This document shows, in pieces, positions 1-39,540 of a DNA stretch of 39,540 nt (position 1 is the first letter of the stretch; each line of letters starts with the position of its first letter). The notes beneath the pieces were generated by a model that was not told where the DNA came from, ran no database searches, and saw only the letters and a program-made list of their open reading frames with translations. Position numbers and translations under genes: made by a program. The stretch lies in the NCBI GenBank assembly GCA_024690635.1, contig JAILOW010000096.1, forward strand, positions 1 through 39,540, written 5' to 3'. Origin of the DNA: Butyrivibrio sp. (GTDB lineage Bacteria > Bacillota_A > Clostridia > Lachnospirales > Lachnospiraceae).

Positions 1-2502
1 GGTCTTTGCCTTGGTGGTCTTGACCTGAACCTTTTTAACTGAGGTTCTCTTGCCATCGGCTGTGGTAAAGATGATCCTGTCATCCTTAAGTCCAACGGTC
101 ACATCCGTATCTGCCTTGATGTTGCCCTTAAGAAGCTCCTCTGCCATAGCATCCTCAATGGTTGACTGAATGGCTCTCTTAAGAGGTCTTGCACCCATCT
201 TGGCATCGGAGTACTTGCTTACAAGGTATTTCTTAACCGCAGGAGAGATGGTAAGGTTGATGCCCATCTGAGTTTTGCATCTCTTTGCAAGATTCTGAGA
301 AAGCAGTGTAACGATATCCATCATCTCTTTTTCAGTCAGTGTATGGAATACCATGATCTCATCGATACGGTTGATGAACTCGGGTTTAAAGAGTTTTTTA
401 ACCTCTTCCATAACTCCGGACTTCATATCTTCATAGTCTCTCTTGGCATCACTGCCGGCACCAAAACCAAGCTTTTTGGGATCTACTATTCTCTGGGCTC
501 CCACATTGGAAGTCATGATAAGGATGGTATTTTTGAAGCTGACCTTTCTGCCCTTGGCATCTGTGATATGTCCGTCATCAAGAACCTGTAAAAGCACGTT
601 AAAGATATCGGGGTGAGCCTTTTCTATCTCATCAAAAAGGATAACGGAATAAGGATGGCGCCTTACCTTTTCGGAAAGCTGTCCTCCCTCGTCGTATCCA
701 ACGTATCCGGGCGGTGATCCGATCATCTTGGATACGGAGTGGCCTTCCATGTACTCCGACATATCAACTCTTATGAGGGCATTCTCATCTCCGAACATTG
801 CCTCTGCAAGAGCCTTGGAAAGCTCGGTCTTACCAACACCTGTAGGTCCCAGGAACAGGAATGAACCAATGGGCCTGTTGGGATCCTGAAGTCCGACTCT
901 GCCTCTTCTGATAGCCTTGGAAACAGCTTTTACCGCATCCTCCTGACCTATTACTCTCTTGTGAAGAACGGATTCAAGCTTAAGAAGCTTTTCCGATTCT
1001 TTTTCCGCGATCTTTTTTACAGGGATTCTTGTCCACTCTGCAACAACCTCGGCGATATCATTTTCATTTACGACAAAGCTTGAGCTTAGCTGTTTTTTCT
1101 TTTCAGCATTTTTGGTCCTTGCCAGCTTATTCATAACAACTGTCTGTTCTTTACTCAGTAGCCCTGCAGCTGTGAAGTCACTGTTTTTAAGAGCATCCTC
1201 AATCTTTTTATCATAATCATCCATTTCCTTTTCAAGCGCTTTTACCTTGGGTGAAAATCCCATGGTACCAAGCCTTACTGCAGAAGCCGCCTCATCTATA
1301 AGATCGATGGCCTTATCGGGAAGATTTCTGTCATTTATATATCTCTCAGAAAGCTCTACCGCAGCCTTTAAAGCTTCCGGAGTTATGGTAACCTTGTGGT
1401 GCTCCTCGTACTTGCCCACAACGCCCTTTAATATCTCTGTAGCTTCTTCTTTTGTGGGCTCATCCACATTTACAGGCTGGAAACGTCTCTCAAGAGCCGC
1501 ATCCTTTTCCACATATTTGCGATACTCGGTGATGGTGGTAGCTCCGATCATCTGAATCTCGCCTCTTGCAAGAGAGGGCTTTAAGATATTGGAAGCATCG
1601 ATGGCGCCTTCCGCACCTCCGGCACCGATAAGAGTATGCATCTCATCCACAAAGAGAATAATATTGCCGTCATCAGCAACCTCTTTGATGACCTTCTTGA
1701 TCCTCTCCTCAAACTCACCTCTGTACTTGGATCCGGCGATCATGCCAGAAAGATCAAGAGTCATAAGTCTCTTGTTCTGAACGGTAAGAGGAACATCTCC
1801 CGTCACTATTCTCTGGGCAAGGCCCTCCACCACTGCGGTCTTACCAACACCGGGTTCACCGATAAGGCAGGGATTATTTTTAGTCCTTCTTGAAAGGATC
1901 TGTATCACTCTCTTTATCTCACGCTCTCTTCCGATAACGGGATCAAGCTTGTCTTCATCTGCAAGAGCTGTCAAATCGCGGCTGTACTGAGCCAGCATGG
2001 AAGCTTTCTTGCCGGTCTTCTGAGGAGCATTCTTTTTGCCAAGGTCCTCTTTTACAAGATTGGGATCCTCGCCCATGGCTGCCAGGGTCTCGGCGTAGAT
2101 CTTCTGGGCAGGAACATTCAGTGTGCTGATAAGTCTCACGGCAACGTTCTCTCCCTCTTTTATAAGAGCAAGAAGAATATGCTCTGTTCCCGTCTTGTCA
2201 GAATGAAAACGCTCTGCAAGCTTGTGTGCTTCCTCGAGGACCTTTTCCGCTCTTGGTGAAAAACCGTCTTTGTCCAGAGTACGAACACTGCTGTCAGGAA
2301 CGATAAGGTCCTTTATCATATCCATCATGCGGTTTTCATCGATGCCGTTATCGATAAGTATCCTGGAAGCAACACTACCGTCCTCAAGGATAAGTCCCAT
2401 GAGGATGTGCTCTGTACCAACATAATTAAGTTTCAGGCTTCTGGCTGTCTTTTTTGCAAGCTTCAGCGCATCTGCCGCCATCACTGTATATTGATGATCC
2501 AT
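1..2502 (-). CDS. clpC: ATP-dependent Clp protease ATP-binding subunit ClpC (3' end outside window)
   Basis: This is an AAA+ unfoldase that feeds substrates to ClpP in the cytoplasm. The reading frame is open from the ATG at 2502 to the window edge, 834 codons without a stop, so the C-terminus is missing. Two Clp-N repeats are visible ([13 protein letters not shown] near residue 30, [14 protein letters not shown] near 110). The first AAA module has Walker A GEPGVGKT near residue 214 and Walker [10 protein letters not shown] coiled middle domain follows, then a second AAA module with GPTGVGKTE near 551 and LFDEIEKAH, and a sensor region with FINRIDE. The start is supported by AGGAGAG six bases upstream. 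A GntR-type gene ends 36 bases upstream on the same strand, so the two are probably co-transcribed. ClpC proteins usually have about 810-830 residues, so little should be missing beyond the edge. Confidence 0.96.
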
Positions 2503-2538
2503 ATGTCTCTCCTTTTCTGTTTTTTATGTCAAAAGAAA

Positions 2539-2916
2539 TTACGAATTAGCCTCATAGTTGTCGTAAAGCTGATCCACCAGTGCATGAATATCATCTCTGC
2601 CTATTCCCTTGCAGATGGCTCTTGCCAGCACCACAGCAAGCTCGCTTCTTGCTTCCTTCAAAGCCTGAAGCTTGTTGATATCAATGGCTATGACTGCGCC
2701 GCGCCTTCTGTCGATCTTTACAAATCCGTCCTGCTGGAGTATCGAATAGGCTTTATTCACCGTATGCATATTGATGCCTATGGTCTCAGCCAGCTGCCTC
2801 ACGCTTGGAAGCTGCTCACCTTCACGAAACTGGGATGTGGCGATGCCCAGTATGATCTGGTTACACAGCTGGACATATATGGCTTCATCACTGTTAAAAT
2901 CTATCTCTATGATCAT
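2539..2916 (-). CDS. GntR-family (YtrA-like) transcriptional regulator
   Basis: A 125-residue one-component regulator. The N-terminal two thirds is a GntR winged helix (YVQLCNQIILGI, then the recognition region LPSVRQLAETIGINMHTVNK and the wing FVKIDRRRGAVIA). Only a short helical tail follows, which is typical of the YtrA subfamily; it lacks the large FadR, HutC or MocR effector domains. The start at 2916 has a clear AGGAGG eight bases upstream. The gene lies directly upstream of clpC, the position ctsR takes in many Firmicutes. Autoregulation and control of clpC are inferred from this position and from repeats near the promoter (see 2938-2976). The ligand, if any, is unknown. Confidence 0.9.
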   Translation of the reverse strand: MIIEIDFNSDEAIYVQLCNQIILGIATSQFREGEQLPSVRQLAETIGINMHTVNKAYSILQQDGFVKIDRRRGAVIAIDINKLQALKEARSELAVVLARAICKGIGRDDIHALVDQLYDNYEANS

Positions 2917-2937
2917 CTGTCACGCCTCCTTCTCTTG

Positions 2938-2976
2938 TGATACCTTTAGTATAACACATGATACAGATTTTTCCAC
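2938..2976 (-). promoter_or_regulatory. Candidate gntR-clpC promoter and operator
   Basis: Reading the minus strand, TATACT (2948-2953) is a good -10. The matching -35 (GTGGAA, 2971-2976) is poor and lies inside the outer edge of the giant palindrome. TGATAC occurs twice on the plus strand (2938-2943 and 2959-2964), 21 bp apart, or two helical turns. GTAT and ATAC also form a partial inverted repeat over 2949-2964, covering the -10. That arrangement fits an operator for the GntR protein. This is a by-eye prediction. Confidence 0.35.
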
Positions 2977-3520
2977 TCCCTCATTTCTTCGCCCCCGCGC
3001 CGGCTTTCCCGGCGGCTTTTTCTTACTGCTTCTTCCCGATAAAAAACAGATTTCCCGTCGGCTCCCTCGCAGAAATTCATGGCATAAAAATAGCGCCTTT
3101 CCCGGTTACGGCTCTAAACTCCCTTTGCTTTCCTACGGTGCACAGCCGCTTCCGGATAAGCTTTCTGTTTTTGAGTCATTAGCGTCGGGCGCCATTTTCT
3201 AATGCTCCAAAAGCCGTTTTTCCCCGTGCCCGCAGAGACAGAATGTCGAACGGGCGCATTAAAAGGAAAACGGCTGGAGCATCTGAGAAAATGTGCGTTT
3301 GACGGTCGCGAAAAAACAGAAACTTATCCGAAAGCGGCGACACCTGTGGGATCAAAGGTCAGACACACGAGCCGTGAAAAACCGGAAAAGACGCTATTTT
3401 GACGCTCATGGATTTTGCTGCTCACTCACAGAGCGGGAAATCCCTTTTTTTATCGGTCAGTCACAGATATTAAAAAGCCGCCGGGAAAGCCGGCGCGGGG
3501 AATGAGGGGGTGAAAAAATC
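2966..3520. repeat. Giant imperfect palindrome (about 555 bp), non-coding
   Basis: The whole gap between the gntR promoter and the SH3-gene terminator folds back on itself around position 3242. Paired blocks, outside to inside, are: 2966-2972 with 3512-3520; 2993-3021 with 3472-3500 (29 bp, perfect, GC-rich); 3036-3057 with 3433-3456; 3078-3114 with 3369-3410; 3121-3150 with 3331-3359; 3145-3172 with 3311-3338; 3202-3223 with 3265-3282; and 3226-3232 with 3251-3257. The terminal loop is about 18 nt (3233-3250). Mismatches and small bulges are spread along the arms. No reading frame has a ribosome binding site or recognisable protein. It could be a large hairpin RNA, a foldback or MITE-like element with very long inverted repeats, or an inverted duplication. 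No convincing target duplication was found. Confidence 0.85.
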
Positions 3521-3541
3521 CGCAGGCCTTGCGGCCTGCGG
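3512..3541 (-). terminator. Rho-independent terminator after the SH3-domain gene
   Basis: A perfect 9-bp stem (CCGCAGGCC, 3520-3528, with GGCCTGCGG, 3533-3541) has a 4-base loop and is followed on the minus strand by a run of six T. It lies 13 bases past the stop of the SH3-domain gene. Its T-run overlaps the outer edge of the giant palindrome. Confidence 0.9.
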
Positions 3542-3554
3542 AACCAGGTTGGTT

Positions 3555-5120
3555 TTATTTGTCGTCGTCGAGATCAAGGAACTCAAATTCGAAGTCGTCC
3601 TCATCTCCGATGAAGTTTCTGCTCTTACGTCTGGGAGCTTCTTCCTTTACGGCTGCTCTGCGGCCTCCTGACTCATAGTCATCGGCAGGTCTTCTTGAAG
3701 GTCTTACAGGTCTGTCATCCTCGGCGTATCTGTCCTCGGAAGGCCTCCTTGAAGGTCTGTCCTCTGCCTGTCTCTCAGGTCTTTCAGCTCTCTCTTCAGC
3801 ATGTCTTGAAGGTCTTCTTACAGGTCTTTCTTCGTCCTGAACAGGTCTTCTTGCGCTGCTTGTTCTTGCAGCTCTGTCATCTGCTGTTCTGTCAGGTCTT
3901 ACAGTTCTTTCCTCTGCGCCTGCTCTCTCGGAAGCTCTTCTGGCTCTGTATCTGTCATCATCCTCATCATCGTCGTCATCTCTTGCACGCTTTCTGGGTG
4001 ATGAATAACGGTCGTACTCTTCTTCCTCTTCCTCATCCTCATAGTAGAGAGAGTCTCTGAGCTTGAGTGCCATAAAGATAAGTCCTACAACAAGTGCTGC
4101 AATGATAACCGCAAGAACAATAAGTATTGTCTTGTAGGTGTTGTTGGTCTTAACAAGTTTTGATACGGCATCGCTGCTCTTTGCAGCCTCGATAAGCTCG
4201 TTAACCTTTACTCTGTAGCCTTCTACATTATCGTAAAGATACCAGGTTCCTGTTCCCTCATCTGTAAGGTAAACAAGTGAATAGGTTCCGTCACCTGCTT
4301 CGCTGGTAACTGCAGATTCTGATGAAGATTCCTCGCTTTCGGAAGCTTCTGCATCCTCTGAAGCCTCTGCATCCTCTGAAGTCTCAGCATCTTCGCCTTC
4401 TGCACCATCTACATTCTCTGCGCTTTCAGCGTCATCTCCGCCTTCTGCATTCTCTGCAGGAGCGCTGTCTCCGATTGTCAAAAGATCGCTTCTTACAAAG
4501 CCCGTCTTGTTGTTGCTTCCAAAGGTTACCTGATACCAGGTCTTGTTATCTGTGCCCTTTGCTTCGCCTGTAACGGTGACTGTTTCACCCTTTTTAGCTT
4601 TTCCAACGGAATCATAAGCGGTTCCTGCACCCTGACGAACATTAACGCTGTCAGCTGATATTGTTGCACTTCTTGGATCTGTTGTTGTAACTGTTGTGGT
4701 AGGAAGTGCAGCTGCCTGAGATTTGTTCTCTGCAGGCTTGGAGTCTTCCGTAGTCTTAACTTCTGTTGCATCAGAATCATTCTTGGTCTCTGATGAAGAG
4801 CTTGATGAGCCGCCCTCTTTCTTTACAAGATCGCTTCTTACATAGCCGTAGTCGCTCTTATTTACGCGGATCTTGTACCATACATATCCGGAAGCATCAG
4901 TAGCCTCATCCACGATGTCTACCTTGTCTCCGTTTCTGAGACTTGAAACCTGTGTAGCTGTGGTGCTGGCGGATTCTCTTACCTTAACGTTTTCCGTATT
5001 TACTGTTCCCGTTGTGGGAGTGTAAGCAAAAGCTGTTAATGAAGCTCCCACTAAAACGCTTGCTGCAATTGCCAGTGAAAGCGCTGTGGCACCCATTCTC
5101 TTTCCTATTCTTTTTATCAT
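3555..5120 (-). CDS. Secreted, membrane-anchored protein with two bacterial SH3 domains
   Basis: A 521-residue protein. Residues 1-32 form a signal peptide (MIKRIGKRMG, hydrophobic core, AFA cleavage site). Two SH3b domains follow (about 38-105 and 150-220, each with V[KN]VR...Y..V...G.V.....W and GYVRSDL or GFVRSDL). Next come an acidic Glu/Ala/Ser linker, one TM helix (about 328-352, LIVLAVIIAALVVGLIFMALK) and a long charged tail rich in Arg, Glu and Asp. The layout puts the SH3b domains outside, where they often bind peptidoglycan, and the low-complexity tail in the cytoplasm. The ATG at 5120 is chosen because AAGGAGGG sits just upstream; an in-frame TTG at 5135 would overlap that site. 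purD ends 24 bases upstream, so the gene may be the last one of the pur operon. The function is unknown. Confidence 0.88.
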   Translation of the reverse strand: MIKRIGKRMGATALSLAIAASVLVGASLTAFAYTPTTGTVNTENVKVRESASTTATQVSSLRNGDKVDIVDEATDASGYVWYKIRVNKSDYGYVRSDLVKKEGGSSSSSSETKNDSDATEVKTTEDSKPAENKSQAAALPTTTVTTTDPRSATISADSVNVRQGAGTAYDSVGKAKKGETVTVTGEAKGTDNKTWYQVTFGSNNKTGFVRSDLLTIGDSAPAENAEGGDDAESAENVDGAEGEDAETSEDAEASEDAEASESEESSSESAVTSEAGDGTYSLVYLTDEGTGTWYLYDNVEGYRVKVNELIEAAKSSDAVSKLVKTNNTYKTILIVLAVIIAALVVGLIFMALKLRDSLYYEDEEEEEEYDRYSSPRKRARDDDDDEDDDRYRARRASERAGAEERTVRPDRTADDRAARTSSARRPVQDEERPVRRPSRHAEERAERPERQAEDRPSRRPSEDRYAEDDRPVRPSRRPADDYESGGRRAAVKEEAPRRKSRNFIGDEDDFEFEFLDLDDDK

Positions 5121-5144
5121 ATTTCCCTCCTTCAAAACTTCCCG

Positions 5145-6419
5145 TCAAGTGGCATCGTCAATTGCCTTTCCGATATCATGACGCATGTATTTATTCTCAA
5201 AGCTGACCCATTCAGTAGCTTCGTACGCCTTTTTTCTGGCTTCTGAAAGAGTATCCCCCTTGGCTGTTATGCCAAGTACCCTTCCTCCGTTTGTAACAAT
5301 GCCTTCAGGCGTAGTTTTAGTTCCTGCATGGAAGCAGTAATAGCCGTCTTTTCCTTTGAAATTCTCAAGTCCTGTGATGAGCTTGCCCTTTTCATAGCTC
5401 ACAGGATATCCATCGCTTGCCAGAACCACGCAGACAGCTGCCTTATCTTCAAACTGAAGATCAAGCTCATCAAGCTTGCCGTCTATGCAGGCATTGCAAA
5501 CATCGATAATGTCTGTCTGAAGCCTTGGAAGCACAACCTGTGCCTCGGGATCTCCGAATCTTGCGTTGTATTCAAGAACCTTGGGGCCATCCTCAGTGAG
5601 CATAAGTCCAAAGAATATAACTCCCTTAAACTCTCTGCCCTCTTTAGCCATGGCTTCAACAGTCTTGCCGTAGATGTGCTCTCTGCAGAACTCATCAACT
5701 TCTTTTGTATAGAAAGGACTGGGTGAGAAATTACCCATTCCTCCGGTATTAAGTCCTGTATCTCCGTCTCCGGCCCTCTTGTGATCCTGAGCTGAAGACA
5801 TGAGCTTGTAGGTATGTCCGTCAACAAATGAAAGAACCGAAACCTCACGGCCTGTCATGAATTCTTCGATGACCATGTGGTTGCCGGCTGAGCCGAACTT
5901 TTTATCCTGCATGATCTCTTTTACACCGGCTCTGGCCTCATCAAGGTCATTGCAGATAAGAACCCCCTTACCAAGAGCAAGTCCGTCTGCTTTTAAAACA
6001 ATGGGGAACCTGGCGCTTTCAAGATAAGCAAGTGCCTTATCGGCATCATCAAAGGTTTCGTATGCTGCTGTGGGGATACCGTACTTTTTCATAAGATCCT
6101 TTGAAAAAGCTTTGCTACCCTCAAGGATAGCTGCGTTTTTCCTTGGTCCGAAAACTCTCAGGCCCTCTTTTTCAAAAGCATCAACGATGCCGCCCACAAG
6201 GGGATCGTCCATTCCCACAATGGTAAGATCTATCTCTTTTTCCTTGGCAAAAGCAGTAAGCTTGTCAAACTCCATGGGAGTGATAGCTACGCATTCTGCA
6301 AGTTCTGCTATGCCGCCGTTTCCCGGAGCGCAGTAGATCTTATCTACCTGCTTGCTCCTTGATACTGCCTCTGCAATAGCATGTTCACGTCCGCCCCCGC
6401 CTACGATCAAAACTTTCAT
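5145..6419 (-). CDS. purD: Phosphoribosylamine-glycine ligase
   Basis: GAR synthetase makes glycinamide ribonucleotide from phosphoribosylamine, glycine and ATP in de novo purine synthesis. The 424 residues are full length. The N-terminal MKVLIVGGGGREHAIA is the family signature. The ATP-grasp region includes VLKADGLALGKGVLI, and the metal and product site is KVLEYNARFGDPE. The start ATG at 6419 overlaps the purN stop by one base (TGATG), indicating translational coupling. It belongs to the purE-purM-purN-purD operon. Confidence 0.98.
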   Translation of the reverse strand: MKVLIVGGGGREHAIAEAVSRSKQVDKIYCAPGNGGIAELAECVAITPMEFDKLTAFAKEKEIDLTIVGMDDPLVGGIVDAFEKEGLRVFGPRKNAAILEGSKAFSKDLMKKYGIPTAAYETFDDADKALAYLESARFPIVLKADGLALGKGVLICNDLDEARAGVKEIMQDKKFGSAGNHMVIEEFMTGREVSVLSFVDGHTYKLMSSAQDHKRAGDGDTGLNTGGMGNFSPSPFYTKEVDEFCREHIYGKTVEAMAKEGREFKGVIFFGLMLTEDGPKVLEYNARFGDPEAQVVLPRLQTDIIDVCNACIDGKLDELDLQFEDKAAVCVVLASDGYPVSYEKGKLITGLENFKGKDGYYCFHAGTKTTPEGIVTNGGRVLGITAKGDTLSEARKKAYEATEWVSFENKYMRHDIGKAIDDAT

Positions 6420-7063
6420 CAGATTATTTTCTCCTCTTCATACCCGTCAATGACAACCTTTGAACCTTCGACTCTGACCCTTCCGTTTGCGATCATGTCG
6501 ATGGCCATTGGCATTATCTTCCACTCCGCCTGCTCCATGATCCTCTTTTGCAGGATTTGCGGTGTATCATCCTGCCTGATCATAACAGGCTTCTGCAAAA
6601 TGATGGGGCCTGTATCCGTCCCCTCATCAACAAAGTGAACCGTCGCTCCCGAGACCCTGACTCCCCTTTCAAGGGCTTTTTCATGGACCTTAAGTCCGTA
6701 ATATCCCGTCCCGCAAAAAGATGGGATAAGGGATGGATGGATATTGATAATGCGGTTCTTGAATGCTCTGACCACACTCTGAGGGATAACCACAAGGCAT
6801 CCCGCCAATACGATAAGATCCGGAGCTGCATCAAGAAGTATCTGCAAAAGAGCTTCATTAAACTCTTCTCTGCTCTCAAACTCTTTGGGACTTTTAACCA
6901 CGTAGGGAATGCCTGCTGCCTTGGCCCTCTCGATGGCATAAGCCCCGGGGTTGTTGCTGTAAACAAGGCAAATCTCCGTGTTGGTAATGCTGCCGTTATT
7001 TATTCCGTCGATGATGGCCTGCAGGTTTGTTCCTCCGCCGGACACCAAAACCGCAATCTTCAT
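6419..7063 (-). CDS. purN: Phosphoribosylglycinamide formyltransferase
   Basis: GAR transformylase, formyltetrahydrofolate-dependent, produces FGAR in purine synthesis. The sequence begins [17 protein letters not shown] (nucleotide-binding loop), and the folate and catalytic region reads INIHPSLIPSF with the conserved His, followed by HFVDEGTDTGPII with the catalytic Asp. About 214 residues is normal for the family. The start is placed at 7063, where ATG overlaps the purM stop (TGATG); an ATG one codon earlier (7066) is also possible. The longer open frame running into purM is not used. The downstream purD start overlaps the purN stop. Confidence 0.97.
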   Translation of the reverse strand: MKIAVLVSGGGTNLQAIIDGINNGSITNTEICLVYSNNPGAYAIERAKAAGIPYVVKSPKEFESREEFNEALLQILLDAAPDLIVLAGCLVVIPQSVVRAFKNRIINIHPSLIPSFCGTGYYGLKVHEKALERGVRVSGATVHFVDEGTDTGPIILQKPVMIRQDDTPQILQKRIMEQAEWKIMPMAIDMIANGRVRVEGSKVVIDGYEEEKII

Positions 7064-8094
7064 CATACCAGTTCTACACCCTTTTCTCCTGAAACTGTCT
7101 TGCCCACGATCCATGCCTTCTCTCCGGATGCCTTGATGGCATCAAGAGTGCCCTGTGCATCTGCGGGATCAACAGCAAGGACCATTCCAAGTCCCATGTT
7201 GTAGGTGTTGTACATCATCTTTTCTTCTATATTTCCCTTTTTCTGCATAAGGGTAAAGATAGGAGGAACATCGTAGCTGTTTTTCTCAACCACAGCCTTA
7301 ATGCCATCGGGAAGCATTCTGGGAATGTTCTCATAGAAGCCGCCGCCTGTGATATGGCTGCATCCTTTAACCCTGATGCCTGCTGCCTTGATGGCCTTCA
7401 TCATCTTTACATAGATCCTGGTGGGAGTAAGAAGAGTCTCACCAAGAGTAGCTCCAAGCTCGTCATAGTAAGTATCAAGACTTTCCTTTGTCATGTCAAA
7501 GACCTTGCGTACCAGTGAAAACCCGTTGGAGTGAACTCCGCTGGATGCAACACCGATAAGAACATCACCGTCCTTGATTGTGCTGCCGTCTATCATATCT
7601 TTTCTGTCAACGACACCTACCGCAAAACCTGCCACATCGTACTCATCCTCAGGCATGAGTCCGGGATGTTCTGCTGTCTCGCCGCCGATAAGCGCAGCCT
7701 CTGACTGTTTGCAGCCCTCTGCAACGCCCTTTACTATAGCTGCGATCTTTTCGGGAATGTTCTTGCCGCAGGCAATGTAATCAAGGAAGAAAAGAGGCTC
7801 TCCTCCTGCGCAGGCAACGTCATTTACGCACATTGCAACTGCATCGATGCCGATGGTGTCATGCTTATCAAGAAGGAATGCAAGCTTTATCTTAGTTCCG
7901 ACACCGTCGGTACCGGATAAGAGCACCGGATCCTCCATTTTCTTTATCTCAGAGAGGGAAAAGGCTCCTGAAAAACCTCCAAGTCCGCCCAAAACCTCGG
8001 GCCTCATGGTTCCCTTAACGTACTCCTTCATAAGTTCCACGGACTTGTATCCTGCCTCGATATCAACTCCGGCCTTTTTGTAATCCAGTGCCAT
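7063..8094 (-). CDS. purM: Phosphoribosylformylglycinamidine cyclo-ligase
   Basis: AIR synthetase closes the imidazole ring of FGAM in an ATP-dependent step. Characteristic segments are [34 protein letters not shown] and [16 protein letters not shown]. The family is built of AIRS N- and C-terminal domains, and 343 residues is the usual size. GGAGGAGC lies six bases before the ATG at 8094 (protein begins MALDYKKAG), so that start is preferred over an in-frame ATG at 8112 upstream of the ribosome binding site. purE ends 36 bases upstream. Confidence 0.97.
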
Positions 8095-8130
8095 TTCTGC
8101 TCCTCCATTCACAAAGATAGATTTATTTGA

Positions 8131-8631
8131 TCAATAATTTTTGTAGCCGACTTCCTGAAGTTTTTTGTCCTTGGCTACAACGCTGTCCTTTAAGGAAGCA
8201 GAATATTCTTTTAATTTTTTAAGAAGCTCCTCATCGCTTGTAGCAAGGATCTTGGCTGCAAGTATTCCCGCATTGGCGCCTCCGTTGATGGCTACCGTTG
8301 CCACTGGAATGCCTGTAGGCATCTGTACTATGCTGTAAAGAGAATCCCTTCCGCCAAGAGAGGTGGTATGCATGGGGATACCGATGACCGGCATGGGGAA
8401 GATCGCTGCACACATTCCCGGAAGATGAGCCGCCATTCCGGCTCCGGCGATAATAACTTTAAAGCCCTTTTCCTCCGCAGTCCTTGCATATTCAAAGAAC
8501 TCATCGGGCTCTCTGTGTGCGGATATTATGCGCATCTCATAACTGATTCCGAGCTGATCCAGAATGTCTGCTGCCTTGGACATTACAGGCATATCCGAAT
8601 CACTTCCCATTACAATTCCAACCTTTGGCAT
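8131..8631 (-). CDS. purE: 5-(carboxyamino)imidazole ribonucleotide mutase
   Basis: Class I PurE converts N5-CAIR to CAIR. The 166-residue protein opens with VGIVMGSDSDMPVM, the phosphate and catalytic loop, followed by ISAHREPD and AGAGMAAHLPG. It is probably the first gene of the pur operon: a promoter is predicted just upstream, and AGGAGG lies seven bases before the ATG. A class I PurE needs PurK to make its substrate; purK is not in this window. LarB, encoded at 21123-21893, shares the PurE fold but is a separate enzyme. Confidence 0.97.
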   Translation of the reverse strand: MPKVGIVMGSDSDMPVMSKAADILDQLGISYEMRIISAHREPDEFFEYARTAEEKGFKVIIAGAGMAAHLPGMCAAIFPMPVIGIPMHTTSLGGRDSLYSIVQMPTGIPVATVAINGGANAGILAAKILATSDEELLKKLKEYSASLKDSVVAKDKKLQEVGYKNY

Positions 8632-8672
8632 TGTGGCCTCCTATTTATTCAAAACAATTTGACCCTATTATC

Positions 8673-8701
8673 TATATATAGTCGATCATATCATAACACA
8701 A
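8673..8701 (-). promoter_or_regulatory. Candidate promoter of the pur operon
   Basis: On the minus strand, TTGTGT (8696-8701) and TATATA (8673-8678) are separated by 17 bases, about 40 bases upstream of purE. The -35 matches the consensus in three of six positions. No purine riboswitch or clear PurR box was seen in the 110-base gap. Confidence 0.5.
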
Positions 8702-8742
8702 TACTAAATATTGCGCTATATTTTTTACAAAAAAATTAACAA

Positions 8743-10848
8743 TTATTCCTCATCAAGAGGACGGTTAAGTTCCTCGGTACCGGGAAGCACGAATCTGCCT
8801 TTTTCTATGATGGTCACATAGCTTCCGTCTGCGCGTACCGCCCTGATCTCTCCAAGCTCGTCATAAGGAATGGTGATATCTGTGTGGCAAGAGAAATACG
8901 CCTTGTTAGGTTCTGTCTTTCTCTTGGCGGATATCTCGTTTTCCCTTGCAACTATAGCTTTTCCGTCGGGATTAAAGGTCTCGTTGTCCTCATCGTAGGA
9001 ATAGCAGGTATCGCCCACAGCAAAGTGAGGGCCTGTCTTTTCAGCGATAAGGATCGGCAGTTTGTCTGCGATATCATACTTTCTTGCAACAACGTAAGCC
9101 GTGGTGTTTGTACCTATGGCAAACTCTCCTATGGGAAGAGTCTTGTGATTAAAGAGGATGTTGTCGCTGATGTATTTTTTATTCTCTTCTTCCGACTCAA
9201 AGTTTGAACAGCTGTACTCCGTAACGCATCCGTCCTTGAACTTTATCTCAAGGTTTTTAAAAAAGAGTCCTTCAAGATATACACCGGTAACATGAAGTAC
9301 GCCCTCTGTTCCTGACAGCCTGGGAGAAGTAAATACCTCTCCAACGGGGATGTTCACATCCGCAACGCAGTTCTCAAAGTTGGTCTCTTTGGATCTGTCC
9401 TTAAGCTCATGGAGCATCACCTTCATTTTGGTGTGATTATCTCCCATACCGGTAACTTCGCAGTATACAGCTTCATCAAGAGCATCAACTATCTTTTGCT
9501 GAATATCCTGATAGAGCTTGTAGTCAAGAGTATTGATCTTTACAACTTCGTCAAAGATCTCTTTGAAGTTGTCGCCGATATCCGGAACCGGGAAAGAGAT
9601 AATGGTAAAGCTTCTCTCTTTTCCTATGATATATTCGTTGGTCAAAAGACTTGCCTGAACCTTGTAGTCACTAAGGAGCTTTTTCTGGGAAGCACTAAAC
9701 TGCACAGCATCCTTGTTGGGAACAGGAGCAAAAGGCTTTTCTCCAAAGACCTCTATAACTGCAGGTCCGCCAAAAAGCTTTGCTTCTTTTTTGTATTTTT
9801 CGCCGGCTGCTCTGATGGCTTCAAGTCTTCTGTTTACAAGGGCTCCGTCGAGGAACAGTCCGTCGTCGTCCTTGTGGTCGTAGTCAAACTGCTTGTTGGG
9901 AACAGCGCCGTAATAGCCGCTTCTGTATGCGCTTCCTCCCATATAAAAGCCGCTCATGTAAGCTCTGTAGATACCGGTCTTAAGATCGATCTTTTCAAAG
10001 TTCTCCACAGCCTTTTTAACGATGCGCTCAAAGCCAAGCTGATAGAGTATCGAAGCTGTATTTTTGATGGTGATGTCTTTTCCCGTAACTTCAAATCCGA
10101 TCCTGTAGCCTTCGGTAAAGGTACTTGCAAGGCGCTCTATTTCTTCTTCGGAGAGGCCGTTTAAATACCTTGCGGTTTCAAGCTCGTTTTCTGTGATATA
10201 CTCTCCAAACATGTACAGATAGCGAAGATCCGAAAGATCCATGCCTGTGATAATGTCCCTTGCAAAATCCTGTACGGGATTAACTATCTGAGAAAATCTA
10301 AGTGTTCTGGCATCCTCGGCGTAGTCGCTGTAAAACCAGTACATGATCTTTCTGATCTCTTCCGTTGCGGGAAGAGTCTTGTTCTCATCTGCACTCTTAA
10401 AGGCGCCGTAAACTTCCAAAAAGAGCTCCATCCTGATGGCAAGCTGGAATCTGTTCTGCTCATAAGCAAAACCGATCATGGATCTCATCTCAAAATAAAG
10501 GGCTGAAAGAAGCTGTCCGAAATCCCCCAGCATCTCTTTTGCATAGGTGGGATTACCGTAGCTTTTGCCGTAATTTTCAGGAAGGATATCCTCGTAGATT
10601 TCTTTGTTCCACTTGGAAAGATCTTCCAAAGAAGCAGTAAGAAGCGTTCCCTTTGAAACCCTTTCGCGGGTCCTGTCAATAAGTGAAATAAAAATGGCGA
10701 CAACATGAAAATATCCGTCAAGCCCCTGATCTTCAAGGTGCTCGCCGGCTATGTCCCTGATCCTTTCCGCGCAGAGACTGTATCTTTCGTCTATAACCTC
10801 TTCTCCTGCGGAAAATTCATAAATAAGTTCTTCATTATTATTGTTCAT
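8743..10848 (-). CDS. M29-type (thermophilic-type) aminopeptidase with long N-terminal extension
   Basis: A 701-residue protein. The C-terminal part carries the M29 metallo-aminopeptidase pattern of metal ligands: PVGEVFTSPRL near residue 500, IGEFAIGTN near 577, KTGPHFAVGD near 608 and CHTDITI near 655. These supply the expected Glu, Glu, His, His and Asp. Enzymes of this family release N-terminal residues from peptides with two metal ions. Typical members have about 400-415 residues; here roughly 300 extra, mainly helical residues come first and match nothing I recognise. The start ATG lies one base after the stop of the preceding small membrane protein gene, so translation is probably coupled. 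It is the last gene of the pyrE operon. The family call is firm, the substrate unknown. Confidence 0.85.
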   Translation of the reverse strand: MNNNNEELIYEFSAGEEVIDERYSLCAERIRDIAGEHLEDQGLDGYFHVVAIFISLIDRTRERVSKGTLLTASLEDLSKWNKEIYEDILPENYGKSYGNPTYAKEMLGDFGQLLSALYFEMRSMIGFAYEQNRFQLAIRMELFLEVYGAFKSADENKTLPATEEIRKIMYWFYSDYAEDARTLRFSQIVNPVQDFARDIITGMDLSDLRYLYMFGEYITENELETARYLNGLSEEEIERLASTFTEGYRIGFEVTGKDITIKNTASILYQLGFERIVKKAVENFEKIDLKTGIYRAYMSGFYMGGSAYRSGYYGAVPNKQFDYDHKDDDGLFLDGALVNRRLEAIRAAGEKYKKEAKLFGGPAVIEVFGEKPFAPVPNKDAVQFSASQKKLLSDYKVQASLLTNEYIIGKERSFTIISFPVPDIGDNFKEIFDEVVKINTLDYKLYQDIQQKIVDALDEAVYCEVTGMGDNHTKMKVMLHELKDRSKETNFENCVADVNIPVGEVFTSPRLSGTEGVLHVTGVYLEGLFFKNLEIKFKDGCVTEYSCSNFESEEENKKYISDNILFNHKTLPIGEFAIGTNTTAYVVARKYDIADKLPILIAEKTGPHFAVGDTCYSYDEDNETFNPDGKAIVARENEISAKRKTEPNKAYFSCHTDITIPYDELGEIRAVRADGSYVTIIEKGRFVLPGTEELNRPLDEE

Positions 10849-10849
10849 A

Positions 10850-11206
10850 TCAACTAAGTCCTAACACTACTACAAATATTATAAATACTATGGAAATGAA
10901 ATTGAGAATAATACCCAGGTTGGGAAAAAGCTTGAAAATATCCTTTTCAAATCTGGACATGATTCCAAGGACAAATCCCACCACAGAAAATATCGCCGCA
11001 ACAAAAGCCGCTGCGGCGTACCTTAGCTGAGCCTGTCCGCCGTCTCTGTATGTAAACAGAACGGCAGCTATCAGTGCTCCCACCGAGATGATACCCAGAA
11101 CAGAGGACATTATCCCCTTTTCCGGATGTCTGTTGTCGGTGAACATATAACGGTCTCTGACCGGTTCAAGTTTTTTAATGCGAAGTTTTAATTTTAATTT
11201 TTTCAT
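10850..11206 (-). CDS. Small membrane protein (DUF6142-like)
   Basis: 118 residues. A basic N-terminus (MKKLKLKLRIKKLEP) and a short motif RYMFTDNRHPEKGIMS precede three predicted TM helices (about residues 33-52, 64-85 and 93-117). The FT..RHP.KGIMS pattern followed by three helices resembles a Lachnospiraceae membrane family that I recall as DUF6142; this name is from memory, not a search. The ATG overlaps the stop of the 50-residue gene upstream (TGATG), and the next gene starts one base after its stop. Function is unknown; the position suggests co-expression with pyrE and the aminopeptidase. Confidence 0.8.
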   Translation of the reverse strand: MKKLKLKLRIKKLEPVRDRYMFTDNRHPEKGIMSSVLGIISVGALIAAVLFTYRDGGQAQLRYAAAAFVAAIFSVVGFVLGIMSRFEKDIFKLFPNLGIILNFISIVFIIFVVVLGLS

Positions 11207-11358
11207 CAGATGATGATTTTCTTTCTGCTGCCAAGTAGCTTTGCTCCGCCGATGATAAGGAGAACGCCTGTGGCAATGCCTGCTACTATCGATATAACGC
11301 CAAATGCTATATTGACTGCACCTGTTGTGCCCATTACCTTATATGTCTGCTCGTCCAT
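11206..11358 (-). CDS. 50-residue single-TM protein
   Basis: A short gene beginning MDEQTYKVMG and ending GSRKKIII. One hydrophobic helix covers about residues 14-42 (glycine- and isoleucine-rich), followed by a positive Arg-Lys-Lys end, which suggests an N-out, C-in membrane protein. CCGGAGGT lies seven bases before the ATG at 11358; another ATG two codons earlier would be too close to it. It sits 15 bases after pyrE, and its stop overlaps the start of the next membrane protein. Tight packing and a good ribosome binding site argue it is translated. No function can be assigned. Confidence 0.78.
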   Translation of the reverse strand: MDEQTYKVMGTTGAVNIAFGVISIVAGIATGVLLIIGGAKLLGSRKKIII

Positions 11359-11373
11359 ATTCATACCTCCGGA

Positions 11374-12057
11374 TCAGTCTTTCTTTGCGCCGTACTCAGC
11401 ATAATACTCATCAATGGATTTCTTTATCTCTTTTGTAAGAAGGACCTCTCCGTCCACAGGTCTGTTGTAAAGATAGTTTACAACATCCTCCATCTTTACG
11501 ATGGAATGAGCGCTGAATCCGTATCTTTCTTTGATCTCGTCAAGGGCGCTCATGTCGCTGTCCTGTCCTTTTTCCTGTCTGTTGAGTGAAACCATAAGTC
11601 CCACGATATCGCAGTCTGCCTGCTCCTGAATGATGGGAACCGTCTCCTCGATTGATTTTCCGGATGTTGTAACATCCTCTATGATAAGAACTCTGTCTCC
11701 GTCCCTGAGCTTGGATCCAAGGAGTATACCCTTGTCACCGTGGTCCTTTATCTCTTTTCTGTTGGAACAATATCTGATCTCTCTGCCGTAGAGTTCACTG
11801 ATTGCCATGCTTGTGGCAACTGCAAGAGGGATTCCCTTGTAAGCGGGTCCGAAAAGAACATCGAACTCAAGTCCGAAGGTATCGTGGATAGCCCTTGCGT
11901 AGTAATTTCCAAGCTTTTTTAACTGGGCTCCGGTAACATATGCCCCTGCGTTCATGAAAAAGGGTGATTTGCGTCCGCTCTTTAAAGTAAACTCTCCGAA
12001 CTTAAGAACGTTGCTGTCCACCATAAACTCAATGAACTCTTCCTTGTATCTTTCCAT
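11374..12057 (-). CDS. pyrE: Orotate phosphoribosyltransferase
   Basis: PyrE joins orotate and PRPP to give orotidine monophosphate in pyrimidine synthesis. The PRPP-binding motif VLIIEDVTTSGKS is present, along with FGPAYKGIPLA. The 227 residues are typical for a longer Firmicute form (N-terminal KSGRKSPFFMNAGAY). AAGGAG lies ten bases upstream of the ATG, and a strong promoter is predicted at 12113-12141. It leads an operon with two small membrane proteins and an aminopeptidase. pyrF lies nearby (13503-14423) in another transcription unit. Confidence 0.97.
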   Translation of the reverse strand: MERYKEEFIEFMVDSNVLKFGEFTLKSGRKSPFFMNAGAYVTGAQLKKLGNYYARAIHDTFGLEFDVLFGPAYKGIPLAVATSMAISELYGREIRYCSNRKEIKDHGDKGILLGSKLRDGDRVLIIEDVTTSGKSIEETVPIIQEQADCDIVGLMVSLNRQEKGQDSDMSALDEIKERYGFSAHSIVKMEDVVNYLYNRPVDGEVLLTKEIKKSIDEYYAEYGAKKD

Positions 12058-12112
12058 AAATATCCTGCTCCTTGTATGTCCAAGTTTTTATTTCCGAAAA
12101 AACCACAAAAAG

Positions 12113-12141
12113 ATTATAATACCTAGCCAGCCATACATCAA
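12113..12141 (-). promoter_or_regulatory. Promoter of the pyrE operon
   Basis: Minus-strand TTGATG (12136-12141), a 17-base spacer and a perfect TATAAT (12113-12118), about 56 bases before pyrE. The -35 overlaps the stop codon of the metallo-hydrolase gene upstream. No PyrR-type attenuator hairpin was recognised in the short leader. Confidence 0.75.
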
Positions 12142-12782
12142 TCAAAATACTGTATCTTCTCGATGACTCTCACAGGTGGCTTAACAAGTCCCGCAAAGCT
12201 CTGAGCATCGCTCTTTCTGCCCACTATGCTTCCGTAATGTGTGGGGATCGCAAACTCAGGTCTTATGATGTTTATGAGCTCCGCAGCTTTTTTGTAATCC
12301 ATGGTATAAGTGCCGCCTATGGGAACAAGGGCGACATCGCATTTCACAAGTCTGGATTCCTTGGTAAGACCTGTATCTCCCGCGATATAAATACGCTTGC
12401 CTTCAAGATTCAAAATGTAACCAACCCACGCGGCGCGCCTTGGATGGAAGGGCTTGATGTTGTTGTAGGCAGGAACAGCCTCAACCTCAATGCCGTCTAT
12501 CTCCATAATGACTCCGGGAGTTACGGTAACAATTTTGCTGACGCATCTGCCAAGCTCCTCGGCATCATCAAGCATGCTCTCGGGAACCACCAGAACCGTC
12601 TCGGTGCCTACCACCTTCATGATATCTTCAATGGAAAAATGGTCGTAATGCTGATGGGTTACAAAAACAAAGCTTGCGTCGTGGGGTTCTTCCCTCATCT
12701 TGAAGGGATCGATGTAGATGGATCCGAATTTGCCACGGATCCTGATACTGTTTTGAGTAAAAACTTCAATGTTATCTGTCAT
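12138..12782 (-). CDS. MBL-fold metal-dependent hydrolase
   Basis: A 214-residue metallo-beta-lactamase-fold protein. The metal motif HxHxDH is present (VTHQHYDHFS, near residue 42-48), followed by YIAGDTGL (metal Asp) and PTHYGSI (metal His). Size and motif spacing match the UPF0173/YtkL-like group of stand-alone hydrolases of unknown substrate. A GGAGA lies before the ATG at 12782. The flavin reductase gene ends 86 bases upstream, so co-transcription is possible but not certain. Confidence 0.88.
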   Translation of the reverse strand: MTDNIEVFTQNSIRIRGKFGSIYIDPFKMREEPHDASFVFVTHQHYDHFSIEDIMKVVGTETVLVVPESMLDDAEELGRCVSKIVTVTPGVIMEIDGIEVEAVPAYNNIKPFHPRRAAWVGYILNLEGKRIYIAGDTGLTKESRLVKCDVALVPIGGTYTMDYKKAAELINIIRPEFAIPTHYGSIVGRKSDAQSFAGLVKPPVRVIEKIQYFD

Positions 12783-12868
12783 AGCGCTCTCCGTTTCTCA
12801 AACTGTTAGGGCGTTTGCAGTTACTCATTTCAAAATCATAATACCATAGATTATGTACCGGTGGGCAT

Positions 12869-13438
12869 TCATTTGTTCTTCTTTCGAACACTGTATCCAA
12901 ATTTGCCAAGCTTTTTGCCAAGCGCAAAATACTCGCCGTGGGAGTAGGTCACAAGCTTTGCTGCTCCAAGGTCAAACCTTCCTTTGTCATCCATATACTT
13001 ATCATCAACGGAGACGCACAAAACCTCTGCAACAAACATGTCGTGACTTCCCAGCTCCAAAACATTGGTAACCCTGCACTCTATGTTTACGGGGCTCTCT
13101 AAAATGCCCGGAGCCGAAATCTTTTCAGACTTCTGAGGTGTGAGTTTCATTTCTTTGAACTTATCAAAGTCTCTGCCTGAGCGAACGCCGCACCAGTCGG
13201 CAGCCTTTACAAGATCCTCAGTCACAAGGTTTACCACAAACTCACCGGTCTCTTTGATGGCCTTGTAGGAATGGCGCTCCTTTCTGACTGAAATCGACAG
13301 CATTGCAGGAGAACTGCATACATTTCCTGCCCATGCGACGGTTATGATATTGGGTTTTTCTCCCTCGCTTTTGCAGCTCACCATAACAGCAGGGAGTGGA
13401 TAAAGCATATTCCCCGGTCTCCAGATCTCTTTTGCCAT
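12869..13438 (-). CDS. Flavin reductase family protein (flavoredoxin-like)
   Basis: 189 residues with the split-barrel FMN-binding layout of flavoredoxins: YPLPAVMVSCKSEGEKPNIITVAWAG near the N-terminus, then SISVRKERHSYKAIKETGEFVVNL, and a C-terminal segment ending FALGKKLGKFGYSVRKK. Such proteins bind FMN and carry electrons or reduce flavin with NAD(P)H. It begins after AAAGGG, downstream of the pyrF terminator. The partner and physiological role cannot be read from the sequence. Confidence 0.85.
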   Translation of the reverse strand: MAKEIWRPGNMLYPLPAVMVSCKSEGEKPNIITVAWAGNVCSSPAMLSISVRKERHSYKAIKETGEFVVNLVTEDLVKAADWCGVRSGRDFDKFKEMKLTPQKSEKISAPGILESPVNIECRVTNVLELGSHDMFVAEVLCVSVDDKYMDDKGRFDLGAAKLVTYSHGEYFALGKKLGKFGYSVRKKNK

Positions 13439-13466
13439 AAAATTACCCTTTCATTTTTTCTTACGT

Positions 13467-13495
13467 AAAACGGCTGCCTTAAAAAGCAGCCGTTT
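13467..13495 (-). terminator. Terminator after pyrF
   Basis: The stem AAAACGGCTGC / GCAGCCGTTT with an 8-base loop is followed on the minus strand by TTTT. It lies directly past the pyrF stop and probably ends the long larB-to-pyrF transcription unit, perhaps with some read-through into the flavin reductase gene. Confidence 0.75.
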
Positions 13496-13502
13496 ATTAT
13501 GA

Positions 13503-14423
13503 TCATCCAAGTGCAGATCTGATATCTTCTTTCATATCAAGAGCAGCCGCTCTTGCAGCCTCGCCCACTTTTCCATCCGCGAACTGTGAATAGTTATCGC
13601 TCTTCCATGCAGCTATGATGCCTCTTGAAGAATTGACAATAGCACCAAGTCCGTCCTTATTAAAGAAGTGAACAAGGTCCTTGCCCTTTCCGCCCTGAGC
13701 ACCGTAGCCGGGAACAAGGATATATGCGTGAGGCATGATGTCTCTTAAAACCTTGCCCATCTCGGGATAGGTTGCGCCCACAACAGCACCCACATTGCTG
13801 TAAGAACCATCCATGGAATCAAGGCCCCATTTTTCAACCTGCTCTCCCACAAGCTCGTAAAGAGGACGGCCGTCAACAAGCCTGTCCTGGAACTCTCCGC
13901 TTGAAGGATTGGAAGTTTTTACAAGTACGAATATTCCTCTGTCATGTTCATTGCAGACAGAGATAAAAGGCTTTACGCCGTCTGAACCAAGGTAGGGATT
14001 GACTGTGGCAAAATCCTCATCAAATCCGTGGAACACCTTATCTCCTATCTTTACGCCGCCAAGATGTCCGACTGCGTAGCTCTGTGAGGTGGATCCTATA
14101 TCTCCCCTCTTTATATCTCCTATTACAATAAGTCCCTTTTCTTTGCAGTAATCCACGGTCTTTTTAAAGGTAACAAGTCCTGGGATTCCCAGCTCCTCGT
14201 ACATGGCTATCTGGGGTTTAACCGCAGGAACGATATCGTATATATTATCGATGATCTCCTTGTTGTATTCCCAAAAGGCAAGTGCTGCGCCCTCACGGTT
14301 CATCCCGGCTTCGCTGTAGCATTTATCCTTGATGCGGTCCGGAATAAAATCAAGCTTGGGGTCAAGCCCGACTACAATAGGTGCTTCTGTGTCCTGAATC
14401 TTCTTGATAAGTTTGGAGATCAT
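13503..14423 (-). CDS. pyrF: Orotidine 5'-phosphate decarboxylase, type II
   Basis: PyrF decarboxylates OMP to UMP, the last step of UMP synthesis. At 306 residues it belongs to the longer type-II group (type I has about 230-240). The core IVIGDIKRGDIGSTSQSYA holds the catalytic Lys and Asp residues, and LVPGYGAQGG is the phosphate loop. AAGGG lies roughly 12 bases before the ATG at 14423. It follows the response regulator gene by only 23 bases and so appears to be the last gene of the larB-hydrogenase-kinase transcription unit, an unexpected place for a pyrimidine gene. Confidence 0.96.
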   Translation of the reverse strand: MISKLIKKIQDTEAPIVVGLDPKLDFIPDRIKDKCYSEAGMNREGAALAFWEYNKEIIDNIYDIVPAVKPQIAMYEELGIPGLVTFKKTVDYCKEKGLIVIGDIKRGDIGSTSQSYAVGHLGGVKIGDKVFHGFDEDFATVNPYLGSDGVKPFISVCNEHDRGIFVLVKTSNPSSGEFQDRLVDGRPLYELVGEQVEKWGLDSMDGSYSNVGAVVGATYPEMGKVLRDIMPHAYILVPGYGAQGGKGKDLVHFFNKDGLGAIVNSSRGIIAAWKSDNYSQFADGKVGEAARAAALDMKEDIRSALG

Positions 14424-14446
14424 CTTTTGTCTTTTCCCTTCTGTCT

Positions 14447-15217
14447 TTATCTTCTTTTAGCTGCCTGCATTACGAAAAAGTCATCTATAGCGCCGATAAG
14501 TTTGTCCTTGGGCATTGACTTAAGCAGATATTTTGCAGGCTTAAGCTGTACTACCTTCATAACGCTTTCCTTATCATCTTTTGCAGTAAGGAATATCACA
14601 GGAGTCGTCTTTAATTTGCTGTTTTCTCTGATAGCCTTTAATACGTCAGGTCCGCTCATGACCGGCATCTCATAATCCAAAAGAACCAGATCCACCGGGT
14701 TTTGCGACATAAACGTAAGAGCGATCTTACCCGAGCTTGCCATGTAAACATGATACTTTACTGACAGCCAGGTCTTCATCATTCGAAGCATTGCTCCGTC
14801 GTCATCGATGATAAGGATCTTTTTCCTAAGGCTCTCATCAACGGCGCTGTAGTCAACCACCATGTTGAGCTGCTCTGCCAAAAGCTTTACATCAAGAGGT
14901 CTGAGGTAGGTCTCCTGAATTTTTTCTTTTGCAATAAAGGTTGTGGCAAGGATAAGCTCATCCTGATTACCAACGATATATAAAAGAAATCTCTCGGAAT
15001 CGATCTGTTCATTTAAGTATTTTAAGAAAGGTATGTCATCCGAAGTCATTTCACCCATATACAAAAGATAAATCTCAGGCTTATTTTCTACAAGCTCCAC
15101 AGCAAACTGTGTAGGGCGAACCGTTACCACTTCGTAATCTTCCTTCTGAAGACCCACGATAATGGCATTGACCATGAAGCTTTTCTGATTACCAATTAGT
15201 AATACTCGCTTATCCAT
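14447..15217 (-). CDS. Response regulator with pseudo-receiver and receiver domains
   Basis: 256 residues in two parts. The C-terminal receiver (about 130-250) is complete: LIIDDD acid pair, phospho-acceptor Asp181 in VLLDYEMP, Thr in FLTAKDD, and Lys in AKYLLKS. The N-terminal part (1-120) also looks like a receiver fold, but the acceptor position is Tyr53 (LLYMGEM) and the acid pair is missing, so it cannot be phosphorylated in the normal way. No DNA-binding or enzymatic output domain is present, so it should act through protein contacts. The hybrid kinase gene ends 27 bases upstream. It is the natural phosphate acceptor of that kinase's HPt domain, by position. Confidence 0.9.
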   Translation of the reverse strand: MDKRVLLIGNQKSFMVNAIIVGLQKEDYEVVTVRPTQFAVELVENKPEIYLLYMGEMTSDDIPFLKYLNEQIDSERFLLYIVGNQDELILATTFIAKEKIQETYLRPLDVKLLAEQLNMVVDYSAVDESLRKKILIIDDDGAMLRMMKTWLSVKYHVYMASSGKIALTFMSQNPVDLVLLDYEMPVMSGPDVLKAIRENSKLKTTPVIFLTAKDDKESVMKVVQLKPAKYLLKSMPKDKLIGAIDDFFVMQAAKRR

Positions 15218-15244
15218 CTTAATCCTTTCCGTTTTTTGCTCCTA

Positions 15245-18200
15245 CTAAAGTATATTCAAAAGTCCGTCTCTGTCAACTGCTGCCATAAGCCGTTTTATCT
15301 CATGATATTTATGTTTTTCGCTCTTGGGTACTTTGTAATCCTCAAGCATCTTCATAATATCGTCGGCGCTGTCAAAATAAGATGCGGTGACAAATTCCTT
15401 TATGGAAGCATAGGCGCTTTCAAGCTCTTCTTTGGAAATAACGGGTTTATCCGACTCCTCATCGGATATCAGCGGTTCAAGTTTGGTGTAATACTCTCTG
15501 TAAGTTTCCAAAAGATCCGGTGAAAGATCGTTTATCTCACTGATATCTCCGTCATTTCCACAGGCTTCAAGGTGCGCTGCCTTCTCCGAAAGTTCCAGCG
15601 CTCCTATGGCTCTTGCAGAGCTCTTTAGTCCGTGAACCAGAATGGTATAGTTCTTTACATCAACTTCCTTTAGATACTTTTCTATAAGGTCTGCCTTTTC
15701 ATTAATGGCAAGGCGGAAGTCCTTCATAACATCCCTTGCAACAGATGCCGATCCGCACCTTTCAATGGCAGCGTTGACATCTACGCCGTTTAGCTTAAGA
15801 AGTGCCTGCATGGCAGCCTTCTCATCATCGTGGTTGTCTTCCGAAACTTCATATCCGGGATCTCCGGGCTTTGCCACAATCTCCCGGGGCAGATATGAAA
15901 GTATCATTTCTTCCAGCTTGCCGGGATCAACAGGCTTGGACATATAATTTGCAAAGCCTTCTCTGAAGTACATCTCCCTGGAGCCCGATATGGCATTGGC
16001 TGTAAGTGCCACCACAGGAGTTTCTTTGTTCAGATTGTCCTCCATCTCTTCCATAGCGTGGAAGGTCTGGATGCCGTCCATTTCAGGCATTCTGTGATCC
16101 AAAAAGATAATGTTGTACTTGTTTTTCTTAACAAGTTCAAGGGCTTCCATTCCGCTAGCCGCAGTGTCTATCCGGATCTTTGTCTTTTTAAGAAGTCCTT
16201 CTATTACGGTAAGATTTGTTCTGGTATCATCAACCGCAAGTATCCGTGCGTCAGGAGCTCTGAAGTTCTCTCTGTATTCGGGCTCGTCGATGTTTTCCTT
16301 AAACCTTGCTTCGAAATCACCTATAGGCTCCCAGTCCACAACATCCTGAACCACGGAAAAAGAAAACTCGGATCCCACACCGTACTCACTCTTTACTTCC
16401 AGCTTGGATCCCATCAGATCAAGGAGCATGTTTACGATATTTATTCCAAGGCCTGTTCCCTCAATTGTCCTGTTTTTCTTTTCATCAATTCTTTCAAAGG
16501 CAACCGTAAGTCTTTCGATATCATCATCCTTGATACCAATACCTGTATCAGCCACCTTTACAGTCATCATGATCTGATGAGCATCTTCCGTTTCCGGGTC
16601 CTCAGGCTCTATCTCGTTAAAATCAACGGTAAGGGATACCACACCTTTTTCCGTATACTTTATGGCGTTTGTCATAAGGTTTATGATGCACTGCTTTATC
16701 CTTATCTCATCACCGAAAAGAACGTGTGGTATGTTTTCATTGACCTTGGTATCAAGTGTCAGCTGCTTGTCCCTTGCCCTTAGATTGGACATGTTAAGAA
16801 CATCGTTCATAAGTGATGCCAGATCATACTCAACGGGGATAAGTTCAAGCTTACCCGCTTCGATCTTGGAAAAATCAAGGACATCATTTATAAGAGCCAA
16901 AAGAGTCTTACCGGAATTCTGGATATCCCTTGCATATGAAAGGATCTCCGGATCATCCGTCTCCCTTAGTATCATCTCGTCAAAGCCAAGTACGGCGTTG
17001 ATGGGCGTTCTGATCTCATGTGAAATATTTGAAAGAAATCTCGACTTGGCTTCGTTTGCAGTCTTTTCACTTTCAAGCTGAGCCTCTATGGCCTGTCTGT
17101 TTTTTACAAGTTCAATGTATTCCACAAGTCTGTAGAAGGTAAGGTCAACGGAATGATACAGTTCCTCTATCTCATCCTTGGTATTGATATCAAGACTGTG
17201 GATGGCATCGATGTTTTCATGAATGCTCGCATCGTTTGCCGTATAGATCTTGGATACTGCCCGTGACAGCTGCCTTATTGGCTCCGCTATTCGTCTCTGG
17301 GCATACCGGTTCATAAACACCGCCAGCGGAATGACGATTATGGCGATGAGCATGGCAAGCCTTATACTGAATTTTATATTGATAAAGCCAAGTCCCGAAC
17401 TTATGGCTTCAAAGAAAAAGCTCTGCTCTTCCTCCACGTCACGCATAAGCGTCTTGCTGACTATAAGCTCCATTGCCTCGGCGCTTTTGGCTGATGCAAG
17501 AGCTTTTTTTGCATCAATATGATCGAAATGTCCCACAGAAAGCTCTTTTTCCATACTGGGGATCAGGGTATTGGAGGCAAGCTCCGCAGAAAAGCCAAGA
17601 ACAAGAGCCTCTATGACAATTACATTCATGACCACAAGTCCAATCTTGGATCTGCCCTCAACAACATGTCTGTCTTCTTCATCAAGGATCATGGGATTCA
17701 CATAATATTTGCCGTTTCCAAGAAGCAGCTTTTTTTCATCGGGAATATGTTTAAAAAGAAGATAGGTGGCAAGGCATCCCGCAAAGCATCCGGGAAATTC
17801 ATTCATAAAGACAAAGAAACACTGGCCTACGGAAAAAATTTCGACGCCGTTGCCATCAAGAAGGAGCATGATAAGCCCCCAGATATTACCTACAAGAATC
17901 TGTAAAAATATGGTACATGGAATGATCTTGGACCTTTTTGCAAACCACTTTCTCCTGCTTAGAACGTCAACCACACATACCACAAGAAGGTAAATGAATG
18001 TCAGATAGGAGAAGCTGCTGGATATAAAAGTCCTGAAAGAAAAAACGATAAGAACGCATATCATACCCGGGACAGCACCGCCCAGTGCTGCCACTAATAT
18101 GGTGGGTATGTATTTTACGGCATACAAGAGCCCCATGGTAATGTATCCCGCATCCTTTACCAAAAGAATGTGATAATTGTAGATAATGGTAAGTACGGAT

Positions 18201-18286
18201 GCGGCTATCACCATAAAGGCATTAACCAGAAATCTGTTCATGTGAACGTTGTTTTTTGGTTCTTTGAACATTACCGATCGTGCCAT
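15245..18286 (-). CDS. Hybrid sensor histidine kinase with receiver and HPt domains
   Basis: 1013 residues. The N-terminal region has a multi-helix membrane sensor (about six TM, residues 15-180), then a TM helix, an extracytoplasmic helical segment and a final TM leading to a HAMP linker. Next come HisKA (SNISHEIRTPINAVLG, His423), HATPase (LMTNAIKYTEKG, VADTGIGI, GTGLGI), a receiver (LDHRMPEMDG, Asp730; MSKPV) and an HPt domain (VHGLKSSARAIGA, His885). All phosphorelay residues are present. GGGAGC lies just before the ATG at 18286 (MARSVMFKEP); the longer frame would overlap the hydrogenase gene and lacks a ribosome site. The gene sits between the hydrogenase and the response regulator. The signal sensed is unknown; a redox or hydrogen-related one is only an inference from the neighbours. 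Confidence 0.94.
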   Translation of the reverse strand: MARSVMFKEPKNNVHMNRFLVNAFMVIAASVLTIIYNYHILLVKDAGYITMGLLYAVKYIPTILVAALGGAVPGMICVLIVFSFRTFISSSFSYLTFIYLLVVCVVDVLSRRKWFAKRSKIIPCTIFLQILVGNIWGLIMLLLDGNGVEIFSVGQCFFVFMNEFPGCFAGCLATYLLFKHIPDEKKLLLGNGKYYVNPMILDEEDRHVVEGRSKIGLVVMNVIVIEALVLGFSAELASNTLIPSMEKELSVGHFDHIDAKKALASAKSAEAMELIVSKTLMRDVEEEQSFFFEAISSGLGFINIKFSIRLAMLIAIIVIPLAVFMNRYAQRRIAEPIRQLSRAVSKIYTANDASIHENIDAIHSLDINTKDEIEELYHSVDLTFYRLVEYIELVKNRQAIEAQLESEKTANEAKSRFLSNISHEIRTPINAVLGFDEMILRETDDPEILSYARDIQNSGKTLLALINDVLDFSKIEAGKLELIPVEYDLASLMNDVLNMSNLRARDKQLTLDTKVNENIPHVLFGDEIRIKQCIINLMTNAIKYTEKGVVSLTVDFNEIEPEDPETEDAHQIMMTVKVADTGIGIKDDDIERLTVAFERIDEKKNRTIEGTGLGINIVNMLLDLMGSKLEVKSEYGVGSEFSFSVVQDVVDWEPIGDFEARFKENIDEPEYRENFRAPDARILAVDDTRTNLTVIEGLLKKTKIRIDTAASGMEALELVKKNKYNIIFLDHRMPEMDGIQTFHAMEEMEDNLNKETPVVALTANAISGSREMYFREGFANYMSKPVDPGKLEEMILSYLPREIVAKPGDPGYEVSEDNHDDEKAAMQALLKLNGVDVNAAIERCGSASVARDVMKDFRLAINEKADLIEKYLKEVDVKNYTILVHGLKSSARAIGALELSEKAAHLEACGNDGDISEINDLSPDLLETYREYYTKLEPLISDEESDKPVISKEELESAYASIKEFVTASYFDSADDIMKMLEDYKVPKSEKHKYHEIKRLMAAVDRDGLLNIL

Positions 18287-18317
18287 ATTCGCTCCCTGCT
18301 CCGTAGAGCCAATAAAA

Positions 18318-19790
18318 TTACATATGTCCGTCTCTGTGCATTGAGAATTTATCCATGGGATAATTCTTGAGATTTTCCAATACTTTTCTGTCATCAGCTT
18401 TTGCAAGGAGAGCTTCCCTGGGCTTGTTGATATCGCTGATGTTTCTGTGTCTGGAAGGTCCGCCTACACAGCCTCCGGGACAGACCATACCCTCGATGAA
18501 ATCCTCGGGGAGCCTGCCCACCTTAAGAAGGGTGAGGGCCTTTTTACACTCATTGCCGCCTGCCGCACGAAGAAGCTTAAGCTGCGATGTGTCCTCGCCT
18601 CTTTCCTGCATGCACTCGATAACAGCATTGGCAACTCCTCCGCTGGTTGCAAATCTCTTTCCCCAGATGGAGGATTCCTGATAGTTCTCATCAACAGGCT
18701 CAAACTTCATATCTCTTGATCTCATAAGAGCCCTGAGTTCTCCGTAAGTTACAACATAATCTGCATTTCCGGGTACAGACTTATCCTGAGCCTCGGACTT
18801 TTTAGCGATGCAGGGACCGATAAACACGGTGACGCATCCGGGTATTGTGGCCTTCAGATATCTGGATATTGCGCACATGGGAGAAACTGTTGATGACATG
18901 TTGTCCCTGTACTGATCCGGGAAATGTTTTTTAAGCATATTGATAAATGCAGGGCAGCAGGATGTGGTCATCTTGTGGCCCTCTTTGTAAGCCTCGGACC
19001 ATTCCTCTGATTCATAGGCTGCAGTCATATCTCCGCCCAGGCCTACTTCCACCATATCTGCAAAGCCAAGCTTTTTAAGGCCTTCCTTGATGGAGCCCAT
19101 GGAGATATCCTCTCCGAACTGACCTTCCGTAGCAGGAGCGCACATGGCGATAACTTCCTTGCCTGCCTTGATCTCCTTGATAATATCAACAAGGAAGGTC
19201 TTGCTGCCGATAGCGGCAAAAGGACAGCTGTGGATGCAGTGTCCGCACTGTATGCATTTATCCTCATCTATCTTGCAGTAGCCGTACTCATCATAAGTGA
19301 TGGCGCCTACAGGACAAGCCTTTTTACAAGGTCTTTCCAGATGAACAATGGCGTTGTAAGGACAGGCGCTTGCACACATTCCGCACTCCTTACACTTGGC
19401 GGGATCGATATGCATGTGGGTATCGCCGGGCTTTATTGCCTCAAACTTGCAGGAACTAAGGCACGCTTTGCCCATGCAGAATCTGCAGTTGTCAGTTACC
19501 GAGTATGCCGCAATGGGGCACTCGTCGCAGGCAGGATCTATTACCTGCACTATATTTTCTGAATCGGGATTATAGCTTGGTGCCTTTGCCATGGCCAGGT
19601 TGATCCTCTGCCTTACTATCTCCCTTTCTTTATATACACAGCATCTGTACTCGGGCTTTGGTCCCGGGATCATCTTAAGGATCAGCTCCTCAATATGCTC
19701 CTGATCGTTTTTACCCTCCCATTCAAGCCTGCACACTTCCTCCATTATGTTGTGCTTAAACCTGTTCATACTGGCGTCATTTGTTACCAT
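18318..19790 (-). CDS. Monomeric [FeFe]-hydrogenase-like iron-sulfur protein (group B type)
   Basis: 490 residues. The N-terminal half has several Cys clusters for [4Fe-4S] centres (CDECPIAAY, CRFCMGKACLSSC, CKECGMCASACP, CKKACP, CIQCGHCIHSCP). The C-terminal half is the H-cluster domain: TTSCCPAF near residue 277, IGPCIAKKSE near 326 and CPGGCVGGP near 436, the three Cys motifs that hold the active site. The second motif is GPC.AKK.E instead of the MPC.aKK.E of group A enzymes, which points to group B. It may oxidise or evolve H2 with ferredoxin; no biochemical role is proven for most group B members. GAGGAG precedes the ATG at 19790; the upstream in-frame TTG is ignored. Maturation genes hydEFG are not in the window. 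Confidence 0.92.
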   Translation of the reverse strand: MVTNDASMNRFKHNIMEEVCRLEWEGKNDQEHIEELILKMIPGPKPEYRCCVYKEREIVRQRINLAMAKAPSYNPDSENIVQVIDPACDECPIAAYSVTDNCRFCMGKACLSSCKFEAIKPGDTHMHIDPAKCKECGMCASACPYNAIVHLERPCKKACPVGAITYDEYGYCKIDEDKCIQCGHCIHSCPFAAIGSKTFLVDIIKEIKAGKEVIAMCAPATEGQFGEDISMGSIKEGLKKLGFADMVEVGLGGDMTAAYESEEWSEAYKEGHKMTTSCCPAFINMLKKHFPDQYRDNMSSTVSPMCAISRYLKATIPGCVTVFIGPCIAKKSEAQDKSVPGNADYVVTYGELRALMRSRDMKFEPVDENYQESSIWGKRFATSGGVANAVIECMQERGEDTSQLKLLRAAGGNECKKALTLLKVGRLPEDFIEGMVCPGGCVGGPSRHRNISDINKPREALLAKADDRKVLENLKNYPMDKFSMHRDGHM

Positions 19791-19819
19791 AATTAATCTC
19801 CTCTTCCCCAAAAAACGTT

Positions 19820-20401
19820 TTAACCAAGCTTAACTGTTCTGCCAAATTCAAGACCCTCGGTATCGTGGGTCGTTATCAAAAGGGGCCTGGTTCCCTGTTT
19901 ATCTCTTATGTAGTCTATGGCCTTTTTGCGGCTTTCACTGTCAAGACCCGCAAAGGGCTCATCCATTATAAACAGATCGCTGGGTATCAGGCAAGCCCTG
20001 ACAATGGACACTCTCCTTTTCTGCCCCCCGGAGAGTTCCCTTACGGGCTTATCAAGTGCCTCAGGCGGAAGCAGCTTTAAAAGTTCCTCCCTCGCGGTCT
20101 GATGAAAGACCTTTTTGCTCACAAGACACACATTGGTCACCGCATCAAAATCCTCACAGAGTCTGTCCTCCTGAAATACCGTTCCCGAGCATATGTAAGG
20201 ATATTTGTAATCCCCAAGAAGCTTAATTGTCCCCTCGTCAGGTTTATCAAGCCCCAGTATCAGCCGAATAAGCGTTGTCTTGCCACAGCCCGAAGGCCCC
20301 GTAACTATATATGTATGGTCGGATTCGATGTTCAGACTGAAATTTTCCAGAACAGATTCGGATCCGAACTTCTTTGTAACGTCTTTTACTTCTATGGTCA
20401 T
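19820..20401 (-). CDS. ABC transporter ATP-binding protein (nitrate/sulfonate/taurine-type)
   Basis: A short ATPase of 193 residues with all motifs: Walker A GPSGCGKTT, Q-loop VFQEDRL, signature LSGGQKRR, Walker B LFIMDEPFAGLD and H-loop TTHD. It ends soon after the H-loop, shorter than the usual 240-260 residues. The start is two bases past the permease stop. It pairs with the TauC/SsuC-like permease upstream. No substrate-binding protein gene is nearby, so the substrate cannot be assigned. Confidence 0.93.
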   Translation of the reverse strand: MTIEVKDVTKKFGSESVLENFSLNIESDHTYIVTGPSGCGKTTLIRLILGLDKPDEGTIKLLGDYKYPYICSGTVFQEDRLCEDFDAVTNVCLVSKKVFHQTAREELLKLLPPEALDKPVRELSGGQKRRVSIVRACLIPSDLFIMDEPFAGLDSESRKKAIDYIRDKQGTRPLLITTHDTEGLEFGRTVKLG

Positions 20402-20403
20402 AT

Positions 20404-21126
20404 TTATTTAAACAGCCTCACAAGTATCTTTTCGCAAATAAATGAAATAAGAACGATAACAATGGTCCAGGCAAAGAGATCGCCTGTTTCCAGATATATC
20501 TTGGCTTCGTACAGTCCGTTGCCCATGGTTTTAAGGGGCTGGCCTATAACCTCTGCCGCGATGCCGCTTTTAAAGCTCATTCCGATGGCAAGCTTAACTC
20601 CGCTCCTGATAAAGGGTTTAAGCTGCGGGAAAAAGATATACCGAAGTCTCCTGGTGGTAGGGATCCTGTAAACCTCAGCCATCTCCATAAGCTTTGGATC
20701 TGCACTTGTAAGTCCCTCGTGAACATTCAGATACATGATGGGAAATACCACAATGGCGCAGATGATCGTTGATATGTTTCTGTTGCCAAATCCGATAAGA
20801 AGCAGGATCACAAAGCTTGCTACCGGAACTGCCTTAAGCGCCAGTACCAAAGGCTTTAGAAAATCTCCCACCCATGGTTTTTCATAAGAAGCAAAAGCAA
20901 GGACCGATCCAAGTATCACTCCCGCCAAAAATCCGGAGAGGATCCTTATACAGGAATTTTCTATGCTTTCCCAGAAAATTTGCGTTCCCACAAGCCTTAT
21001 CAGAGCTTCCACCGTCTCTATGGGGCCTGCTATCAGTATTTTGTTATGTATCACAATTGCCAGAAGCTGCCATATTATAAGCCAGGCTGCTGCAGGTAGT
21101 ATCTTTTTCGTAACTGCGTTTTTCAT
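20404..21126 (-). CDS. ABC transporter permease (TauC/SsuC/ThiX-like)
   Basis: 240 residues with about six TM helices. The cytoplasmic coupling motif typical of binding-protein-dependent permeases is seen around YRIPTTRRLRYIFFPQLKPFIRSG and the downstream GMSFKSGIAAEVIG, the usual EAA-loop form of the nitrate/sulfonate/taurine group. The ATG overlaps the larB stop by four bases (ATGA), so it is translated together with larB. The transported compound is unknown. Confidence 0.92.
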   Translation of the reverse strand: MKNAVTKKILPAAAWLIIWQLLAIVIHNKILIAGPIETVEALIRLVGTQIFWESIENSCIRILSGFLAGVILGSVLAFASYEKPWVGDFLKPLVLALKAVPVASFVILLLIGFGNRNISTIICAIVVFPIMYLNVHEGLTSADPKLMEMAEVYRIPTTRRLRYIFFPQLKPFIRSGVKLAIGMSFKSGIAAEVIGQPLKTMGNGLYEAKIYLETGDLFAWTIVIVLISFICEKILVRLFK

Positions 21127-21893
21127 CTTTTGTTTATCATCCCTGCCAGATATCCTGCTCCGAATCCGTTATCGATATTCACCACGCTGACGCCGCTTGC
21201 GCAGGAATTGAGCATTGATAAAAGAGCTGCCACTCCTCCAAAGGAAGCACCATACCCCACGCTTGTGGGAACCGCGATAACAGGGCAGTCTGCAAGGCCT
21301 CCTATAACGCTGGCAAGAGCGCCTTCCATGCCGGCAATGGCTATGATGCAACCGGCTGTCATGATCTCTTCCATTGCCTCTTTATTCATAAGTCTGTGAA
21401 TTCCGGAAACACCCACATCATAGAGTCTTACAACCTTATTGCCCATAACCTCTGCGGTTTTGGCAGCTTCCTCCGCAACAGGAATGTCACTGGTACCGCC
21501 TGTTGCTATGACTATCTTGCCCACTCCCTTTTCGGGATCCGGCTGCAGCCCTGCAATACCAATTCCGGACAGCTCATCATAAGTAAAATCCGCTATGGCT
21601 TCAGATCTGTTTTCTCTGAAATAGTCCGCCGCCTCTTTGCTCATTCTGGTGATAAGGACGGTCTTCTGACCGTGGGATACCAGATTCTCGGATATCTTTA
21701 GTATCTGTTCTTTTGTCTTGCCTGCCCCATAGATCACCTCGGCATTTCCCTGCCTTAAGCTCCTGTGATGATCCGGTCTTGCAAATTCCATATTTTCAAA
21801 AGGTGCCTCTTTTAACTGCAGTAATGCTTCATCTACGGAAACACTACCCTCTTTAACCCTTGAAAGAAGCTCTTTTACGTCCTCTTGCTCCAT
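21123..21893 (-). CDS. larB: LarB-like nickel-pincer cofactor biosynthesis protein
   Basis: 256 residues. LarB carboxylates and hydrolyses nicotinate adenine dinucleotide as the first step of the nickel-pincer nucleotide cofactor used by lactate racemase LarA and relatives. The C-terminal PurE-like domain has ATGGTSDIPVAEEAA, GVSGIHRLM and AVPTSVGYGASFGG, and the conserved active-site Cys is Cys231 in LNSCASGVSVVNIDNGFGAG. The N-terminal part (EEALLQLKEAPFENMEFARPDHHRSLRQG) is typical. larC, larE and larA are not in the window. It overlaps the ABC permease gene and is the first gene of the run that includes the hydrogenase. GAGG lies before the ATG only loosely. Confidence 0.93.
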   Translation of the reverse strand: MEQEDVKELLSRVKEGSVSVDEALLQLKEAPFENMEFARPDHHRSLRQGNAEVIYGAGKTKEQILKISENLVSHGQKTVLITRMSKEAADYFRENRSEAIADFTYDELSGIGIAGLQPDPEKGVGKIVIATGGTSDIPVAEEAAKTAEVMGNKVVRLYDVGVSGIHRLMNKEAMEEIMTAGCIIAIAGMEGALASVIGGLADCPVIAVPTSVGYGASFGGVAALLSMLNSCASGVSVVNIDNGFGAGYLAGMINKR

Positions 21894-21924
21894 GTAAGTA
21901 CCTCAAAATGCGCATATTAGAGTT

Positions 21925-21965
21925 ATTATATTCCAATTTACATTTTATCATAGAATTGCTATACT
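21925..21965. promoter_or_regulatory. Divergent promoter region between larB and the YczE-like gene
   Basis: Plus strand: TTTACA (21937-21942), 17 bases, TATACT (21960-21965) is a strong promoter for the gene at 22014. Minus strand: a perfect TATAAT (21925-21930) with only a weak -35 faces larB. The two promoters overlap, so transcription in the two directions may compete. Confidence 0.6.
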
Positions 21966-22013
21966 TATCCTCTGAAATAACAATAAAATCGCATAAATGA
22001 GGAATATTTACAT

Positions 22014-22679
22014 ATGGATAAGTTAAGGAAAGCTATTTACGACTACTTTCACGCACCCTTTTTCCTGAAAAGATTCATCATCATGATGCTGGGTGTTTTT
22101 TTTATGGGATTTTTCCTGTCCTTCCTTGTGGAAGTCGACCTGGGAACAGATCCCTGCACTTTCATGAATCTCACAGTTTCAAGGCGTCTTGGGATCCTTA
22201 TGGGAACCTGGCAGTTCGCGCTTAACGCGGTACTGTTCATTATTGTCATCGCCTACGGCAGGAAATACATCGGCCTTGGAACCCTTGCCAACATGACACT
22301 TATAGGCTACATTGTGGATCTCTTTACCTGGCTTTTTGAAAAATATCTTCCCCTGAGTCTTTTTAAAGAAGGGGCTTCAAGGATCATCATCTTTGTTGTT
22401 GCACTCTTTTTGTTTATCGTAGCCGTGGGATTTTACATGAACGCAGACATGGGCGTAGCTCCTTATGATGCTGTTCCCATGATGGTCTCGGAACATCTGC
22501 TCAAAAAAATCCCATTCTCCTTTGTGAGAATGGGATATGACTTTACTGCTATAGTGATAGGCGTTCTCCTGGGAGGAAGACTTAACGCCGGGATCATCCT
22601 GATGGCCCTTTTCCTCGGCCCTATCATCTCGGCAGTCGGTAAATTTATGGGTAAACATATTTTTAAGATAAACGGCTAA
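22014..22679 (+). CDS. YczE/YitT-like integral membrane protein
   Basis: 221 residues with about five or six TM helices. The pattern VDLGTDPCTFMNL followed later by ADMGVAPYDAVP is the repeated G.[DA]P motif of YczE/YyaS-type membrane proteins, whose function is not established. GAGG lies about 12 bases before the ATG, and a good promoter is predicted upstream. The last codons (Lys-Ile-Asn-Gly-stop) form one arm of the terminator shared with the convergent GH3 gene. Confidence 0.88.
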   Translation: MDKLRKAIYDYFHAPFFLKRFIIMMLGVFFMGFFLSFLVEVDLGTDPCTFMNLTVSRRLGILMGTWQFALNAVLFIIVIAYGRKYIGLGTLANMTLIGYIVDLFTWLFEKYLPLSLFKEGASRIIIFVVALFLFIVAVGFYMNADMGVAPYDAVPMMVSEHLLKKIPFSFVRMGYDFTAIVIGVLLGGRLNAGIILMALFLGPIISAVGKFMGKHIFKING

Positions 22680-22698
22680 ATCAGCCGTTTATTTTTTT
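22668..22698. terminator. Shared terminator embedded in both convergent coding ends
   Basis: A perfect 10-bp stem, ATAAACGGCT (22668-22677) with AGCCGTTTAT (22683-22692), loop of 5, followed on the plus strand by seven T. On the minus strand the following tract (TTTATCTT) is weaker. The left arm is the end of the YczE-like gene and the right arm the end of the GH3 gene; both proteins therefore end Lys-Ile-Asn-Gly. Confidence 0.85.
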
Positions 22699-24936
22699 AA
22701 GTATCTTTTCGATCTGATTAAGAGTCATGATGCCAAAGCTTGAAAGAGTGTGTATGGGCATCTCCATCATCATCTTTACCATCATCTCATCTCCGCCTTC
22801 GCCCATGGTGGCATCGGCACCGCCGCCTTCAAACATCTTATCAAACAGGGGCTTTAGTGCTTTCTTTCCCTCTTTTGTTTCAAGGATATCTTCCACAGGA
22901 GTAAAGAGATCATAGTTGCATGGAAGAGTTTTGCTGTTTTCAAGATGCACCTGCGCCGTTTCTCTTATGTCAAGAGATGACGCTCCCACCATTATGGTAT
23001 AATCTCCTGTGGGCGCGTAAAAATCATGTATCTTTGTCTCGTAGTATGCAAAGGCTCTTTCATCAAGCTCAAAGGTAACTGTCTTTTTCTCGCCGGGTTC
23101 AAGATACACCTTGGTAAAGCCCTTCAGCTCTTTGGTGGGTCTTATGACCTTGGGATCATTGGCGGATACATAGAGCTGAACAGCCTCTTTTCCTGCGTAC
23201 TTGCCCACATTCCAGACTGTAACGGATACCTTCAGCTTGTCCTTTCCCGTGATCTTTTCCTTACTTACAGTAACATCGGAATACTCAAACTCCGTATAGG
23301 AAAGTCCGTGTCCGAAGGGGAACAGTACCTGCATTCTCTTTTTCTCGTAGTATCTGTAGCCTATGAATATTCCTTCCGCATAAACAGGGTTACCTGCTTC
23401 TCCGGGGAAGTTCAAAAAGCTTGGATTGTCGGAAAGCTTTTTGGGATATGCCTCAGGAAGCTTGCCGGAAGGATTGGCTTCTCCGTAAAGTAGCTTAACG
23501 CTTGCTTCTCCCACTCCGTCTCCAGAAAGCTGCATTCCAAGAACCGCATCAACCTTGTCTATCCAGGGCATTGCAACAGGGGCTCCGTTATGCATGACCA
23601 CAACAGTTCTCTTTGCAGCCTCGGCAACAGCAAATATCAGTCTGTCATGCTCGGGAGGAAGGTTGATATCTTTTCTGTCAAAGCCCTCCGATTCGTAGGA
23701 TGCGGGAAGACCTGCAAATACAACCGCAACGTCAGCTGACTTTGCAGCCTTTACAGCCTCCTTTAAGAGCTTTTCGTTTTTGGCAGCATCCTTGATATCG
23801 TAGCCCTTTACGTAAGAGACGTCTCTTCCTTTTGCAGCGTCATACGCATTGGAAACATTGGCACTGTTAATATGAGAAGAGCCGGAGCCCTGGTATCTTG
23901 GATGTTTTGCAAACTCTCCCACAAAAAGAACCTTTTTGTTTTTTCCGATGGGAAGGGTGTGCTTTGCGTTTTTCAAAAGAATGGCGCTCTCTTCTGCCAT
24001 TTTTTCAGCAAGGGCATAGTCAGCCTTTCTTGTGGCAGCACCTGACTTCTTTATCTTGGTTTTGTCAGCCTTGGTGGTCCAGTCGAAGGTATTAAGGATA
24101 TTGGTAACTGCCTTGTCCACTTTCTTTTCAGACAGCTTGCCGCTCTCTACAGCCTTGATTATGGCCTTCATGTGCTCGTTAGTTCCTCCGGGCATAATAA
24201 GGTCAAGTCCTGCTTCCACTCCCTCTTTGGGCCCTTTTCCTGCGCCCCAGTCGGTAACAACAAAGCCCTTGAAGCCGAATTTCTTTCTGAGTACATCCGT
24301 CAGCATGTACTTGTTTTCCGAAAGGTAGGTTCCGTTTAATTTATTGTAGGAGCACATGATGGCTTTTGGCGAAGCCTCTTTGATCATGATCTCAAAAGCC
24401 GCAAGATATATCTCATGAAGAGTCCTCTCATCAACTATAGAGTTGCCGGACATTCTTCTGTATTCCTGATTGTTTGCGGCAAAATGCTTGGGACATGCCG
24501 CAACGTTTTTGGACTGAAGCCCCTTTACATAGGCAGCTGCGATCTTGCCCGCAAGGTAGGGATCCTCAGAATAGTATTCGAAATTTCTTCCGCAGACGGG
24601 ACTTCTTTTCATATTTAGTCCGGGTCCCAAAAGCATGCTCACATCTTCCCTCAGGCACTCATCACCCAGGGCTTCTCCAAGCTGCCTTGCAAGATCCACA
24701 TCAAAACTTGCCGCAACAGAAACAGCGCTGGGATAGCAAACAGTGCTGATGCTGGCATTTACACCCAGATGATCGGGCTGTCCTATCTGTTTTCTAAGGC
24801 CGTTTGGCCCATCGCACATCATAAACTCAGGTATTCCAAGTCTTTTCACAGCTCTTGTGTGCCAGAAATCACTTCCTGACAAAAGAGATGCTTTTTCCTT
24901 AAGAGTCATTTTTGAAACAAGCTCTTTTACATTCAT
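22681..24936 (-). CDS. Glycoside hydrolase family 3 (beta-glucosidase-type)
   Basis: 751 residues, no signal peptide, so probably cytoplasmic. The GH3 N-terminal domain includes MCDGPNGLR, GPGLNMKRSPVCGRNFEYYSEDP, CPKHFAANNQE (KHF motif) and the nucleophile Asp229 in VVTDWGAG. A second domain carries GSGSSHINS and the catalytic acid/base loop, and a fibronectin-III-like domain (WNVGKYAGKEAVQLYVS, TFELDERAFAYYE) follows. About 90 further C-terminal residues with a Met/Gly-rich stretch (about 700-730) come after it. It probably removes terminal beta-glucosyl (or xylosyl) residues from oligosaccharides taken up by the cell. AGGAGG precedes the ATG, and a strong promoter is predicted at 24970-24998. 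Confidence 0.95.
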   Translation of the reverse strand: MNVKELVSKMTLKEKASLLSGSDFWHTRAVKRLGIPEFMMCDGPNGLRKQIGQPDHLGVNASISTVCYPSAVSVAASFDVDLARQLGEALGDECLREDVSMLLGPGLNMKRSPVCGRNFEYYSEDPYLAGKIAAAYVKGLQSKNVAACPKHFAANNQEYRRMSGNSIVDERTLHEIYLAAFEIMIKEASPKAIMCSYNKLNGTYLSENKYMLTDVLRKKFGFKGFVVTDWGAGKGPKEGVEAGLDLIMPGGTNEHMKAIIKAVESGKLSEKKVDKAVTNILNTFDWTTKADKTKIKKSGAATRKADYALAEKMAEESAILLKNAKHTLPIGKNKKVLFVGEFAKHPRYQGSGSSHINSANVSNAYDAAKGRDVSYVKGYDIKDAAKNEKLLKEAVKAAKSADVAVVFAGLPASYESEGFDRKDINLPPEHDRLIFAVAEAAKRTVVVMHNGAPVAMPWIDKVDAVLGMQLSGDGVGEASVKLLYGEANPSGKLPEAYPKKLSDNPSFLNFPGEAGNPVYAEGIFIGYRYYEKKRMQVLFPFGHGLSYTEFEYSDVTVSKEKITGKDKLKVSVTVWNVGKYAGKEAVQLYVSANDPKVIRPTKELKGFTKVYLEPGEKKTVTFELDERAFAYYETKIHDFYAPTGDYTIMVGASSLDIRETAQVHLENSKTLPCNYDLFTPVEDILETKEGKKALKPLFDKMFEGGGADATMGEGGDEMMVKMMMEMPIHTLSSFGIMTLNQIEKILKKING

Positions 24937-24969
24937 TTTCTCTGCCTCCTGTGGGGGTACGAAAAACCG

Positions 24970-24998
24970 TATATATCTAGCTTATCATAATTTGACAA
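24970..24998 (-). promoter_or_regulatory. Promoter of the GH3 gene
   Basis: Minus-strand TTGTCA (24993-24998), a 17-base spacer and TATATA (24970-24975), about 34 bases before the ATG. The -35 touches the T-run of the terminator of the upstream 82-residue gene. Confidence 0.7.
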
Positions 24999-25030
24999 AT
25001 AAAAAAGGTATGTCTGAACGACATACCTTT
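24997..25030 (-). terminator. Terminator after the 82-residue gene
   Basis: A perfect 11-bp stem, AAAGGTATGTC (25004-25014) with GACATACCTTT (25020-25030), loop of 5, followed on the minus strand by a T-rich tract. It lies about 28 bases past the stop at 25058. Confidence 0.88.
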
Positions 25031-25057
25031 AATTTTATATGAAGTTGTGAATAATAA

Positions 25058-25306
25058 TCATGCTCTTACTTTTACAAAGGCTACAGCCTTGGAAGGTTCT
25101 TCTTTCTTGGTTCTGCGAACCATTGTTGTGGTATGTACCGCATACTCAGACTGTGTTTCCTGTTCTGACATGCTGCCTGCACCCATGAGATCCATAGCTT
25201 TGAACTTTCCGTAGGAAAGATTCTGCTCCTTTGCCTTGATCGCGTCTGCCATAATTGCTATACAGCTCTGGCTCATTCCTTGTCTGCTCTTCGCGGAACG
25301 TCTCAT
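25058..25306 (-). CDS. Unknown 82-residue protein with structured leader
   Basis: No family recognised. The protein (MRRSAKSRQGMSQSCIAIMA... to ...VKVRA) is soluble, basic, rich in Ser, Met and Lys, with one Cys and no TM helix. A Met-rich central part (FKAMDLMGAGSMSEQE) is followed by a Thr/Val segment and a basic patch (VRRTKKEEPSK). GGAGGA lies eight bases before the ATG, and a strong terminator follows, so it is a well-formed single-gene transcript. A compact RNA structure is predicted in its leader (25340-25405). It might be a small regulatory or peptide-type product, but nothing in the sequence decides this. Confidence 0.72.
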   Translation of the reverse strand: MRRSAKSRQGMSQSCIAIMADAIKAKEQNLSYGKFKAMDLMGAGSMSEQETQSEYAVHTTTMVRRTKKEEPSKAVAFVKVRA

Positions 25307-25339
25307 TATTCAATTCCTCCATCTCATAAGAAATTATCG

Positions 25340-25405
25340 GATGAAATCACAGATACTATCTGTCAGGTCCCTCAACCTCTTGTGCTCTCGCAACAAAATT
25401 TCATC
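25340..25405 (-). promoter_or_regulatory. Candidate structured RNA leader (four-way junction)
   Basis: In the transcript of the 82-residue gene, GAUGAAAU pairs with AUUUCAUC (25398-25405 with 25340-25347, 8 bp) and encloses three consecutive hairpins: UUGCG/CACAA (25380-25393), AGGU/ACCU (25365-25378) and ACAGAUA/UAUCUGU (25349-25363). Only a few bases lie unpaired between them. The junction ends about 34 bases before the start codon. It matches no riboswitch class I can recognise. Confidence 0.45.
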
Positions 25406-25415
25406 TAATGGGTAC

Positions 25416-25421
25416 ATTATA
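25416..25421 (-). promoter_or_regulatory. Candidate -10 box for the 82-residue gene
   Basis: A perfect TATAAT on the minus strand, about 110 bases before the ATG. No good -35 is found at the usual spacing. Transcription from here would include the whole leader structure. Confidence 0.45.
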
Positions 25422-25525
25422 TACCAATGAACCCCAAAAAGATAGAGAAAATTCAACGCTTTGACCCGTTAAACCATTAAAATTTTATTAACTTTTGTTT
25501 GAAATTTTGTTTCCGGCAGCATTTC

Positions 25526-26266
25526 CTATTTTTGTACCTTAATTCTGTCATCTCCTGCCAGATATGCAAGAAGCGCCTGCCTTGCATGTTCCTTGTCGGT
25601 AGCTTCGACGCTGACGGTAAATCTGTAGGTATGCTTTTTCATGCCGCCTTCCATGCGCTTTTTCTCTGCTTCCGCCAAAGACTTGTCCTTGGTATCCTCG
25701 CTGGTCATCTCCATGATATCCGCTATGGCGAACCTTCTGAAGATATCCATATGCTCAGGATCGGATTTCAGGTATTTTTCTATGAGTTCAAGGGTATTAC
25801 CAAGGTTTAAATACTCGCCGTGAAGGTAGGACTCCATATCCATCATGTCCTGCTCACGCTTGGCAAGATCCTCATCCCAGGTAAGCTCTTTTTTCATGAG
25901 TTCTGCTCTGTTATCGCCAAACTCCTCCTGCCAGTCCATTATGTACCACTTCCAGATCTGAAGCCTTTTTCTGTTTACATCCTCATCGTTTAGCTCGCTG
26001 ATCTTTTGGCAGGCGTGCCTTACGCCTCTTGAAACCAGCGCATCCGTGGTATCGTCAACATCATAGCTGCGGCTCTCCACAACTATATTTTTCTCTGTGT
26101 TTTCAATGGAAAGGCCAAGAGTATTTCCGGTCAGTTTCTTAAGATACAGGGTGTAATCTCCGTGTCTTGCAATGACAAGCGGTCTTTCGCTGAGAATGGT
26201 ATCTTTGTGCTCAGCAAAAGACTTAAGAACATCGTCATTTTGAATATAGCGGAAAATCCTGCTCAT
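25526..26266 (-). CDS. Unknown 246-residue protein downstream of the c-di-GMP genes
   Basis: Soluble, no signal peptide. The N-terminal part (about 1-85) is predicted mixed beta/alpha, followed by a Trp-rich helical segment (IWKWYIMDWQEEFGDN), a strongly charged helical centre, and a C-terminal piece (YRFTVSVEATDKEHARQALLAYLAG) resembling a small alpha/beta (ferredoxin-like) fold. I do not recognise the family. GGAGG lies before the ATG, and the upstream GGDEF-EAL gene ends 20 bases away, so it is probably co-expressed with that signalling pair. A role as a partner or target in c-di-GMP signalling is only a guess from position. Confidence 0.75.
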   Translation of the reverse strand: MSRIFRYIQNDDVLKSFAEHKDTILSERPLVIARHGDYTLYLKKLTGNTLGLSIENTEKNIVVESRSYDVDDTTDALVSRGVRHACQKISELNDEDVNRKRLQIWKWYIMDWQEEFGDNRAELMKKELTWDEDLAKREQDMMDMESYLHGEYLNLGNTLELIEKYLKSDPEHMDIFRRFAIADIMEMTSEDTKDKSLAEAEKKRMEGGMKKHTYRFTVSVEATDKEHARQALLAYLAGDDRIKVQK

Positions 26267-26286
26267 CAGTATCCTCCAAGAGCCCG

Positions 26287-27951
26287 TCAGTTTGTCTTAA
26301 GACTCTTATATAACTCCATCTTTTTAAAATCATCAATACGGCATGGACGACCGTAATAATAACCCATCATATCGGAAACAGGGAACTGTTTTGCAAGCTG
26401 TGCCTGCTCCTCGTCCTCTATTCCCGTAAAGCACGTCCTTATACCCAGTCTGTGGGTAAATGAAGTAACCGCCTCGATCATATATCTCACCGTAAGGTTA
26501 TTGCCGATACCTCCAGTCATGGAAGGCACAAGGTTTACAAGATCGATGGGCAGATGCTTTACAAGATCAAGTGAAGCAAAGTCCACACAGTCAAGGCCTA
26601 TCTTTATTCCGCAGGACTTAAGGAATTCTATCTGGCTCTTTAGATGCTCCATACTAAGCTGTCTGCTGGACTGGGTCATCTCAAGGCAAAGTCCTGTGGC
26701 GGGATAGCCTGTCTTTCTCAAAATATCTATAAGAGTTGTTCTAAACTCAGATTTCTCAAGCTGCATGAATGCCAGATTTACGCTAAGGTAGAAATCCTTG
26801 CTGGTCATCCTTATCTCAAGGGCATCCTTAAGGGCGTTTTCAAGGATCCAGTTGCCCAAAAGGTAAAAGACCTGATCCTGTTCAAGCCAGGGAACGAACT
26901 CCGCCGGAGAAACCTCGCCGTAAGGCTCCTTTTTCCAGCGCACAAACACTTCCATGCCCACCAGATGCCCGTCAGAAGAAGCGATGATTGGCTGATACTC
27001 CAGATAGAATCCTTCAAAGCCGTTAAGTACGCAGTTTCTAACTTCATCTACAAGCTCTATGCTGCTTTTGTTGTTATCAAGCTCGTCATTGTGAAAGATA
27101 ATGAGATTGCCGTGCTTTTGGTTTTTGGAATAATCAAGTGCATATTTGGCGCTGGTGTAGATTGAGTGTTCATCCACGTTGTGATCGGTTGCTATTATAA
27201 CACCGCCTCCGATCTCCGCTCCGGCTTTTTTACCCGAAACCAAAAGAGAATCTCTGGTATAAACGCGCATACGTCCGTACATCTTTTTGATGTCATCTAT
27301 GGACATGGTGTCGCTTACAAAGGCAAGGACGGTACCGTCTCCCCTGAAGGCTCTTCCCTGGTTTTCACTCTCCTGGATGAGTCTTGCCGCTGTGGTCCGC
27401 AGGATATTGTTACCCGTCATATAGCCGTATTTTCTGTTTATGTCGCCAAAGTCGATGAAGTTTATCATAAGAACCGAATATTCCTTCATCTGAGTCTTGA
27501 GCTGTCTCATATAGTTGAGCATCTCATACTGGTTTGGCAAAAGAGTTATGGGATCGTTGTTGTCCACGATACCCTTATTGATAATGGAACATGCGTAAAA
27601 AACGGGTTTTCCCGCATAATCTTTTATGACCACGCCTCTGCAGGAACAGATAACATACTCCCCGTTTTTGTTTTTTGCTCTGTATTCAAAATTGGGATCA
27701 GTCTTTTTCCCTGAATAGACAACCCCGATATATTCGTTGTATTTATCCCTGTCATCGGGATGGATCCTGTTCTCCCAGACAGATGCAGCGTTAAAGATGT
27801 ATTCCCCCGTAAGGCCAAAATAGTCGACAGCGTTCTGAGACCATCTGGCGATGTTTTTTTCCATGTCGTAGACGTACACATAACGGCTTCGCGATGTTAC
27901 GGCGAAGGTGTCAAAGATCCTGTTGATCGTGTCGTAATTTCCTCCCGGCAT
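26287..27951 (-). CDS. PAS-GGDEF-EAL protein with degenerate active sites
   Basis: 554 residues, cytoplasmic. A PAS domain (about 15-125; YDMEKNIARWSQNAVDYFGL, HPDDRDKYNEYI) leads to a GGDEF domain whose signature is replaced by FRGDGTVLAF and an EAL domain beginning YLEYQPIIASSDGHLVGMEV. In the EAL domain Glu334 is kept, but the DDFG loop is LDCVDF (454-459, second Asp is Cys and the loop two residues short), KID is replaced by VNLVP, and the EGVE motif reads TGIED. These losses should abolish both cyclase and phosphodiesterase activity, so it is more likely a sensor or c-di-GMP-binding protein. The stop of the intact cyclase gene lies 12 bases upstream. Confidence 0.9.
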   Translation of the reverse strand: MPGGNYDTINRIFDTFAVTSRSRYVYVYDMEKNIARWSQNAVDYFGLTGEYIFNAASVWENRIHPDDRDKYNEYIGVVYSGKKTDPNFEYRAKNKNGEYVICSCRGVVIKDYAGKPVFYACSIINKGIVDNNDPITLLPNQYEMLNYMRQLKTQMKEYSVLMINFIDFGDINRKYGYMTGNNILRTTAARLIQESENQGRAFRGDGTVLAFVSDTMSIDDIKKMYGRMRVYTRDSLLVSGKKAGAEIGGGVIIATDHNVDEHSIYTSAKYALDYSKNQKHGNLIIFHNDELDNNKSSIELVDEVRNCVLNGFEGFYLEYQPIIASSDGHLVGMEVFVRWKKEPYGEVSPAEFVPWLEQDQVFYLLGNWILENALKDALEIRMTSKDFYLSVNLAFMQLEKSEFRTTLIDILRKTGYPATGLCLEMTQSSRQLSMEHLKSQIEFLKSCGIKIGLDCVDFASLDLVKHLPIDLVNLVPSMTGGIGNNLTVRYMIEAVTSFTHRLGIRTCFTGIEDEEQAQLAKQFPVSDMMGYYYGRPCRIDDFKKMELYKSLKTN

Positions 27952-27963
27952 ATGGCTAACCCC

Positions 27964-29346
27964 TTATCGTTTTTGAATATCAGCTGCAGCTGCTCCCCTC
28001 TCCTGAGCTGCAGCTCTTCTTGCCTTCATCATCCTCTTGTTGTAATACATTGCATCATCGGCCTTCTTTACCACGTCCTCAAGCTTGGATCCATCCTCAG
28101 GATAGCGTGCAAAGCCCGCACTTATGGAAACCTGAAGAGTGATATCTCCGATGGTAACCTCTCTTGCGACATTCTGTCTCATTCTGTCTATAACGCCCTC
28201 ATAGAACTGCTTGTCATGGGTTCCGTGGATGACCACAACAAACTCATCTCCGCCTATTCTGAAGGCTCTGTCTTTTTCTCTTATGCTGTTCTTAAGCCTC
28301 TTGGCCACAATATTAAGAAGAGCATCTCCCGTATCATGTCCCTTGGTATCATTGACCTGTTTAAAGTCGTTAAGGTCCATATAGATAAGACCGTAAGGCA
28401 GCTTTTTCTTGGAAAGCTCGTCCATGTGCTCGTGGTAGCTTCTGGGATTATAAAGGTTTGTAAGCGCATCCCTGTAGGACAAAACCTCAAGCTCCTTGGC
28501 ATTGGCCTTGGTGGACTCATAGTTGGATGCGGCAAGTGAAGCCAGAATACTGATGATAACAGCAATAATAAAGGCTCCTATTATCTCATAGAGATTCATC
28601 CAGTTATCCATAGGCTCAATACCTATAGTCCAGATGGTGGCTCCAACTGTATTTATCATGGCTTCCACAGGTGAGTTCAAAGGACGCTCGGAATACTCCA
28701 TGATAGTCCTGTCATCACCGGTTATGGCATTGTCTCCCATGAGCTTGTATTCATAGCCTGCCTCGGCAAGTCCGTCTATATTGACCTCCTTGAGGAACAG
28801 TGAAAGGTTTATGGTAATGGATGCAAAGCCCCAGAAAGAATCAGTGCTCTTTTCATCGTCAGTATATATGGGACGCCTTATGATGATGCCGCTGCTTCCG
28901 TCGTCCAAAGTAGCAGGGGCTATGATAACGGAAACACCTGACATCTTGCTGTAGTCGGCATATACTCCCTGAGCATCGTCTCCAAAGAGATTCTTTCTCT
29001 CGGCAAGCCCTGCCTTGAGAGGATATATATAATTAACAACTCCGGCGGGAGCAAGTGAAATATCCACGATATCAAGGTAGTCGTCAAATAGCTCCTCTGC
29101 TATTGTCTGGAATCTCTCCTGAGTGATGCCACCCTCATGTGTGGAAAGCTCCATCTCAAGGATCCTTGTGATATAGTCTCTTCGTCTGATTTCGGCAGAT
29201 ACTCTCTCCGCCATGGACTCAGAGATAAATTCAGCTCTTTCTCTGCGTGCATGTGCAGCATACTGAACGTAAAAGACCGCTATTACAGTGGTTATCGCCA
29301 GAGTAACTACAAAAGTTAAAAGACCGACTGTTGTGCTCTTTTTCAT
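27964..29346 (-). CDS. Membrane diguanylate cyclase (GGDEF)
   Basis: 460 residues. TM1 (about 8-28), an extracytoplasmic sensor of about 220 residues (CHASE/Cache-like size, several aromatic-rich strands), TM2 (around 240-265, IIGAFIIAVIISILASLAAS), then a GGDEF domain. The catalytic motif is intact (FRIGGDEFVVVIHG), and an RxxD inhibitory site (REKD) lies five residues before it, so the enzyme should make c-di-GMP and be product-inhibited. AGAGGGG precedes the ATG at 29346. It heads a short operon with the degenerate GGDEF-EAL protein and an unknown protein. The ligand of the sensor is unknown. Confidence 0.94.
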   Translation of the reverse strand: MKKSTTVGLLTFVVTLAITTVIAVFYVQYAAHARRERAEFISESMAERVSAEIRRRDYITRILEMELSTHEGGITQERFQTIAEELFDDYLDIVDISLAPAGVVNYIYPLKAGLAERKNLFGDDAQGVYADYSKMSGVSVIIAPATLDDGSSGIIIRRPIYTDDEKSTDSFWGFASITINLSLFLKEVNIDGLAEAGYEYKLMGDNAITGDDRTIMEYSERPLNSPVEAMINTVGATIWTIGIEPMDNWMNLYEIIGAFIIAVIISILASLAASNYESTKANAKELEVLSYRDALTNLYNPRSYHEHMDELSKKKLPYGLIYMDLNDFKQVNDTKGHDTGDALLNIVAKRLKNSIREKDRAFRIGGDEFVVVIHGTHDKQFYEGVIDRMRQNVAREVTIGDITLQVSISAGFARYPEDGSKLEDVVKKADDAMYYNKRMMKARRAAAQERGAAAADIQKR

Positions 29347-29392
29347 AGATGCGCCCCTCTTGTAAGGACTAAATAATTTAAGCCCATATATA

Positions 29393-29422
29393 TTAAAATT
29401 TTACCATATTTTGTACTATAAT
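29393..29422 (+). promoter_or_regulatory. Candidate promoter of the cation efflux gene
   Basis: TTAAAA (29393-29398), an 18-base spacer and a perfect TATAAT (29417-29422), about 46 bases before the ATG at 29469. The -35 matches four of six positions. Confidence 0.5.
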
Positions 29423-29468
29423 GAGTAGATAGAATTGGAAAAACACTATAAGAGAGAAGGTACTACTC

Positions 29469-30575
29469 ATGGCCGAAAGAAGAAAAGTAATAATCAGAAC
29501 AAGTCTCATCGGAATACTGGTAAACATCCTGCTGGCAGGCTTTAAATTCCTGGTAGGTATGTTATCCGGATCCATCGCCATCGTACTTGATGCAGTAAAC
29601 AACTTAAGCGATGCTCTTTCCTCGGTGATCACCATCCTTGGAACTTCACTGGCAGGCAAGGCTCCCGACAAAAAGCACCCTTACGGCTACGGCAGGATTG
29701 AATATCTGAGTGCCATCGTAATATCTGTCATCGTTTTATACGCAGGTCTTACATCCCTTATTGAATCCGTAAGATCGATCCTTAATCCCGAGGCTGCAAA
29801 CTACACAGCCGTAACCCTTGCGATCGTTGCAGTTGCAGTTGTGGTAAAGATCATCCTGGGACAGTTCTTTATAGGTACCGGAAAAAAGGTTGGTTCAGAA
29901 TCACTTGTAGCTTCCGGAACCGATGCAAGATTTGATTCCATAATCTCTGCAGGCACACTCTTTGCTGCTGTGATCTTCCTTACTACAGGTTTTTCCCTGG
30001 AGGCATGGATAGGAGCTGTGATCTCCATCATCATGATAAAATCCGCCCTTGAAATGCTGCGTGATACCATCAGTGAAATTTTGGGAGAGCGCATAGATTC
30101 AGCAGTCTCCACCGCAGTCAAAAAGACAATCCTCTCTGTTGACGGTGTTCAGGGAGCCTACGATCTTATATTCAGCGACTACGGTCCCGACAGAGTCATG
30201 GCTTCAGTTCACATTGAGATTCCCGATACCTTTACGGCAGACAGGATCGATGCTCTTGCAAGAACCATCGAGGATAAAGTGTACGAGGAGCACAACATAG
30301 CTCTTGTATCCATCGGTATCTACTCCGTAAACACCAAAAACGAAGAAGTTTCCAAGGCAAGAGCCAAAGTCTCCAAGCTTATATCAGTCCACAACGAGAT
30401 ACTGCAGATGCATGGTTTCTTCGTTAACTTTGATAAAAAAGACCTTCGATTCGACCTTGTTCTGGACTTTGTACCAGACAGAGTAGCCATATTTGAAAAA
30501 GCTCTCGAGGAAATCCGCGAGGCCTTCCCCGGATACAAGGTTGTTGCAAATATGGATACCAGCTACAGCGATTAA
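29469..30575 (+). CDS. Cation diffusion facilitator transporter
   Basis: 368 residues, CDF family. About six TM helices, then a cytoplasmic domain. The transport-site motifs DAVNNLSDALSS (near residue 41-52) and TDARFDSII (near residue 155), and HPYGYGRIEYLSA after TM2, are in the expected places. Asn instead of His in the first motif (DAVNN) is the pattern seen in Mn/Fe-type members and not in zinc-type ones, so manganese or iron export is an inference. The cytoplasmic domain is longer than usual by some 70-80 residues and ends GYKVVANMDTSYSD. The start follows GAGAGAAGG. Confidence 0.92.
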   Translation: MAERRKVIIRTSLIGILVNILLAGFKFLVGMLSGSIAIVLDAVNNLSDALSSVITILGTSLAGKAPDKKHPYGYGRIEYLSAIVISVIVLYAGLTSLIESVRSILNPEAANYTAVTLAIVAVAVVVKIILGQFFIGTGKKVGSESLVASGTDARFDSIISAGTLFAAVIFLTTGFSLEAWIGAVISIIMIKSALEMLRDTISEILGERIDSAVSTAVKKTILSVDGVQGAYDLIFSDYGPDRVMASVHIEIPDTFTADRIDALARTIEDKVYEEHNIALVSIGIYSVNTKNEEVSKARAKVSKLISVHNEILQMHGFFVNFDKKDLRFDLVLDFVPDRVAIFEKALEEIREAFPGYKVVANMDTSYSD

Positions 30576-30611
30576 AAAAAATCCCGGAGCACCTAAGCCC
30601 CGGGATTTTTC
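30574..30611. terminator. Bidirectional terminator between the CDF and chemoreceptor genes
   Basis: AAAAATCCCGG pairs with CCGGGATTTTT across an interior loop of about 11-12 bases. On the plus strand the stem ends in TTTTT; on the minus strand it ends in a longer T-run (8). It serves both convergent genes. Confidence 0.88.
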
Positions 30612-30621
30612 TTTATCTTTT

Positions 30622-32088
30622 TTATTCCTCCGTCTGCATATCTTTAAGCTTGTTTGCCTGCATAAAGATATCTCCAAGTATCTTTTTAAAGTCTCCGAAT
30701 TTTTCAACCGCATCATCAGAGGACTGAACGCCCTGGTTGGACAGGGATGCAACCTCTTGACTTGTTGCGGAGAGATTGGAGATACTGTCATTGATCTCTG
30801 TGGTGGAAGTGGCAATTGATTTCATGCCTTCTGCAATCTCCTGGAATCTTGAGAGCATCTCAGTTACGTTATCATTGATGCTGTCAAAGTTTTCTCCAAC
30901 AGTCTGTATCATCTCATTTTGTTCTGATACGGAATTTACAGTATCGTCTATGCTTGCCATAGCCTTCTGAACTTCTTCCGTAAGCTCGTTTATGATACCC
31001 GATATCTCGCTGGATGCTGTATTGGTCTCAGCTGCCAGTTCTCTTACATCATTGGCTACAACCGCAAAGCCTTTTCCGGCATCTCCGGCTCTTGCTGCCT
31101 CTATGCTGGCATTAAGAGCAAGCAGATTGGTCTGCTTGGATATGGACATGATGGAGCCCACGATCTTTTGCACATCCTCAACCTTGTTGATAACGGCCTG
31201 AGTTGCTTCAACAGTGATCTTACTGGTTCTTTCAACATCATCGGATTTTTCTCTGAGGTCCTTGATGACCTGAACGCCTTCCTGCACAGTCTTTTGAGCG
31301 CTCTCGGAAGCTTTGGTCATCTCTCTTCTGTGATTCTCGGTAGCTTCTGTCTCTTCCTGGATCTGCTGAACCCTCTGGGCCTGATTGGTTATAGCCTGAG
31401 CGGTGCTTTCCATGCTGCTTGCTATATCCTGCATACCGGCGTGCTGAGTCTCCATGATCTCCTGAAGATCCATCATATCATTCTGAGATTCATTGAAAAG
31501 ATCTGTGATGGTATTTGCAATATCCGCCATGGCATTTCCTGTTTCCAGGCTTTTTTCGGCGTTATGTGTTATCTTTGCGTTATTTTCCTCATTAAACTTG
31601 GTCAGCATGGTAACCGTGCAGATGCATGCAATAAACGCAAGTCCCAGAGTGAGCGCCGCAGGTACCAGTGAAGTATTGAATGTGCCTGTGGTGACAACAG
31701 TTTTCACGCAGGTGAGTATAAAGGAAATGGTTATGGCTCCGATACCGAATTTACATAATCTCGCATTAAGATAAATGATGCTGCAGATAAGGATCGGAAG
31801 ACCAAAGGCAAAATATACCAGATTATCTTCAGCTATGAGAAGAACAAAGTAAAAGATAGTTGCTCCTCCCATTATCATGATCGCGCCCATCTTTTCGGAA
31901 GCATGCATGAAATTTCCAAGGGCAACTATTCCGCAGCTTATAAATGCGCTGACAATAATGGCGATCCTTCCGATGGTGGGTCCGCTGTGAACCATGGAAT
32001 TGATGGTTATGAGAAGTCCTGCGATTATAATGATAATTGTTACGTAAAAGCTGTTATTATTGGCTCTTTTATACTGTTCAAAATTCAT
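30622..32088 (-). CDS. Methyl-accepting chemotaxis protein with membrane-embedded N-terminus
   Basis: 488 residues. About six TM helices (residues 12-180) with very short loops, so there is no periplasmic ligand domain. A long coiled-coil signalling domain follows, with the highly conserved hairpin tip ([39 protein letters not shown]) that binds CheA and CheW. Glu/Gln-rich pairs around it are possible methylation sites. The C-terminus ends LKDMQTEE with no NWETF-type tether. AAAGGA precedes the ATG. The receptor may sense membrane state, small hydrophobic or redox signals through its TM bundle. Its presence suggests a motile cell. Confidence 0.93.
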
Positions 32089-32210
32089 ATATTAATTCCT
32101 TTCGTCTTTAAAACGCTGTTAAAGAGTCGTACATAAAAATTTTACCATACTGATGCTAAAAAAACGTTTTTTCGATTATAAAATAATTCTTAAATTAGCC
32201 TCTGATGTGC

Positions 32211-32253
32211 ATAAAATAAGGGGATGTCATGAAATAACACACGATATCCCCTC
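32211..32253 (-). terminator. Candidate terminator after leuS
   Basis: On the minus strand AGGGGATATC (32243-32252) pairs with GACATCCCCT (32219-32228, one mismatch), loop about 14, followed by TTATTTTAT. It lies 31 bases past the leuS stop, before the chemoreceptor gene. Confidence 0.6.
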
Positions 32254-32283
32254 AAATGTTATGATTATGATTTTATTATATTT

Positions 32284-34713
32284 TTATTTTACAACGATGT
32301 TTACGATCCTGCCGGGAACATAGATCTCTTTTACAATGTTCTTGCCCTCAAGCTTGTCGGCAATAAGCTCTTTACCCTTGGCAATCACTTCATCCTTGGG
32401 ATCCTCTTTGCCGATAGCAAGAGTTGCCTTTACCTTGCCGTTGATCTGAACTGCGATCTCCACAGTATCCTCAGCGATCTTGGACTCGTCGCAGGTAGGC
32501 CAGGGCTCGTAAGCGATGGTGCCTTCATGGCCGAGGATCTGCCAGATCTCCTCACCTACATGAGGACAAATGCAGGAGAGCATCTTGATGAAGTTCTCTG
32601 CATACTCTCTGGGGCAGCTTCCCTCTTTGTAAACAGCATTTACAAAGATCATCATCTGAGCAATGGCTGTGTTAAAGCCAAGCGCCTCAAAGTCGCCTGT
32701 AACCTTCTTTACAGTCTGGTGGTAAACCTTATCCAGGTTTCCGTTGTTTTCATCTGTTATGTTGCTGCTCTCGGTAAAGAATGTATATACACGGTTGATG
32801 AACTTTCTTGCTCCTGTAACAGCAGTTGAATTCCAGGGCTTGGATACCTCCAAAGGTCCCATGAACATCTCATAAAGTCTTAATGTATCTGCGCCGTAAT
32901 CGCGAACGATATCGCTGGGGTTAACAACAAATTCAGGGAAACGCTTACCCATCTTGATGCCATTTTCGCCAAGGATCATTCCCTGATGAACCAGCTTTTT
33001 GAAGGGCTCCTTTACAGGTGAAAGTCCGTTGTTGTAGAGGAATCTGTTCCAGATACGTGAATATAACAGATGTCCTACCGCATGCTCAGGTCCACCTACG
33101 TAAAGATCAACAGGCATCCAGTGCTTGAGCAGTTCCTGATTGGCAAATTCATTGTCATTATCAGGATCGATATATCTGAAATAGTACCAGGAAGATCCTG
33201 CGGAACCGGGCATTGTAGAGGTTTCTCTTGTGGCCTTAAGTCCGTTCTTGTCATAAGCCTTCCACTCTGTAGCATTTTCAAGAGGTGCCTTGCCGCCGCG
33301 TCCCTTGTAATCCTCAAGCTCGGGAAGTACTACAGGAAGCTCGCTGTCATCAAGGAACTGAATGCTGCCATCCTCCTTGTATACGCAGGGAACAGGCTCG
33401 CCCCAGTAACGCTGTCTTGCAAAGATCCACTCACGGAAGTGATAGTTGACCTTTTCTCTTGCAACGCCCATATCAACAAGCTTTTTGGTAATAGCCTTCT
33501 TGGCATCCTCAACGGTCATTCCGTCAAACTCTTCTGAGTTCATAAGGATGCATCCCTTTCCGAGATAATCCTGCTTTTCAAAAGCATGTCCCGAAACATC
33601 TACGGTTCCCTCGGTATTGTTGATAACCTGGATCAAAGGAAGTCCGTGAACCTCAGCATACTCAAAGTCTCTCTGATCATGAGTAGGTACTGCCATAACA
33701 GCACCGGTACCATAGCTTGCAAGTACGAAATCGCCCATAAACAAAGGAACTTCTTTGCCGTTTACGGGATTGATAGCATATATTCCCTTAAGAGGGCATC
33801 CTGACTTGGTCTTGTTAAGATCTGTACGGTCAAGGTCGTTCTTCTTTAAAGTCTCATCAATGTAGGCCAGTACTTCTTCGGGATTCTCAACACGGTCCAT
33901 AAGGCCCTTTACTATATCTCCGTCGGGAGCAAGTACCATGAAGGTAATACCATATATGGTCTCGATACAGGTTGTGAAGATTGAGAACTCTCCGCCGCCT
34001 ACTATCTTGAAATCAACTTCCACACCGGTTGACTTGCCGATCCAGTTGCGCTGGATCTCCTTGGTTGATTCGGGCCAGTCGATCTCGTTAAGACCGTCAA
34101 GGAGTTCTTCTGCAAAAGCCTGCTGGTCGATAACCCACTGTTTCATCATCTTTTTAACAACAGGATATCCGCCACGCTCTGACTTGCCGTCAATGACCTC
34201 ATCATTGGAAAGAACTGTACCCAGCTCCTCACACCAGTTAACAGGCATATCTATATGCTTGGCATAGCCTGCCTCGTAGAGCTTTTTAAAGATCCACTGT
34301 GTCCACTTGTAGAACTTGGGATCACTGGTTGCGATCATCTTGGACCAGTCATAGTCAAAGCCAAGCTCCTTGAGCTGCTTTGAGAAAGTCTCTATGTTTT
34401 TCTCGGTAAATCCTGCAGGGTGATTGCCCGTTGTAACGGCGTACTGCTCTGCGGGAAGTCCAAATGAATCATATCCCATGGGATGCAAAACGTTATATCC
34501 CTGCATGCGCTTCATACGGGACATAATATCCGTTGCGGTATAACCTTCGGGATGACCTGCATGAAGGCCTACTCCTGAAGGATAAGGGAACATATCAAGT
34601 GCATAATATTTGGGCTTGGAAAAATCCCAGACATCAGTCTTGAAGGTATCGTGCTCCTCCCAGTACTCCTGCCACTTTTTTTCAATCGCGTGGTGATTGT
34701 AAACTTCTGCCAT
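32284..34713 (-). CDS. leuS: Leucyl-tRNA synthetase
   Basis: Charges tRNA-Leu with leucine. 809 residues, full length for the bacterial class. The HIGH site reads GVGLHAGHPEGYTATD near residue 50. The editing (CP1) domain includes FATSYGTGAVMAVP-like segment ASYGTGAVMAVPTHDQRD. The KMSKS loop is the variant KMGKRFPEF near residue 586, followed by VVNPSDIVRDYGADTLR. Variants of this sort occur in some bacterial LeuRS and do not indicate a broken gene. GAGGAG lies before the ATG. No T-box was found in the short leader, so control is probably not by tRNA sensing. Confidence 0.98.
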   Translation of the reverse strand: MAEVYNHHAIEKKWQEYWEEHDTFKTDVWDFSKPKYYALDMFPYPSGVGLHAGHPEGYTATDIMSRMKRMQGYNVLHPMGYDSFGLPAEQYAVTTGNHPAGFTEKNIETFSKQLKELGFDYDWSKMIATSDPKFYKWTQWIFKKLYEAGYAKHIDMPVNWCEELGTVLSNDEVIDGKSERGGYPVVKKMMKQWVIDQQAFAEELLDGLNEIDWPESTKEIQRNWIGKSTGVEVDFKIVGGGEFSIFTTCIETIYGITFMVLAPDGDIVKGLMDRVENPEEVLAYIDETLKKNDLDRTDLNKTKSGCPLKGIYAINPVNGKEVPLFMGDFVLASYGTGAVMAVPTHDQRDFEYAEVHGLPLIQVINNTEGTVDVSGHAFEKQDYLGKGCILMNSEEFDGMTVEDAKKAITKKLVDMGVAREKVNYHFREWIFARQRYWGEPVPCVYKEDGSIQFLDDSELPVVLPELEDYKGRGGKAPLENATEWKAYDKNGLKATRETSTMPGSAGSSWYYFRYIDPDNDNEFANQELLKHWMPVDLYVGGPEHAVGHLLYSRIWNRFLYNNGLSPVKEPFKKLVHQGMILGENGIKMGKRFPEFVVNPSDIVRDYGADTLRLYEMFMGPLEVSKPWNSTAVTGARKFINRVYTFFTESSNITDENNGNLDKVYHQTVKKVTGDFEALGFNTAIAQMMIFVNAVYKEGSCPREYAENFIKMLSCICPHVGEEIWQILGHEGTIAYEPWPTCDESKIAEDTVEIAVQINGKVKATLAIGKEDPKDEVIAKGKELIADKLEGKNIVKEIYVPGRIVNIVVK

Positions 34714-34765
34714 AACTGCTACTCCTCTTAAATCTTTACATCTTCACTAAACTAACTAAATAAAC

Positions 34766-34794
34766 ATTATACAATATCCGCTCTTTATCAGCAA
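34766..34794 (-). promoter_or_regulatory. Promoter of leuS
   Basis: Minus-strand TTGCTG (34789-34794), 17 bases, TATAAT (34766-34771), about 53 bases before the leuS ATG. The leader is too short for a T-box. Confidence 0.75.
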
Positions 34795-34810
34795 ATACAA
34801 GATGTTACTT

Positions 34811-34842
34811 AAAAAGGGCTCCGGGTTTTATCCCGAAGCCCC
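34811..34842 (-). terminator. Terminator after the large surface protein gene
   Basis: On the minus strand GGGCTTCGGG pairs with CCCGGAGCCC (one mismatch or wobble), loop ATAAAA, followed by TTTTT. It lies 17 bases past the stop at 34860. Confidence 0.9.
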
Positions 34843-34859
34843 TCATAAGCTTTTTAGTT

Positions 34860-37800
34860 TTACTGCTCTTCTTCAGTCTTCTTTCTCTTGCCGGTGATGA
34901 TAAATGTTGCTACAGCACCTGCTGCGATGATGATGATAAGAAGTCTGGTTGTTCTGCTGGCTGTCTCATCCTCTGTACGAGCTCTTCTTGCTCCGAGAAC
35001 TGCTGCGCCGTCGCCACCTTCTCTTCTTGCTCCGAGAACCTGTCCCTGTGCAGGAGGAGGAGTTGTTGTGGTTGTATCCTCATCTGTTGGAGGCGGAACA
35101 ATATTCTCTTCATCATAGATGGTCAGTGTTCCGAATGCCTTGGCGATCTTGTAGTCATCAGCAAAGGTTGCGGATGTAAGGTCGTAGTCGAAGGTATTCT
35201 TTGTTGTTCCAACAGCGGTTCTTGATGCCCAGTTCTTGCCGGTAGCACCTTCACCCTCTACAAATCTGTCCTTGGAGACATCTTTGTTCTTGTCAGTGAG
35301 GTTCTTGGCTGTAAGAGGCTGGCCTGCCCTGTAAGCTCTTCTTGCTGATCCTGATGTAAGAACTACATCTCTGGGCTCGATGTAAAGACATCCGATCTGA
35401 TCAACAAGTCTTTCTGTTTCAACCTCAGGAAGCACGTTCTGCTGTCCGTCATCACTGAATGTAAGAACTTCTTCTCTTGTTTCTCCGTTTGTCTCAACGA
35501 ACTGGATCTTAATTTCAAACTGATCATGGATATCAGCATCAGCGCCGTTGATCTTGGTCATGATGGTTGTATCGGTGTAATCAAGATAGATAGGATAACC
35601 CACGTTCTCTTTTGTCACAGGATCAAGATTTACGTGGATACCTGATCCGCCGCTTACTGTCATTCCGTCAACGGTAACATCGATGGTCTTATCTTCAGTA
35701 ACCTGTACGGAAACTGTCTGTGCCTTTACGGGCTGAGGCTTTCTGTGCTCTTCTGCCTGCTCTTCGCTGGCACCCTTGGCATTATTAAAGAGATTTCCGA
35801 TTCCTGCAAAGAAGGTCTTGATACTCTCGAACATTCCTCTTGACTGAGGCTCGTTCTCGGGATCTTCTTCGTGACGCTCTTCTTTACCTTTTACTGTAAC
35901 GATAACATTCTTGTTTCCATCAAGGACTGTTCCATCGTACTTGATGTGCTTGATATGTCCATCGCCTTCGGAATCAGCCTGGATGGTGATGTCGATGATC
36001 CACTTTCTGCTTCTGTCCTTCATCTCAAGATCACCAAATACTGTAGTGATATCGTAGTTCTCAGCATCGGTATTCTCAAGAAGAACATATTCAAACTCGT
36101 TACCTTCAGTCTTCTTGCTGATAAGATCCTGAAGCTTTTCTGCTACTGTGATGCTTCCTGTGAATCCTGCCTTGGTTGCATCGATATCAAGACCTTCAGC
36201 TTCTCTGTCTTCCTCTTCGAATTCTACGAAGCCGACTTCTTTCTCAGCATCGAAAGGTGTTACTTCAGGAACGTTAGCCTTTTCATCGCCGTACTTGTCA
36301 TAATCATCACCTGTCTTGGCTGCAGCTGCAACTCTCTCAGCAGCTGTAAGGTCAAGGCCGTCAAACTCCTTGATAAGAGTATGTGATCTGAGGGTTACAG
36401 GTCTCTTTGTGATCTCTACGGTACCGTTCTGGATAAGGTAGTTCTTGAAAGGACTGTCTGTAACATCGATGATGTTAACACCATCTTCGTTCTGAGTAAC
36501 AGTGAAGTTCCATGTAAGCTCTTCTACAGTATCTGTAACTGTAATGGTCTTTACAAGGTTATTACCTTCAGCGTTCTCGCTAACGTTTGTAATAGTCTTG
36601 TCTTCGTTTTCTGTATTAAGTTCAACTGTTGCAGTTACTGTATATCTGCTGTCTGCAGTAACAGTCTCACCGTTTGTGGTATCGGTAACAACTGCGATCT
36701 CTGCCTCGGGCTTGTTGTGTCCGTAGCCGTTGTAAACAACGCTGTCGCTTGCTGCCTTAACCCAGATAAGCTTATCAAAGTCTGCTCTTGCGTAGTAAAC
36801 CTTAAGGATTGCGGGAGCATCCTCGGTATTATCTTTGTTTGCTGTTCCTGACCACTTTCCGTTTATACTCTCGTCAACAAGCTTGTATGTGAGCTCGTCA
36901 TGAGTTGTAAGTGCCTTGTCAGCATCTGAAACTGCAATGTCAAGCTCTGTAACAGGCTCTTCAAGACCGAAGTTAATGGTTCCTTCTGCCTGTCTTACTT
37001 CGGAAACATCACCTGCAGCAACTACTTCTGCTTCTGTAGGATATGTTCCGTCAGCGTTCTGATAGAAGTACTCAACCTTGTAATATGCATTGTAGTCGTT
37101 TGCTTCCCATCTTGCCCAGAAATCCTTGTGCTGTACAAGAGTGAAGTCATCGCCGGGCTGGTAGATCTTCTCGTTTTCTGTAACATTCTGAGTCTCTGCC
37201 CATCCAAGGAATGTCCAGCCGTCTCTTACTGTAAGAGGAGCTGCGCCGTCATTGCCCTGTCCAAGGATTGTGTAGGATCCTGTTACAGCATTTTCATCTG
37301 TGAAAGGATCAGGCTCGCCAACATAATTTGCATGGTATGTTACGTCAACAGAAATACCCTTGATGTAGCCGTCAATATGAGGTGTTCCGTAGTACTCATG
37401 CTTGTATGCGTACCATGTGATATCTGCTTCTGTAAGGGTGATGCCATACTCTTTGTAATAATTCCTGATGGTCTCATCACTGTTGATATCACTTACAGGT
37501 TTTCTGATGATATACTTCTCAATTTCTTTTCCGGTAACATCGTAAACAGGATTCTGAAGTGTTCCGTCTACATAAACGGGATCTACAAAAGGCTTTGCAA
37601 GACCTACCCACTCACCTTTACCGTTGTAAGGATAGTAGTTTGCATTGGGCTCGGGCTTTCCTGAACCGGGAACCTTCTTTTCGGGAAGAAGTACGAAGAA
37701 CCATACTTCCTGGCCGTCTCTTGCGTAGTAAACCTTCAATACGTTCTCTTCAACCTTATTTGTAAGGACCTTGGTAAGAACGTTTTCTTCGTTCTGAGAA

Positions 37801-39540
37801 TCCAGCTTATAATCAAGATCTTCATAGGTCGTCTTATCATCAAACTCGGGAGCTATCTCTTCTCCAACCTGTGATGTTACTGCAGGATCTTTCTTGTCTG
37901 CCTTTTTGTTCCATGTTCCGTCTACCTTCTGATAGTAGTACTCTACTGTGTAAGTAGTCTCATCGCCTACCCATGCAGCGTAAAGCTGAACATCGTCTTC
38001 TACAAGAGACTCGAAGTCATAAACTTCGCTCTCTTCTGTAAACTCGGGATCTGTGTACCATCCGTTTAATGTATAACCGTCATCAGTCTTGTCTTCGTAG
38101 TCAACACCGGCTGTAAGCTCTAATGCCTTGCCGCCTTTTTCTACGGTCTGATCCTTGTCTTCAAGATGGATTCCATCGATGAAGAAGGAAACTGTTACAG
38201 TACCCTTTGCTGTAACTGTAAGGCTTCCGAATTCTGTTGTTACATTGTAGTTATCAGCAACATTTTCGCCGCCGGTAAGCTCATACTCAAAGGTATTTGC
38301 ATTTGCTTCTACTGTTTCAGTCTTGGCATTGCCCATAAGGCTTCCGGTAAATGCTGTAACCTTGTAGCCGTCATTGCCCTGGAACTCACCTGCTACGGAA
38401 ACCATATTTGTAACTCCGGTGGTCTCATTCCATGTATAGGTATCGGGCTCAGCTTCTGCTCTTTCAGCTGCTGTAAGAGCTACTCCGTCATATTCCTTGG
38501 AAAGAGGAACAGATGTAAGAGTAATGTCTCTCTTGTTGATCTTAACAGCTCCGCCGTACTGAGAATCATATTCAATGGATATATTTACATCTTCTGAGGT
38601 AAGGGTTGTTCCGTCAGAACTCTTAATTACGATATCATCTGCATCAACATCAGAAGGAACAGGTGTCTGCGTGTAATCTGTTGCAGATGCAAGCGCACCT
38701 GTAACACCGTTCTTAAGTTCTACTGTGTAATTGTCATTAACTGAAAGAGTTGCCTCATGTGCTGTAGCATCATATGTGTACTCGCCACCTGTTACGGTTA
38801 CGGTAACAGAAGGAAGCTCATTCCACATAGCATAAAGGCTTACGCTCTTTACTGTCTTAGTAAGTGTAACTGTGCTGCCTGCTGCATAAGAAGTTCCTGA
38901 TCCGTCGGGCTTGGTGTTCCATCCTGCAAATTTCTTTCCTGCAGGCTTATCTCCAAGTGAACTGAGTGCCTGTGCGCCGTAGTCAAGAACAGTGTGATCC
39001 TTGGTGCTTGTGTACTCACCAACTGAAATAGCCTTGTTTGTTGACTTGTCGGCGTTAGCTACTCCAAGATCGTTCTTGTAATATGTTACGCCGCCCTCAA
39101 GCTTGAAATCTGAGATTGAGAACTCATAGTCAAAACCGATAACATCATCATAAATATGTCCGGGATGTTCAGCTCTGCATCTTGCATAAGCTTCAAGGTT
39201 TGTAGCCTCTCCGGCCTTTTCTTCGGTTGTATAATGCTGACCGTCGATAACAAGTTCGAACCAGATCTTGGACTTTGAGCTGATGGTCTTTGTTTTTGTG
39301 GTATATCTGATCTCGTAGTGACCGTTGTCATCATACTTGGTGTTCATGTTGTAGCTCTTGTTATCAATGTGAATGATAACGTTTTTAGCTTTATCACGAA
39401 CAGCTGCGCCTTCTTTGAACTGAAGGTCTGCATGGTCAACCTTAAGCTCTTTGGTGCCTTCCTTTTCATACTTGAAGATTACGTTGCTCTTGTCGGTTAC
39501 CTTCTTGTTATGATCGTCGTCCTTTACAGCATACAGAACA
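34860..39540 (-). CDS. Large modular cell-surface protein (5' end outside window)
   Basis: An open frame of about 1559 residues runs through the window edge, so the N-terminus and signal peptide lie outside; the Met at 39347 is internal. Modules seen, in order: an InlB-like repeat (KKFAGWNTKPDGSGTSYAAG ... LYAMW), a YDG/MBG-like module (SKEYDGVALTAAERAEAEP ... YNVTTEFGSLTV), another InlB-like repeat (LNGWYTDPEF ... LYAAW), MucBP-like segments (VEYYYQKVDGTW, VEYFYQNADGTYP), a second YDG-like module (IKEFDGLDLTAAERVAAAA), a low-complexity Glu/Lys stretch and a third, partial module (LTSGSARRAYRAGQPLTAKN ... YKIAKAFGTLTI). The C-terminus has Pro/Thr-rich spacer, VLGARREGGDGAAVLGARR, one TM helix and a KRKK tail. 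It probably acts in adhesion or as a wall-anchored surface layer. Codon use resembles the neighbours. Confidence 0.92.
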   Translation of the reverse strand, partial: VLYAVKDDDHNKKVTDKSNVIFKYEKEGTKELKVDHADLQFKEGAAVRDKAKNVIIHIDNKSYNMNTKYDDNGHYEIRYTTKTKTISSKSKIWFELVIDGQHYTTEEKAGEATNLEAYARCRAEHPGHIYDDVIGFDYEFSISDFKLEGGVTYYKNDLGVANADKSTNKAISVGEYTSTKDHTVLDYGAQALSSLGDKPAGKKFAGWNTKPDGSGTSYAAGSTVTLTKTVKSVSLYAMWNELPSVTVTVTGGEYTYDATAHEATLSVNDNYTVELKNGVTGALASATDYTQTPVPSDVDADDIVIKSSDGTTLTSEDVNISIEYDSQYGGAVKINKRDITLTSVPLSKEYDGVALTAAERAEAEPDTYTWNETTGVTNMVSVAGEFQGNDGYKVTAFTGSLMGNAKTETVEANANTFEYELTGGENVADNYNVTTEFGSLTVTAKGTVTVSFFIDGIHLEDKDQTVEKGGKALELTAGVDYEDKTDDGYTLNGWYTDPEFTEESEVYDFESLVEDDVQLYAAWVGDETTYTVEYYYQKVDGTWNKKADKKDPAVTSQVGEEIAPEFDDKTTYEDLDYKLDSQNEENVLTKVLTNKVEENVLKVYYARDGQEVWFFVLLPEKKVPGSGKPEPNANYYPYNGKGEWVGLAKPFVDPVYVDGTLQNPVYDVTGKEIEKYIIRKPVSDINSDETIRNYYKEYGITLTEADITWYAYKHEYYGTPHIDGYIKGISVDVTYHANYVGEPDPFTDENAVTGSYTILGQGNDGAAPLTVRDGWTFLGWAETQNVTENEKIYQPGDDFTLVQHKDFWARWEANDYNAYYKVEYFYQNADGTYPTEAEVVAAGDVSEVRQAEGTINFGLEEPVTELDIAVSDADKALTTHDELTYKLVDESINGKWSGTANKDNTEDAPAILKVYYARADFDKLIWVKAASDSVVYNGYGHNKPEAEIAVVTDTTNGETVTADSRYTVTATVELNTENEDKTITNVSENAEGNNLVKTITVTDTVEELTWNFTVTQNEDGVNIIDVTDSPFKNYLIQNGTVEITKRPVTLRSHTLIKEFDGLDLTAAERVAAAAKTGDDYDKYGDEKANVPEVTPFDAEKEVGFVEFEEEDREAEGLDIDATKAGFTGSITVAEKLQDLISKKTEGNEFEYVLLENTDAENYDITTVFGDLEMKDRSRKWIIDITIQADSEGDGHIKHIKYDGTVLDGNKNVIVTVKGKEERHEEDPENEPQSRGMFESIKTFFAGIGNLFNNAKGASEEQAEEHRKPQPVKAQTVSVQVTEDKTIDVTVDGMTVSGGSGIHVNLDPVTKENVGYPIYLDYTDTTIMTKINGADADIHDQFEIKIQFVETNGETREEVLTFSDDGQQNVLPEVETERLVDQIGCLYIEPRDVVLTSGSARRAYRAGQPLTAKNLTDKNKDVSKDRFVEGEGATGKNWASRTAVGTTKNTFDYDLTSATFADDYKIAKAFGTLTIYDEENIVPPPTDEDTTTTTPPPAQGQVLGARREGGDGAAVLGARRARTEDETASRTTRLLIIIIAAGAVATFIITGKRKKTEEEQ

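What the first reader, a model, noticed from the sequence alone, without database searches (positions are those of the whole stretch)
2966..3520. A 555-bp imperfect palindrome fills a whole intergenic region
At least eight nested complementary blocks, in correct mirrored order, fold this gap into one hairpin with an 18-nt loop; one block is 29 bp perfect (2993-3021 with 3472-3500). Ordinary long palindromes in bacteria are lost quickly, and an inverted duplication left alone would keep uniform similarity or decay. Here well-conserved blocks alternate with bulges, as if pairing itself is kept. No protein-coding frame fits. It may be a large hairpin RNA, a foldback/MITE-like element with very long terminal repeats, or a structural chromosome element. 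It sits between a strong terminator and a promoter whose -35 lies in its outer arm, so it could also affect gntR-clpC expression.
Basis: partly seen in the sequence, partly recalled or inferred. Interest (0 to 1): 0.85.

Follow-up and report, generated by a model that had tools for sequence, protein, structure and literature searches.

The report
Giant mobile DNA hairpin in Butyrivibrio
A gap between two genes of a Butyrivibrio-like gut bacterium holds one copy of a scattered, gene-less DNA repeat that can fold back on itself over more than 500 bases, and its two halves appear to be kept matching by copying at the DNA level rather than because the hairpin works as an RNA.

Summary
The palindrome is real: 2966-3520, fold -315.6 kcal/mol, z -19.7, the only long hairpin in the window. 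It is one copy of a family. A profile built from 32 Butyrivibrio copies, none from the window, finds both arms (E 1.2e-17 and 2e-10); the window copy lacks the ~210-position apex. The family has no evident gene, spans about 595-660 bp and is multi-copy (15 places in one genome; 15, some partial, in another). One ~660-bp insertion has a clean empty site in a relative. Pairing is kept while sequence changes: 56 of 89 consensus pairs show double compensation. Yet there is no RNA-strand signature: G-U 354 against A-C 322 and near-equal energies on both strands, unlike 28 tmRNAs of the genus. Double changes exceed independence 7.6-fold, and apices appear inverted between some copies. Best reading: a MITE-like mobile palindrome, larger than the classic ~100-200-bp ones, whose arms are probably homogenised by template switching (inferred). 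No mobilising enzyme was found. The -35 box in its outermost arm belongs to the gntR promoter.

The parts
2966..3520 (.). Whole imperfect palindrome; element proper probably about 2976-3512
   Evidence: inner limits inferred from relatives
2993..3021 (.). Left arm of the 29-bp perfect outer stem
   Evidence: corresponds to the copy-specific outer stems of other copies
3472..3500 (.). Right arm of the 29-bp perfect outer stem
3251..3449 (-). Core arm, family profile positions 39-233
   Evidence: E 1.2e-17
3041..3224 (-). Core arm, family profile positions 445-618
   Evidence: E 2e-10
3225..3250 (.). Short apex; profile positions 234-444 (branched apex of other copies) are missing here
2998..3014 (+). 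Inward-facing terminator-like site in the outer stem (this copy; not a family trait)
3479..3495 (-). Mirror-image inward-facing terminator-like site
2948..2975 (-). gntR promoter: -35 TGGAAA (2970-2975), 16-bp spacer, -10 TATACT (2948-2953)
   Evidence: -10 region conserved in relatives
3519..3542 (-). Terminator-like hairpin of the upstream SH3-domain gene
2539..2916 (-). GntR-family regulator
1..2502 (-). Clp ATPase of ClpB/ClpC type, runs off the window
3555..5135 (-). Bacterial SH3-domain protein gene

Best explanation
The palindrome is a divergent, apex-less copy of a mobile element family without an evident gene (MITE-like, about 595-660 bp, spread through Butyrivibrio) that inserts into intergenic DNA. 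SHOWN: dispersed copies, presence and absence at orthologous sites, one deletion footprint, pairing conserved while sequence diverges, no RNA-strand preference; inversion of the apex between some copies is well supported for part of the comparisons. INFERRED: an unidentified enzyme moves it in trans. After insertion the arms stay complementary at the DNA level because during replication one arm folds back and serves as template for the other (quasipalindrome template switching), which at times also inverts the apex. It need not make an RNA. Its effect on gntR and the Clp gene is probably only to add distance between the upstream terminator and the promoter.
For: Family profile without the window hits both window arms in order, E 1.2e-17 and 2e-10; best shuffled hit E 0.17. 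15 places in G004 and 15, some partial, on one G035 chromosome; 22 of 79 genus genomes match one copy. Insertion of ~660 bp in G015, clean empty site in G037, ~60-bp footprint in G009. Consensus pairs: 2818 of 3114 cells Watson-Crick, 56 of 89 pairs doubly compensated, slid partners 24-37%. Eight close copies: 63 double changes against 8.3 expected; single changes G-U 33, A-C 39. G-U 354, A-C 322 over 37 copies; energies -69.1 and -71.3 on the two strands; tmRNA control -98.1 and -58.4, G-U 398, A-C 4. Template switching is reported to create and maintain hairpins (PMC8794818, passages) and to homogenise arms and invert spacers (PMC8604942, abstract).
Against: No enzyme or autonomous partner found. 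Only one doubtful target repeat. Subfamilies have quite different ends, unusual for elements cut by one transposase. Imperfect bulges persist, which unopposed arm correction should erase. Consensus folding, which favours G-U-tolerant columns, gave more G-U than A-C on both strands (103:59 and 192:66; 108:44 and 107:36 for 19 diverse rows). Double changes are counted per sequence, so shared ancestry inflates them; 11 of the 63 are not Watson-Crick. Only 11 of 28 apex comparisons score higher flipped, several by small margins.
Confidence: 0.6

Rival explanations
1. A large structured RNA that is multi-copy; pairing is kept by selection on the RNA hairpin, which might be cut by RNase III or shield neighbouring transcripts.
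For: Strong covariation, a branched apex with conserved layout read from copies, very stable fold. Consensus folding gives somewhat more G-U than A-C.
Against: In the unbiased count G-U equals A-C (354:322; 33:39); both strands fold about equally well; tmRNA behaves very differently. No Rfam match.
Confidence: 0.12
2. An element that moves or replicates through a folded single-stranded or cruciform stage, like parvovirus-type terminal hairpins in principle; arms are rewritten in that stage rather than in chromosomal replication.
For: Branched apex and apparent inversion between copies, opposite orientation at an orthologous site, copy-specific outer stems.
Against: No replication or HUH-type enzyme was looked for by family or found; flipping is also expected from template switching. 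The parvovirus likeness is recalled, not tested.
Confidence: 0.12
3. The outer stem is a pre-existing target hairpin, such as a terminator, into whose loop the element inserted, as IS1272-type elements target stem-loops.
For: Outer stems are copy-specific (21 of 26 above the 95th percentile); at two G009 sites and one G039 site relatives have terminator-like hairpins instead. IS1272 targets inverted repeats (PMC5678879, abstract and passages).
Against: At the clean empty site in G037 no hairpin stands and the outer stem came with the insertion. The window copy and the L142 copy sit beside a separate terminator. Outer stems of two G039 copies look homologous by eye.
Confidence: 0.1
4. A local inverted duplication that is decaying, or an assembly artefact.
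For: Arms are imperfect; several family copies lie at contig ends.
Against: Homologous palindromes at unrelated sites in many assemblies. Close copies in G004 are 89-94% identical while the arms within a copy pair over about 70% of columns, so the imperfection predates copying.
Confidence: 0.03

Closest known systems
Bacterial MITE-like palindromic repeats (ERIC, YPAL/RU-2, RUP, NEMIS)
   Same: No autonomous gene, intergenic, multi-copy, single long stem-loop, thought to be moved in trans
   Different: Those are given as ~100-200 bp (PMC2229807, passages); this family is ~595-660 bp with a branched apex and copy-specific outer stems
Longer stem-loop repeat families, e.g. Ppu-1 of Pseudomonas putida (617-bp model)
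   Same: Similar length, multi-copy, predicted to fold
   Different: Seen only as table rows in passages of PMC2267715; sequence and anatomy not compared
IS1272/IS1182-type insertion sequences
   Same: An association with stem-loops at the insertion site was considered
   Different: They carry a transposase gene and replace target inverted repeats (PMC5678879); here no gene was seen, and the clean empty site has no hairpin
REP/REPIN elements
   Same: Dispersed palindromes without genes
   Different: REPs are 20-40 bp (PMC3733652, search listing only); a link to a RAYT enzyme was not tested here

Membership tests
Butyrivibrio long-palindrome family (defined here) | Both arms match the family profile in order and on one strand | tested here: met
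   E 1.2e-17 and 2e-10
Butyrivibrio long-palindrome family (defined here) | Copy-specific, near-perfect outer stem | tested here: met
   29 bp perfect in the window; 21 of 26 other copies
Butyrivibrio long-palindrome family (defined here) | Branched apex of ~210 positions | tested here: not met
   Absent in the window copy; taken as a truncated or divergent member on the strength of the arms
Bacterial MITE | Dispersed multi-copy element without an autonomous gene | tested here: met
   no long ORF was assigned to the element, and the 143-aa frame across 2771-3202 overlaps gntR and its promoter
Bacterial MITE | Presence or absence at orthologous sites | tested here: met
Bacterial MITE | Target-site duplication | tested here: inconclusive
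   One 7-bp repeat with a mismatch
Bacterial MITE | Ends shared with an autonomous transposon | tested here: not met
   Two end motifs searched: 11 of 11 matches in 3 genomes lie in known copies; of 5 matches in 8 genomes, 4 are copies and 1 an isolated remnant. Other genomes and other ends not searched
Structured RNA gene | G-U favoured over A-C on one strand | tested here: not met
   354:322; tmRNA control 398:4
Structured RNA gene | Transcribed | not testable with these tools
   No RNA-seq
IS1272/IS1182 type | Encodes a transposase | tested here: not met
   No such frame in the window gap
IS1272/IS1182 type | Target is a stem-loop | tested here: inconclusive
   Not at the clean site; suggestive at three others

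The most novel reading that the evidence does not exclude
Butyrivibrio hosts a class of mobile DNA whose heritable property is its fold: a ~600-bp palindrome with a branched, flipping apex and a hypervariable outer stem, moved or re-copied through a single-stranded or cruciform stage that rewrites one arm from the other, so that base pairing is inherited at the DNA level with neither an RNA nor a protein product.
Probability: 0.15. Interest if true: 0.85.

Novelty: new variant of a known kind. Interest (0 to 1): 0.6.

Why it matters
Covariation is often read as evidence for a functional RNA. This family shows strong covariation without strand preference, so it could serve as a natural test case for separating selection on RNA from arm-to-arm copying of DNA. 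It also suggests that very long palindromes, usually thought unstable in bacteria (general knowledge, not tested here), can persist and multiply within a genus.

Tried and rejected
Plasmid and phage collections gave no match to the palindrome; Rfam gave none at gathering thresholds. Plain blastn of the palindrome against the 80 gntR loci found nothing, which first looked like a one-off. Hairpins upstream of gntR in L001, L004, L005, L053 and L059 were taken for relatives; L001 proved to be a separate ~197-bp family, and none of the 80 loci matches the family-1 profile. The terminator-loop target idea was weakened by the true empty site. My first reading of the G015/G009 pair as an inverted duplication of the target was wrong: G009 keeps a deletion footprint. 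Inward-facing terminator-like sites of the window copy are not a family trait: 2 of 34 and 0 of 34 other copies on the two sides, as in shuffles. My note after said that all weak hits sit in 640-760-bp hairpins; the count is 8 of 13 (577-765 bp), with 2 shorter and 3 without. Family 2, tested the same way, does show a mild strand difference (-74.7 against -62.6; unbiased G-U 32, A-C 23).

Rows dropped: 5 of 37 copies (three partial, two whose match was split or rearranged) were left out of the profile; nine divergent copies and the window were not in the outer-stem test of 26; 3 of 37 copies were left out; of all copies found, 36 rows entered the pair count.

Papers: searches showed none on such a Butyrivibrio or Lachnospiraceae palindrome family; one search listed 12 of 246 papers, and subscription journals and bioRxiv preprints are largely outside the library. 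Searches were for mechanisms.

Full report
OBSERVATION. The gap between an SH3-domain gene (3555-5135, minus) and the gntR-Clp gene pair (2539-2916 and 1-2502, minus) is filled by an imperfect palindrome at 2966-3520. A folding alignment that ignores G-U pairs returns exactly those ends, 200 pairs, score 72; nothing else in the window scores 14 or more except an outward extension of it, and 5 shuffled windows reached 13.5-19. The RNA fold is -315.6 kcal/mol, z -19.7, 0 of 100 shuffles as good.

LOCAL COMPARISON. Eighty loci with a related GntR were fetched, the best 80 of 567. They are labelled Butyrivibrio, other Lachnospiraceae and a few other names. Of the 16 Butyrivibrio loci printed, ten show the end of the SH3 gene, a terminator-like hairpin and the gntR promoter without a long palindrome. 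L001 and L004 have other palindromes there, and L002, L005, L009 and L015 have different upstream DNA (reading). The family profile finds no member in the 80 loci, 883 kb, at E 1e-3. So the palindrome was gained in the window's lineage or lost in others. The -10 region of the promoter is conserved throughout, and TTGAAA or a similar -35 stands in several loci that lack this palindrome.

A FAMILY. Searching 29 genomes with the palindrome gave matches in 11 at E<=0.1. G004, the genome of Butyrivibrio sp. INlla14, gave 19 matching pieces at 15 places; at four of these both inner arms matched, 244-261 bp apart. A 16th place appeared. One G004 copy as query matched 22 of 79 genus genomes at E<=1e-3, although 7 candidates or fewer were scored per genome. 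On a 3.55-Mb contig of G035 there were 27 matches at 15 places, some partial. A profile from 32 of 37 collected copies, without the window, hits the window at 3449-3251 (E 1.2e-17) and 3224-3041 (E 2e-10), same strand and right order; the best shuffled hit was E 0.17, and the reversed window gave none at E<=10. Profile positions 234-444, the apex, are missing in the window. Of 13 further weakly matching family loci (about 30-290 aligned bases), 8 sit in hairpins of 577-765 bp, 2 have shorter ones (one cut by a contig end) and 3 have none.

ANATOMY. A typical copy has an outer stem specific to the copy, terminal inverted repeats, a core of imperfect arms, and an apex with one small GC-rich side hairpin in each arm and a short apical stem (read). 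In 26 copies the 40 bases outside the ends pair with their own partner (mean score 15.3) better than with partners of other copies (mean 6.1, maximum 19.5); 21 of 26 exceed the 95th percentile. The window's 29-bp block is its outer stem. In this copy it also contains a mirrored pair of inward-facing terminator-like sites, which is not a family trait.

MOBILITY. At one site G015 carries about 660 bp. G037, 94 and 90% identical in the flanks, has a clean empty site, and G009 keeps about 60 bp of the left end as a deletion footprint. A possible 7-bp repeat with one mismatch flanks the insertion. Two G009 sites hold copies where G015 has terminator-like hairpins. At the L141 site G039 and G035 hold different copies and G010 a terminator-like hairpin; the L142 copy of G036 lies between a terminator and a promoter where other genomes have short gaps or other DNA. 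At the L108/L117 orthologous site the element lies in opposite orientation. No element with an internal gene and the same ends was found in the few genomes searched.

WHY THE ARMS MATCH. On 36 rows 2818 of 3114 cells are Watson-Crick; 56 of 89 pairs have two Watson-Crick types differing on both sides, each in at least two rows; slid partners pair in 24-37%. The rows are related, so these are counts of sequences and not events. In eight close copies 63 cells changed on both sides (52 Watson-Crick) against 8.3 expected; single changes gave G-U 33, A-C 39, other 54. Over 37 copies the unbiased count is G-U 354, A-C 322. Consensus energies on the two strands are -69.1 and -71.3, or -78.9 and -76.5 for 19 diverse rows. 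Consensus folding itself favours G-U-tolerant columns, and on both strands it gave more G-U than A-C: 103:59 and 192:66. Twenty-eight tmRNAs of the genus gave -98.1 and -58.4, with G-U 398 and A-C 4 on the true strand. So pairing is conserved, but not with the strand asymmetry of an RNA. In a study of RNA genes 78.5% of two-step compensations affected G-U pairs (PMC8794818, passages). Template switching is described as homogenising arms and inverting spacers in yeast (PMC8604942, abstract). Among eight G035 apices 11 of 28 pairs score higher flipped, clearest for L119 and L169 against L159 (49 and 49 same way, 85 and 82 flipped); other margins are small. I therefore favour template switching as the force that keeps the arms matched. 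That step is inferred.

WHAT REMAINS OPEN. The enzyme, the target rule, why bulges persist, and why subfamilies differ so much at their ends. The closest described kind is the MITE-like palindrome such as ERIC or YPAL, given as ~100-200 bp (PMC2229807, passages). Longer stem-loop families are tabulated, for example Ppu-1 with a 617-bp model (PMC2267715, passages), so length alone is not unprecedented.

Noticed in passing
L001:5717-5919: At the same place upstream of gntR another Butyrivibrio carries a different palindrome of ~197 bp with sharp terminal repeats; 63 matches in its genome, 40 of 190 candidates scored, with covarying stems.
   Followed up: partly
L004:5741-5929, L005:348-493, L022:5844-5930, L053:385-662, L059:5564-5799: Further long imperfect hairpins upstream of gntR, none matching the family-1 profile.
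   Followed up: partly
G035:C1, 800 kb scanned (L197-L236): About 18 long hairpins with at least 35 pairs in 800 kb, of several kinds.
   Followed up: partly
window 2930-2960 and L001-L025 upstream of gntR: An imperfect inverted repeat around the -10 box (TGTG...TATCACA on the minus strand) is conserved and may be a GntR operator.
   Followed up: no
L272 (G009:C4:81310): An isolated 46-base left end of a family-1 copy, probably a deletion remnant.
   Followed up: partly
L185:1260-1824 and 3723-4284: Two family copies, 97% alike and in opposite orientation, flank about 1.9 kb in G009.
   Followed up: partly
G025:C33, C35, C16 and G032:C18 contig ends: Family copies lie at contig ends, so the palindromes probably break assemblies and are undercounted.
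   Followed up: no
outer stems listed and window 2966-3010: The 5' arm of many outer stems looks pyrimidine-rich by eye, on either strand of the palindrome.
   Followed up: no
L005:1-330: Roughly 130-base tandem repeats near the contig end upstream of gntR, seen by eye.
   Followed up: no
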